Assembly (NCBI GenBank): GCA_029265715.1
Contig: JAJUGZ010000020.1
Span: 1 to 50,382 of the forward strand
DNA from: Bacteroidota bacterium
Lineage (GTDB): Bacteria > Bacteroidota > Bacteroidia > Bacteroidales > Prolixibacteraceae
Direction of reading: 5' to 3'
Length of the DNA stretch: 50,382 nucleotides
Each line of letters begins with the position of its first letter. Position 1 is the stretch's first letter. The translations under genes were made by a program, and so were the position numbers. The notes below the pieces were generated by a model. It saw nothing but the letters and a program-made list of their open reading frames with translations. It made no database searches and had not been told where the DNA came from. This document shows positions 1 to 50,382 of this stretch, in pieces.

Positions 1-1
1 G

Positions 2-124
2 ACATTGTACCACAACATGTTACTCATCGAACGATTTATTGGTGTGTTCGCTGTAAACCCAAACAAACTAAAAAATCAAGATATTGTCAAAGAACTTATA
101 TATTTCGGCACTATTGCCGCTTAA
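2..124 (+). CDS. 3' end of an unidentified gene (partial)
   Basis: Forty codons are open from the window edge to a TAA at 122-124. The conceptual product has a normal-looking composition (it includes MLLIERFIGVF and ends IYFGTIAA), unlike the other two frames, which are rich in rare residues or stop early. I do not recognise the family. The stop lies 15 bases before the truncated sigma-factor fragment, so this could be the end of an upstream gene or of an inserted element that removed the 5' part of the sigma gene. Calling it coding rests only on composition and on the open frame. Confidence 0.35.
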   Translation, partial: TLYHNMLLIERFIGVFAVNPNKLKNQDIVKELIYFGTIAA

Positions 125-138
125 AATTTAACGGAGTA

Positions 139-438
139 TTGAATTTTATTCGTGGCGAAAATAACCGGCGCAAATTATTGGATAAGCTATCAAAAGAGGA
201 ATTTCAGGTTGATTCCGATTTTCTGGAGCAGGAAGATTTTATTCAAACGTTGCAGAAATGCATCGAACAGCTACCAAATCGTAGTCGCGAGGTTTTTTTG
301 CTGAACCGGTTTCAGGGATTAAAGCAGGGCGAGATTGCAGAAAAACTGGGAACTTCGATCAAAACAATTAAGAATCAGGTCTGGAAATCCTTACAATATT
401 TAAAGTCCTGCCTTGACGATCGTACAGCTATTGATTGA
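139..438 (+). pseudogene. 5'-truncated ECF sigma factor (region 4 only)
   Basis: About 99 residues are present. They match the end of the region 2/4 linker and a full sigma-70 region 4 of FecI-like ECF factors: the segment IEQLPNRSREVFLLNRFQG is followed by the helix-turn-helix GEIAEKLGTSIKTIKNQVWK. Family members are about 180-200 residues and begin with region 2, which binds core RNA polymerase and the -10 element. No region 2 is readable in any frame of the preceding 138 bases, and the only available start is a TTG at 139. A FecR anti-sigma gene and susC/susD follow, so the intact ancestor was the dedicated activator of PUL 1. As it stands it should not work as a sigma factor. A sequencing or assembly break just outside the window is an alternative. 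Confidence 0.8.
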
Positions 439-547
439 AATCCAGTAGTGTATTTCCTATTGTGATTTATTTTTTCAAAAAAAGAAAAAATGAATTTGCC
501 GATAGGACTTTTTCGGTTTTGCTGTGTCATGCTGCAAAATTTGAATA

Positions 548-1552
548 ATGAAAGACGAAAGAGATATTGGATCACGAATTGCCAATCATTTATTGGAAGA
601 AAAAGGACAGGTTCCGGACGATTCTGTTTTGGCGGAGTGGCTAAAAACAGAGTCGGGAGCTATCCGACTGTTCGGGAAATACCGGAAGATATGGGATGGC
701 GCTTCCCGGATCGGAAAAGCGAAGAGGTTTAATGCAGAAAAAGCTTGGACTGAGGTAGATGGTAAAATTCGTCGTCAAACTGTTCGCTCGCGTCGTATCA
801 GGAACTTGGCCTATGCTGTATCCGGAATGGCTGCCAGTTTTTTATTGTTTTTTTCATTGACAGTTTTTACCGATATGTTTTCGTTTCAATTAGCTTCGGT
901 CGAGATGAAGACAACTTATGGAAGCAGGTCTGAAATTGTTTTGCCTGATGGATCTGTTGTCAGGCTTAATGCCGGTTCTGCAATTGAATATCACACCGAT
1001 AAAATCACTAAAGCTCGAGAAGTAAGGTTTAAAGGTGAAGGCTTTTTCGAAGTTGCCAAAGGTAAAAAACCATTTGTGGTTTATACCCCCGGTGGATTGA
1101 AGGTGAAAGTACTGGGAACAACGTTTAATCTAAGCGCTTATCCTGACGATCAGGTTACCCAAACAACGTTGGTTGAGGGTAAAGTTGAATTAATAACTTC
1201 GGAAGAGAAGCAACTCACCCTGTACCCTGGTCAGATAGCCGAATTTGATCGCGAGTCAAAATCATTAAAATATATGGAAGGTGAACCATCTCATAGCTAC
1301 AGTTGGTTAGTGAATAAATTGTATATGGAAAACATGTCGCTAAAGGATGTTTGCGTTCGGCTTGAACGATGGTATGATGTTCAAATTACCTTCGAACAGC
1401 CGGAATTGGCTGATAATATTCACTATACGGGTGTATTGAAAGAAGTAACAATCGTTGACGTGTTAAATGCTCTTCGTAATTTGAGCGCTATTGATTATCA
1501 GTTGGACGGGAAACAGATTGTCATCTCAAAACGGAATTTGCCTATGAAGTAA
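548..1552 (+). CDS. FecR-type anti-sigma factor of PUL 1
   Basis: This is a 334-residue single-pass inner-membrane anti-sigma factor. An N-terminal cytoplasmic segment (residues 1-82) would hold the cognate ECF sigma. One hydrophobic helix lies at about 87-107. The periplasmic FecR domain follows (about 120-215, with LPDGSVVRLNAGS at 132-144), then a C-terminal DUF4974-type domain (about 262-330) expected to contact the STN domain of the SusC-like transducer. The ATG at 548 is chosen because it gives the usual cytoplasmic arm; an overlapping frame from 490 has no family features. The gene sits between the sigma fragment and susC, the standard order for trans-envelope signalling loci. Its partner sigma factor appears broken, so its present role is uncertain. 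Confidence 0.92.
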   Translation: MKDERDIGSRIANHLLEEKGQVPDDSVLAEWLKTESGAIRLFGKYRKIWDGASRIGKAKRFNAEKAWTEVDGKIRRQTVRSRRIRNLAYAVSGMAASFLLFFSLTVFTDMFSFQLASVEMKTTYGSRSEIVLPDGSVVRLNAGSAIEYHTDKITKAREVRFKGEGFFEVAKGKKPFVVYTPGGLKVKVLGTTFNLSAYPDDQVTQTTLVEGKVELITSEEKQLTLYPGQIAEFDRESKSLKYMEGEPSHSYSWLVNKLYMENMSLKDVCVRLERWYDVQITFEQPELADNIHYTGVLKEVTIVDVLNALRNLSAIDYQLDGKQIVISKRNLPMK

Positions 1553-1559
1553 TAAAAAG

Positions 1560-1602
1560 AAAAAACGGGAAATGTTTGCCGCATTCCCCGCCCTTGTTTT
1601 TT
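1560..1602 (+). terminator. Hairpin with U-tract between anti-sigma gene and susC (PUL 1)
   Basis: The inner stem GGGAA/TTCCC is extended by an outer A-rich arm (AAAAAAC) pairing with GTTTTTT, with a small bulge, and the 3' arm ends in a T run. It lies eight bases after the FecR stop and 64 bases before the susC start. It should end or attenuate transcription of the regulatory pair so that susC is driven separately. Confidence 0.65.
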
Positions 1603-1665
1603 AGATGATTGATCGAGTGCTTCCAACATTCGATCGGGTTAATTAACTAATTGCATTACAAATTT

Positions 1666-4600
1666 ATGGAAAAAAATTATGAATCAGGGAAGGGGCATTG
1701 GCCATTTCTCTTAAAGTTTTTGTTGGTTATGAAGCTAACAGCTATTATGCTCATTGTCTTTGCCATTCATGTATCGGCTACGGTTTATTCTCAATCTACT
1801 CGGCTCTCGTTAAACATGCAGGGAACATCGATCAAGAATGTTCTTCAGCAAATTGAGTCACAGACCGATTTCCGGTTTATCTATGAAAATGAGAAAATTG
1901 ATTTGAACCGGCTGGTTAATATCCAGGTTCAGAATAAATCAGTCGAAGCTATTCTCGATCAATTGTTTAAAGATGCAGGGATTCGGTACTCAATTACTGA
2001 GAGTAAACTGATTCTGATTAATCCTGCATGCGATCAATCAAATGTCCGGGGAGGCAGTCTATCATCCAGTCAGCAAATCCAAAAAATTTCCGGGAAAGTA
2101 ACAGATAGTAATGGGTTGTCGATGCCCGGAGTTACTGTATCTGTAAAAGGAACTACGATAGGAACGATTACAGATGAAGAGGGTAATTATTCGATAGCTA
2201 ACGTAACTTCAGCATCAGTTCTTTCTTTCTCATTTGTTGGGATGAAAACCGTAGAGATCAAGGTAGATGGGAAAAATGTGATTGATGTTAAAATGGTGGA
2301 AGAATCGATTGGCCTTGAGGAGGTCGTTGCGGTTGGGTATGGAACCCAGAAGAAAGTAAATATGACCGGTTCGGTTTCGTCGGTCAAATTTGATGAGATA
2401 GCAGCAGCCCGTCCTATCGTGAATGTTTCCTCCGCATTAGCCGGGTTAAGCTCCGGAGTGTATGTGAAGCAAAGCAGCGGGAAGCCTGGATCGGACGGTG
2501 CAACCATTCGCGTTCGCGGTATAGGTACGCTCAATAACAGTAATCCTTTAATTATTATCGACGGAATGGAAGGATCGCTGGATGCAGTAAATCCCCAAGA
2601 TATTGAGTCAATCTCAATCCTGAAAGATGCTGCTTCGGCTTCTATTTACGGTTCACGTGCGGCCAACGGTGTTATTTTGGTAACCACCAAAAAAGGCGAC
2701 GGAAAAAAGCTTAACGTGGTTTACAACGGAATCTTTTCGGTTGCCCAGCCTGCCAACATGCTCGATTTTATATCGGATTACCCGACTTACATGCGTCTGA
2801 TGAATGAAAGCGCCCGCAACATTGGTACTGCCGAGGTTTTTTCGGCCACAACCATTGCCAATTGGGAAGAAGCTAATAAAAATCCGAATGCGTTAAATGC
2901 CAATGGAGTTCCAAATTATGTGGCTTTCCCCAATACCAACTGGAATAATGAAATGTACCGGAATAACCTGGTTCAGGATCATACAGTATCAGTCAATGGG
3001 GCAACTACCAATGCCCGCTTTTTGCTGTCGACCGGATTTTTGGATAATCCCGGGCTGGTTGATTACACAGGGATGAAACGCTATTCGCTGCGAACCAATG
3101 TAGAGATTGATGCCAATAAATGGATGAAAGTTGGCACCCGGACTTACGCCACAATGAACGATACCGAACTGGGTAACTACGACAACGTTCTGACCTATAT
3201 TTATCAGTCGACTCCCGGAATTTACGGCTATTACAATGGAAAATACGGTTATCCTGAAGCTCCGGAAGAGAGCGCTACGGCCAACAATGTTTATGCATTT
3301 CTGAAAGGTATTAACGGCGACAACAAAGTATTCCGCATTAATTCGACTCTTTACACTAAGGTGCAGTTCACCAAAGGCCTTTCGTGGAATTTTAATTTCA
3401 ACTATGCCAAGCGTTTCGACGAATACAATAGTCACACCAACCCTGCAGTTGGCGAACGCATAAAATTTAGCAACGGAACAATTATTAGTCCGCCAACTTC
3501 GCCTTCACTGATGACGACTTATTTCAAGACTTACAGCACATATAATTATACGCTCGAAAACCTGCTGAAATACGAAACTACGATTGCTGAAAAGCACGAC
3601 ATCAATGCGTTGGCGGGTTACAACGAAACTTATTTCTACGGATACGATCACAATGCCACCAAAAAGGGTCTTTTCGACGAATCGGCGTATACGTTTGGCG
3701 CTGCCACCGAAATGCTTTCAATCGGAGGTTCGGCTACCGACTGGGCTTTGCGCTCTTGGTTTGGTCGCGTAAATTACGCGTTCGATCAAAAGTACCTGTT
3801 TGAAGCCAACATGCGCTACGATGGCAGCTCACGGTTTCATGCCGACAGCCGTCATGGCTTGTTCCCCTCTTTTTCAGCTGGGTGGAGGGTTTCTGAAGAA
3901 AATTTCCTGAAAAGCACCAACATTTTCCAAAACCTCAAGCTTCGTGCATCGTGGGGTAAACTAGGGAATAATGCGTCGGGCGATTACGATTACCAGGCAT
4001 TGTACGGCCCGGTCGGTTATTCGCTCAACGGGGGTCAACTGACTGGTCTTCGTTCAGGAAAAATCCCCAACGTTTTGCTGCAATGGGAATCAACAACTGT
4101 AGCAAATGTTGGGTTAGATGCAACCGTTTTGGATGGTAAACTGTCGGGCGAGCTCGATGTTTACAACAAGGTTACCGACGGTATTTTAACTACACCTCCA
4201 GTGTATCTTCCCATGGGGCTGGTTAGTGCTCCAACGCTCAATACTGCCGAAGTTACCAACAAAGGTTTTGAGCTGACTTTAAACTGGAAAGATAAAATTG
4301 GACAGGTAAACTATTCTATCTCCGGAAATTTGGGTTACAACCAAAATGAGGTAACCGGATACAAAGGCAAACTAGTGGAAGAATGGAGAACCGATGCTGC
4401 TGGAAATCCAGTTTATTACTCCAATCTGGGCGACGTTTCGACTGGCGGTCAAAACCGAATTCTCGAAGATCACATCATCAACGAGCACTACTTGATGGAC
4501 GTTTATTCAGGCGATGGTTCTTATTTTAATGCAGATGGAACAGTAAACTCTGCTGGCGGTCCAAGAGACGGTATGATCCGAACTCCGGAAGATATGAACT

Positions 4601-5262
4601 GGTTGAATGCCATGATTACTGCAGGATACAAATTTATGCCCAACCTGACTACTGCCAAAAATAAGATCTGGTACGGCGATTACATTTATGCCGATATAAA
4701 TGGCGATAAAATATACGGAAACAGCTACGACCGCAAGTTTACAGGAAATTCGGCGATGCCTAAGTTTACTTTTGGTTCGCAAATGAATTTCAGCTGGAAA
4801 AACTTCGACCTGAACCTGATTTGGTCGGGTCAGGCTGGAGTGAAGCTATATTGGCTCGAAAGAGGCTACAACAGTTCAACCACCCGCATTGGGTTCCAGA
4901 TTGGGAAAATGATAGAAAAAGACCACTATTACTATAATGAAGCCGATCCGAACGATGTAGCCAATAACATCAACGCCACTTATCCGCGCTTAAAGCTCAA
5001 CGAAAGCGATAGCCAGAACACACAGGCCAGTACCCGCTGGTTGTACGACGGATCATTTGTCCGCCTAAAAAATCTGACATTCGGATATACTTTGCCTAAA
5101 AACCTTTCGGCTAAAATCTTTACCGAGCAGGTCCGCCTGTATTTCTCGGCCGAAAACCTGTTGACCATCACTTCCTTCCCTGGTCTTGATCCGGAAATGG
5201 GCGGAAATACCAATTATCCTGTTTTAAGACAAATTGCATTCGGAACCAACATTACTTTCTAA
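1666..5262 (+). CDS. SusC/RagA TonB-dependent transporter with STN domain (PUL 1)
   Basis: This outer-membrane glycan importer has about 1198 residues. A short charged leader (MEKNYESGKGHW) and a signal peptide ending near SATVYSQ are followed by a secretin/TonB short N-terminal (STN) domain (about residues 45-120), a carboxypeptidase-like beta-sandwich (about 135-215, with GKVTDSNGLSMPGVTVSVKG), the plug (from about 220, VVAVGYGTQKK, with VRGIGTLNNSNPLIIIDG) and a large beta-barrel ending in aromatic residues (GTNITF). The STN domain marks it as a transducer for the upstream FecR protein. The ATG at 1666 is preferred over a TTG at 1651. It acts with the SusD-like lipoprotein 13 bases downstream to import oligosaccharides using TonB energy. 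The substrate cannot be read from sequence. Confidence 0.97.
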   Translation: MEKNYESGKGHWPFLLKFLLVMKLTAIMLIVFAIHVSATVYSQSTRLSLNMQGTSIKNVLQQIESQTDFRFIYENEKIDLNRLVNIQVQNKSVEAILDQLFKDAGIRYSITESKLILINPACDQSNVRGGSLSSSQQIQKISGKVTDSNGLSMPGVTVSVKGTTIGTITDEEGNYSIANVTSASVLSFSFVGMKTVEIKVDGKNVIDVKMVEESIGLEEVVAVGYGTQKKVNMTGSVSSVKFDEIAAARPIVNVSSALAGLSSGVYVKQSSGKPGSDGATIRVRGIGTLNNSNPLIIIDGMEGSLDAVNPQDIESISILKDAASASIYGSRAANGVILVTTKKGDGKKLNVVYNGIFSVAQPANMLDFISDYPTYMRLMNESARNIGTAEVFSATTIANWEEANKNPNALNANGVPNYVAFPNTNWNNEMYRNNLVQDHTVSVNGATTNARFLLSTGFLDNPGLVDYTGMKRYSLRTNVEIDANKWMKVGTRTYATMNDTELGNYDNVLTYIYQSTPGIYGYYNGKYGYPEAPEESATANNVYAFLKGINGDNKVFRINSTLYTKVQFTKGLSWNFNFNYAKRFDEYNSHTNPAVGERIKFSNGTIISPPTSPSLMTTYFKTYSTYNYTLENLLKYETTIAEKHDINALAGYNETYFYGYDHNATKKGLFDESAYTFGAATEMLSIGGSATDWALRSWFGRVNYAFDQKYLFEANMRYDGSSRFHADSRHGLFPSFSAGWRVSEENFLKSTNIFQNLKLRASWGKLGNNASGDYDYQALYGPVGYSLNGGQLTGLRSGKIPNVLLQWESTTVANVGLDATVLDGKLSGELDVYNKVTDGILTTPPVYLPMGLVSAPTLNTAEVTNKGFELTLNWKDKIGQVNYSISGNLGYNQNEVTGYKGKLVEEWRTDAAGNPVYYSNLGDVSTGGQNRILEDHIINEHYLMDVYSGDGSYFNADGTVNSAGGPRDGMIRTPEDMNWLNAMITAGYKFMPNLTTAKNKIWYGDYIYADINGDKIYGNSYDRKFTGNSAMPKFTFGSQMNFSWKNFDLNLIWSGQAGVKLYWLERGYNSSTTRIGFQIGKMIEKDHYYYNEADPNDVANNINATYPRLKLNESDSQNTQASTRWLYDGSFVRLKNLTFGYTLPKNLSAKIFTEQVRLYFSAENLLTITSFPGLDPEMGGNTNYPVLRQIAFGTNITF

Positions 5263-5275
5263 AAAATTGAAAAAT

Positions 5276-7033
5276 ATGAAAACCATAAAAATCATTTTAA
5301 TACTCTTCACCGTCGGCTTTTTTACAGGCTGTCAGAGCGATCTTCTTGACACCACACCATACGATTCAATTGGTTCGGAAGAAATGTGGAAATCAGAAAG
5401 TCTATCCGACTTGGGTGTTTTGGGCGTTTACAATACGTTACGGCAAGACTATGTTGGGCTGAACCGTTGGTATTTTGATCAGGATGGATTTGTTGGGATG
5501 AACAGGGGAGCAACAGCTTTAACCAACGGAAATATAACCTCAAGCGATGGTTTGTTCGTCAATTATTGGAAACAAAACTATGAAGGAATCCATCGGGCAA
5601 ACGACGCTATCAAAAATCTTCAGGAAAAGGCACCTCTAACACCAGAGAAGAAAGGACGACTTGTGGCAGAAGTTAAATTTCTGAGGGCATTATTTTATTT
5701 TAACCTGAATCAGGTATTTAAAGGCGTTCCGGTTTATCTTGAACCGGTTACTTTGAGCGAGGCCAACAAAGGCCGTGAAACCGAAGCCAAAGTTTGGGAT
5801 GTGATTGTTAAAGATCTGACTGACTGTATTAATGAAGCCAACTTGCCCAATATCTATGCCAAAGGCAATTCGAATGTCGGCCGTGCGACAAAGGCTGCAG
5901 CTTATGCTTTGCGTGGGAAAGCTTATTTGTACATGAAAGATTACGCCAAAGCGGAAGCCGATTTGCGCAAGGTTGGCGAACTTGGTCCGTCGCTGTATCA
6001 AGGTGACTATAAAATGCTTTTTAAAGTAGCCAATGAACAGCATCCTGAAATGATCTTTTCGGTGCAAAATATCGGGATGGCCGGTTTAGGTTCGGTTACC
6101 CAATTTTATTGTGGGTCGCGCGTGTCGTTTGGTTCGTGCTGGAACAGTTATCTGCCTCATCCTGATTTTGTTGAATCGTTCGAAAAGAAAGATGGCTCTC
6201 CGTTTAATTGGGACGATTACCTGCCCGGATACAATTCGATGACTCCGGCCCAACGTACCGTTTTCTTCCTTCGCGATGGGCTGACTGCTGCCGAAATCGC
6301 CTCGTTCAAAAGCAAAGGCGCTGATATGGACAAATATTTGCCAACTGGCAACGAAGAACGATTAAGAAAGGCTTATGAAGATCGCGATCCCCGTTTGATG
6401 GTTCAGGTGATTACACCCTACTCAACTTACGTGGGCGCGAATGGATCCAATCCATATACTTACACACTGCGTTGGCCGTATCGTGGCTTTGATACCAGTG
6501 CCCCGTTCGATGTTCGTACTGATACCAACAGCATGTTCTATTACTTGTGGCGGAAATGGGTGTACGAAGGTGCATCGGAAACTCCGGCACGTGATTACGG
6601 CCCCATTGATCAACCGCTTATCCGTTATGCCGACGTCGTTTTAATGCTGGCCGAAGCCATCACCGAACAACGTTATTCCGACGAAGCGATCACGCTGGTC
6701 AACAGTGTCAGAACAAGGGTTGGTGCGCCTGCACTTCAGGATACCGATGCTTCGAAGCCAACGTATGTGAGTGGGCAGGCTAACCTTCGCGAGCGTATTC
6801 GCAACGAACGCCGCTGGGAGCTGGCTCTTGAAGGCATCAACCTGTTCGACGAAATGCGATGGGGAACATGGAAAGACAAGAAATTCTATCCAGGAAATGG
6901 TATTAAACAAGTATGGGGGACAATCACATCTCCATATTCTTGGAGGGGCGATTATCTTTACAATTGGGCTATTCCGCAAACCGAAGTGGAAATGAATAAA
7001 AACCTGGTACAAAATCCAGGATGGATAAACTAA
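5276..7033 (+). CDS. SusD/RagB surface glycan-binding lipoprotein (PUL 1)
   Basis: This 585-residue lipoprotein has signal peptide MKTIKIILILFTVGFFTGC, with Cys19 as the lipidated residue. The body carries SusD hallmarks: N-terminal TPR-like helices (LRALFYFNLNQVFKGVPVYL), an interior insertion domain, and the C-terminal block with NERRWELALEGINLFDEMRW near the end. It sits on the lid of the preceding SusC and delivers glycan to it. The ATG at 5276 follows the SusC stop by 13 bases and places the lipobox correctly; an in-frame start 42 bases upstream lies inside susC and would spoil the signal peptide. A strong hairpin follows the gene. Ligand specificity is not predictable. Confidence 0.96.
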   Translation: MKTIKIILILFTVGFFTGCQSDLLDTTPYDSIGSEEMWKSESLSDLGVLGVYNTLRQDYVGLNRWYFDQDGFVGMNRGATALTNGNITSSDGLFVNYWKQNYEGIHRANDAIKNLQEKAPLTPEKKGRLVAEVKFLRALFYFNLNQVFKGVPVYLEPVTLSEANKGRETEAKVWDVIVKDLTDCINEANLPNIYAKGNSNVGRATKAAAYALRGKAYLYMKDYAKAEADLRKVGELGPSLYQGDYKMLFKVANEQHPEMIFSVQNIGMAGLGSVTQFYCGSRVSFGSCWNSYLPHPDFVESFEKKDGSPFNWDDYLPGYNSMTPAQRTVFFLRDGLTAAEIASFKSKGADMDKYLPTGNEERLRKAYEDRDPRLMVQVITPYSTYVGANGSNPYTYTLRWPYRGFDTSAPFDVRTDTNSMFYYLWRKWVYEGASETPARDYGPIDQPLIRYADVVLMLAEAITEQRYSDEAITLVNSVRTRVGAPALQDTDASKPTYVSGQANLRERIRNERRWELALEGINLFDEMRWGTWKDKKFYPGNGIKQVWGTITSPYSWRGDYLYNWAIPQTEVEMNKNLVQNPGWIN

Positions 7034-7050
7034 TTAGAAGCTAATCTCAT

Positions 7051-7094
7051 AAAAAGAAAGGCTGGCACAACCATCAGTATCAGTCTTTCTTTTT
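7051..7094 (+). terminator. Terminator/attenuator after susD (PUL 1)
   Basis: AAAAAGAAAGGCTG (7051-7064) pairs with CAGTCTTTCTTTTT (7081-7094), allowing one G-U pair, around a 16-nt loop and ending in a T run. It separates susCD from the enzyme genes and probably lowers their transcription relative to susCD. Confidence 0.8.
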
Positions 7095-7111
7095 AAGCAA
7101 AGCCATTTCTG

Positions 7112-7924
7112 ATGAATACGTTCTTAATTTTACTGTTGCTGATTCCGACGGCTCTTTGGTCGTGCAACAAAACGGAACAAATGGTTACCGAAGAAAGTAA
7201 ACCTGCAGAAAAACCTGCTGAATCACTCCTGCCGGCCCCTCTGAAAAGCAGTTTTCAACTGGTTTGGAACGACGAATTCGATGGAACAACTGTGAATACT
7301 GCCAAATGGAACTTTCGGGGCGAAGGTACGGTGAGGAATTATGCCATCGTTTCGCGGCAAACCATTTCGATAGACGGTAAAGGGCATGTTTCGATTAAAG
7401 TGACCAAAGATGCCGGAGGAAAATATTACGTGGGACAACTCGGAACGCAGGGCATTTTTGAAACCACCTACGGATATTTTGAATGCCGCGCGTTGATGAA
7501 TAAAAGTCTGGGACCGCATGTGGCCTTTTGGCTGCAGTCGCCCGATTTGGGAAAAACCGGCGATCCGGCGAAAGACGGCACAGAAATCGATATTTTCGAA
7601 TATCACCGGAAAGAAGCCGGTACGGTGCATCACAACCTGCATTGGGATGGCTATGGAGCCGATCACAAAAGCACCGGCAAGAAGATCCCCACCTCCGGAA
7701 TCGAGTCGGGCTACCATGTTTTCGGACTCGAATGGAACGAAAAAGAATACATTTTTTATGTCGATGGAAAAGAAGCGTGGAGAACTTCAACGGCTGTTTC
7801 GCAGCGGAAAGAATATCTGATTTTATCTACCGAACTGACCGGTTGGGGCGGCGATCCTGCGCAGGGAAATTTCCCCGATGAAGTCATTTTCGATTACGTT
7901 CGCGTGTTTCAAGCAAAACCTTAA
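7112..7924 (+). CDS. GH16 endo-glycanase lipoprotein
   Basis: This is a 270-residue secreted endo-acting glycoside hydrolase of family 16. The signal peptide ends in a lipobox, ALWSC (Cys18), so the enzyme is probably anchored in the outer membrane. The GH16 fold begins at LVWNDEFDG. The catalytic strand is EIDIFE: nucleophile Glu158, assisting Asp160 and acid/base Glu163. The ExDxxE spacing (with beta-bulge) is that of laminarinase, agarase, carrageenase and endo-beta-galactosidase subfamilies rather than classical lichenases. It would cut the polymer at the surface so that SusCD can import the fragments. Substrates possible from sequence are beta-1,3-glucan, marine galactans or poly-LacNAc/mucin chains; context with GH35 slightly favours a galactose-containing chain, which is inference. 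Confidence 0.9.
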   Translation: MNTFLILLLLIPTALWSCNKTEQMVTEESKPAEKPAESLLPAPLKSSFQLVWNDEFDGTTVNTAKWNFRGEGTVRNYAIVSRQTISIDGKGHVSIKVTKDAGGKYYVGQLGTQGIFETTYGYFECRALMNKSLGPHVAFWLQSPDLGKTGDPAKDGTEIDIFEYHRKEAGTVHHNLHWDGYGADHKSTGKKIPTSGIESGYHVFGLEWNEKEYIFYVDGKEAWRTSTAVSQRKEYLILSTELTGWGGDPAQGNFPDEVIFDYVRVFQAKP

Positions 7925-7945
7925 ATTAACCTAACCAACTAAATC

Positions 7946-9868
7946 ATGAAAAAGTTTCTATTGTTAACATTGCTGTTGGCTTGCTTTGCGGTAGCACAAG
8001 CCTACGAAAAAAGGGACTTGCTTCAGAAAAAAGCCGGTATTCCTCAACTTAAATCCAGCCTGATTCTCAACCAAAAATGGGTTTCGTATCCTGATTATAA
8101 AGACAGAAACGGCTGGAATCAGCTGACCTCGGGAGTGAAAGAAGAAATCATCAGTAAAGGTGAAGCTGCCCTGAACTATGAATGGAAAGTGGTAAAAGCC
8201 ACCGACTATTTGGAGTTTGACCGGAGTGGGTCGCGCCAGATCATGGAAATTCCTTTCACATCCAATATCACTGCATTAAGTGATTTGGTTTTAGCCGAGT
8301 TGGCGGAAGGTAAAGGCCGTTTTATGGATCAGATCGTCAATGGTATTTGGAATAGCTGTGAAATGACCAGCTGGGCTTTGTCGGCTCATATTAGTCGCGA
8401 GCAGGAAGTAAAAACATCCTTGCCTTCATACAAGGGAAATATTATTGACCTGACTGCTGGAGACTTGGGTTCATTTCTGTCGTGGACCTATTATTTTCTG
8501 AAAGATGAAATCGACAAAATACATCCGCTTGTTGCCGAACGTTTGCGCGAAAACATTCAGGTACGCATTCTCGATCCGTTTATGAATCGTACTTTCTGGT
8601 GGATGGCGGTAAACGCGACTCCTAAAACAATGGTCAACAACTGGAACCCCTGGTGTAATTTCAACGTGTTGACATGCTTTCTTTTGCTTGAGAATGACCC
8701 GGAAAAACTGGCTTATGCTGTTTTTCAAAGCATGATTTCGGTCGATCAGTTTATCAACTACAACCATAATGATGGCGCTTGTGAAGAAGGACCGTCGTAT
8801 TGGGGTCATGCTGCCGGGAAAATGTATGACTATCTTCAGTTGCTAAGCACAGCCACCGGCGGAAAGGTTTCCATCTTCGATCAGCCCATCATTAAAAACA
8901 TGGGCGAATACATCGCTAAATCCTATGTTGGCAAAGGTTGGGTAGTCAATTTCGCCGATGCTTCGGCCAAAGGTGGCGGTGAACCCGGTATGATTTTCCG
9001 TTACGGAAAGGCGGTTGGCAGTGAGGAAATGCAACAGTTTGCGGCTTATTTGTATGAACGCGATGGCAAAGTAAATCACTACAATGCAGGGCGCGATCTG
9101 TTCCGCACAATGGAAAATCTCAAGTATCAGGGTGAACTGGTACGGGTAAAACCAGCTGTTTCGCAGGCTGCTTCAACATGGTATCCGGAAACAGAATTCT
9201 GCTACATGCGCAACCAATCCGGCTTTTTTATGGCAGCCAAAGGAGGTTACAATGCCGAAAGCCATAACCACAACGACATGGGTTCGTTTTCGCTGTACCT
9301 CCACGAAACCCCGATGATTATTGATGCGGGTGTTGGAACATACACGCGCCAGACATTTAGCGAGGAACGCTACAGCATTTGGACCATGCAGAGCAATTAC
9401 CATAACTTGCCCATGATTAACGGAATTGCACAAGTCGCTGGTGCAGAATACCGATCGCATAATGTAATGTTTGATCCGGCGAAACTTATCTTTTCTCTCG
9501 ATCTGGCAGGTGCCTATCCTGCTGAAGCTGCAGTTGAAAAATGGCAGCGAACTTACAAACTGGAACCTCAAGGATTAGTGATTTCGGATAGTTTTCGTCT
9601 TAAAAAAATGATAGGTTCCAATCAGATTAATTTTCTATGTTGGGGGAAGCTGGATCTTTCAGAGCCAGGAGTAGTAGTGTTGGAGAAAAATGGCGAAAAA
9701 TTGAAGTTGATTTTCAGTAAGGTACAGTTCGATCCGGTTGTTGAAACAGTTCAATTAACTGATCCGCGTCTGTCGAATGTTTGGGGAGATCAGATCTGCC
9801 GTCTCTCGCTTAATGCTAAATCAAAAGAGTTATCTGGAGTCTACAGATTCAAAATACAGAAAATGTAA
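7946..9868 (+). CDS. Heparinase II/III-family polysaccharide lyase-like protein
   Basis: This 640-residue secreted protein has signal peptide MKKFLLLTLLLACFAVAQA. An N-terminal alpha/alpha-toroid of about 380 residues contains a conserved patch NHNDGACEEGPSYWGH (Tyr285 is a candidate catalytic base). A C-terminal beta-sandwich of the heparinase II/III type contains SHNHNDMGSF (His440, His442) and the DAGVGTYTR segment. The family cleaves uronic-acid-containing polysaccharides (heparan, alginate, hyaluronan, ulvan and others) by beta-elimination. I cannot assign a PL family number. It starts 21 bases after the GH16 gene and probably shares its transcript, giving a surface endo-enzyme plus a periplasmic lyase. 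A role in uronate-containing glycan breakdown is inference. Confidence 0.85.
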   Translation: MKKFLLLTLLLACFAVAQAYEKRDLLQKKAGIPQLKSSLILNQKWVSYPDYKDRNGWNQLTSGVKEEIISKGEAALNYEWKVVKATDYLEFDRSGSRQIMEIPFTSNITALSDLVLAELAEGKGRFMDQIVNGIWNSCEMTSWALSAHISREQEVKTSLPSYKGNIIDLTAGDLGSFLSWTYYFLKDEIDKIHPLVAERLRENIQVRILDPFMNRTFWWMAVNATPKTMVNNWNPWCNFNVLTCFLLLENDPEKLAYAVFQSMISVDQFINYNHNDGACEEGPSYWGHAAGKMYDYLQLLSTATGGKVSIFDQPIIKNMGEYIAKSYVGKGWVVNFADASAKGGGEPGMIFRYGKAVGSEEMQQFAAYLYERDGKVNHYNAGRDLFRTMENLKYQGELVRVKPAVSQAASTWYPETEFCYMRNQSGFFMAAKGGYNAESHNHNDMGSFSLYLHETPMIIDAGVGTYTRQTFSEERYSIWTMQSNYHNLPMINGIAQVAGAEYRSHNVMFDPAKLIFSLDLAGAYPAEAAVEKWQRTYKLEPQGLVISDSFRLKKMIGSNQINFLCWGKLDLSEPGVVVLEKNGEKLKLIFSKVQFDPVVETVQLTDPRLSNVWGDQICRLSLNAKSKELSGVYRFKIQKM

Positions 9869-10210
9869 ATGCTCGTTATCAGCTTGTTTTAATTCAATTT
9901 CTGGATTTATTCAGTCATGGAATGTAGACAGAGACTGGCAAAGTCAACGGGGGGGTAGAGACAACTCGAAGAAACACGGTTGATTGTATCGTGGGAGGGG
10001 ATGCCATTGAAGAGTTCCAAAAATGTTTTTTAAATTGATCTTGGTCTTGCCGAACAATTCGATCGAGTTCCACGAGTCAACTCCGCAAATTACGACAATA
10101 ATAGGTTGCATGATTTTTTCACTACTGAACGAGGAATAAATTAAAAGTTGGGGTTACTCCCCGAAGGTTTAGCCCCATGTTGTAAGTTTGTTTTGCGAAA
10201 AAACCACAAC
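9869..10210. other. Gene-poor stretch before transposase remnant
   Basis: No credible gene is visible between the lyase gene and the transposase fragment. Short open frames of 15-35 codons exist but show no recognisable family. The last 70 bases probably are the left end of the degraded IS element (GGGGTTACTCCCC, then one arm of a 10-bp inverted repeat). The rest may be decayed sequence left by earlier insertions. Confidence 0.5.
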
Positions 10211-10215
10211 ATGGG
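10174..10215 (+). repeat. Inverted repeat occluding the transposase start codon
   Basis: CCCATGTTGT (10174-10183) pairs perfectly with ACAACATGGG (10206-10215) across 22 bases. The ATG of the transposase fragment (10211-10213) lies inside the second arm. In transcripts entering from outside, the start would be buried in a hairpin, a known insertion-sequence strategy against read-through expression. Confidence 0.65.
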
Positions 10216-10546
10216 TAAAAATACAGAAATAAAATTTGTCGGACAGCCAATTTTCAAGCAAGTAATAAATTTGATTGACGGGATCAACTTAACCACTTTA
10301 GTAAGCAAGCACAACGCCGACTATTATTATAAAGCCTTTAAGGCAAAAACACAGTTGATAACAGTTCTTTTCGGCATTTTCAGCCGTTGTGACTCAATGA
10401 CTGAGATTTGCGAGGGGCTGCGGGCAATGAGTGGAAAACTGAATCTTCTGGGACTTGAGAAAGCCCCGGCCAAAAGTACCGCCTGCAACGGAATGCGCAA
10501 CTGCGACAGAAAGTTCTTTGAAGATGTTTATTTAGAGGTACTCTAA
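10211..10546 (+). pseudogene. IS4-family transposase N-terminal remnant (DUF4372-like)
   Basis: The 111 residues from the ATG at 10211 match the N-terminal domain of IS4-family transposases: QPIFKQVINLID, then YYKAFKAKTQLITVLFGIF, then SMTEICEGLRAM and the variant SACNGMRNCDRKFFEDVY. Full-length members are about 380-400 residues with a DDE catalytic domain after this point; here the frame stops at EVL and no catalytic domain follows before the GH35 gene. It is therefore an inactive relic inserted between the lyase and beta-galactosidase genes of PUL 1. It could in principle be mobilised or repressed in trans by a full copy elsewhere. Confidence 0.82.
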
Positions 10547-10596
10547 ATATTATGCGGTACCCTGCGATAAGTCTGCTTTTTCAAACCGAATCTTCT

Positions 10597-10604
10597 TACT
10601 TTTG
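10597..10604 (+). promoter_or_regulatory. Candidate -7 promoter element for the GH35 gene
   Basis: TACTTTTG matches the Bacteroidota -7 consensus TAnnTTTG, 41 bases before the ATG at 10645. No clear TTTG is seen at -33, only a T-rich patch. It would give the GH35 gene its own promoter downstream of the transposase relic. Confidence 0.4.
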
Positions 10605-10644
10605 CCAGCTCACGCAAAAACGTAAACCACAAACACAATCAATC

Positions 10645-12459
10645 ATGCTTCGAATTCTGATTTTTTCTTTATTGTTTTTGTGCCTGCCTGTAATAAACAG
10701 GGCACAGGGACAAAAACATTCCTTCGAATTGGGCAAAACCGATTTTTTGCTCGATGGAAAGCCTTACCAGATTATTTCCGGCGAAATGCACCCGGCCCGC
10801 ATTCCGGCTGAGTACTGGCGGCACCGGATTCAAATGGCCAAAGCGATGGGGTGTAATACCATTGCGGCTTATGTTTTCTGGAATTACCACGAACTGGAAC
10901 CCGGCGTTTTCGATTTCCAGACCGGAAATCACAACATTGCTCAATTTATTCGGATTGCCCAGGAAGAAGGTCTGTGGGTCTTATTACGTCCGGGTCCTTA
11001 TGTGTGTGCCGAATGGGATTTTGGCGGACTTCCTTCGTATCTGTTGAGTATTCCGGACATTAAAGTGCGTTGTATGGACCCGCGCTATACGGCTGCTGTC
11101 GAGCGGTACATAAAAAATCTGGCGATCCAGGTTCGCGATTTGCAGGTAACCAAAGGCGGACCGATCCTGATGGTACAGGCCGAAAATGAGTATGGTAGTT
11201 ACGGGAACGACCGCAATTACATGAAATGGCTCCAGGATTTGTGGCGGAAAAACGGCATCGACGTACCGTTTTATACCGCCGACGGGGCTGCTCCCTTTAT
11301 GCTTGAAGCCGGATCGTTGCCCGATGCTGCAATCGGTTTAGACCCCGGCGCCAACGAGTCGAATTTTGCCGAGGCAACCCGGGTGAACCCAAACGTACCG
11401 TCGTTTTGCAGCGAATTGTACCCCGGCTGGCTGACGCATTGGGGAGAACAATGGCAGCATCCCGACACGGCTGCCTTGCTCAAAGATGTTCGCTGGCTGA
11501 TGGACCACAAAAAGTCGTTTAACTTCTACGTTTTGCATGGCGGGACCAACTTTGGCTGGTGGGCTGGTGCCAACGCATTTAGTCCGGACCAGTATCAGCC
11601 CGATGTGACCAGCTACGATTACGATGCGCCGGTTAATGAAATGGGACAGGCTACGCCCAAATACATGGCTTTGCGCAACCTGTTGGCCGGTTATCTGCCA
11701 AAAAAACAAAAACTGATGCCGGTCCCGGCAGCCATGCCCGTGATTGAAATTCCGGATATCCGGATAACCGAAACAGCTCCGGTGTGGCAAAATCTTCCGG
11801 AGGCCATTGCTTCGGTGCAGCCTAAACCCATGGAAATGTTCGGGCAAAAGGGTGGTTTTATTTTGTATCGCACGCATTTGGTAGGTCACAAAAAAGGCAA
11901 ACTCCGGATAACCGATTTGCACGATTATGCCACTGTTTTTGTGGATGGTAAATACATCGGGAAACTCGACCGGGCCAAAGCCGAAAACATCATTGAATTA
12001 CCTGCTTCGGAGAGCTCAAACCCGCAGTTGGATATTTTGGTGGAAGGCATGGGCCGCATCAACTTTGCCGAATACATGATCGACCGCAAAGGGATAACCG
12101 ACCGTGTGTCGCTGAACGGGATGACCCTGATGAACTGGGAAGTTTTCCCGCTCCCGTTTGACGAAGCTTATTTGAAAGAACTAAAATATACCTCCGGAAA
12201 TGCAACACAACCCGGCATTTTCTTTAAAGGCGAGTTCAATCTGGCAACTACCGGCGATACCTACATCGATATGAGTGCCTGGCAAAAAGGAGTGGTTTGG
12301 GTGAACGGGCATAATCTGGGGCGTTATTGGGAAATCGGTCCGCAAAAGCGGCTGTATTGTCCGGCTCCCTGGCTGAAGCCGGGCAAAAACGAGATTGTTG
12401 TCTTCGATCTTCATGTGGTAGAACCCAAAACGATATCCGGGGCAAAAAGTATGGAATAA
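10645..12459 (+). CDS. GH35 beta-galactosidase
   Basis: This 604-residue secreted exo-beta-galactosidase has signal peptide MLRILIFSLLFLCLPVINRA. The family-35 TIM barrel shows FWNYHELEPGVFDF, RPGPYVCAEWDFGGLP, acid/base Glu182 in AENEYG and nucleophile Glu257 in CSELYPGW. A C-terminal beta-sandwich contains WVNGHNLGRYWEIGPQ, diagnostic of the family. The ATG at 10645 is chosen because it opens directly with the signal peptide; the frame extends 31 codons upstream without family similarity and over the likely promoter. It would remove terminal beta-galactose from fragments released by the GH16 enzyme. The IS relic lies just upstream, so it may be transcribed separately. A Rho-independent terminator follows. 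Confidence 0.95.
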   Translation: MLRILIFSLLFLCLPVINRAQGQKHSFELGKTDFLLDGKPYQIISGEMHPARIPAEYWRHRIQMAKAMGCNTIAAYVFWNYHELEPGVFDFQTGNHNIAQFIRIAQEEGLWVLLRPGPYVCAEWDFGGLPSYLLSIPDIKVRCMDPRYTAAVERYIKNLAIQVRDLQVTKGGPILMVQAENEYGSYGNDRNYMKWLQDLWRKNGIDVPFYTADGAAPFMLEAGSLPDAAIGLDPGANESNFAEATRVNPNVPSFCSELYPGWLTHWGEQWQHPDTAALLKDVRWLMDHKKSFNFYVLHGGTNFGWWAGANAFSPDQYQPDVTSYDYDAPVNEMGQATPKYMALRNLLAGYLPKKQKLMPVPAAMPVIEIPDIRITETAPVWQNLPEAIASVQPKPMEMFGQKGGFILYRTHLVGHKKGKLRITDLHDYATVFVDGKYIGKLDRAKAENIIELPASESSNPQLDILVEGMGRINFAEYMIDRKGITDRVSLNGMTLMNWEVFPLPFDEAYLKELKYTSGNATQPGIFFKGEFNLATTGDTYIDMSAWQKGVVWVNGHNLGRYWEIGPQKRLYCPAPWLKPGKNEIVVFDLHVVEPKTISGAKSME

Positions 12460-12480
12460 GCCGGTATCAACGTTACAGCG

Positions 12481-12523
12481 AAGGCGCTATCTCTCGAAAA
12501 CAGGGGCTGGCGCCTTTGTTTTT
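12481..12523 (+). terminator. Terminator after GH35 gene
   Basis: AAGGCGC (12481-12487) pairs with GCGCCTT (12510-12516), followed by a T-rich tract. It closes PUL 1. Confidence 0.65.
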
Positions 12524-12648
12524 ATTGTTGCGCTTGTCGCAATAAGGCCTTAACTTGACAGATGTAATTATAATTTAATCGGAATAGCGTAGAATCGTAA
12601 TTCTTGATTTTGGATTTGTGCTAACTTGCAAACCTCTTTATTTTGTCC

Positions 12649-13206
12649 ATGTCCAGATTCGACCAGATATATTACAGGTATCACCGCCAGCTGCTGCTGT
12701 TTTCGTTGAAATTTGTTGAGCGGGAGGCTGATGCATTGGATATTGTCCAGGAAGTTTTTATCTCGGTTTGGGCGACCGATCGGTTAAATTACGATGAGGC
12801 TCATTTGAAATCGTATTTGTTTCAGGCCACCCGAAACAGGTGTTTGAATTATTTAAAACATCAGGGTATTATGCGACAGTATGAAAAAAATGCAGCATTA
12901 CAGTTGCGTCAAATTGAGCTCGTTCATTATCAAAGCGGCGAAAAATCGCTGATCGAAACCGAAAGTGTCGACCGGATTAACCAAGCCATCGAATCGCTAT
13001 CAGATGTTCAGAAAGAAGTAATCCTCTTAAGCCGGTTTGATGGCCTCTCGAACCAGGAAATTGCCGACAAACTGGGCATTCCGGTCCGTACGGTCGAAAC
13101 ACGCATCTTTCGGGCACTTCAAAAACTGCGTGAAAAAATAACCAGCACTGGGCACATCTTGCTAATGGTCATGGGCTTTTTCCGCCGATCAGAAAAAATG
13201 AACTGA
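12649..13206 (+). CDS. ECF sigma factor (FecI/RpoE-like) of PUL 2
   Basis: This is a 185-residue ECF sigma factor. Region 2 spans about residues 3-70 (FDQIYYRYHRQLLLFSLKFV, DIVQEVFISVW, LFQATRNRCLNYLK) and region 4 about 115-165 (LSDVQKEVILLSRFDGLSNQ, then EIADKLGIPVRTVETRIFRA). Length and both DNA-binding regions are complete, in contrast to the PUL 1 fragment. It should recruit RNA polymerase to the PUL 2 promoter(s) when released by the FecR protein encoded 116 bases downstream. The ATG at 12649 is preferred over a TTG two codons upstream. It is a candidate for cross-activating PUL 1, whose own sigma gene is broken, though this is inference. Confidence 0.95.
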   Translation: MSRFDQIYYRYHRQLLLFSLKFVEREADALDIVQEVFISVWATDRLNYDEAHLKSYLFQATRNRCLNYLKHQGIMRQYEKNAALQLRQIELVHYQSGEKSLIETESVDRINQAIESLSDVQKEVILLSRFDGLSNQEIADKLGIPVRTVETRIFRALQKLREKITSTGHILLMVMGFFRRSEKMN

Positions 13207-13321
13207 ATCAGGCATCTAAAATTTAAACAGTTACTAAATGCCTAATTCAAAAAAAAAAATCAAATTTTTTTTAGTTCTCATGACGTAGTTTGATCTCGTC
13301 GGTTGTATTCATGTCACTTTT

Positions 13322-14338
13322 ATGAAACCGATGGACAAATCAAACGACCATATTGAAAACCTGATTATATGCTATCTGAATGGCAAATGCTCTGAAGTCC
13401 AGAAGCAGGAGCTGTTGGACTGGGTAAATGCTTCAGAAGAAAACAAGCTTCTTTTTATCCGGACAAAAGATATCTGGGATTCTGCCAGACAACAACCCGA
13501 TTGTTCGAACGAGCAACTTATTGATTTTTACCGCCGCCTGGTTGTTCGGAAAGAAAAAACTCCGGTACGCCACCTGTTGCGCGTCGCATCCATGGCGGCT
13601 ATGCTTGCGGTTGCTTTTGTTGCCGGCATATTGGTTTATTCTTATCTGTTATTTCCTGAAGCCAGGCAGATTGTTTACTCGGTCCCGTTAGGGTCTAAAG
13701 CGAGTGTTGAACTTTCCGACGGGACAAAAATCAGTTTGAATTCGGGAAGTACCTTAACATATCCGGATAATTTCCGGGGAAAAACCCGAACGGTGAGTCT
13801 GACCGGCGAAGCCTATTTTGAGGTGTCGTCCGACAAATCGCATCCGTTTATTGTGCAGACCCGCCATTTTGATGTCCGGGTTACGGGGACCCAGTTTGAC
13901 GTATGCGCCTATGATGACGACCAATTGGCTTCAGCCACGTTGTTTGAAGGAGGTGTCGAATTGTCGGGAAAATCGTTTGGGAAAATGGTTTTAAATCCGG
14001 GCGAACGGGCGGTTGTCGACAAAATAAATGGCAGACTGACCGTTGAGAATGCCGACATTCAGACCATTACTTCCTGGAAAGATGGCAAATTTTATTTCAA
14101 GAACATTTCGTTGCCCGACCTGATTAAGCGGCTGGAACGTTGGTACGATGTGAGTATCAAACTACCGGAACGGGGCATTGATACCCTGAAATATTCCGGT
14201 CGTTTCCAAAACCAGGAAACAATCTGGCAGGTATTGGATGCCCTGAAATTAACTTCGCCAATCGATTACACCCGCGAAAACCTGCGCGAATTCAAATTGC
14301 AGTATTTGCCCGGAAGCGCCAACGATAAGAAACGCTAA
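13322..14338 (+). CDS. FecR-type anti-sigma factor of PUL 2
   Basis: This 338-residue inner-membrane anti-sigma factor has a cytoplasmic N-terminal arm (residues 1-86, with a DUF4880-like LLDWVNASEENKLLF segment), one transmembrane helix (about 88-110), a periplasmic FecR domain (about 120-220, LSDGTKISLNSGS at 131-143) and a C-terminal STN-contacting domain (about 255-325, KFYFKNISLPDLIKRLERWY). It follows the ECF sigma gene and precedes an STN-type SusC, giving a complete trans-envelope signalling relay in which glycan binding at the surface relieves sigma inhibition. A second ATG three codons in is an equally possible start. A hairpin separates it from susC. Confidence 0.95.
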   Translation: MKPMDKSNDHIENLIICYLNGKCSEVQKQELLDWVNASEENKLLFIRTKDIWDSARQQPDCSNEQLIDFYRRLVVRKEKTPVRHLLRVASMAAMLAVAFVAGILVYSYLLFPEARQIVYSVPLGSKASVELSDGTKISLNSGSTLTYPDNFRGKTRTVSLTGEAYFEVSSDKSHPFIVQTRHFDVRVTGTQFDVCAYDDDQLASATLFEGGVELSGKSFGKMVLNPGERAVVDKINGRLTVENADIQTITSWKDGKFYFKNISLPDLIKRLERWYDVSIKLPERGIDTLKYSGRFQNQETIWQVLDALKLTSPIDYTRENLREFKLQYLPGSANDKKR

Positions 14339-14405
14339 GTGTTTTTCGTTCGTAATGAATTTTAATAAAGAATAACGATAGAAGTGCCTATGATAAAATA
14401 AAAGG

Positions 14406-14438
14406 AAAGGCGGAAAGTCGCCACAACTGACCGCCTTT
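14406..14438 (+). terminator. Hairpin between anti-sigma gene and susC (PUL 2)
   Basis: AAAGGCGG (14406-14413) pairs with CCGCCTTT (14431-14438). No long T run follows, so it may attenuate transcription or protect mRNA rather than terminate fully. It occupies the same position as the hairpin at 1560-1602 in PUL 1. Confidence 0.55.
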
Positions 14439-14483
14439 GATAAACAATCATAAATAATTGTCTAATAAAAAGTTTTCAAATTT

Positions 14484-17400
14484 ATGAAAAAATTGTGTAA
14501 TGATGTTGGGTGTCATTCAGCGAGTGATTTGCCCCAAATATTGCGAATTATGAAACTAACGACTTTTTTTATTCTGCTGGCATTGATTCAGGTTTCTGCC
14601 GCAAGTTATTCACAAAACACCAAGTTGACCTTATCCGGGAAAGAGATTTCGATTCAGGAGATCTTTAACCAGATCGAAGATCAATCCGAATTTTCGTTCC
14701 TGTACAACAACGAGTTTGGTTTGAACCGCAAGGTGGATATTGATGTCAGGAACCAAAGCATCGAAAAGGTGTTGGAAGAAGTGTTGAGAGATACGGGCCT
14801 GACGTATACCGTGAAAAACAAGCTGATTGTTATACATCCCAAAGGTGATGAGCCGGGGGTAACACCAACACAACAGCAACAACAGAAGGTCTCGGGTAAA
14901 GTAACCGATACGTCTGGTGCGCCAATCCCCGGCGTAACAGTTGCCGTGAAAGGTGCTTCAACGGGTACAATTACCGATATGGACGGTAATTATGCCATAG
15001 ATAAAATTCCGGCAGATGCAACGCTTGTCTTTTCTTTTGTCGGAATGCAGTCGCAGGAAATTAAAGTGGCTGGTAAAGCCAGTATTAATGTGGTTTTGAG
15101 GGAAGAAACCATTGGGTTGGATGAAGTTGTCGCAATTGGTTATGGGAAAATGACGCGAAAAGATGTGACAAGTTCAATTACAACAGTTAGCGCCAAGGAC
15201 ATGAATAGTGGTGTATATAGCGATCCTTCTCAATTATTGCAGGGGAAAGTTCCTGGCTTAATAATTACACAAACTTCCGATCCCAATGGTAGCTCATCCA
15301 TTACGTTGCGGGGAGCTTCTACCTTGCGTACTGGCGAAGCTCAAGAGCCATATTACGTGATTGATGGGGTGCCGGGAATGTCTCTGTCTCTGGTTGCTCC
15401 AGAAGATATTGAGAGCATTGATGTATTACGTGATGCATCTGCAACGGCAATCTATGGCTCAAAAGCAGCTAACGGAATTATTATCGTTACAACGAAGAAA
15501 GGGAATAAGAATGGGCAGACCAATATAAACTACAGCAGTTATGTTGCTGCCGACAATGTGTTAAAGAACTTGGATATGATGACTGCAGATGAACTTCGTG
15601 CATATGCTTCAGCCAATGGAGTGTCCCTCCCTAATGACGAAGGAGGTAATACTGACTGGATAAAGGAAGTTCAGCGCACTGGGTTTAGCCAGAATCACAA
15701 TGTTTCCATTAATGGAGGTAATGAAAAGACCAGTTACAACGCAAGTGTCAATTATCTTGAACAACAAGGTGTAATCAAGGAAACCGACAAGAATCGTCTC
15801 ATTGCACGTTCTTTTTTACAAACCACATCATTTAATGACCGGCTAACACTTTCAATTAGTCTTAATGGGAGCATTACCAACAACCACAATGTTCCAATGG
15901 GTAGCGAGGGGAGAAGTGTTCTTGACGCGATGAACTATTATTCTCCACTGGTTCCTGTTAGAAATGAAGATGGTAGTTGGTATAAAAGTTCTGGAATTTC
16001 TCAGAATTACAACCCTATGTCAATGATTTATGAGGATCACTATAATACAGAGAGTAAGCGATTGCAAGGCATAACCAAAGTTTCGTTAAAGATTGTTGAG
16101 GGGTTAGTTTATAATTTGAGCCTTTCGTATCAAAACGAGCAACATATTTTTAGCAATTATAACACAACAGCTTCCCAGATTTATTCATCTCAGCATGGTC
16201 AGGCAAGTCGCACTTCTGTCGAAAATAAGAAAAAAGTGTTAGAAACATATCTCAACTACGATAAGACAATTAATGATTTGCATAAACTTGGTTTTATGGC
16301 TGGTTATTCTTGGGAACAGAGTGATGACAATGATGGTTTTGGACTTACAGTATATAATTTTTACGATGATGCGATAAAATACTATAATATGGGGTATGCC
16401 AACAACATGGATATTACCGGTATAAATAGTGGTTATACTCTTTCTACCTTGCGTATGATTTCTTTTTATGGCCGCGTTAATTACAGCTTTAACAGCAAAT
16501 ACTTGTTTCAGGCAACAATGCGACGTGACGGTAGTTCTGCTTTTGGTGAAAACAATCGCTGGGCTACATTTCCTTCCGTATCGGCCTCATGGCGTTTGAG
16601 CGAAGAAAGCTTTATAAAGAATTTAAATGTATTTGATGATTTAAAGTTCCGTGTTGGCTATGGTGTTAGTGGTAACTCTTTGGGTTTTAATGCATTTACG
16701 GCAATTCAAACATATGGTGCTTCGGGGTGGTTTACGTATACCGATGAAAACGGTAATACACACGATTATCGCACATTAGCTGCTACAAGTAATGCAAACC
16801 CTGATTTGAAGTGGGAACGTACAAGTATGCTTAATATTGGTGCAGATTTCGGGTTCTTAAAAAAACGTGTAACTGGTACCTTAGAATATTATCAAAAACA
16901 GACCGAGGATTTGATTTACAGTTATGCGGTATCAACCAACCGTTACCCGTATGGCAGCATGCTTGCCAACGTAGGCGAGATTAGTAACAAAGGAATAGAG
17001 TTATCTCTGAATGTAATTCCTGTTCAATCCGAAAAATTTCGCTGGGAAACATCGTTGAACTTGTCTCACAATAAAAATGAGGTAGTTAGCCTCTCTAATC
17101 AGACTTACTCGGTTGATTACATCAATGCTGGCAATCCTAATATTGGAGGTTACGCTACTGCCAATGTGCAGCGTATCATGGAAGGTGAACCCATCGGGAC
17201 TTTCTACATGTGGGAGTGGGCCGGGTATAACGCTGGAGGTGTGTCTCAGTTTTATGTTCACGATCCTGAAACTGGCAAGCGAACAGGGGAGGTTACTACC
17301 AGCCCACAGGAAACAGACCGAACCAAAGTCGGTTGTGCCCAGCCAAAGTTAACGTACGGATGGAACAATACACTGACTTATGGGAAATGGTCTCTTACCG

Positions 17401-17801
17401 CTTTCTTGCAGGGAGTATTGGGGAATGATATTATGAATTCAGCCCGTGCTCAATACAATTATATTGCGCTGGTTTCAACTGGTAAGAATGTATTGAGAGA
17501 AGTTGCAACTCAGCAGAAATTTACCGACGTAAATGCACAGACTCCCTCCGACCGGTATCTGGAAGATGGCAGTTATTTGCGGCTATCAACTTTGTCGTTG
17601 AATTATAATTTTGGTAAGATTGGTAATTACATCAATGGATTAAATGTTTATGCAACGTGCAATAACTTGATGACTATTTCTGGCTATAAAGGACTTGACC
17701 CTGAAATTAACTTGGGTGGCCTCACTCCGGGAATAGATAACCGTGAATCGTATTACCCACGCACCCGGACTTTCATGCTCGGGCTTAATATCAACTTCTA
17801 A
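14484..17801 (+). CDS. SusC/RagA TonB-dependent transporter with STN domain (PUL 2)
   Basis: This outer-membrane glycan importer has 1105 residues. A cytoplasmic leader of about 22 residues and a signal peptide (MKLTTFFILLALIQVSAASYS) are followed by an STN domain (about residues 47-115), a carboxypeptidase-like sandwich (about 135-210, GKVTDTSGAPIPGVTVAVKG), plug (from about 215, VVAIGYGKMTRK; LRGASTLRTGEAQEPYYVIDG) and barrel ending in GLNINF. The STN domain ties it to the upstream FecR/sigma pair. It pairs with the SusD-like lipoprotein 12 bases downstream. From roughly 15.15 kb the coding sequence becomes visibly richer in A/T at third positions than its N-terminal part and the upstream regulators, suggesting the plug and barrel were acquired or exchanged separately. 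Confidence 0.97.
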   Translation: MKKLCNDVGCHSASDLPQILRIMKLTTFFILLALIQVSAASYSQNTKLTLSGKEISIQEIFNQIEDQSEFSFLYNNEFGLNRKVDIDVRNQSIEKVLEEVLRDTGLTYTVKNKLIVIHPKGDEPGVTPTQQQQQKVSGKVTDTSGAPIPGVTVAVKGASTGTITDMDGNYAIDKIPADATLVFSFVGMQSQEIKVAGKASINVVLREETIGLDEVVAIGYGKMTRKDVTSSITTVSAKDMNSGVYSDPSQLLQGKVPGLIITQTSDPNGSSSITLRGASTLRTGEAQEPYYVIDGVPGMSLSLVAPEDIESIDVLRDASATAIYGSKAANGIIIVTTKKGNKNGQTNINYSSYVAADNVLKNLDMMTADELRAYASANGVSLPNDEGGNTDWIKEVQRTGFSQNHNVSINGGNEKTSYNASVNYLEQQGVIKETDKNRLIARSFLQTTSFNDRLTLSISLNGSITNNHNVPMGSEGRSVLDAMNYYSPLVPVRNEDGSWYKSSGISQNYNPMSMIYEDHYNTESKRLQGITKVSLKIVEGLVYNLSLSYQNEQHIFSNYNTTASQIYSSQHGQASRTSVENKKKVLETYLNYDKTINDLHKLGFMAGYSWEQSDDNDGFGLTVYNFYDDAIKYYNMGYANNMDITGINSGYTLSTLRMISFYGRVNYSFNSKYLFQATMRRDGSSAFGENNRWATFPSVSASWRLSEESFIKNLNVFDDLKFRVGYGVSGNSLGFNAFTAIQTYGASGWFTYTDENGNTHDYRTLAATSNANPDLKWERTSMLNIGADFGFLKKRVTGTLEYYQKQTEDLIYSYAVSTNRYPYGSMLANVGEISNKGIELSLNVIPVQSEKFRWETSLNLSHNKNEVVSLSNQTYSVDYINAGNPNIGGYATANVQRIMEGEPIGTFYMWEWAGYNAGGVSQFYVHDPETGKRTGEVTTSPQETDRTKVGCAQPKLTYGWNNTLTYGKWSLTAFLQGVLGNDIMNSARAQYNYIALVSTGKNVLREVATQQKFTDVNAQTPSDRYLEDGSYLRLSTLSLNYNFGKIGNYINGLNVYATCNNLMTISGYKGLDPEINLGGLTPGIDNRESYYPRTRTFMLGLNINF

Positions 17802-17813
17802 TAAAAAACTCCT

Positions 17814-19430
17814 ATGAATAAGATAAATATATTTATACCAGCTGCATTATTAGCTTTAGCTATTAATAGCTGTACTGATTTGGATGTAGATGTAAAATCT
17901 CAATATACTACTTATCCAAATTCGGAAATAGCCGCTGAGGCTAAGACTTCAGATGTCTATTATGCATTTCGTGGGATGTTAGGCCGCCGTTACAATGAGG
18001 CCATGACTCTTTCTTCAGATGAATGTATGGGGGTGAGCTTCGATGGTGACTATTATGATAGTGGGAATTATGCTCATCCAAGTTTGCATAACTTCAAGCC
18101 CGATGATGCCTGCATTGGGTATTGGACTGATTTATCGAGCGGTATTACTAAGTGTAATCGGGTCATTGTGGATCTTGGGGGTGAAGATGCTGCAGTTACA
18201 GCCCCAGTTCGAGCTGTTCGTGCTTTTTATCATTTTATATTAATGGATAGTTATGGAGATGTGCCTATTTTAGATCATGTGCTTGATGCGAATGAGGCAT
18301 TGGAGCGTAGCCCACGTGCAGATGTCGCCAAATGGATCGAATCTGAATTATTGGCTATTCGAGATAATATGACCACAAAGGTTGATGCCTCTACTTATGG
18401 CAGACCGACCCGTTGGATGGTTGATGCTCTATTGGCAAAGTTATACATCAACTGGAATGTTTACACCAATGATGTAACAAGTTCAAGTTGGTCGGCCACT
18501 GCGGCAAACAAAAAATTGGATGCTTGCGTCGCTGTATGTGATGATATCATACAATCTGGCCTTTTCAATCTGAGTGACGACTACCTGCGAAAGTTCTATC
18601 CTTCCAATGGTGCTGGCATTAAAGATTTTATATATGCAATGCCTTATACAGCGGCTAATGAGGATGGAATGACTTATGCCCGTTTCCGTACCTGGCGTAA
18701 GGGAGATACGAATGGCTCTGGTGGCGCCGGCCTCTATGGAATGGTTGTTACAAAATCAGTTGGTGGTAATTTCGCTGTTAATCCTGAATTTGCAGCCCTA
18801 TTTAGTTTGAATGGTGATCGCCGGAATGATGCCTTATTTAAAGGTGCATTATATCAGTACAACCCTTCTACTTACGAAGTAACAACAAATCCTTATACAT
18901 ATAAAGGAGTGCAGGTTATTCTTACGCAGAATGTTGCATTAAAAACTCAGGATGAAAACCTGAATGTAGGGAACACCGTATCCGGTTGGTCGCAAGGCTA
19001 TCGTTTCAATAAGTTCATGATGGATCCTACGGCTTTTGGATTATACAATCGTTGTCAGGACAATGATATCCCAATTTTCCGGTATGCCGACATCTTGCTT
19101 ACCAAGTGCGAGGCCATCCTTCGCGGTGCCACAGCTACCAATGGAGATACTCCGAAGGGGCTGTTCAATCAGATCCGTGCTTATGTCAATGCACCTGCCA
19201 TCGCTTCAAACCCAACATTGGACGAACTACTTGATGAACGTGGCCGTGAGTTTTTTGATGAAAACTGGCGCCGTAATGACTTGATTCGTTTCGGACACTT
19301 TGAGTATGATTGGGGGTACAAGAACATAATTAATCCAACTGCCAAGACCGATTATACCAAACGTATATTCCCTGTTCCGACCGGTGTTTTAAATGAGAAT
19401 ACGAACTGGTCACAAAATCCAGGATATTAA
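17814..19430 (+). CDS. SusD/RagB surface glycan-binding lipoprotein (PUL 2)
   Basis: This is a 538-residue lipoprotein. The signal peptide ends AINSC with Cys20 as the lipidated residue. SusD features include AVRAFYHFILMDSYGDVPIL in the TPR-like region, DIPIFRYADILLTKCEAILR, and the C-terminal block LDERGREFFDENWRRNDLIR followed by RIFPVPTGVLNENTNWSQNP. It forms the lid of the SusC 12 bases upstream. Like the susC barrel it uses more A/T-rich codons than the flanking genes, so the two probably travelled together. A terminator-like hairpin follows before the enzyme genes. Ligand unknown. Confidence 0.96.
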   Translation: MNKINIFIPAALLALAINSCTDLDVDVKSQYTTYPNSEIAAEAKTSDVYYAFRGMLGRRYNEAMTLSSDECMGVSFDGDYYDSGNYAHPSLHNFKPDDACIGYWTDLSSGITKCNRVIVDLGGEDAAVTAPVRAVRAFYHFILMDSYGDVPILDHVLDANEALERSPRADVAKWIESELLAIRDNMTTKVDASTYGRPTRWMVDALLAKLYINWNVYTNDVTSSSWSATAANKKLDACVAVCDDIIQSGLFNLSDDYLRKFYPSNGAGIKDFIYAMPYTAANEDGMTYARFRTWRKGDTNGSGGAGLYGMVVTKSVGGNFAVNPEFAALFSLNGDRRNDALFKGALYQYNPSTYEVTTNPYTYKGVQVILTQNVALKTQDENLNVGNTVSGWSQGYRFNKFMMDPTAFGLYNRCQDNDIPIFRYADILLTKCEAILRGATATNGDTPKGLFNQIRAYVNAPAIASNPTLDELLDERGREFFDENWRRNDLIRFGHFEYDWGYKNIINPTAKTDYTKRIFPVPTGVLNENTNWSQNPGY

Positions 19431-19455
19431 TACGGTTAGGTTCATTAAAAATCAT

Positions 19456-19495
19456 AAAAAGGAGGAGGAGAGACTACGGCTTCTTCTCCTTTTTT
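19456..19495 (+). terminator. Terminator/attenuator after susD (PUL 2)
   Basis: AAAAAGGAGGAG pairs with CTTCTCCTTTTT (one G-U pair) around a short loop and ends in T residues. Same position and probable role as the hairpin at 7051-7094. Confidence 0.7.
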
Positions 19496-19548
19496 GGTTC
19501 AAGAAAGCATCCAGTCAATCTGGGCGAACACAAAAACGGACAGATAAG

Positions 19549-21066
19549 ATGATAAAAACACTGCTGATTATTATTTCTGTATGCCTCCCGCTTTTGTTCC
19601 GGGGGCAACAAACATCCATTAATATAGCCAGTCTCGGGGCTGTTGGCGACGGAAAAACCGACAATACGTTCATCATCCAAAAAGCCATCGACCAGGCTTC
19701 GGAAAGTGGCAATGGGAAGGTTGTATTTCCTGAAGGCCGGTTCCTGACCGGGGTCCTTCACCTGAAGTCGAATGTTGAACTGAACCTGCAACCGGGTGCA
19801 GTGTTGTTGGGCAGCGCCAACCGGGCTGATTATGGCCCGGAAGATGCTTCGGCCCTGATTGATGCGACAAACCAGAACAACATAGCGATCACCGGACAAG
19901 GGGTGATTGACGGACAGGGAGACCTGCTTATTAAAGATATTTACGCGATGCTGAACGCCGGGACCCTACGCGACACCGAGTGGCAAACCTACAACCCCTG
20001 GCACCAGATGCGGCCCGAAGAACGGAACCGGCCCAAAATTCTTCGAATTTTTGGCTGCGATGGCGTGGTGGTAAAAGGTGTTACCATCAAAAACGGTCTA
20101 TGCTGGATTCAGGATTATCGTAACAGCGCCAACATTGTGATCGACAGCATCCGGGTCGAAAGCACAACGTTCCTGAACAACGATGGCATCGACCTGACCG
20201 ACTGCACCAATGTCCGGGTTACAAACTGTTTTATCGATGCTGCCGACGATGGCATTTGTTTGAAATCGAGTACCCGCGATCTCCGTTGCGAAAATATCTA
20301 TGTGGCCAATTGTCAGGTTCGCTCAAGTGCAAGTGCGTTGAAACTGGGTACTGCTTCGCACGGCGGGTTTAAAAATATAACCATTCGCGATATCACCGTG
20401 TGGGACACCTACCGTTCGGCGATTGCCATCGAAGCGGTTGACGGGGGCGTGCTCGAAAATGTCGATGTGCAAAATATTTCAGCAAAAAATACCGGAAATG
20501 CCATCTGTATCCGGCTGGGGCACCGGAATACCGACCCGGTAATCAGTCAGCTCCGAAATGTGCACATTGCCCATCTGAAGGTTGAAATCCCATCGGGCAA
20601 ACCAGACAAAGGCTACCCGGAAGAAGGACCTCCGGTATATTATCCGCACAATGTTTTTCCCTCGTCGGTTACCGGAATTCCCGGGCATCCGGTTGAGAAC
20701 GTAACGATTGAAGATATCGAGTTAATTTTTGAGGGTGGGGGCGACAGCCAGATTGCTTGCATCCCGGTCGATTCGCTGTCAAACATCCCGGAGCAAATCG
20801 CTGAATATCCTGAATTTTCTATGTTTGGCGAACTGCCGGCCTGGGGATTTTACGTCAGGCATGTCGACGGGCTTGTTTTCCGCAACATGAAACTGACAGC
20901 AAAAAAAACAGATTATCGTCCGGCATTTGTTTTCGACGATGTAAAAAAGTTGACTCTCGATCGGGTTCAGGTATCCGAACCGGATGCCGGGGCGCAGGTC
21001 ATCTTCAGGAATGTTCGCGAAAACAAGCTGATAAATGCGGACATCCGGGTCTGGTCAATCGATTAA
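19549..21066 (+). CDS. GH28-family right-handed beta-helix glycoside hydrolase
   Basis: This is a 505-residue secreted enzyme with signal peptide MIKTLLIIISVCLPLLFRG. The pectin-lyase-like start (NIASLGAVGDGKTDNTFIIQ) precedes repeated beta-helix coils. The GH28 catalytic set is present in modified form: Asp212 in NNDGIDLTD (usually NTD), Asp233-Asp234 in ADDGICLKS, His271 in ASHGG and Arg322 in ICIRLGH (where polygalacturonases have RIK). It probably hydrolyses alpha-linked galacturonosyl or related bonds; the altered RIK motif suggests an exo-acting or non-polygalacturonase specificity. The ATG at 19549 gives a proper signal peptide; the frame is open 52 codons further upstream but overlaps susD. 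It heads the enzyme cluster after the susD terminator, 20 bases from the GH89 gene. Confidence 0.88.
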   Translation: MIKTLLIIISVCLPLLFRGQQTSINIASLGAVGDGKTDNTFIIQKAIDQASESGNGKVVFPEGRFLTGVLHLKSNVELNLQPGAVLLGSANRADYGPEDASALIDATNQNNIAITGQGVIDGQGDLLIKDIYAMLNAGTLRDTEWQTYNPWHQMRPEERNRPKILRIFGCDGVVVKGVTIKNGLCWIQDYRNSANIVIDSIRVESTTFLNNDGIDLTDCTNVRVTNCFIDAADDGICLKSSTRDLRCENIYVANCQVRSSASALKLGTASHGGFKNITIRDITVWDTYRSAIAIEAVDGGVLENVDVQNISAKNTGNAICIRLGHRNTDPVISQLRNVHIAHLKVEIPSGKPDKGYPEEGPPVYYPHNVFPSSVTGIPGHPVENVTIEDIELIFEGGGDSQIACIPVDSLSNIPEQIAEYPEFSMFGELPAWGFYVRHVDGLVFRNMKLTAKKTDYRPAFVFDDVKKLTLDRVQVSEPDAGAQVIFRNVRENKLINADIRVWSID

Positions 21067-21086
21067 CTGTATAAAAACCTTTTTCA

Positions 21087-23321
21087 ATGAATCAATTTCT
21101 GAAATTGACAATAGGATTGGGCTGCCTGCTGGTGGTCTTGTTTGGGTGCAAAACCGAGAAGAAAATAAACTCAGCCGATAAGCCTGCAACCGATTTAATT
21201 CAGCGTATTCTTCCGAAATATGCCGATCGTTTTATTGTTGAAACAATCCCCTCCGATTCTGTTGATTGGTTTGAGGTGGAATCGCAAGGCGGGAAGATCG
21301 TTCTTCGGGGAAATAATGGCGTTTCGGTTGCGTCGGCTTTGTATTATTACCTCACCGAATATTGCCATTGCCAGATAACCTGGAACGGAACCAACCTGGA
21401 CCTTCCGGAGAAATTACCGGCAGTTCCGGAGAAAGTGCATAAAGACAGTCCGTACGAATACCGCTATTATTTAAATTACTGCACGTTTAATTACAGCATG
21501 AGCTGGTGGGACTGGGACCGCTGGGAAAAAGAAATCGACTGGATGGCTTTGCACGGGATTAACATGCCGCTGGCCATTACCGGCGAAGAGTACGTCTGGG
21601 ACCAGGTGTACAAATCGTACGGGTTTACCGATGCCGATCTGGAATCGTTTTTCAGCGGACCAGCCTATTTTTCCTGGTTCTGGATGGGAAACCTCGATGG
21701 TTGGGGTGGCCCTCTGCCGCAAAGCTGGAAAGAGAGCCATCGCGACCTGCAACAGAAAATCCTGGCCCGCGAACGCGAACTGGGCATGAAACCGGTTTTG
21801 CCAGCTTTTACCGGGCATGTCCCGGCTTCGTTCAAAAAGTTTTTCCCCGGGGCTAACCTGAAGCAGACCAACTGGGGAAATGATTTTGGCGACACATACA
21901 TTCTGGATGCCAACGACCCGCTGTTTGCCGAAATTGGCAGGAAATTTCTGGAAGTACAATCGGAAGTTTACGGGACCGACCATTTGTATTCGGCCGACAC
22001 GTTCAACGAAAACCAACCACCGTCGGATGATCCGCAGTATTTGTCGGAACTGGGCAGCAAGGTGTTCGAAGGCATGAAGGCGGCCGACCCCAAAGCCGTC
22101 TGGGTGATGCAGGGATGGCTGTTTTACAGTCATCGCGATTTCTGGAAAGCCCCGCAGATACAAGGATTGCTCGGCGCGGTCCCCAACGACCGGATGATTA
22201 TCCTGGACCTGGCCGCCGAGATTGAACCAGTCTGGAAACGCACTGAAGCTTTTTATGGCAAACAGTGGATCTGGAACATGTTGCACAATTTTGGCGGAAA
22301 TATCAGCCTGTTTGGCCGCATTGAAACAGTGGCCACGCAACCGGCAGCAGCGTTGGCCGATCCAACGTCAGGACAACTGAAAGGAATCGGGCTGACGATG
22401 GAAGGGATTGAGCAGAATCCGGTGCTTTACGAACTGATGACCAGCCATACCTGGCGGAATACGCCGATCGACCTGAACGAGTGGCTGGAAAGTTACATCC
22501 GGAACCGGTATGGGAAAACCAGTCCGGAACTGGAACAAGCCTGGCAGGTGTTGGTTCGTACGGTTTACAACGGGCAAGCGATCCGCGACGGCGCCGAGTC
22601 GATTATTGCGGCCCGCCCTACTTTCGACGGGTTCCGGCGTTGGGCGCGTACCAAGCTTAATTATGCGCCCGAGGATTTGCTCCCGGCCTGGGACCTGTTC
22701 GTCAAGGCTATTCCTGAATGTGAAAAGTCCGACGGATTTGTGTATGATCTGGTCGACCTGACGCGTCAGGTGCTGGCCAATTATGCCTTGCCGGTTCAGC
22801 AGGAATTTGCCGAAGCCTATCAAACCAACGATAAAGCGGCTTTTGACAGATACACGGCTGAATATCTTGATTTGATTGATGATCTGGACCGCCTGCTGGC
22901 TACCCGCAAAGACTTTCTGCTGGGGCCCTGGCTGGCCGGTGCCCGCAGTTGGGGCCAAACGCCGGAAGAAAAAGCGCTGTACGAACAAAATGCCCGCGAC
23001 CTGATTACCCTGTGGGGCGATGCCGGCAACCGCCTGCACGAATACAGTTGCCGCCAGTGGAGCGGCTTGCTTTCCGACTTTTACAAACCGCGCTGGGAGC
23101 AATTTATTGGCGCAGTAAGAAGTGACTGGGGTCGTTTTGATCAGGCACAGTTCGACAATCAAATCAAACAATGGGAATGGCAATGGGTAACCAGCCGGAA
23201 GGATTTTCCGGTAGAGCCTTCGGGAGATGCCACAATCGTTGCGGCCGAACTATACAAAAAATACCGTGACCGCATTGTTCCGTTAACAAAACAAATGAAA
23301 CCGATACAATACGATTATTGA
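21087..23321 (+). CDS. GH89 alpha-N-acetylglucosaminidase (NAGLU-like)
   Basis: This 744-residue exo-hydrolase is homologous to human lysosomal NAGLU. The signal peptide ends LFGC, so it is a lipoprotein (Cys21). An N-terminal small domain (WFEVESQGGKIVLRGNNGVS) precedes the TIM barrel: YRYYLNYCTFNYSMSWWDWD, then GINMPLAITGEEYVW, FNENQPPS with Glu308, and LTMEGIEQN with Glu439, the two conserved catalytic glutamates of the family. The C-terminal helical domain completes the usual length. It removes terminal alpha-linked GlcNAc, as in heparan sulfate ends or class III mucin caps. Its stop codon is one base from the start of a predicted HGSNAT-like acetyltransferase, so the two are translationally linked. 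Confidence 0.96.
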   Translation: MNQFLKLTIGLGCLLVVLFGCKTEKKINSADKPATDLIQRILPKYADRFIVETIPSDSVDWFEVESQGGKIVLRGNNGVSVASALYYYLTEYCHCQITWNGTNLDLPEKLPAVPEKVHKDSPYEYRYYLNYCTFNYSMSWWDWDRWEKEIDWMALHGINMPLAITGEEYVWDQVYKSYGFTDADLESFFSGPAYFSWFWMGNLDGWGGPLPQSWKESHRDLQQKILARERELGMKPVLPAFTGHVPASFKKFFPGANLKQTNWGNDFGDTYILDANDPLFAEIGRKFLEVQSEVYGTDHLYSADTFNENQPPSDDPQYLSELGSKVFEGMKAADPKAVWVMQGWLFYSHRDFWKAPQIQGLLGAVPNDRMIILDLAAEIEPVWKRTEAFYGKQWIWNMLHNFGGNISLFGRIETVATQPAAALADPTSGQLKGIGLTMEGIEQNPVLYELMTSHTWRNTPIDLNEWLESYIRNRYGKTSPELEQAWQVLVRTVYNGQAIRDGAESIIAARPTFDGFRRWARTKLNYAPEDLLPAWDLFVKAIPECEKSDGFVYDLVDLTRQVLANYALPVQQEFAEAYQTNDKAAFDRYTAEYLDLIDDLDRLLATRKDFLLGPWLAGARSWGQTPEEKALYEQNARDLITLWGDAGNRLHEYSCRQWSGLLSDFYKPRWEQFIGAVRSDWGRFDQAQFDNQIKQWEWQWVTSRKDFPVEPSGDATIVAAELYKKYRDRIVPLTKQMKPIQYDY

Positions 23322-23322
23322 T

Positions 23323-24465
23323 ATGGGAAAAACACAGACTGCAAAGCCGGAGCGTTTCCTGTCGCTCGATGTGTTCCGGGGACTGACCATCGCCCTGATG
23401 ATTGTGGTCAACACACCCGGAACAGGCGCTCATTTATATTCATACCTGTCGCATGCACAGTGGTTCGGATTTACGTTGGCCGATTTGGTTTTCCCCTCAT
23501 TTCTGTTTGCTATGGGAAATGCCATGAGTTTTTCCATGAGCCGGTTGAGGCAGGCATCCGGGAGCGTCTTTTATACGAAAGTTCTGAAAAGGACCATCAT
23601 TATTTTCCTGCTTGGGTTCCTGATGTACTGGTTCCCGTTCTTTCAGATTGGCGATGATGGGGCCTGGATGTGGAAACCATTAGCTGAAACTCGTATAATG
23701 GGTGTTTTGCAGCGGATTGCCCTTTGTTACTTCTTTGCCTCGGTTATGATCCGCTACTTCTCAGAAAAGGCAGTGTGGGTTATTTCCGGAGGGATCCTGC
23801 TGGGTTATTGGGGTATTTTGTACTTGTTTGGACCGCGGGGAGGAGAACTGGAGATGGCAACCAATGTCGTATCGCGTCTGGATTTAGCCATTCTTGGTCC
23901 GAAACATATGTATCGGCATGGTAGCCTGTCGTACGATCCGGAAGGAATTTTAAGCACCTTCCCGGCCATCGTGAACGTGGTGGTTGGCTACCTGGCCGGA
24001 GCCTTCATTCAGCAAAAAGGAAAATCGTTTGAAGGAATTGCCCGGCTGCTGATGGCTGGTTTTTTGCTGACCTCTTTGGCGCTTTGGTGGAATTTGGTTT
24101 TCCCGATGGCCAAAAGACTTTGGACCAGTTCGTTTGTGCTTTATACCGTGGGGATTGATTTGTCTGTTATGGCTATCTTGGTTTATGCCATCGAAATGCA
24201 AAAAATGAAAATCGGAGTGACATTTTTCGATATCTTCGGGAAGAATCCATTGTTTATTTATCTGTTTTCCGAGCTTTTCTACGTGGAGCTCCGGATGGTT
24301 CCGGCAGGACAGGGCATGGATGTTTTTGAATGGATCAGCGAACGTGTGTTTCAGGTTATGTTTCCCGGGTCATTGGGGGCCCTGGCAACTGCGGTGGCGT
24401 ATATGCTTTTGTGTTGGTTGCTGGGATGGTGGCTTAACAAGAAACGGATTTATATCCGGATTTAA
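23323..24465 (+). CDS. DUF5009 / HGSNAT-like multipass membrane acetyltransferase
   Basis: This is a 380-residue inner-membrane protein with about ten hydrophobic helices. The opening LSLDVFRGLTIALMIVVNTP and the segment SHAQWFGFTLADLVFPSF match the heparan-alpha-glucosaminide N-acetyltransferase/DUF5009 family. His44 in SHAQW aligns with the active-site histidine of human HGSNAT. HGSNAT moves acetyl groups from cytosolic acetyl-CoA across the membrane to terminal alpha-glucosamine, making the substrate that NAGLU then hydrolyses. Translational coupling with the GH89 gene suggests the same two-step logic in the periplasm. The acceptor is unproven; acylation of another periplasmic sugar is the main alternative. 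A terminator follows. Confidence 0.9.
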   Translation: MGKTQTAKPERFLSLDVFRGLTIALMIVVNTPGTGAHLYSYLSHAQWFGFTLADLVFPSFLFAMGNAMSFSMSRLRQASGSVFYTKVLKRTIIIFLLGFLMYWFPFFQIGDDGAWMWKPLAETRIMGVLQRIALCYFFASVMIRYFSEKAVWVISGGILLGYWGILYLFGPRGGELEMATNVVSRLDLAILGPKHMYRHGSLSYDPEGILSTFPAIVNVVVGYLAGAFIQQKGKSFEGIARLLMAGFLLTSLALWWNLVFPMAKRLWTSSFVLYTVGIDLSVMAILVYAIEMQKMKIGVTFFDIFGKNPLFIYLFSELFYVELRMVPAGQGMDVFEWISERVFQVMFPGSLGALATAVAYMLLCWLLGWWLNKKRIYIRI

Positions 24466-24501
24466 TACCATCCGGGAGAAAATACCATCAGAGAAGGAAA
24501 G

Positions 24502-24536
24502 ACAGCTTTTGCTTCAATGCAAGGCTGTTTTTTTTT
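24502..24536 (+). terminator. Terminator of the PUL 2 enzyme operon
   Basis: ACAGC ... GCTGT pairs around TTTTGCTTCAATGCAAG (with an inner TTGC/GCAA pairing) and is followed by nine T residues. Confidence 0.75.
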
Positions 24537-24680
24537 GCTATTTTCAACCTGAAAAACATGAACATAAACCAACTATAACTGGCCAGGTGAAATGAGCATG
24601 ATCTGAAAAAAAAACACTAAATGAAATGATTATACACCAATCATGCGAATCTCATGCGGCATTAAAAACAAATTATTTAC

Positions 24681-24745
24681 AGATGAAATAGCCATAAAAG
24701 CTGAAGCTTATACCAACCGGGAATGTATAAATGGCTATTCCATCT
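24681..24745 (+). promoter_or_regulatory. Long imperfect inverted repeat in the GH5 leader
   Basis: AGATGAAATAGCCAT (24681-24695) pairs with ATGGCTATTCCATCT (24731-24745) with a single mismatch. Nested inside, TTATAC (24708-24713) pairs with GTATAA (24725-24730). It ends 71 bases before the GH5 start. It could be a structured leader RNA or an operator; no known riboswitch class is recognised. Confidence 0.5.
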
Positions 24746-24816
24746 CGTTGAGAAACTAGTCTGAAAAACAGAAATAGATACGAAAATTGCAAGAAACAAT
24801 TTTGAAATTTATACAG

Positions 24817-26079
24817 ATGAAAGAAATCAAAAAACTATCGTATTATTTTTTGCTGGCTTTGCTGGCGATAGCTTCGGCATGTAACCCATCAAAAAAGGCC
24901 GCTGTTGAGGTTCAGCCTGAATTTATTAAAATTGCCGGGCCTGATCTGCTTGCTCCCAATGGCGAGAAGTTTTTCATTCGTGGAATAAATCTCGGGAACT
25001 GGCTGAATCCGGAAGGATATATGTTTGGTTTTAAAAAGACCAGCTCAGCTCGGTTGATCGACCAGGCTTTTCGCGAAATGGTCGGCCCTGATTTTACCAA
25101 TCAGTTCTGGAAACAGTTTAAAGACAACTACATCACGCGCGATGATATCCGGTATTTGCAACACGCCGGTGTGAATACAATCCGGGTTCCGTTTCACTAC
25201 AAACTGTTTACCGACGAGGATTATTTGGGGTTGTCCGGAAATCAGGATGGATTTCAGCGGCTCGATAGCTTGGTCGCGTGGTGTCGCGAATCAAAAATTT
25301 ATCTCATTCTGGATATGCACGATGCACCAGGAGGTCAGACCGGCGATAATATCGACGACAGTTACGGCTACCCGTGGCTGATGGTTAGTTCGGAGAGTCA
25401 GGAATTATTTGCATCGGTTTGGAAGAATATTGCCAATCATTTTAAAGATGAGCCCATGGTTTTGGGATACGATTTGTTAAACGAGCCGATCGCACCTTAC
25501 TTCGGCGATGATATGCCCAAGCTGAATGCCGCACTTGAGCCGGTTTATAAAAAAGCAACGGCTGCTATCCGCGAGGTGGATAAGAACCACATTGTGCTGT
25601 TGGGTGGCGCTCAGTGGAATGGGAACTTCAAGGTGTTTACCGACTCGAAATTCGATGAAAAGATGATGTACACCTGTCATCGGTACTGGTGCGATACGTT
25701 ACAAGCCAACATTCAGGATTTTGTAAATTTCAGAGACTCGGTGAATTTGCCAATGTATATGGGCGAAACGGGCGAGAACACCAACGACTGGATTGCAGCC
25801 TGGACCCGTCTGATGGAACGGAACAACATTGGCTGGACCTACTGGCCATACAAAAAAATGGGTGCGCCGAGTTGTTTCCGAACAATCAATCAGCCTGAAA
25901 ACTGGGATCAGATTGTTGCGTTTACAGAAGCTCCCCGTGGCGATTTTAATGAAATCAGGGCAGCCCGCCCCAATCAGGAACTGGTAAAAAAAGCCATGCT
26001 CCAGTTTCTCGAAAATTGCAAATTCAGTAATTGTGTGGTCAACGACGGGTATATCAAAGCAATGGGGCTGAACCCGTAA
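24817..26079 (+). CDS. GH5-family glycoside hydrolase lipoprotein
   Basis: This is a 420-residue secreted enzyme. The signal peptide ends in AIASAC, so it is probably lipidated at that cysteine. The (beta/alpha)8 barrel shows the GH5 landmarks FIRGINLGNWLNPEGYMFG, then AGVNTIRVPFHYK, acid/base Glu223 in DLLNEP, HRYW, and nucleophile Glu317 in MGETGEN. Subfamily cannot be fixed by eye; GH5 includes glucanases, mannanases and glucosylceramidase-type enzymes. The ATG at 24817 directly precedes the signal peptide. It has its own leader and terminator, so it is probably transcribed apart from the GH28-GH89 operon but likely belongs to the same glycan programme. Confidence 0.92.
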   Translation: MKEIKKLSYYFLLALLAIASACNPSKKAAVEVQPEFIKIAGPDLLAPNGEKFFIRGINLGNWLNPEGYMFGFKKTSSARLIDQAFREMVGPDFTNQFWKQFKDNYITRDDIRYLQHAGVNTIRVPFHYKLFTDEDYLGLSGNQDGFQRLDSLVAWCRESKIYLILDMHDAPGGQTGDNIDDSYGYPWLMVSSESQELFASVWKNIANHFKDEPMVLGYDLLNEPIAPYFGDDMPKLNAALEPVYKKATAAIREVDKNHIVLLGGAQWNGNFKVFTDSKFDEKMMYTCHRYWCDTLQANIQDFVNFRDSVNLPMYMGETGENTNDWIAAWTRLMERNNIGWTYWPYKKMGAPSCFRTINQPENWDQIVAFTEAPRGDFNEIRAARPNQELVKKAMLQFLENCKFSNCVVNDGYIKAMGLNP

Positions 26080-26098
26080 TTCAATGCAGCGATAATGA

Positions 26099-26149
26099 AA
26101 ACAGACTAACCTGAACCTTTGCGAACGATTTGGGTTAGTCTGTTTTTTT
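26099..26149. terminator. Bidirectional terminator between GH5 and the peptide operon
   Basis: AAACAGACTAACC (26099-26111) pairs with GGGTTAGTCTGTTT (26132-26145), followed by T residues. It ends the GH5 transcript, and on the other strand the five-gene operon whose last stop is at 26209. Confidence 0.85.
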
Positions 26150-26208
26150 ATTGAAGGAACCACCCGGCAATGCCGGAGATTGAGCAGATACCCCGGATCA
26201 ACCGGAAA

Positions 26209-27477
26209 TTATCCGATTTCTTTGGTAATGGCAATGGCGGCAATGGTTCCGTCGGCGATGGCGGTGGTAATTTGCCGGTACTTTTTGCTGGTTACGTCGC
26301 CAACAGCATAAACACCATCGATGCTGGTCTTTTTATCTTCGTCGGTAACGATATAACCCCATTGGTCTAGTTTCAGTTTGTCTTTAAACAATTCGAGGTT
26401 GGGTTTTAGTCCGATAAAAACAAAAACTCCATCGGTTGTCAGCGTTTTGGTTTCTTTTGTTTTCAGGTCTTCCACATCAACCAGCATTTTATCGCCTTCT
26501 TTCCGGAAAGCGCGTGGCTCGTGCTCGAACAGGAATTTGATTTTCGGATTGGCAAACGCTTTTTCTTGTGCCATTTTGTTAGCCTGGAGTTTATCGAACT
26601 GGTGCACAATGGTGATTTTTGAGGCAAATTTCGAAATGAAATCGGCTTCTTCAATGGCCGAATTGCCTCCGCCAATCACCACTACTTCTTTATCGACAAA
26701 ATATTTGGCGTCGCAGGTTGCACAATACGAAATTCCCTGGCCTTTGTATTCCATTTCGCCGGGGATATGGAGTTTATTGGGCGAAGTTCCGGTGGCAATA
26801 ATGATCCGTTTGGCTTTGATGGTTTCAAGTCCGTCAATGGTAATCTCTTTTTTGTCGAGGTCAACATGGGTTACATCAACCGCAACTTTATAAGTGGTTC
26901 CGCAACGTTTGGTTTGTTCCGACATATAATGCGAGAGCATGTAGCCTGGCTGCGGATCAATGAACCCAGGGTAGTTCGAAACCATGTGGGTTGTCGAAAC
27001 GTTTCCACCAGGCAGGGCAATGTCGACCAGGACGGTATTAATTTTGGCCTGGCACAGGTATAGCCCGGCCGTCAATCCTCCGGGACCGGCCCCCAGAATC
27101 GCAACATCAACCTGGGTTACTGTTGGTTCAACCGCACTGCTGATGGAGTTCACCTTTTCTTTGCCGATAATATGTTTCAGTTCGCGGATGATTTCCGAGC
27201 GTTTGATCCCTCCGTTCAGCCGGGCACAAACTTCTTCGCCGCCCTGGTAAAACAACAAGGTTGGCGATGATTTAATGCCCAGACTTTCGGCCAATTCCCG
27301 ATTGCCCTGGCGGAAGATCTTTACAAATTTGATTTCTTCCCCAAACAGTTTTTCCAGTCCTTCAAGCTTAGGGGCCAATGCTTCGCACGGAGGGCACTCG
27401 GTCGAATAAAAGTCAACCAGAACATTCTCTCCGGATGAAATGATCTGTTCGAATTCTGATGCATTAATTTCTTTCAT
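26209..27477 (-). CDS. Thioredoxin / thioredoxin-reductase-like fusion flavoprotein
   Basis: This 422-residue protein joins two redox modules. Residues 1-105 form a thioredoxin domain with active site Cys28-Pro-Pro-Cys31 (CPPC in place of the classical CGPC). Residues 122-420 form a thioredoxin-reductase-like domain: FAD-binding GAGPGG at 129-134, redox pair CATC (Cys252, Cys255), NADPH-binding GGGNSA at 269-274 and the C-terminal FAD motif YAVGDV. It could pass NAD(P)H electrons through flavin to the reductase disulfide and on to its own thioredoxin domain. It is the last gene of the minus-strand operon, 38 bases after the DUF1847 gene, and probably keeps the operon's cysteine-rich peptide or proteins reduced. 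That partner assignment is inference; a general thioredoxin-system role is the alternative. Confidence 0.9.
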   Translation of the reverse strand: MKEINASEFEQIISSGENVLVDFYSTECPPCEALAPKLEGLEKLFGEEIKFVKIFRQGNRELAESLGIKSSPTLLFYQGGEEVCARLNGGIKRSEIIRELKHIIGKEKVNSISSAVEPTVTQVDVAILGAGPGGLTAGLYLCQAKINTVLVDIALPGGNVSTTHMVSNYPGFIDPQPGYMLSHYMSEQTKRCGTTYKVAVDVTHVDLDKKEITIDGLETIKAKRIIIATGTSPNKLHIPGEMEYKGQGISYCATCDAKYFVDKEVVVIGGGNSAIEEADFISKFASKITIVHQFDKLQANKMAQEKAFANPKIKFLFEHEPRAFRKEGDKMLVDVEDLKTKETKTLTTDGVFVFIGLKPNLELFKDKLKLDQWGYIVTDEDKKTSIDGVYAVGDVTSKKYRQITTAIADGTIAAIAITKEIG

Positions 27478-27515
27478 TGCTATCTGATTTTTGGTTTTTT
27501 GTCTATTCTCTTAAT

Positions 27516-28061
27516 TTACTGTTCAATACATCTAAGCGGGTCATGGTTGAGTACACGGTCTTTTACCACCAATGCGGTGCAGTCGGCTTGTATTTCTCGC
27601 TGGAACAAAATGTCGTGCCCCAAGCACAAGCCCATAGTTAATACGAGATCAACGCGTTCGTGGTTCAGTTGGGCGGCCTGTCCGATAGGGTTGCACGATA
27701 CCGATTGGTATGCGCTGCCAGGTATTACTTCGTTTTGCGGCAATCCGCTAACAGTGCACGAAACGGCCCTGACTTGGAGGCCGTCAGCCCGCAACAGTGA
27801 AACGATTTGTTGTGCCTGCTTTTCCATGCCGTAACAGTATGCCAGTCCCAGTCGTCGGTATCCCATTCGTTTCGAAAATTCAGAAATCTCCTGAAGTCGC
27901 GATAATGTTCCTGCGCGTCCGTTATCGACTAACGAGGCGGCCGCTTTCAGCAATTCAGCTTCTGCGGAATACTTGGCCAGAAGTTCTGTTTTGCTGGAGG
28001 CTGTAGCCGGGCAGGCTTGGTTCTGACGGCAGCTTTTGGTTTGGCAGGCAGTGCAATCCAT
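27516..28061 (-). CDS. DUF1847 cysteine-rich protein
   Basis: This 181-residue protein of the DUF1847 family has no established function. The N-terminus carries four cysteines in MDCTACQTKSCRQNQAC, a likely metal- or cluster-binding site. Conserved blocks follow: GLAYCYGMEKQAQ, VSCTVSGLPQNE, SVSCNPIGQAAQLN and LTMGLCLGHDILF, each with a cysteine. There is no signal peptide, so it is cytoplasmic. The start at 28061 is preferred because it opens on the cysteine cluster and leaves four bases after the radical SAM stop; an upstream ATG at 28088 would overlap that gene by 23 bases. The context points to metal, metalloid or thiol handling. Confidence 0.8.
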   Translation of the reverse strand: MDCTACQTKSCRQNQACPATASSKTELLAKYSAEAELLKAAASLVDNGRAGTLSRLQEISEFSKRMGYRRLGLAYCYGMEKQAQQIVSLLRADGLQVRAVSCTVSGLPQNEVIPGSAYQSVSCNPIGQAAQLNHERVDLVLTMGLCLGHDILFQREIQADCTALVVKDRVLNHDPLRCIEQ

Positions 28062-28065
28062 CGCG

Positions 28066-29367
28066 TTATTCGTTAAAATAATGAGCAATCCCCAATTCGA
28101 GCAGTTCGGTTATCGGCCGGCAATCATGACTGTTTAATGTCCCGTTATAATTTTTTGCCATCGAGGCGCAGCCACCACCGCAAATCAGGCTCAATTCGCA
28201 GGAACGGCATTTCGGGATTGAAAGCACATCGCGGTTCTGCCATTCTTCAATTGCCCCGGTGTACTTTTTAATTTCCGGATAAAAAGTGCCCAGGCTTTCT
28301 CCCTGCTTACCAACCGTAGCGGTACAGGCATAAAAATTCCCGGTAAAATCGAATGCCCACTCGGTTTTTGTACCGGTACAGGCATCAAACAGCGGAGCCG
28401 GAAGTTCTCCCTGCTCGAACAGAAATTTCGAGATGGAAAACGCCGGTTTGTGAAATTCGCCAATGTGCGGGAAGCGTTTCAACAGTTCGTACAAATCTTG
28501 ATAGAGCTCCAGTCTGGAATACAATCTTTGTTGATTGGACTGGCACTCGTGCAATTCGTAGTTGCGGCCTAGTTGGGTCTTGAAAAGGGGAGAAGCTGTC
28601 CACCCTTTATCGATTGCAAATTGGGCCAGATCGGGCAAATTGCCGATATTTTCGCGGTCGACAACCATCCGGAGATTGACCGGTATACGGTTGGCCAATA
28701 GGTGGTCGATACCTTCAACAATCCGGTCGAATGTCGGGGCTCCGCCTTTCAGGAAACGCCTGCGGTTGTGCATTTCGCGTGTCCCGTCGAGTGTCACTTG
28801 TATTTCGCGGATCAACCCTTTTTTTAGGATATCGATGTAATCGGCCAGATGGTATGCATTGGTTACAGCAGCAATTTCAATTCCGGCCAACGAAGCTTTT
28901 TCGATGATATACGCGATATGTTCTTTGTGTTTGGGTGCATTTAGAAACGGTTCGCCTCCGAAGAGGGTGATATATTTGCGCCGCCCGGCAAACTCGTTCA
29001 GGATATAACTAAAAAACGCATCAATGGTCTGCCGGTTCAGCGACATGGGCTGCTCCTCGTATCCGGCCTGATAGCAATATGAGCAGGAGAAATTGCACGA
29101 GTAGTTGGTAACAAAGAAAATCTGGATTTCGTCTTTTTCGCGGTCATCCAGAAATTTCAGGTACTTTTCGCGAAATAGCTTTTTCTCCCGGGCCGGATCG
29201 GTTACATATCCTTTTTCTGAAAATTCAGGATTCGAAAAATCATTGGTCTGAAGCTGGATCAGTGTTTCGTGATCAATCAGGTCGGCGTTGCCCGACAACG
29301 AATTTACAATGAACCAGTTGTTGGAGTCTTTAACCTTCGAAATAATATTGTATCTGGATAATTGCAT
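28066..29367 (-). CDS. Radical SAM/SPASM-domain peptide maturase candidate
   Basis: This is a 433-residue protein. A short N-terminal region (about 1-45) resembles the leader part of peptide maturases. The radical SAM core starts with CNFSCSYCY (Cys91, Cys95, Cys98), the CX3CX2C motif that binds the catalytic 4Fe-4S cluster, with LFGGEPFL and VTLDGTREMHNRRR after it. The C-terminal SPASM domain has all seven expected cysteines: a CX18C pair containing GX4C (GNFYAC), then CRSCELSLICGGGC (CX2CX5CX3C), and a final cysteine in HDC, ligating auxiliary clusters. SPASM proteins typically modify small peptides or enzymes. A 31-residue cysteine peptide is encoded just upstream, the natural candidate substrate. 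Confidence 0.92.
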   Translation of the reverse strand: MQLSRYNIISKVKDSNNWFIVNSLSGNADLIDHETLIQLQTNDFSNPEFSEKGYVTDPAREKKLFREKYLKFLDDREKDEIQIFFVTNYSCNFSCSYCYQAGYEEQPMSLNRQTIDAFFSYILNEFAGRRKYITLFGGEPFLNAPKHKEHIAYIIEKASLAGIEIAAVTNAYHLADYIDILKKGLIREIQVTLDGTREMHNRRRFLKGGAPTFDRIVEGIDHLLANRIPVNLRMVVDRENIGNLPDLAQFAIDKGWTASPLFKTQLGRNYELHECQSNQQRLYSRLELYQDLYELLKRFPHIGEFHKPAFSISKFLFEQGELPAPLFDACTGTKTEWAFDFTGNFYACTATVGKQGESLGTFYPEIKKYTGAIEEWQNRDVLSIPKCRSCELSLICGGGCASMAKNYNGTLNSHDCRPITELLELGIAHYFNE

Positions 29368-29382
29368 GGTAAAACCTGTTTA

Positions 29383-29399
29383 TTCCTCCAGAGGAGGAA
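29383..29399 (-). repeat. Small hairpin upstream of the radical SAM gene
   Basis: TTCCTCC and GGAGGAA form a 7-bp stem with a 3-nt loop, 15 bases before the radical SAM start codon. The GGAGG arm looks like a Shine-Dalgarno but is too far from the start to act as one. The CCTCC/GGAGG motif recurs in the next hairpin, as in intergenic repeats common in Bacteroidota. Confidence 0.5.
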
Positions 29400-29437
29400 G
29401 GCAAAAGCGATAAAAATCACATGTGGTAAATGAAACA

Positions 29438-29474
29438 CCTCCCCGGCCTCCTCTTTCGGAGGAGTTTGGGGAGG
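29438..29474 (-). repeat. Two-tier CCTCC/GGAGG hairpin between peptide and maturase genes
   Basis: CCTCCCC (29438-29444) pairs with GGGGAGG (29468-29474), and inside it CTCCTC (29448-29453) pairs with GAGGAG (29459-29464). No T run follows on the minus strand, so it is more likely an mRNA-processing or stabilising element, or a REP-like intergenic repeat, than a full terminator. Confidence 0.6.
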
Positions 29475-29477
29475 CTT

Positions 29478-29504
29478 CCGGATGCCTTTAGTCGTGGCAT
29501 CCGG
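29478..29504 (-). promoter_or_regulatory. Perfect 9-bp inverted repeat over the end of the peptide gene
   Basis: CCGGATGCC (29478-29486) and GGCATCCGG (29496-29504) pair perfectly around nine bases that contain the last codons and the stop codon of the cysteine peptide. With the hairpin at 29438-29474 it makes a tandem stem-loop at the 3' end of the peptide coding sequence, able to protect an abundant short peptide mRNA. Confidence 0.6.
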
Positions 29505-29583
29505 CAATGATTTGAGATTGTTTGGCACAGCATTGTGCCTGTTTAACCTTTCCCTTCTGATCTTTCTTTACGAGACTTTTCAT
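29488..29583 (-). CDS. 31-residue cysteine peptide, candidate RiPP precursor
   Basis: This short gene runs from ATG at 29583-29581 to TAA at 29490-29488. The product begins MKSLVKKDQKGKVKQ, a basic leader-like half, and then carries Cys18-Cys19 and Cys29, ending AGCHD. It is 50 bases after the methyltransferase stop and 120 bases before the radical SAM start, on the same strand. Position, size, basic N-terminus and a short cysteine-containing C-terminal core are what is expected of a substrate for the neighbouring SPASM protein. I do not recognise a named peptide family. The start has only an A-rich upstream tract, normal for Bacteroidota. That it is translated is inference from context; hairpins at its 3' end suggest a stabilised message. 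Confidence 0.65.
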   Translation of the reverse strand: MKSLVKKDQKGKVKQAQCCAKQSQIIAGCHD

Positions 29584-29633
29584 TTTTTTTAATTGGTATT
29601 GATTAAACACATATTTGGCGCTGAACTGACCAA

Positions 29634-30278
29634 TCAGCAACAGCAGCTAAATTCATCTTTGATCCCGGTGATGGTGAAGCTCGAAACTTCGATTTCACCC
29701 TTCGGATACGGGTTACTTTCTTCCAGGATGCGGATTTCCTTGAACCCAACCTGCCGGATAATTTTCAAATATTCGTTTTTTGTAATGGCACCGGCCCAAC
29801 ATTCCGACACGGCAACCGGGTCGTTGGCATATTCTTCCGGAACCGGGAATCTCGAATAAATATCGCTAATTACAAAACGACCGCCGTTTTTTAATAGTCT
29901 AAAAATCTCCTGCCACACTCTCAGTTTGTTTGAAACATGGTTCAACGTACAGTTCGAAACAATCAGGTTGGCAATTTCATCTTCGAGTGGGATATGTTCC
30001 AGGTCTGCCTGGATAAATTTTACATTATCAACACCCATTTTGGCGGCTGTTGTTTCTGCTTTCCGGATCATTTCGGCCGTAACATCTACGCCATAAACAA
30101 ACCCGTTTTCCCCGACGATCTCAGCCAGCCGTAAAACATCGGTCCCACGGCCGCTTCCCAGGTCAATACAAACTTCATTTAACCGGGCTTCACTTTTATC
30201 TACTGCTCCACCACACGAAAGGCAGCAGGTTTCCTGAGCTAAAGCGCTATATCTTCCAACTATTTCTTTGGTGTCCAT
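29634..30278 (-). CDS. ArsM-like SAM-dependent methyltransferase with cysteine tail
   Basis: This is a 214-residue class I methyltransferase. The SAM-binding motif is DLGSGRG at 39-45, with acidic Asp65 in YGVDVT. The sequence around it resembles arsenite methyltransferases: an early cysteine cluster (Cys18, Cys19, Cys22 in TCCLSCGG), VSNCTLNHVSNK with Cys110, a DPVAVSECWAGAI block with Cys160 at the place of an arsenic-binding cysteine in ArsM, and the EYLKIIRQVGFKEI helix. Unusually it ends FSCCC. The C-terminal ArsM cysteine block is otherwise not obvious, so the true acceptor may be arsenic, another metalloid, or a thiol of the neighbouring peptide. It is first in the five-gene minus-strand operon behind a good -7 element and palindrome. 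Confidence 0.85.
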   Translation of the reverse strand: MDTKEIVGRYSALAQETCCLSCGGAVDKSEARLNEVCIDLGSGRGTDVLRLAEIVGENGFVYGVDVTAEMIRKAETTAAKMGVDNVKFIQADLEHIPLEDEIANLIVSNCTLNHVSNKLRVWQEIFRLLKNGGRFVISDIYSRFPVPEEYANDPVAVSECWAGAITKNEYLKIIRQVGFKEIRILEESNPYPKGEIEVSSFTITGIKDEFSCCC

Positions 30279-30298
30279 TGTTTACTGATTTATGCCTG

Positions 30299-30306
30299 CA
30301 AATATA
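30299..30306 (-). promoter_or_regulatory. -7 promoter element of the methyltransferase-peptide operon
   Basis: On the minus strand this reads TATATTTG, a perfect match to TAnnTTTG, 20 bases before the methyltransferase ATG. No clear TTTG at -33; that region is filled by an AT-rich palindrome. Confidence 0.6.
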
Positions 30307-30320
30307 AGTATGATTTTTGC

Positions 30321-30346
30321 TTAATTGATATATGTATATAATTTAA
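30321..30346. promoter_or_regulatory. Imperfect AT-rich palindrome, candidate operator
   Basis: The 26-bp segment matches its own reverse complement at 20 of 26 positions, with TTAA ends and a TATATGTATAT core. It overlaps the expected -33 region of the methyltransferase promoter, the usual site for an ArsR/SmtB-type repressor. AT-richness makes chance symmetry possible. Confidence 0.35.
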
Positions 30347-30579
30347 TATGATTCCAGATAAGCTGATTCGTATAACCGGATTGGCTTTTTTTCAAATACT
30401 ACAAAACAGGTTTTTGCCATAAAACAATTTTTTCTTTACTACCGGGCCGTATAAAAAACAGATACTCTAATTTATTGAATTTTAGAATAGTGGTTGCAAT
30501 GAAATACCGTGTTTATTCATTTTTTAGTGTAGGTTTGCTTGAACGATGGGAGAAGCTTGCCTACATCTTGTAATTTATC

Positions 30580-30623
30580 GGAACAGAAACAGATAGTGAA
30601 TTCTGATTATCTGTTTCTATTCC
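30580..30623. repeat. 16-bp inverted repeat upstream of the esterase gene
   Basis: GGAACAGAAACAGATA (30580-30595) pairs with TATCTGTTTCTATTCC (30608-30623), one G-U type mismatch, 12-nt loop. Not followed by T residues; there is no upstream plus-strand gene to terminate, so an operator, leader RNA structure or element remnant is more likely. Confidence 0.5.
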
Positions 30624-30651
30624 GGAAATTGATGTGTCCGGAAATATAAAA

Positions 30652-30686
30652 ATCAATTAGCCGGATCAATGGCCGGATTAATTGAT
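30652..30686. repeat. Second inverted repeat in the esterase leader
   Basis: ATCAATTAGCCGG (30652-30664) and CCGGATTAATTGAT (30673-30686) form an imperfect hairpin with one bulge, ending 33 bases before the esterase ATG. With the preceding repeat it makes a structured leader. Confidence 0.5.
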
Positions 30687-30719
30687 AATTTCGTATGTTA
30701 CTAATTAAACATTTATATT

Positions 30720-32117
30720 ATGGTTAAGAATCTTTGGGCCGTACTCGTTCTGCTGGTCGGCTGCACTTTTCATTCTTTTGGGAAGATTGTTCTTCCTGGC
30801 GTTTTTTCTGATAATATGGTTCTTCAGCAAAACTCCGAAGTTGCTGTTTGGGGATGGGCCGGGCCCTCTGAGAACGTGAAGATTGTTGGGAGTTGGAGCC
30901 CCCTGGATACGATAGTTACGAAAGCTGAACGGGACGCCCACTGGTTAGCGAAGATAAAAACAACAAAAGCCGGTGGCCCATACACCTTGACAATCCTTGG
31001 AAGCAGTAAAATTGAACTGGTCAATGTGATGTTGGGCGAGGTGTGGATTTGCAGCGGACAGTCGAACATGGAAATGAACGTGAACTGGAAGATTTTCAAC
31101 GGGGAGGAAGAAGCTGCGGTAGCCAATCATCCGAACATCCGTTTTTTTCAGGTTCCGAAAATTGGGGCAGAGTACCCGCAGCAGGATTGTAAGGCCCAAT
31201 GGACTGTTTGTACACCGCAAACCATGCGCGAGGCCAGTGCCGTTGGTTATTTCTTTGGGCGGGCCCTTCAGGAAAAGTTGAATGTTCCGGTCGGGCTGAT
31301 CATGTCGGCTTGGGGTGGAACACCTGCAGAAGTCTGGATAAAAAAAGACTGGATTGAGAATGACCCGCTGTTGAAAACCAATGCATACGACGATCATGCT
31401 GCTTGGTGGCCATCGGCTCCCGGAACGAATTACAATGGGATGATAGCGCCATTTGTTCCTTACGGAATCGCCGGAGCCATTTGGTACCAGGGCGAAGCTA
31501 ACCGGATGCGTCCGTATCATTATGCCGATTTTATGAAAGCATTGATCCAAAACTGGCGGGTCGATTTTGGTAAAGAATTTCCCTTTTATCTGGTTCAGAT
31601 CGCTCCATTTAAGTATGGCCCTGACGGAAAGTCGTGGATTGTTCGCGAGCAGCAGGAGCTGGTTACGAAAATAGTTCCGAATACCGGCATGGTGGTTGTT
31701 TCCGATTTGGTTGACAACATTGCTGACATTCATCCGAAAAACAAACTTGATGTTGGAAAGCGCCTGGCCAATTATGCGCTGGCCGAAACCTATCATTTGC
31801 CGCAGGGCGATTATAAAAGTCCGACTTATGCTTCGATGCAGACGGAAAAAGACAAAATCCGGGTTTATTTTAACGACGCTGTTTCCGGCTTGAAATGCAC
31901 AGACAAAGCTCCTTCTAAATTTCTGATTGCCGGGGCCGACCATCAATTTATGCAGGCAAACGCCAAAATAGAGGGCAGCACGGTTGTTGTTTGGTCTGAG
32001 AAGATTAAAAATCCGGTAGCTGTCCGTTTTTGTTTCGACGATACAACCATGCCCGATTTGTTTAGTACCTCCGGGCTGCCGGTGGCGCCGTTCCGTACCG
32101 ATAAATGGGAAGATTAA
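30720..32117 (+). CDS. Sialate O-acetylesterase family protein (SGNH hydrolase)
   Basis: This is a 465-residue secreted esterase. The signal peptide ends near CTFHSFG, and the mature part opens IVLPGVFSDNMVLQQ, typical of the family. The catalytic serine is Ser115 in SGQSNME; Asp336 and His338 in DIHPKNK complete the triad. WGGTPAEVW and WYQGEAN are further signatures. Members remove O-acetyl groups from sialic acids or from acetylated plant polysaccharides; both are possible here. It stands alone behind a 140-base leader with two inverted repeats and is closed by a terminator shared with the convergent flavodiiron gene. Nearness to the PULs suggests it removes acetyl blocks for their hydrolases. 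Confidence 0.93.
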   Translation: MVKNLWAVLVLLVGCTFHSFGKIVLPGVFSDNMVLQQNSEVAVWGWAGPSENVKIVGSWSPLDTIVTKAERDAHWLAKIKTTKAGGPYTLTILGSSKIELVNVMLGEVWICSGQSNMEMNVNWKIFNGEEEAAVANHPNIRFFQVPKIGAEYPQQDCKAQWTVCTPQTMREASAVGYFFGRALQEKLNVPVGLIMSAWGGTPAEVWIKKDWIENDPLLKTNAYDDHAAWWPSAPGTNYNGMIAPFVPYGIAGAIWYQGEANRMRPYHYADFMKALIQNWRVDFGKEFPFYLVQIAPFKYGPDGKSWIVREQQELVTKIVPNTGMVVVSDLVDNIADIHPKNKLDVGKRLANYALAETYHLPQGDYKSPTYASMQTEKDKIRVYFNDAVSGLKCTDKAPSKFLIAGADHQFMQANAKIEGSTVVVWSEKIKNPVAVRFCFDDTTMPDLFSTSGLPVAPFRTDKWED

Positions 32118-32156
32118 CGTACACAGTACTGTCTCTGATGAGCAGACAAAGCCCTA

Positions 32157-32192
32157 TAAAAAATGCCACTCCCAACGGAGCGGCATTTTTTA
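32157..32192. terminator. Bidirectional terminator between esterase and flavodiiron genes
   Basis: AAAAAATGCC pairs with GGCATTTTTT, with an inner TCC/GGA pairing, between two convergent genes. A/T tracts on both sides allow it to work in both directions. Confidence 0.9.
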
Positions 32193-32207
32193 TGAGACAA
32201 TTTTTCG

Positions 32208-33395
32208 CTACGCTAAGAGCTTATCGGCCATGGCATTGGCCAACTCGATACATTGTTCGAACTTGCTCTGTTTTAATGTGCCTTTCTCTTCAACTGGATC
32301 GTAAACCAAGTCCCATTTCATGTTGTCGGCAAAGGTTTTCAGGTTTTTCACACCGCCGCCATTCCATCCATACGAGCCGAAAATGCCCAGCAGATGGTCC
32401 TTAATACCCATGTGCTCGATTTTAGTAATAACGGTTTCGACCGAAGGAAAGAGTTCGTTGTTATAAGCACAACTTCCGACGATGAATGCCTTGAACTTGA
32501 AAAGGTCGCTGATGATATACGACGGGTGAGTTTTCGAAGCGTCGTAAACCCGGATATTTTTGATACCCCTCACGGCCAACTGACGGGCAATGACATCGGC
32601 CATTTTTTCGGTATTGCCATACATCGATCCGAAAACGATCACGGCTCCGGGTTCGGTGGTATAGCTGCTCCATTTCTGATAACGATCCAGAATATAGTTC
32701 AGGTTTGAGCGCCAAACCGGACCATGAGTGGCTGCCAGCATTTTAATGTCTAATCCTTCCAGTTTTTTCAGGGCGCGTTGGGTGTGGGGGCAATATTTCC
32801 CAACGATATTGGTGAAATAGCGCATCAGTTCTTCTTCAAAGAAATTCAGGTCAATTTCGTCGTCGAATACACCGCCGTTCATGGCTCCAAAACTTCCGAA
32901 GGCATCACCAGAAAATAATATTTTTGTCGATGTTTCGTAAGTGACCATTGTTTCTGGCCAGTGAACCATCGGGATGGTTGCGAAAGTCAATTTGTGCTTG
33001 CCCAGTTCAAGAATCGAATCGTCATATACTTCAAGCGACTGGTCGGTTATTTGGTAATAATTGGCCACCATGTCGAATGTTTTTTTGTTCCCAACCAGTG
33101 TAATGTTAGGGTATCTGGCCACCACAGCGCGTAATGCACCTGAATGGTCAGGCTCCATGTGGTTTATAACCAGGTAATCAACCGGGCGTCCGTTGGTGAT
33201 GGCTTTAATTTGTTCCAGGTAATCGTCGATAAAGTGGCGTTCCACCGTGTCGATCAGTGCAATTTTTTCATCGACAATCAGATACGAGTTATACGAAACG
33301 CCATACGGAATGGGCCAATAGTTTTCAAAAAGATGGGTCCTGCGGTCGTTGAACCCCAAAAAGTATATATCATCTGCAAGCTTTACCCGATGCAT
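32208..33395 (-). CDS. Flavodiiron protein (A-type, O2/NO reductase)
   Basis: This is a 395-residue cytoplasmic protein. The N-terminal metallo-beta-lactamase-like domain (1-250) carries the di-iron ligands His79, Glu81, Asp83 in HMEPDH, His145 in VHWPETM, Asp164 in SGDAFG and a histidine in AATHGPVW. The C-terminal flavodoxin domain (about 255-395) has the FMN loop GSMYGNTEKMAD. Flavodiiron proteins reduce O2 to water or NO to N2O with electrons from rubredoxin or similar carriers, protecting anaerobes. There is no fused rubredoxin, so the electron donor lies elsewhere. It is a single gene facing the esterase. The histidine within HMEPDH and the length agree with an active enzyme. Confidence 0.96.
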   Translation of the reverse strand: MHRVKLADDIYFLGFNDRRTHLFENYWPIPYGVSYNSYLIVDEKIALIDTVERHFIDDYLEQIKAITNGRPVDYLVINHMEPDHSGALRAVVARYPNITLVGNKKTFDMVANYYQITDQSLEVYDDSILELGKHKLTFATIPMVHWPETMVTYETSTKILFSGDAFGSFGAMNGGVFDDEIDLNFFEEELMRYFTNIVGKYCPHTQRALKKLEGLDIKMLAATHGPVWRSNLNYILDRYQKWSSYTTEPGAVIVFGSMYGNTEKMADVIARQLAVRGIKNIRVYDASKTHPSYIISDLFKFKAFIVGSCAYNNELFPSVETVITKIEHMGIKDHLLGIFGSYGWNGGGVKNLKTFADNMKWDLVYDPVEEKGTLKQSKFEQCIELANAMADKLLA

Positions 33396-33664
33396 AAAAA
33401 TGTGTGTTTTTAATTAACTGATTTTTGGATACGAAAATAATTAATTTGGGTTGATTCTATAAATTGGATATTTTATCCGGTACAGAATTAAAGTTTTTAT
33501 TACAAAAATGGTGGCTGGAGCCTTGTTAATTCGAATTCAGGGTCCCCGCGCGAAATCAGAACAGATTTACAATTATTGGTCTTTTCTTTTGATAATCAGT
33601 AGATCCAAGAGTGAAAAGCAAAATGTTATAGAATTTGTAATCGTACAGATACGGATGAAAAAAT

Positions 33665-33672
33665 TATTTTTG
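33665..33672 (+). promoter_or_regulatory. Candidate -7 element before mltG
   Basis: TATTTTTG matches TAnnTTTG 16 bases before the ATG at 33688. It would put the transcript start very near that ATG, which argues against the upstream in-frame starts. Confidence 0.4.
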
Positions 33673-33687
33673 CAAAAAAAAATAATT

Positions 33688-34749
33688 ATGGAATTAAAGA
33701 AGAAGCATCATGTCATTTTGTTTCCACGGATCAACAAGACGATCATTGTGGTATTCGCGTTGGCATTCATTATAGCCGGGTTGAGGGCTTATCAGTTATT
33801 CGGATATATTTTCCATGAAAATGTTAAAACGCCGGGAACAATTACCATTCCGAAAGATGCTACGTTTGACCAGGTCGTCGATTCGTTGAAGAAGCACGAT
33901 GTATTGGTGAATTATAAAGCATTTATCTGGGTTTCGAAGCGCAAAGATTATATTCACTCGGTTAAGGCCGGTAAATATGAGTTTGAGAAAGGGAAGAATA
34001 CGAACCAGTTGGTAAATATGTTGAAATCAGGGAGACAACATCCTGTAAAACTGACTTTCAACAATATCCGGTTTAAAGAAGATTTGGCTGGTGTTGTTGC
34101 AAAATATATCGAGCCAGACTCGGCTACAATCCTCGAAGCGTTTAACGACTCAAACCTTTGGAAAAAATACGGGTTCAATAAATATACGTTCCCGTGTATG
34201 TTCATCCCGAATACGTATGAATTTTACTGGACAACCTCGGCCGAGCAGTTTCTGCAGCGAATGTCGGAAGAGTACCGGAAATTTTGGGACTCGACCCGTG
34301 TCGCCAGGGCCCAGGCGCTGGAGCTCACTCCGGAACAGGTGATTACCATCGCTTCCATAGTCCAGGAAGAAACCAATAAGCCGGAAGAAAAACCGATTAT
34401 TGCCGGCTTGTATTTAAACCGGTTAAAAAAAGGGATCCCTCTACAGGCCGATCCTACGGTGAAGTTTGCATTTGGAGATTTTACGATCCGGCGTGTCCTA
34501 AACCGTCATTTGGAAATTGATTCTCCCTATAATACGTATAAATACATTGGGCTTCCTCCAGGGCCAATCAATATTCCTGAAATATCAAGCATTGAAGCTG
34601 TTTTGAATGCGGCAAAAACGCCTTATATCTATATGTGTGCCCGCGAAGATTTCTCAGGTTACCACAACTTTGCACGAACCCTTTCCGAGCATAACGAGAA
34701 TGCCCGTCGTTACAAAGAGGCCTTGGACACGAATAAAATATATCAGTAG
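33688..34749 (+). CDS. mltG: Endolytic murein transglycosylase MltG
   Basis: This 353-residue inner-membrane protein cuts nascent glycan strands during peptidoglycan synthesis. A basic cytoplasmic end (MELKKKHH) is followed by one transmembrane helix (about 17-38), a LysM-like domain (TITIPKDATFDQVVDSLKKH) and the YceG catalytic domain with IASIVQEETNKPEEKP (catalytic glutamate in this motif), LYLNRLKKGIPLQADPTVKF and SPYNTYKYIGLPPGPINIP. The frame is open 60 codons further upstream, with in-frame ATGs at 33508 and 33655, but the family length and a -7 element at 33665 favour 33688. It stands alone, with a strong terminator. Confidence 0.94.
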   Translation: MELKKKHHVILFPRINKTIIVVFALAFIIAGLRAYQLFGYIFHENVKTPGTITIPKDATFDQVVDSLKKHDVLVNYKAFIWVSKRKDYIHSVKAGKYEFEKGKNTNQLVNMLKSGRQHPVKLTFNNIRFKEDLAGVVAKYIEPDSATILEAFNDSNLWKKYGFNKYTFPCMFIPNTYEFYWTTSAEQFLQRMSEEYRKFWDSTRVARAQALELTPEQVITIASIVQEETNKPEEKPIIAGLYLNRLKKGIPLQADPTVKFAFGDFTIRRVLNRHLEIDSPYNTYKYIGLPPGPINIPEISSIEAVLNAAKTPYIYMCAREDFSGYHNFARTLSEHNENARRYKEALDTNKIYQ

Positions 34750-34769
34750 ACGTTTGTCAGATTAGGAAA

Positions 34770-34807
34770 ACAAAGAGCCACAACCTTAATGCGTTGTGGC
34801 TCTTTGT
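34770..34807 (+). terminator. Terminator of mltG
   Basis: ACAAAGAGCCACAAC (34770-34784) and GTTGTGGCTCTTTGT (34793-34807) form a perfect 15-bp stem around eight bases. Confidence 0.9.
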
Positions 34808-34830
34808 ATATGTTTTTGTGCGTTAAGGGC

Positions 34831-34856
34831 AAAAAAAAACCGCCCGAAGGCGGTTC
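34831..34856 (-). terminator. Terminator of rpoD
   Basis: On the minus strand AACCGCC, a CGAA-type tetraloop and GGCGGTT form a stem followed by a run of T residues, six bases after the rpoD stop. Confidence 0.9.
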
Positions 34857-34861
34857 CAAAT

Positions 34862-35722
34862 CTAACCGAGGTATGATTTTAATAATTTACTTCGCGATGT
34901 GTGTCGAAGACGGCGTATGGCCTTTTCTTTAATTTGGCGTACCCTTTCGCGGGTTAGCCCAAATCGTTCTCCAATTTCTTCCAGGGTCATTTCCTGGCAT
35001 CCAATTCCAAAGAACATCCGAATGATGTCACTTTCTCTTTCCGTAAGGGTAGCGAGAGCGCGCTCAATTTCGCGGGCAAGCGACTCCATGATCAGACTGC
35101 GGTCGGCATTCGGAGAGTCGTTGTTCACCAGTACATCGAGCAAGCTGTTGTCTTCACCTTCGACAAACGGAGCGTCAACCGAAATGTGACGACCCGATAC
35201 GCGCAACGTGTCGGCAACTTTGTCTGCGGGTAATTCGAGTGAATCGGCAAGTTCTTCAGGCGATGGTTTTCGTTCGTGCTCTTGTTCAAACTTCGAAAAA
35301 GCTTTGTTGATTTTGTTTAGCGAACCGACCTGGTTCAATGGTAACCGAACAATACGCGATTGTTCTGCCAGCGCCTGCAAGATAGATTGACGGATCCACC
35401 AAACTGCATACGAGATAAACTTAAAACCTCTGGTCTCGTCAAATTTTTCGGCAGCTTTAATCAGTCCCAAATTTCCTTCGTTAATAAGGTCTGGCAAGCT
35501 AAGCCCCTGGTTTTGGTACTGTTTGGCGACCGAAACAACAAAACGCAGGTTAGCCCTGGTCAGTTTTTCCAATGCAGCCTGATCACCTTTTTTAATCCGT
35601 TGCGCTAACTCGACTTCTTCCTCTACAGTGATAAGTTCTTCCTTACCAATCTCCTGCAGATACTTGTCTAAAGAAGCGCTCTCGCGGTTGGTAATCGATT
35701 TTGTAATCTTTAATTGTCTCAT
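34862..35722 (-). CDS. rpoD: Primary sigma factor RpoD (Bacteroidota short form)
   Basis: This is a 286-residue housekeeping sigma factor. It begins [20 protein letters not shown], the conserved Bacteroidota start. Region 1.2 is followed by region 2 ([52 protein letters not shown]), region 3 ([20 protein letters not shown]) and region 4 ([34 protein letters not shown]). It lacks the long region 1.1 of proteobacterial RpoD, which is normal here. An in-frame ATG 45 bases upstream lies beyond the -7 element and is not used. It directs the TAnnTTTG/TTTG promoters noted elsewhere in this window, and its own promoter has the same form. Confidence 0.97.
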
Positions 35723-35744
35723 ATACCCTACAAAAAAAAACGTG

Positions 35745-35776
35745 CAAATATAGACTTTGTCAGTCAATTATTCAAA
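35745..35776 (-). promoter_or_regulatory. rpoD promoter (-33 TTTG, -7 TATATTTG)
   Basis: On the minus strand TTTG (35776-35773) and TATATTTG (35752-35745) are separated by 20 bases, the spacing of the Bacteroidota housekeeping promoter. It lies 23 bases before the rpoD ATG at 35722. Confidence 0.8.
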
Positions 35777-35836
35777 CGAAAAGCTGCATTATTATATTTG
35801 TTCACAAATAGATAACCAGAGCCTGTTTTTTTCTGC

Positions 35837-37279
35837 TTATTCCACCCCAAATACATAATAGGCTACTTGTCCGTTCGGATAAATTCCTTCTACTAAAATT
35901 CCTCCTTTTGATTCACTAACGATGCTGTATAAGTCATTAACTCCGGTTACAGGTTTCTTGTTCACCTGGGTGATTATAAAACCCTTGCTTATGCCGGCAT
36001 CTTTAAATTTACCTTTCCCAATATCTTCAATTTTGACACCGTAGCGGATTCCCAGTTGTTGTTTCTCGCGGTCAGAAATCTCAACAAATTTCGCACCAAA
36101 AATTACGTCATCATCTCCTTTCCTGACAATTTGGGTGTCTCCGTGCTTGTTACGGAGCGTTACGTTATATTGTTTCCTTTTGCCATCCCTTTTTATTTCA
36201 ACAGTGATGTTGTCTCCCGGGCGGTGTTTCCCTACCTGTTCCTGAAGTTCTGAGGGGGAATTTACATTCACTCCGTTGATGCTTAGGATAATGTCGTTGG
36301 CCTGAATTCCGGCTTTTTGCGCGGCACCCTCCGGGGTTACACTGGCAACAAATACTCCTTCTATTTTATCTAAGTTATTCTTTTTGGCAACGTCGGCATT
36401 GACTTCCTGAATTGAAACTCCCAGCAGGGCGCGTTGCACCTGGCCATATTCTTTTAAGTCGGCAACGACTTTTTGCACAATGCTCGCCGGAATAGCAAAT
36501 GAATATCCGGTGTATGATCCTGTCATCGAGGCAATTGCTGTGTTTATGCCGACCAGCTCTCCTTGTGTGTTGACCAGCGCGCCGCCGCTATTTCCCGGGT
36601 TCACCGCGGCATCGGTTTGTATAAAGGCTTCAATACTCATTTGATCGGGGTTGATGCCAATGTTCCGGCTTTTGGCACTGACAATTCCGGCCGTAACTGT
36701 CGAGGTCAGGTTGAAGGGGTTTCCGACAGCGAGCACCCATTCCCCGAGCTTCAGGTTGTCTGAATTCCCAAAACGAAGGGTCGGAAGATCGTTTGAATCA
36801 ATTTTTAATAATGCCAGGTCGGTCGATGGGTCTTTGCCGATCAGTTTGGCTTCGAATTTTCGCTTGTCGTTCAGGGTAACGCTTATCTCATCGGCATCAT
36901 CAATAACGTGATTGTTGGTAACGATGTATCCATCCGGGGAAATAATAACTCCGGATCCGGATCCCTGACGAATGGGAGCATCCTGGCGCTGGCCACGGTC
37001 GCCAAAGAAATAGTCAAAAAACGGATTGCCAGAGTAATATTGTCCTTTTTGGGTGACCATGATGTGAACGACTGCGTGTACCGAATTTTCGGCTGCAAAT
37101 GTCAGGTCGGGCGATTCGCCTGCGGGACCGGCCGATAAGCTGGCATAACGCATAGCCTGTTCATTCTGCACTTTTACATAAGTTGGCTTATCGAAATACC
37201 TTGTATAGGCCCAAAGGGCAATGAACCCGCCGGTTAATGCAATCAATAATGTAAATAATCCTTTCTTAATGTTTTTCAT
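35837..37279 (-). CDS. HtrA/DegP-family periplasmic serine protease
   Basis: This is a 480-residue protease-chaperone for misfolded envelope proteins. The N-terminal hydrophobic segment (about 8-25) exports or anchors it. The trypsin-like domain has the full triad: His124 in TNNHVIDDADE, Asp154 in STDLALLKI and Ser231 in NPGNSGGAL. Two PDZ domains follow (about 275-365 and 385-475), the first with PEGAAQKAGIQANDIILSIN and the second with ISKGFIITQVNKKPVTGVND. Length and layout match Do-like proteases. It is transcribed alone, leftward, from a region shared with the divergent histidine kinase gene. Confidence 0.96.
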   Translation of the reverse strand: MKNIKKGLFTLLIALTGGFIALWAYTRYFDKPTYVKVQNEQAMRYASLSAGPAGESPDLTFAAENSVHAVVHIMVTQKGQYYSGNPFFDYFFGDRGQRQDAPIRQGSGSGVIISPDGYIVTNNHVIDDADEISVTLNDKRKFEAKLIGKDPSTDLALLKIDSNDLPTLRFGNSDNLKLGEWVLAVGNPFNLTSTVTAGIVSAKSRNIGINPDQMSIEAFIQTDAAVNPGNSGGALVNTQGELVGINTAIASMTGSYTGYSFAIPASIVQKVVADLKEYGQVQRALLGVSIQEVNADVAKKNNLDKIEGVFVASVTPEGAAQKAGIQANDIILSINGVNVNSPSELQEQVGKHRPGDNITVEIKRDGKRKQYNVTLRNKHGDTQIVRKGDDDVIFGAKFVEISDREKQQLGIRYGVKIEDIGKGKFKDAGISKGFIITQVNKKPVTGVNDLYSIVSESKGGILVEGIYPNGQVAYYVFGVE

Positions 37280-37333
37280 AGCTCTACGTTTTATTGTTTG
37301 TATTTACATTTACGTACATATATTCCGAGTGCG

Positions 37334-37341
37334 CAAATATA
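37334..37341 (-). promoter_or_regulatory. -7 element for the HtrA gene
   Basis: The minus strand reads TATATTTG, 55 bases before the start codon. No clear -33 TTTG. Confidence 0.55.
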
Positions 37342-37553
37342 ACGTATAAGGTTGCCTTGTGTTTTGTTATTTGTGATTCCTTTGTAATGTTTAACAGATT
37401 TTAACAGCCAGTTAAACAGGTGATTTAGGCTGTTTGCCGATAAACATGGGAAGGTTTGTGGCAGGCTGGTAGCTGATTGGCAATATTCTGGTTTTGTTTG
37501 TAAGTGAATGATAAGTTTTCATTGCTTTTTTATTCTTGTCTTCTATATATTAT

Positions 37554-37561
37554 TATTTTTG
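37554..37561 (+). promoter_or_regulatory. -7 element for the histidine kinase gene
   Basis: TATTTTTG, a match to TAnnTTTG, 26 bases before the ATG at 37587. A TTGT at 37535 is a poor -33 candidate. Confidence 0.45.
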
Positions 37562-37586
37562 GTAGCTAAAATCAAAGACTGGATCT

Positions 37587-39608
37587 ATGTTGTTTTCTCT
37601 GAAAGGATTTAAAAAAACGCCCAATATATCTTCTTTTTTAAGAAAAGCAGTTTTCCTGATGACGCTTATTACCACATTGTTGGTAAGTGCGGGACTGATG
37701 TTGCACCAGTATCTGCAGTATAACCGGTTTATTGAAAAGCAGCAAAAAGCATTTATTGCAGAGGAGAAGCTTTTTATTAAAGATGTGGTCTATAACGAAT
37801 ATGATTATATCGACAGGCAATATGGGCTTTTTAAAAATGAGGTTGCCGAACGGGTAAAACGAAATGTTATTCAGGCCTATGGGTTGGCTGAGCAGCTTTA
37901 CAGGCAGTATCATAACCGTATGCCTGAAGCCGAACTGAAAAAATTGATCATAAAGGCTATTTCTGGATTAAAATTCTCCGGAGAGTTTGAAGATGTTTTT
38001 ATAAATCAGCTCGATGGAGTAGGGGTTTATTATCCGAGGAACCCTGATTTTTTCGGTAAAAATTTGTTGAGAATGTCGGATGCCAATGGAGAGAATGTGG
38101 TTAAGAACGAACTGGCATTGCTTTCAGAAAAAGAGGAGGGTTTTTTGTATTATGACTGGAATGAATCAGAATTGATTAATGGTTTGAAATATAGCAAGAT
38201 AACATATGTTAAGCGTTTTAGTCCGTTTAACTGGTATTTGGGGGCAAAACAATATTTAGATGATTATCTGCCTCAGTTCGAACAGGAAATGGCCAGGTGG
38301 GTTAGCGCTGTTCGTTTTCGTTATGGGGGCTATGTCTTTTTAAACAAGATAGATGGTCGTCCAATTGTGTTGGATGGCGAAGTTTATACAGATACTCTTA
38401 AATTTCATCAGTTAGCCGATTCGGTTCGGCGCAGAGTCTTCCTGATGCAACGAGATACGGCTCTGAATAACCCGAATGGAGGTTATTTTAGTTACAGATG
38501 GCAAAAAATTGATCGGGAGGAATTGTCTCCCAAAATATCTTTTGTACGATATTTTCCGCCCTGCAAATGGCTGATAGGCGCTGGTTTTTATGTTGATGAA
38601 CTTAACCAGACCCTGAGTGCACAGCGCGCCCAAATGAGGGCGGATATGACAGATGGGATTGTTCATACCCTGATAATTCTAGTGTTGATAATCTTGGCTG
38701 AGGCTTTTGTTGTGGTTCGGTTCAATAAACGGTATCATGCTGATTTTGCACTGTTTTTTGATTTTTTTTACAAACGCACAAATATGCATGTGCGCTTAAA
38801 TGTCTCGGAATTTTATTTTGAAGAGTTCCGGAAAGCTGGTGAGGCTGCGAATCAGATGGTTGAACTTCAGGAAAAAACGAATAAAAAGCTGGTACAGGAG
38901 CAAGTGCGGGCCACAGAGTCAGATCGCCTGAAAACAGCCTTTTTAGCTAATATGTCGCATGAAATAAGAACTCCGATGAATGCAATTCTGGGGTTTTCTG
39001 AATTGTTGGATGATTCGACGCAGGATGAAGCAGACAAGAAACTGTTTGTGAAGCTTATCCGCACAAATGGAGAGCATCTGCTGGCCCTGATCAATGATAT
39101 TATTGATTTGTCGAAGATTGAAGCAAACTTGCTGGCAATCAGGAAAAAGAGAGTTGATTTGTCTAAGTTCTTAGGCGATATGGCGTGTTATTATGCCGGG
39201 CTTGTTGCAACGAAGAAGAATAAACAGGTTAATTTTCGGTGCGAGTCGTTGCTTTCGGTTCCGTTTATGATTGAAACCGATCAGTTGAGGTTAAAGCAAG
39301 TACTTGATAATTTAGTTGGGAATGCCGTGAAGTTTACGCATGAAGGAGAAATTGTTTTGAGCGTGGAACACCTCGATGGATTTGTCCGGTTTTCGGTAAC
39401 GGATACAGGAATTGGAATTCCGGATGACCAGTTGGACGATATTTTTGAGCGCTTTCAGCAGGCACGTTCACATGATCAGCAATACGGAGGCACAGGTTTA
39501 GGATTGGCCATCTGTGAAAACTTAGTGCAACTGCTTGGTGGTGAAATTGGCGTAAAATCGGAGGTTGGGAAAGGTTCTAAATTTTGGTTTACCATTCCGT
39601 TGAATTAA
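37587..39608 (+). CDS. Cache-domain membrane sensor histidine kinase
   Basis: This is a 673-residue inner-membrane kinase. The first transmembrane helix is at about 20-42; a periplasmic Cache-type sensor region of about 310 residues follows, with two repeated halves each ending in FNWYLGAKQYLDDYLPQF and CKWLIGAGFYVDELNQTL, so a double Cache fold is likely. The second transmembrane helix is at about 356-380. HisKA has the phosphorylated His458 in SHEIRTPMNAILG; the ATPase domain shows N-box NLVGNAVKFT, DTGIGIP and GGTGLGLAI. There is no receiver domain and no response regulator nearby, so its partner is elsewhere. Cache sensors usually bind small organic ligands. It ends overlapping the convergent LOG gene by four bases. 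Confidence 0.94.
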   Translation: MLFSLKGFKKTPNISSFLRKAVFLMTLITTLLVSAGLMLHQYLQYNRFIEKQQKAFIAEEKLFIKDVVYNEYDYIDRQYGLFKNEVAERVKRNVIQAYGLAEQLYRQYHNRMPEAELKKLIIKAISGLKFSGEFEDVFINQLDGVGVYYPRNPDFFGKNLLRMSDANGENVVKNELALLSEKEEGFLYYDWNESELINGLKYSKITYVKRFSPFNWYLGAKQYLDDYLPQFEQEMARWVSAVRFRYGGYVFLNKIDGRPIVLDGEVYTDTLKFHQLADSVRRRVFLMQRDTALNNPNGGYFSYRWQKIDREELSPKISFVRYFPPCKWLIGAGFYVDELNQTLSAQRAQMRADMTDGIVHTLIILVLIILAEAFVVVRFNKRYHADFALFFDFFYKRTNMHVRLNVSEFYFEEFRKAGEAANQMVELQEKTNKKLVQEQVRATESDRLKTAFLANMSHEIRTPMNAILGFSELLDDSTQDEADKKLFVKLIRTNGEHLLALINDIIDLSKIEANLLAIRKKRVDLSKFLGDMACYYAGLVATKKNKQVNFRCESLLSVPFMIETDQLRLKQVLDNLVGNAVKFTHEGEIVLSVEHLDGFVRFSVTDTGIGIPDDQLDDIFERFQQARSHDQQYGGTGLGLAICENLVQLLGGEIGVKSEVGKGSKFWFTIPLN

Positions 39609-40186
39609 CGGTGCGGGACTTCAAACCATTTTGTTCCTAAATCTTCAGGCTTATAATTTCTGATATGCTCCATGGCTTCATCGGCATTGCGGGCAATAAA
39701 ATAAAGCTTCCGGTAGTTTTCTTTGGCAAATTTTTCCTGAAATGATTTTTCGAATTGCCGGAACAGGTCGTCGTAGAAACCGTTGGTGTTAATAAAAACG
39801 ATGGGTTTATTGTGATAGGAAAGTTGTTTTAAAGTAATAACCTCCAGAATTTCCTCCAACGTTCCGAAACCTCCGGGCAGTGCAATAAAAGCATCCGCCA
39901 TGTCGCGCATTAGCGCTTTGCGGTCCATCATGTTTTCCGATACAATAATTTCGTGGGCATGCTGGGATGTCAGGTTGTTGGCATTCATTTTCCGGGGAAT
40001 GATCCCGATTGTTTTGGCTCCTTTGTTTTTCGCAGCGCGGGTTACAACATCCATCAGCCCCACATTCGATCCGCCGTTTATAACGGCCATCTGAGCTTGA
40101 CCAATTCGTTCGGCTAACCGGATGGCTTCCTGAATGTAGATATCGGCAATGGCATTGCTCGAGGAACAGAAAACACAAATCTTCAT
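39605..40186 (-). CDS. LOG-family nucleotide 5'-monophosphate phosphoribohydrolase
   Basis: This 193-residue cytoplasmic enzyme belongs to the LOG family (TIGR00730; often misannotated lysine decarboxylase). It has MKICVFCSSSNAI at the start, INGGSNVGLMDVVTRAA, and the nucleotide-binding PGGFGTLEEILEV motif with RKALM before it. The family cleaves the N-glycosidic bond of nucleoside monophosphates, including cytokinin ribotides in plants. The ATG at 40186 is preferred over one 57 bases upstream because it begins at the conserved first strand. It lies 94 bases downstream of gyrB on the same strand and overlaps the convergent kinase gene by four bases. Confidence 0.92.
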   Translation of the reverse strand: MKICVFCSSSNAIADIYIQEAIRLAERIGQAQMAVINGGSNVGLMDVVTRAAKNKGAKTIGIIPRKMNANNLTSQHAHEIIVSENMMDRKALMRDMADAFIALPGGFGTLEEILEVITLKQLSYHNKPIVFINTNGFYDDLFRQFEKSFQEKFAKENYRKLYFIARNADEAMEHIRNYKPEDLGTKWFEVPHR

Positions 40187-40280
40187 TTCTGAAAATTTAC
40201 AGATTAAAAAAATACGATTTACAATTTCGGCCAAGGCAGTCAAAATCGTAAATCGTAAATGGGTAACTAGTTAATATTTT

Positions 40281-42585
<2,305 letters not shown>

Positions 42586-44367
42586 TTAAAATGAATAACT
42601 GGCGCCAACCAGCACGTTCAGCCCCCGGTTTGCGTAGCCCAGCCATTGCTCGTATTTCTGGAAAGCAAAGTTGTTGAGTTTGCCCCAAAAACTCAGATTT
42701 TTTGAGAAACGGTAGTCGGCACCCACATTCATATCAATAATCGGGTCGAGGGTGAAATAATTGTAAGAATACGAGGGTTCCCCGGTAAGTGTAATGATTG
42801 TTGTATTTTGGTCTCGAATGAGCCCTTTTCGTTCGCCAACAACGAAAATGTCGGCGGTGAACTGAAGTGGCCCGTCGGTATTGAAAATTGTCGATATGGT
42901 TGCGTCGAATTCAGGCATTTGCCAAGGTTGCTCCAGCGTTTTCATCTCGTAAGAGTAATAATTCCCTTTCAGATGAAAAGTCAGGTTAGAACTGGCTGCA
43001 TGATAAATTTCGCCGGAAAGGGTCAGCTGTTTCACGTCGTCGTACAGGCAATCAAACGTATTGTTCAGTGAAAAATCGGATGTCGCTGGTTCGATAAAGC
43101 GATTGGTGCTGTTCAGGTAATAGAAGTGTTGGTTTTTTATGGCGGCGTATGAAACACCTGCCACGTAATTGGTTTTTGGGCTGAATTTGCCCTTGAATCC
43201 TCCGGATAGCACATACGGGACTTCGGAGTTTTTTACGTCGTGGAACCAGTTGGCAAACTGGTTTTCGCGAGCGATAGCCGAGTAAGTATTGTGCTGCATG
43301 TAGCCATCAACTCCGGCATACAAGGTGAGAACCCCGACAACAGGCGACCATTCGGCTTGAAGTTTGGGCGACGCATACAGTTTGGCCTTATCATCATCGT
43401 CGAACACAATGTCGCTGTTTAGCCCGATTTGCAACAGATAGTTTTTGTCTTTCCACATGAGCGACGGGTTTGCTTTCAGTACAATTTGCTGGCGCGAGCC
43501 GAAAAATCCGGTAACACCGTTCAGGATACTATCAACCTTGTAGTAGGTCAGGCCTGCCTCCAGAATTCCGTTAGTCTGGTTGTACTTTTTGTCGAGCCAG
43601 GCCTGAAATTTGGCCAGGTGTTCTTTTTGTCCGGTTCGGGCCCCGAAATACTGATAATTCAAACCGAGATTATAGTTCATCAGGTCGCCCGAAGTGCGGT
43701 CGTTTTTCAGGTTTAGTCCGAAATTGCCCTGGAGGAAAGACTGTTTTTCGCCCTGATACAAGATATGGTCTTTCAGCGAGTCGGGAATGGCATTGCCGGC
43801 GTATCCGTAGTAACGGAAGGCATTGCGCCGGAAGCCGATGGTGGTTGTCAGCGTCGAGCTTCTGAAAAAGTTTTTCAGGAACAAATCGCCGGCATTCAGG
43901 CTTTCCGGGGCATCCACCTTGTCGTCGTTGATCAGTTTCACCGAACCGCCCGATGACAAATGTTTCAGGTGCAGCCCGAAATTGCTTTTGGTGTCGGGTT
44001 GGGCGTTGAAAAACAGCTCGCCGTAGGCCGTCTGGTGGTTTCCGAAACCGCCTTTCAGCAACCCGCGTTCCAGTTGCGAATTGGTGTCGCCAACGATCCG
44101 GGCAGCCTGGACCGGGGTGAGGTCGAAACTCGAAAACACCGGCTTGCTGTAAATCGAATAGTTGAACGTTGGTTTTTCGGACGGTTCGTCTTTTATCTGC
44201 GGAATGTCGTTTATTTTGAACGCATCAGAAATGCTGGGCTGATAAGCTTTTACAACTTCTACTTCTTTTCGGAGCCGGGTGGTGTCTTTTTGGGCTTTTG
44301 CCGTTCCGGAGAATAAGATAATTGCTCCGGATAAGATGAAAATGAGTTTGTTGTTATATCGTTTCAT
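42586..44367 (-). CDS. Outer-membrane beta-barrel protein, TonB-receptor-like
   Basis: This is a 593-residue protein with signal peptide ending SGTAKAQ. A conserved N-terminal stretch VEVVKAYQPSISDAFKIND is followed by about 20 amphipathic strands with alternating aromatic residues, and the C-terminus ends in VLVGASYSF, the terminal aromatic signal for outer-membrane insertion. There is no clear carboxypeptidase-like or full plug domain, so it looks like a barrel specialised away from nutrient uptake. It starts eight bases after the large TPR protein gene on the same strand and is surely co-transcribed; this two-gene arrangement suggests the TPR protein is its periplasmic partner. Function unknown. 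Confidence 0.8.
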   Translation of the reverse strand: MKRYNNKLIFILSGAIILFSGTAKAQKDTTRLRKEVEVVKAYQPSISDAFKINDIPQIKDEPSEKPTFNYSIYSKPVFSSFDLTPVQAARIVGDTNSQLERGLLKGGFGNHQTAYGELFFNAQPDTKSNFGLHLKHLSSGGSVKLINDDKVDAPESLNAGDLFLKNFFRSSTLTTTIGFRRNAFRYYGYAGNAIPDSLKDHILYQGEKQSFLQGNFGLNLKNDRTSGDLMNYNLGLNYQYFGARTGQKEHLAKFQAWLDKKYNQTNGILEAGLTYYKVDSILNGVTGFFGSRQQIVLKANPSLMWKDKNYLLQIGLNSDIVFDDDDKAKLYASPKLQAEWSPVVGVLTLYAGVDGYMQHNTYSAIARENQFANWFHDVKNSEVPYVLSGGFKGKFSPKTNYVAGVSYAAIKNQHFYYLNSTNRFIEPATSDFSLNNTFDCLYDDVKQLTLSGEIYHAASSNLTFHLKGNYYSYEMKTLEQPWQMPEFDATISTIFNTDGPLQFTADIFVVGERKGLIRDQNTTIITLTGEPSYSYNYFTLDPIIDMNVGADYRFSKNLSFWGKLNNFAFQKYEQWLGYANRGLNVLVGASYSF

Positions 44368-44375
44368 AGTCCTGC

Positions 44376-47300
44376 TTACTTTTTCTTTGGGTTGATATTG
44401 ATTTCGATGGGCTTTTCGGTCGGGGCAACCTGTTGTTGTTCCCGGGCTTCGATTTGCTGAAGTCTTTGCCGCGCCATGTCCTGAATGCCGTCTGTCTGGT
44501 CGGAATAATTATCGATCAAACTTTTCAGCGTGTGTTTGGCCTGGAAGCCATCGCCTTTTTGCAGATAGATATCCGACAGGAGGATGAAGCTGTTGGCCAG
44601 CCAGAACTGGTGCGGGGTATTTTTCGAAATGTAGTCCATGATTTCGTTTTCTGCAGCATCGAACTTTTTCTGGCGGTACAGGATTTCGGCCACACGATAT
44701 TTGGCTTCGGCGCCTTCGACCGAGCGGGTATCTTGCGCCAGTTCTCCAAATACCGGCAACGCTTCGTTTATTTTGTTGGTTTGGTAATACGATTGGGCCA
44801 GCATGTAGTTGGCTTCGCGTTTTAGCTCATCGGTGACTTTGTCGGATGTTAGCAGCAATTTGGCCGCATCGGCGCACCGGGCGTAATCATTCAGGTTGTA
44901 GTAACAGCGCATTTCACCGGAACGTGCTTTCAGGAGGTTCCATTTGGTGTTGGCCACTTTTTCGAGGCGCGTGTAATATGTGAGCGCTGTTTTGTAGTCG
45001 CCGGCGTTGTATTTCAGTTCCGACGCTTTGGCTAAAGCCGGTTCGGTGAAAATGTTTTCGGGCTGGGCAATGACATATTCATAATCGGTCAGGGCCGTTG
45101 CGTATTCCCGGTCGTTGTAGCGGCATTCGCCCAGGTAAAAACGGGCGTTTACCATGAAGCTTCCGGTGGGAAACTGGCTGATGTATCTTTCGAATTGGGC
45201 TTTGGCTTTTTTGTCGCCGGCCATAAACAGCTTTTCGGACGACAAGTAGCTTAACGAATCCTGCTCGGTTACCGAAACCTGAATGCCAGACCCAAGTTTG
45301 TCGGCATACGAGAAATATGAATCGACATCGTTTAGTTCCACGTAGTTGTTTTTGATTCCAATCAGGGCAGCCTGGGCCTCGGCGGTATTGGGGAATCGTT
45401 CAACTACTTGTTTGTAGTATCTGTTCGAGTTCTGGAAATCGTTGCTGTTGTAGTAAATCAGTCCCAGCTGCACCCAGACCTTCCCGAGGTAGCTACTTTG
45501 CGGATAGTTGGTGGCCAACTCGTTGTACGAGTTGATGGCTGCCTGTTTTTGGTCGATCCGTTCGTAGGCCCGGCCCAGTTCGTAGAGCGCATCGTCGATA
45601 AAAGCCGACTTGGGATATTGCTGGATCAGGTTGCGCAGGTTACTGATTTTTTGCTGCTGGTCGCGCTGGGTAATACCCAGGCAGAATGCTTTCTGGAACA
45701 GGGCATAATCCGGGTCGAACAGGTTCAGGCGTTGCGAGTTTTCGTAACAACTGATGGCCGTCGGGTAATCGCGGGCCACAAAGGCGCAGTCGCCAAGCCG
45801 GTTCCAGGCATCGGCCACTTTTTCGGTGCGCTCGGCTTTGGCTGCATCCAGGTATTTGCGGAACCAGGTCGCAGCCGAAGCATAATCTTTCTGTTTAAAG
45901 TAAGCGTATCCCAGATCGTAATGGGCTGTTTTATACTCCGGAAGTGAATAGGCGCCGGAGGTGCGCATAAATTTGTTGTATCCGGAGATGGCTTTGTTAT
46001 AGTCGCCCAGTCGGTACCAGGCTTCGGCTTTCCAGAATTCGGAAAGGGTGGCATAGTTGCTGTTAAAATCGCCGGCAGCCTGCGACTTTTCGAAACAGGC
46101 AATGGCCGACTGGTAATCGAGGTTATTGAAATATTCGAGGGCGCGGTAGAACGAAACACGCTGGTAGGCTTTTTTTACCGCCGGGGTTTTTACCTTGATG
46201 TTTTCGATCGAGGCCATGGCATCGCGGTAGTTACTGGTGCTCATGTACACTTTTACCAGGTAGTTGTAGGCATCGTCGTTACGCTCCGAATTTGGGTACG
46301 AGGCAATGTATTTATCGAATGCCTTGATGGTTTCGTTGAAAGGCGAGTACGACAGTTCGTAGGTTATTTTGGCGAAGTTGAACAGGGCGTCTTCCTTGAT
46401 TTTTGCGTCGAAATCCATTTCCGAAGCAGCCTGGAATGCCTGGCGGGCCTTGTTTTTATCGTTGGCCGAAATGTAGCAGTCGGCCAAATGGTAATAGGCA
46501 TTCTGGGCCAGTTCGTCGTTTCCTTTCGATGCGTTTTCCAGATACGGGATGGCTTTCTGTTCCTGGTTGTTCAGGTAATAACAGTAGCCCAGCATGTAGT
46601 TTTCTTCGCGGCCTTTGTTCCCGTTATAGGTGAAATAGTATTCGAGATAGGGGATGGTATTCTGAAAATCGCGCAAATGGAAATACGAGTCGCCGATCAT
46701 TTTGGCCAGTTCGGGTTTTTGTTTAGTCTCGGCCTTTTCCAATAGCGGGGCGGCGTAGCTTACAACTTCCTGATATTTTTGTTGTTTGTAGTAAATCTGA
46801 CTGATGTAGTACGGGATCACTTTGGCAAATGCCGGGTTTTCTTTCAGGGTTTGAAATTCTTTCAGGGCTGTTTCGTAGTTTCCTTTCAGGTAATGGATGT
46901 GAGCCCAGTAATATCTGGCCGGATCGGCATACATCGATTTCCCGTCTTTGATTTCGGAAAAAGCAGCCTCGGCCGGGTCATATTTTTCAAGCTCGAAATT
47001 GGCATATCCGGTTTGATAGTAATATCTGGCCAGTTCGTCTTTGCTCAGTTGCGAACGGTCAATGTCGGACAGGCTCCGGAGGGCCGGGCCATATTTTTTG
47101 TTGTCGAATTGTTGTCCGGCCAGTTCAAAACGGGCGCGGTTCAGATAAGGGCTTTCCGGATTGTTTGAAATAAATTTCTCGACAACCTGCTCGGCATTCC
47201 GGTTGTCGAGTTTCACGGCACACATGGCTTTGTAAAATTCGGCTTCCGATTTTATTTCGACCGAGGTGACCGGATTGCCGGCCAGTTCTTCGTACCGCTG

Positions 47301-47453
47301 CAGGGCCGAAGCATATTTGTTTTTCTGGTATAGCTCGCGGGCTTCTTGGACCTGTTGGTTCTCCGATTGGAAATAGAGGGTTTGTTGTGCGGTGGTCCGG
47401 GTCGAAAGCAAGCAGCCTGCCAGGAACAGTAACAGGAGAAGTTTTGTCTTCAT
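44376..47453 (-). CDS. Large periplasmic tetratricopeptide-repeat protein
   Basis: This is a 1025-residue exported protein. Signal peptide MKTKLLLLLFLAGCLL and STRTTAQ precede about 25 TPR units covering nearly the whole chain (for example AEFYKAMCAVKLDNRNAEQV, YYHLADCYISANDKNKARQA, FQNSNRYYKQVVERFPNTAE). The C-terminal tail is charged and proline-rich. The YbgF/BamD-like repeats (PNSERNDDAYNYL, PKSAFIDDALYELG) are typical of envelope scaffold proteins. The ATG at 47453 is chosen for the signal peptide; the frame begins 13 codons earlier. The outer-membrane barrel gene follows after eight bases. It probably scaffolds or delivers a client to that barrel. Exact role unknown. Confidence 0.88.
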   Translation of the reverse strand: MKTKLLLLLFLAGCLLSTRTTAQQTLYFQSENQQVQEARELYQKNKYASALQRYEELAGNPVTSVEIKSEAEFYKAMCAVKLDNRNAEQVVEKFISNNPESPYLNRARFELAGQQFDNKKYGPALRSLSDIDRSQLSKDELARYYYQTGYANFELEKYDPAEAAFSEIKDGKSMYADPARYYWAHIHYLKGNYETALKEFQTLKENPAFAKVIPYYISQIYYKQQKYQEVVSYAAPLLEKAETKQKPELAKMIGDSYFHLRDFQNTIPYLEYYFTYNGNKGREENYMLGYCYYLNNQEQKAIPYLENASKGNDELAQNAYYHLADCYISANDKNKARQAFQAASEMDFDAKIKEDALFNFAKITYELSYSPFNETIKAFDKYIASYPNSERNDDAYNYLVKVYMSTSNYRDAMASIENIKVKTPAVKKAYQRVSFYRALEYFNNLDYQSAIACFEKSQAAGDFNSNYATLSEFWKAEAWYRLGDYNKAISGYNKFMRTSGAYSLPEYKTAHYDLGYAYFKQKDYASAATWFRKYLDAAKAERTEKVADAWNRLGDCAFVARDYPTAISCYENSQRLNLFDPDYALFQKAFCLGITQRDQQQKISNLRNLIQQYPKSAFIDDALYELGRAYERIDQKQAAINSYNELATNYPQSSYLGKVWVQLGLIYYNSNDFQNSNRYYKQVVERFPNTAEAQAALIGIKNNYVELNDVDSYFSYADKLGSGIQVSVTEQDSLSYLSSEKLFMAGDKKAKAQFERYISQFPTGSFMVNARFYLGECRYNDREYATALTDYEYVIAQPENIFTEPALAKASELKYNAGDYKTALTYYTRLEKVANTKWNLLKARSGEMRCYYNLNDYARCADAAKLLLTSDKVTDELKREANYMLAQSYYQTNKINEALPVFGELAQDTRSVEGAEAKYRVAEILYRQKKFDAAENEIMDYISKNTPHQFWLANSFILLSDIYLQKGDGFQAKHTLKSLIDNYSDQTDGIQDMARQRLQQIEAREQQQVAPTEKPIEININPKKK

Positions 47454-47612
47454 GAGCTTTATTTTTGTTTCTGTAAAAATAAAAATTCCCACTTGTTTAC
47501 AAAGGATCGTTCATGCCGGAATTCTCAACAGAAAACTGTTTATAGTGGCTTATTAGTATGCCTGTTGGGAAAAAAGTTCGTTTGATGGGCCATTTTATCC
47601 CCAACGAACCAT

Positions 47613-47642
47613 TTTGAAAACCTCAGGGTATTATTAGTTTTG
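47613..47642 (+). promoter_or_regulatory. ftsE promoter (-33 TTTG, -7 TAGTTTTG)
   Basis: TTTG (47613-47616) and TAGTTTTG (47635-47642) are spaced 18 bases apart, 23 bases before the ftsE ATG. Close to the housekeeping consensus. Confidence 0.65.
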
Positions 47643-47665
47643 CAGTACGAGCAAACCAAAAGAAC

Positions 47666-48382
47666 ATGGCTTCAGAAAATATTATTGAATTACGAAATGT
47701 CACCATTGCCCAGCGCGATCATGTGGTATTAACCGATATCAGCCTGGAAATCAAATCCGGGGAATTTGTTTACCTGATCGGGAAAGTGGGAACCGGTAAA
47801 TCGAGCCTGATAAAAACCCTGAATGCCGAGTTGCCCGTTACGGAAGGCGAAGCGACTATTGCCGGGTACGATCTGGTGCGCATTAAAACACGCGAGATCC
47901 CGATGTTGCGCCGGAAAATGGGTGTCGTTTTTCAGGATTTCCGCTTGCTGCCCGACCGCAATGTGCGCGAAAACCTGGCCTTTGTATTGCGGGCTACCGA
48001 CTGGAAAGACAACAGTGATATTGAGGACCGCGTACTGGAAGTGCTCGACAAAGTGGGCATGACCCACAAAATTGATTCGATGCCGCACCAGTTGTCGGGC
48101 GGCGAGCAGCAGCGCGTGGTTATTGCGCGGGCCTTGCTCAACAACCCGGAAATGATCCTGGCCGACGAGCCTACCGGAAACCTCGACCCGCAGACTTCCA
48201 TCGAACTGATGCAGATTTTCAGGGAAATCAACGAGCAGGGAAAAACCGTGGTGATGGCCACGCACGATTACCCGATGATCCGCCGTTTCCCGGCCCGTAT
48301 CCTGACCGTGGAAGACCAGAAAGTGTACGAAACCCGGATCACCCATCGCAGCTCGCAGGAACAGGCTTCTGAAAAAGAATAA
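47666..48382 (+). CDS. ftsE: FtsE-like cell-division ABC ATPase
   Basis: This is a 238-residue cytoplasmic ATPase. Walker A is GKVGTGKSSLIKTL (about 39-46), the Q-loop lies in VFQDFRLLPDRNVRENL, the ABC signature is LSGGEQQRVVIARALL, Walker B is MILADEPTGNLD and the H-loop is VVMATHDYPMIRRFP. The Walker A variant and the DRNVRENLAF segment match FtsE, which with FtsX links division to periplasmic peptidoglycan hydrolase activation. In many bacteria ftsX follows immediately; here the next gene is convergent after one base, so ftsX must be elsewhere. An alternative is a LolD-like ATPase, less likely from the Walker A region. Confidence 0.88.
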   Translation: MASENIIELRNVTIAQRDHVVLTDISLEIKSGEFVYLIGKVGTGKSSLIKTLNAELPVTEGEATIAGYDLVRIKTREIPMLRRKMGVVFQDFRLLPDRNVRENLAFVLRATDWKDNSDIEDRVLEVLDKVGMTHKIDSMPHQLSGGEQQRVVIARALLNNPEMILADEPTGNLDPQTSIELMQIFREINEQGKTVVMATHDYPMIRRFPARILTVEDQKVYETRITHRSSQEQASEKE

Positions 48383-48383
48383 G

Positions 48384-49331
48384 CTACAATATGAGTAATT
48401 TCCTGCTGGTCGTCTGTTTTTTTGTCGATAGCTGTAAAATATAAGCGCCAGACGGAATGCCGGACAAGTCAACCGGATAACGTCCGGTTTGACTAATTTT
48501 CACGGTTCTCACTGTTTTTCCGGACATCGTCAGAATATGCAAATAACAATCTGAAACTTCGCCGGAATTTATTTCGATCATAATTTTCCCGGAAGCTGGA
48601 TTCGGATAGGCCTGGAGGGAGAGCGGGCCCATCGTATGGGTTGGAATCGCGTCAACCAGATCAATATAGCAGCTGGTGTATTTCCTTGATTGGAAAATTA
48701 ATGTTTCGTTCTCATGAAAACACAACAATTGATAATCGTGAAACGCATCAGCGGTAAATCCTAACATTGATTGACGAAGAAGGCCATCGCTTATGCTGCC
48801 AATCCCTTCAATCCATATTTCCTGAACTTTCATGTTCGGATCGATTGCCGGGAATTCGGTGAGGTAATAAATTTTCCGGACACTGCTATTCAATGTGGTA
48901 TCGCGCACAGAGTCTAACCGGGAAATGTAATTAAACCCCGAATGGATTGCCGATTGCATGGAGTCTCCAACTTGAAGCCCAAAGTCATAAAGCAGGATTT
49001 CCCGGTCATTGTCAAGGAAATAAATCCGCTTCTCGTCTTGCCTGAGACAACCAGAAACACTCCAGGTTTCATGGGTTTGATTGGTTGACTTTAGCAGGAT
49101 TTTGTAATTGACGTTATTGATGGTCGAGTCGTTGCCGATTTTATACCAGCTTGATTTTAAACTGGAGTAGGAACCTTCCGGCGTTATGCGCGAATCATCG
49201 GTAAAGTGATCTAATACACTCCAAAGGTTAGCACTGTTAAATAAAGGAATCTCTACGTTTTTGGGTTGTTGCCCACAACAATACAAGGTAAGAAGAAGGA
49301 ATATTGAACTGTATATTATTTTCATATTCAT
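48384..49331 (-). CDS. Secreted protein with T9SS type A C-terminal sorting domain
   Basis: This is a 315-residue exported protein of unknown function. The signal peptide runs through IIYSSIFLLLTLYCCG. The body (about 30-230) is unlike anything I recognise, with LKSSWYKIGNDSTINNVNYK and repeated short beta segments. The C-terminal 80 residues form a type A (TIGR04183-like) sorting domain: LQAYPNPASGKIMIEI, then SGKTVRTVKI, SGIPSGAYILQLST and the basic end TSRKLLIL. That domain directs export through the type IX system and anchoring. It is 54 bases downstream of the C10 protease gene on the same strand, so the two may be co-transcribed. Confidence 0.85.
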   Translation of the reverse strand: MNMKIIYSSIFLLLTLYCCGQQPKNVEIPLFNSANLWSVLDHFTDDSRITPEGSYSSLKSSWYKIGNDSTINNVNYKILLKSTNQTHETWSVSGCLRQDEKRIYFLDNDREILLYDFGLQVGDSMQSAIHSGFNYISRLDSVRDTTLNSSVRKIYYLTEFPAIDPNMKVQEIWIEGIGSISDGLLRQSMLGFTADAFHDYQLLCFHENETLIFQSRKYTSCYIDLVDAIPTHTMGPLSLQAYPNPASGKIMIEINSGEVSDCYLHILTMSGKTVRTVKISQTGRYPVDLSGIPSGAYILQLSTKKQTTSRKLLIL

Positions 49332-49385
49332 ATTTTTAATGATTCATGGGATAAAGTTCAATAGAATGATTGAGTTTCTGAAAAA

Positions 49386-50382
49386 TTATGGCTGCCCACA
49401 TTTTTGCATAGTTATAAAAGCTTCGCCTCCTGTTTTTACTTCAAAACCGGAATTTAAATTTACTTCATTTTGAGCTTGGAGTGTCAATCTACCTCCAACT
49501 GTGCCATTTCCATCAACAATAACGTTATTTAAATTTATCAGATCATTTGCTTGATAGATCGTGTTCATCCCACTAGATATAGTCATACTGTTTAGGTTCA
49601 TGATACTTGTAGACGAGCAGTTGGGCTCTATGCCAATGGCTGCTCTATAATAGGTATAGTAGGGAGATTGGGTGTGAGTGCTATCATTGTCATAATCAAA
49701 TAGATAATAATAGGCATCAAGGTATCCACCATTTCCTGCTGCGAAATGAAAATAATCGTTATTCTCAAATCCATCTATAACGACGGCATGTCCATGTGAC
49801 CAGCCTGGACCATAGTAAGCAAAAAGAATTGGACGTTTATTTAACAGTTCGTGTCTGAGATTATCTTTAAAGTTTTCTTTATTACTTGAAATGTAAGTTT
49901 CGTTTAAGTACGTCCAATTAGGAGAGTAATTGAAATATTGAGACATTTTACTCACCCAATTACCCGGATTCCCATATGTTCCGTTTCCACCCCATTCCAT
50001 ATCCACAGAGATGCCGCACATATAAATTAAATGACTTATCTCCATTGAATTAACTTCTGTTATTTCAGGTAAAATGTCAAAACTTCCTTCATTGCAGTTT
50101 GTAGTTCCATTTCCGCAATAAGTTAAGCGAAAAGGAATCTGTGAGTAATTAAACCATTCTTTAGAAAAATCAGTTCCAGAATGACTGCTTACTCCTTGGG
50201 CTGGGAAATGGTAATATTTTATGATTTGTGCCATTGCTAAAGGGACACAGATATTTGCACCATCTTGGTTTGGCAATTGGATGGAATAAGGATACCAGTA
50301 TGCCCATCTAGAGGTTGAGTATGTTTCAAAGAGAGATGGAACAGAAACTGTAGTTGTAAGAAACAAAGATTGAATACTTATA
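49386..50382 (-). CDS. C10-family (streptopain-like) cysteine protease, N-terminus outside window
   Basis: About 332 residues are visible; the frame is open through the window edge, so the N-terminus (signal peptide and most of the propeptide) is missing. The catalytic cysteine lies in GANICVPLAMAQIIKYYHFP, the equivalent of the SpeB nucleophile region, and the catalytic histidine in SHGHAVVIDGFENNDYFHFA, followed by the GNGGYLDAYYYL loop. A C-terminal beta module (about 255-326 of the visible part) contains NLNSGFEVKTGGEAFI, a pattern seen at the ends of Bacteroidota secreted proteins; no T9SS type A domain is evident. Codons are clearly more A/T-rich than in neighbouring housekeeping genes, suggesting transfer. 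It is probably extracellular. Confidence 0.85.
   Translation of the reverse strand, partial: ISIQSLFLTTTVSVPSLFETYSTSRWAYWYPYSIQLPNQDGANICVPLAMAQIIKYYHFPAQGVSSHSGTDFSKEWFNYSQIPFRLTYCGNGTTNCNEGSFDILPEITEVNSMEISHLIYMCGISVDMEWGGNGTYGNPGNWVSKMSQYFNYSPNWTYLNETYISSNKENFKDNLRHELLNKRPILFAYYGPGWSHGHAVVIDGFENNDYFHFAAGNGGYLDAYYYLFDYDNDSTHTQSPYYTYYRAAIGIEPNCSSTSIMNLNSMTISSGMNTIYQANDLINLNNVIVDGNGTVGGRLTLQAQNEVNLNSGFEVKTGGEAFITMQKCGQP

Follow-up and report, generated by a model that had tools for sequence, protein, structure and literature searches.

A conserved four-gene cassette combining a candidate three-cysteine RiPP precursor and a radical SAM/SPASM-type protein with an ArsM-type methyltransferase and a thioredoxin-thioredoxin reductase fusion

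Introduction

In the SCIFF/ranthipeptide systems (CteA/CteB, thermocellin), a small cysteine peptide is conserved together with its own RRE-SPASM radical SAM enzyme and is found widely within a clade; the SCIFF peptide holds six cysteines in 45 residues. CefAB systems make RiPPs with a cysteine at every fifth residue. ArsM enzymes (CmArsM, AS3MT) are SAM methyltransferases with an arsenic-binding cysteine triad, ArsS and ArsL are radical SAM enzymes that act alongside ArsM in the arsenosugar and arsinothricin pathways, and ArsTX is a thioredoxin (reductase) gene of ars clusters. According to a passage of PMC3877260, Cys72, Cys174 and Cys224 of CmArsM bind arsenic, and part of PMC12607644 names arsT as a thioredoxin reductase gene of ars clusters. 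The word arsTX is absent from the papers listed by an open-licence PubMed Central search for it.

Here, we analysed a stretch of Bacteroidota DNA of 50,382 nucleotides (the window), which contains an operon core of four genes. These encode an ArsM-type SAM methyltransferase (MT), a 31-residue peptide, a radical SAM protein (rSAM) and a thioredoxin-thioredoxin reductase fusion (Trx-TrxR), accompanied by an optional DUF1847 gene. Most likely, the locus is an undescribed RiPP-type cassette whose product is a thiol peptide that remains inside the cell; the leading, unproven candidate function is the handling of metalloids (arsenic). A search of open-licence PubMed Central, with subscription journals outside its scope, found no description of the cassette, and the three-cysteine peptide appears to be undescribed.

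Results

Operon layout and control elements

All five genes lie on the minus strand in the order MT, peptide, rSAM, DUF1847 and Trx-TrxR, with intergenic gaps of 50, 120, 4 and 38 bases. They stand where a first-pass annotation of this DNA had placed them, and re-reading of the window sequence confirmed its coordinates and gaps; its family assignments (PF08901; Thioredoxin and Pyr_redox_2; Radical_SAM; Methyltransf_31) were upheld by a Pfam profile search. The annotation had also regarded the five genes as one unit. This was ruled out, and DUF1847 was removed from the core, because it is found in only 26/80 loci and at varying places. A conserved peptide frame was found to travel with rSAM, MT and Trx-TrxR, and for these four genes neither of the outcomes named by the annotation as speaking against its reading, the lack of such a frame or genes that are rarely neighbours, was encountered.

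A Bacteroidota-type -7 element, TATATTTG, is situated at 30299..30306 on the minus strand, 20 bases upstream of the MT start, and is named after what we take to be the Bacteroidota -7 consensus. The sequence is indeed present at 30306-30299, but the case for it is weaker than first described: the window contains two occurrences of the pattern at this spacing where 0.68 would be expected, which alone is not significant. Past the operon end, an inverted repeat with 12-bp arms (26100-26111 and 26133-26144) lies between convergent genes at 26100..26144, without assigned strand, as a possible terminator. Since its long T-run is on the plus strand, opposite the operon, and a terminator scan covering loops of 3-8 did not flag it, the terminator thought to close the operon is not established.

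The three-cysteine peptide

The precursor peptide gene (MKSLVKKDQKGKVKQ-AQCCAKQSQIIAGCHD; 31 aa plus stop) is located at 29488..29583 on the minus strand. Residues 16-31 (29491..29538, minus strand) form the core part AQCCAKxSxxxxGCHD immediately 5′ of the stop codon. Residues 1-15 (29539..29583, minus strand) comprise MKSLxKK and a linker variable in length and sequence in alignment A4 and among 111 distinct peptides, and may act as a leader. For the 19 closest loci (L001-L019, all of the window's genus, with rSAM identity of at least 77%), all 448 pairwise differences in the 16 core codons fall on the third codon position, with 0 at the first and 0 at the second, over 2736 codon comparisons; the pattern used fixed the core protein but dropped no locus, since 19/19 matched. 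Among these loci, the peptide ORF is 90% identical, versus 43% for the 60 bases before and 32% for the 60 bases after it (both ungapped), so that the flanks are unconserved. Third-position-only changes in the core, together with wide conservation, rule out a chance ORF, and by its coding pattern the peptide is evidently a true gene.

A peptide ending in AQCCAKxSxxxxGCHD stands upstream of rSAM in 75/80 named loci, at most 240 nt away in 72 of the 75, which together with the coding pattern corresponds to the RiPP trait of a ribosomal precursor encoded beside its maturase. This 75/80 was obtained with a loose pattern (CC...GC near the stop, within 3 kb of rSAM), looser than the one behind the set of 111 but giving peptides of the same form. 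The 111 distinct peptides, collected from 154 loci including some genomes fetched twice, share the 16-residue core and mostly begin with MKSLxKK followed by the variable linker, as is typical for a RiPP leader and core. Most are 30-52 aa long, and the start was probably misplaced in a few that are shorter. Core positions 3, 4 and 14 are cysteine in each of the 111; the search pattern for this set required C, C, K, S/T, G, C, H and D, and the divergent peptide of the L134 genome is not part of it. Some peptides have one or two extra cysteines in the linker. Neither NCBIfam nor Pfam gave the window peptide a known family at E ≤ 1. When five other peptides were compared with NCBIfam (E ≤ 10), three had no match and two had weak matches far under the cut-offs, to TIGR00251 (E 0.078) and to an ArsD-related vicinal-cysteine family (E 0.29).

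Spread, co-inheritance and neighbours

The named loci with the peptide are titled Bacteroidales, Spirochaetales, Fibrobacteres, Ignavibacteria and others, and the core is still present, almost unaltered, where rSAM identity is just 35-43%. Over 3321 pairs, the core differed by 0.20 on average, and the entire rSAM and MT proteins by 0.44 and 0.42, respectively, a rough comparison since it sets a chosen core against whole proteins. The proteins are co-inherited: the distances of rSAM, MT and the thioredoxin reductase correlate with r of 0.72-0.89 over 82 loci, with no baseline made for these values. The underlying tree and distances cover 82 of 95 loci holding all three proteins, with identical rSAM sequences removed. 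Three rSAM-bearing draft genomes, G793 (L153), G1206 (L108) and G1207 (L046), yielded neither a convincing peptide nor an MT of the cassette type; in the latter two, a contig end or an incomplete rSAM falls exactly where these genes would lie.

In three of the five loci without an adjacent peptide, MT and peptide occur as a pair elsewhere in the genome, apart from rSAM, representing dispersion without loss, and in G471 the peptide lies on the opposite strand. These copies bear on whether the short ORF could be a cysteine-responsive leader peptide, that is a translated attenuator of the rSAM gene and not a product, as a short ORF with a CC pair directly before an enzyme gene might suggest. An attenuator would not be expected to stand apart from rSAM or on the opposite strand, or to conserve its non-cysteine residues and exact C-terminus, and we rejected this reading as extremely improbable.

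No recurring peptidase, exporter, transporter or immunity gene was seen around the cassette, nor any recurring cofactor-using enzyme near it. A secreted signal or bacteriocin RiPP was also considered: radical SAM maturases frequently serve such peptides, and the references of PMC8326336 include work on quorum sensing by SCIFF-derived peptides. Such a product is quite improbable here, given that no recurrent transporter, protease or immunity gene was seen in these neighbourhoods and that the core hardly varies between phyla, whereas an arms race would diversify it.

Recurrent neighbours in Bacteroidota are DUF302 and sulfide-quinone-reductase-like flavoproteins, with rhodanese and Sulf_transp beside the cassette in single loci. 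These neighbours are as suggestive of sulfur as of arsenic.

The radical SAM protein

The rSAM gene (28066..29367, minus strand) encodes a putative radical SAM/SPASM peptide maturase of 433 aa with a Pfam Radical_SAM match. The CX3CX2C motif (91/95/98) and seven cysteines between 330 and 416 are intact in 68/68 aligned sequences (alignment A5, 68 of 96 representatives from 145 rSAM sequences); the seven are taken as SPASM cysteines. In the AlphaFold2 model (pLDDT 93.3), residues 7-78 form three strands followed by three helices, an RRE-like fold within the N-terminal residues 1-80 (29128..29367, minus strand). The best Foldseek match of the model is CteB (5wgg; 460 alignment columns, TM-score 0.66, 1.6e-17). 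Pfam gave no RRE match for the N-terminus, and residues 1-80 are a candidate RRE. Membership in CefAB, SCIFF, mycofactocin, TIGR04463 or PapB was rejected, with scores far under the cut-offs; against the mycofactocin MftC-type TIGR03962, for instance, rSAM reached 53 bits with a cut-off of 265.

The ArsM-type methyltransferase

MT (29634..30278, minus strand; Methyltransf_31, 4.4e-35) is a short-form ArsM-type SAM methyltransferase of 214 aa. It scored 183 bits against the arsenite methyltransferase model PRK11873/NF008823, below the cut-off of 263, and an alignment to CmArsM (chain 4kw7) shows that the usual ArsM N-terminal region is missing. In this alignment, C22, C110 and C160 of MT coincide with C72, C174 and C224 of CmArsM, and the triad is kept in 48/48 aligned sequences (alignment A6, 48 of 83 representatives from 130 MT sequences), so the earlier description of MT as ArsM-like stands. 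Among seven genomes searched, all four with a cassette-type MT (4/4) also hold separate, longer ArsM-like frames.

In an alternative reading, the three-cysteine peptide, left unmodified, would bind As(III) and hand it to MT, with rSAM working on the methylated arsenical instead of the peptide, as is reported for ArsS. Three invariant cysteines would fit trigonal As(III), and the three genomes in which MT and peptide occur together without rSAM agree with this. However, MT and peptide are not the tightest pair: the peptide lies less than 100 nt from MT in 36/70 loci and from rSAM in 41/75, and in L066 and L081 it is MT, not rSAM, that is found 2.8-3 kb away. In addition, rSAM is of the RiPP-maturase type, with its RRE-like domain and SPASM-type cysteines, and the conserved A, K, S, G, H and D exceed what metal binding needs. 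We thus consider an unmodified As(III) carrier rather improbable.

The thioredoxin-thioredoxin reductase fusion and DUF1847

The Trx-TrxR gene (26209..27477, minus strand) encodes a fusion of 422 aa, with an N-terminal thioredoxin (CPPC) and a C-terminal thioredoxin reductase (CATC). In 99 distinct sequences, the thioredoxin motif is CPPC in 90 and CAPC in 9, and YCATC is intact in 97. With Pyr_redox_2 above its cut-off, the latter part has the features of an FAD/NADPH reductase with CATC, narrowly under the cut-off of TIGR01292 (320.8 versus 343.45 bits). The thioredoxin part is present in 80/80 loci and the reductase part in 78/80.

The accessory DUF1847 protein (27516..28061, minus strand; 181 aa) matches PF08901 at 1.1e-34, with 119.8 bits against a gathering cut-off of 25. 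Its start is the ATG at 28061; the TTG at 28088 given by the ORF finder is too early. C76, C102, C123, C146 and H149 are invariant in 18 aligned sequences (alignment A7). In a fold search, no structure matched at E ≤ 0.001, and the weaker matches, Dph2 among them, were not used to assign a function. No paper on DUF1847 was found in open-licence PubMed Central.

The link to arsenic

In Spirochaetota, acr3 (counted at E ≤ 1e-60) is found in 23/34 cassette-positive versus 86/262 cassette-negative genomes (p 1.2e-4, without kinship correction); one positive, G678, has it only as fragments under the cut-off. The 34 positives derive from 36 genomes with an rSAM hit, of which G608 and G725 (E 1e-33 to 1e-37) were counted as negative. 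The control gene nifH, counted over its cut-off, was not enriched (4/34 versus 24/262, p 0.54); at E ≤ 1e-60 it occurred in 5/34 versus 36/262. In the window's own order, acr3 is present in 24/26 cassette-positive versus 20/35 negative genomes (p 0.003), a test dominated by one genus. Next to the cassette, acr3 was observed in 3/125 stretches versus 0.27-0.54 expected under an assumed density and was absent from the other 122/125; the 125 count some genomes more than once and include L193, which lacks the peptide, and three stretches with MT and peptide but no rSAM. In the window's genome, acr3 is on another contig than the cassette. Combined, the arsenic link is circumstantial and consists of the MT active site, acr3 co-occurrence and three neighbouring ars gene groups.

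Another reading is a redox-cofactor RiPP like PQQ or mycofactocin, in which the core would be trimmed to a small cofactor, MT would methylate the peptide itself and Trx-TrxR would recycle the cofactor, with no metalloid part. A core almost invariant across phyla (on the rough comparison given above), no recurring exporter or immunity gene seen, and the dedicated reductase in these loci are in line with such a cofactor. On the other hand, neither a recurring peptidase nor a recurring cofactor-using enzyme was seen, the MT triad is of the metalloid-enzyme type, and the acr3 association also speaks against it. This reading is a serious contender, although we doubt it.

Discussion

We propose that the cassette encodes a peptide matured by an RRE/SPASM enzyme, an ArsM-type MT and a Trx-TrxR recycling system, with the thiol peptide staying in the cell, and we consider the chances that this full proposal is right to be even. 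The 31-aa peptide would be the substrate, its MKSLxKK N-terminus being read by the RRE-like domain of rSAM. The core would be modified by rSAM as a SPASM enzyme, most likely through a cysteine-linked (thioether-type) crosslink. MT may act on a peptide thiol or on a thiol-bound soft element, for which arsenic is the foremost candidate, and the fused Trx-TrxR would re-reduce enzyme and peptide thiols with NADPH. The product, a thiol peptide, would most likely not leave the cell and would serve to handle metalloids or reactive thiols. An organometalloid RiPP, in which the peptide carries a metalloid (most likely arsenic) via its three cysteines or a built carbon-metalloid bond, seems unlikely to us; here, the ArsM-type and radical SAM enzymes would build that bond, and the product would serve bacteria of several phyla as a conserved cofactor inside the cell or as a carrier for detoxification.

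Since the core is near-fixed across several phyla while rSAM drifts, one conserved, apparently undescribed chemical product is implied. The cassette would join radical SAM RiPP maturation with thiol-metalloid methylation by ArsM, which to our knowledge are not known to meet, and hints at what a clade of short ArsM-like enzymes may do. As the precursor is short enough for synthesis, mass spectrometry can address the question directly.

In comparison with the SCIFF/ranthipeptide systems, the cassette shows the same association of a small conserved cysteine peptide with its own, widely distributed radical SAM protein, and CteB is the best solved match of rSAM both by sequence (2.7e-17) and by fold. 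However, three invariant cysteines in about 31 residues replace the six of SCIFF, the core ends in GCHD, MT and Trx-TrxR accompany the peptide, and rSAM scores 83.5 bits against the SCIFF model TIGR03974 (cut-off 425). The closest NCBIfam model over the full length of rSAM is CefAB (NF038107), with 155 bits against a cut-off of 600, but the peptide lacks the cysteine at every fifth residue. MT resembles ArsM as a SAM methyltransferase with the arsenic-binding triad in register, and differs in its size of 214 aa, its shortened N-terminal region and its score of 183 of 263 bits. As in the ArsS and ArsL pathways, a radical SAM protein occurs together with an ArsM enzyme; while those pathways build a small molecule, a putative RRE-SPASM-type maturase and a conserved ribosomal peptide are present here. 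Similar to ArsT/ArsTX, a thioredoxin reductase is placed with arsenic genes, but in this cassette the reductase carries an N-terminal thioredoxin and its neighbours are a peptide and the peptide's putative maturase.

The cassette and its four-gene core

All five genes are encoded on the minus strand at 26209-30278 with gaps of 50, 120, 4 and 38 bases, as the first-pass annotation had described. From the five-gene set proposed there, a core of four was retained, consisting of the radical SAM/SPASM protein (rSAM), the candidate precursor peptide, the ArsM-type methyltransferase (MT) and the thioredoxin-thioredoxin reductase fusion (Trx-TrxR), while the fifth gene, DUF1847 (27516-28061), occurs in only 26 of the best 80 loci. 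On genomic grounds, there is good support for a RiPP-type cassette built on these four genes. The window is one contig of a 4.2 Mb genome that is 99.9% complete, and its nearest relatives are recorded as Prolixibacteraceae or Bacteroidota bacterium. Both flanking genes, glycosyl-hydrolase-like downstream and esterase-like upstream (named by eye from translations), are on the opposite strand and look unrelated to the cassette. Between the peptide and rSAM genes lies a strong GC-rich hairpin (29437-29475), whose core CTCCTCTTTCGGAGGAG (29448-29464) has one copy in the whole window; it could be an attenuator or a processing site.

Among 61 genomes searched, the window's own and its relatives, a close rSAM (E <= 1.2e-174) was found in 26, namely the window's own genome, 21/22 of the genus, 1/14 of the rest of the family and 3/24 of the rest of the order. 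Of the 26, 25 have the peptide ORF upstream of rSAM; in the exception (L020, on a contig shared with L046), rSAM lacks its first 95 residues and lies about 0.5 kb from the contig end.

A wider scan took one genome per species and kept the best 80 loci, from taxa recorded as Bacteroidales, Prolixibacteraceae, Spirochaetales, Fibrobacteres and Ignavibacteria, among others. Of these loci, 75 have the peptide (72 of them within 240 nt of rSAM), 70 have MT, all 80 have the thioredoxin part and 78 have the reductase part; the two that lack the latter stop at or near a contig end. Three loci without a peptide at rSAM (L049, L051, L061) have an MT-peptide pair elsewhere in the genome. Two others (L046, L108) are truncated where rSAM begins, and neither a credible peptide nor a cassette-type MT was found in these draft genomes. 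Several of the ten MT-less loci end at a contig edge 0.8-2.7 kb upstream of rSAM. The peptide lies at similar distances from both enzyme genes, with gaps below 100 nt to MT in 36/70 loci and to rSAM in 41/75; it is parted from rSAM in L049, L051, L061, L075 and L091, and from MT in L066 and L081.

Phylum samples were searched with the rSAM profile, and taxa are named as in the genome records. Matches were obtained in 8/395 Bacteroidota genomes at E <= 1e-60 (six above 640 bits), in 36/296 genomes of the phylum of a Spirochaetales genome at E <= 1e-30, and in 5/150 of the phylum of a Fibrobacteres genome. The phylum of the L098 genome gave 8/198 and the class of an Ignavibacteria genome 10/149, these two samples partly repeating genomes of the Bacteroidota sample. 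A divergent group within the Spirochaetales phylum has rSAMs only 35-43% identical to that of the window, yet its peptides end in AQCC[AST]Kx[ST]xxx[AS]GCHD or nearly so. The peptide adjoins rSAM in 28 of 30 opened loci of this phylum; one exception (L150) is cut by the contig, and in the other (L134) a peptide ending in ADGCHD is encoded on the other strand, at a distance of about 2 kb. In the Fibrobacteres phylum, 4/5 loci have the peptide by rSAM. The fifth (L153) has an rSAM of the family, 49% identical, with an adjoining MarR-type gene; a search of its genome (G793) found neither the peptide nor a cassette-type MT, the ArsM-like protein present being a longer one. The opened rSAM relatives below about 240 bits (L027-L030, L116, L117, L159-L162, L164, L166-L170) had neither peptide nor MT in flanks of up to about 1.5 kb each; in the loci seen, the system does not reach below this score.

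The peptide is a conserved gene

The micropeptide that the annotation placed upstream of rSAM is borne out as a conserved gene by its recurrence in the best 80 loci and by its codon pattern. Across the 16 core codons of the 19 closest loci, L001-L019 (2736 codon comparisons), the pairwise differences number 0 at the first, 0 at the second and 448 at the third codon position, where the search pattern fixed the core protein and 19/19 loci matched. In the same loci, identity is 90% inside the ORF, against ungapped values of 43% in the 60 bases before it and 32% in the 60 after.

In 111 distinct peptides, with starts as called by script, the core is always 16 residues long and the stop codon directly follows D16. 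A1, C3, C4, K6, G13, C14, H15 and D16 occur in 111/111 and Q2 in 110, and position 8 is S or T, the pattern used having pre-fixed some of these positions; a looser pattern, demanding only CC and GC near the stop, returned the same peptide form in its 75 loci. Most of these peptides begin with MKSL[IV]KK, and the length of the linker is variable. The mean difference, from 3321 pairs, is 0.20 for the core, 0.44 for whole rSAM and 0.42 for whole MT, a rough comparison with the core as a chosen part. In L102, L107, L130, L139, L142, L144-L146, L148 and L155 the linker contains a further cluster of cysteines (CC or CGC), and these peptides may be two-core or extended variants.

Features of the enzymes

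In rSAM, the CX3CX2C motif and seven further SPASM-type C-terminal cysteines are present in 68/68 aligned sequences. The N-terminus of its AlphaFold2 model (pLDDT 93.3) consists of three strands followed by three helices, which is the order of an RRE domain. The best solved match, by sequence and by fold, is CteB, the SCIFF/ranthipeptide maturase, described in PMC8326336 as having N-terminal RRE and C-terminal SPASM domains and a thioether-bonded product. The closest NCBIfam model is that of CefB, scoring 155 against a cut-off of 600.

The best solved-structure matches of MT in alignment are arsenic methyltransferases, and its C22, C110 and C160 align on Cys72, Cys174 and Cys224 of chain 4kw7, CmArsM. 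According to PMC3877260, these three cysteines are the As-binding sites of CmArsM, and its C72A mutant is active on methylarsenite and inactive on arsenite. The three MT cysteines are present in 48/48 sequences, with an extra C18 in 37 and C19 in 38. In Trx-TrxR, the thioredoxin site is CPPC or CAPC in 99/99 distinct sequences, and the reductase has CATC in 97. Since ArsM enzymes require thiol reductants such as the thioredoxin system, the pairing of MT with Trx-TrxR makes chemical sense. A separate thioredoxin-like gene was also observed between MT and the peptide in a Bacteroidales group (L024, L058, L059, L062, L074, L088, L089, L104 and others), and just before rSAM in L051.

In DUF1847, C76, C102, C123, C146 and H149 are invariant in 18 sequences. 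Its model gave weak fold matches, among them the Fe-S enzyme Dph2, and the term DUF1847 returned no paper in the open-licence PubMed Central literature.

Inheritance and neighbouring genes

Over 82 loci, the rSAM, MT and TrxR distances correlate with r of 0.89, 0.81 and 0.72 (raw values, with no baseline set), and the 22 Spirochaetota members are spread over five distinct clades when the rSAM tree is rooted at its midpoint. Together, these make it probable that the genes were transferred between phyla as one set.

Among the best 80 loci, a small cysteine-bearing membrane protein recurs as a neighbour in 22, DUF302 in 12 and sulfide-quinone-reductase-like flavoproteins in 6, the names resting on scans of one or two members of each. 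The membrane protein (e.g., L083: 311-553) has about 80 aa and conserved GC/C motifs, is often just upstream of MT, and gave no confident Pfam or NCBIfam match in the members scanned. Rhodanese and Sulf_transp neighbours were seen in single loci each among those examined and, with DUF302 and the flavoproteins, suggest a sulfur or redox physiology. Other neighbours that recur, named by eye, include a zinc-ribbon-like protein (about 150 aa) in 13 loci, a TonB-type outer-membrane protein in 12 and a Crp-like regulator in 9. Part of this recurrence is synteny inside one genus. About ten Spirochaetota/Fibrobacteres stretches have a MarR-type gene with a cysteine near its N-terminus beside MT or rSAM.

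Association with arsenic genes

Genes like acr3, arsM and arsC occur together in 3 of 125 fetched stretches (L055, L192, L227); the chance expectation for acr3 is 0.27 or 0.54, at an assumed density of one or two copies per 4.2 Mb. In the spirochaete locus L192 (2352-6443, 8910-10385), the cassette stands beside arsR-arsM-acr3-arsC-like genes, with a CcdA-like/thioredoxin-lipoprotein/ArsR-type trio on both sides; these genes were named by eye, except acr3 and arsM, which were searched. In the window genome, acr3 is on a different contig from the cassette.

In the Spirochaetales phylum, acr3 was found in 23/34 cassette-positive vs 86/262 cassette-negative genomes (odds ratio 4.3, p 1.2e-4), and the nifH control over its cut-off in 4/34 vs 24/262 (odds ratio 1.3, p 0.54), both uncorrected for kinship. 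The own order gave acr3 in 24/26 cassette-positive vs 20/35 cassette-negative genomes, likewise kinship-uncorrected. With kinship uncorrected, the co-occurrence favours a metalloid link but falls short of proof.

Proposed role and comparison with known systems

As possible roles of the cassette, we rank metalloid or thiol handling highest, followed by that of a redox cofactor. The open-licence PubMed Central literature searched yielded no description of the cassette. It does not pass the membership tests of either the SCIFF or the mycofactocin systems; it resembles both in pairing a conserved peptide with a dedicated putative maturase, with no exporter seen.
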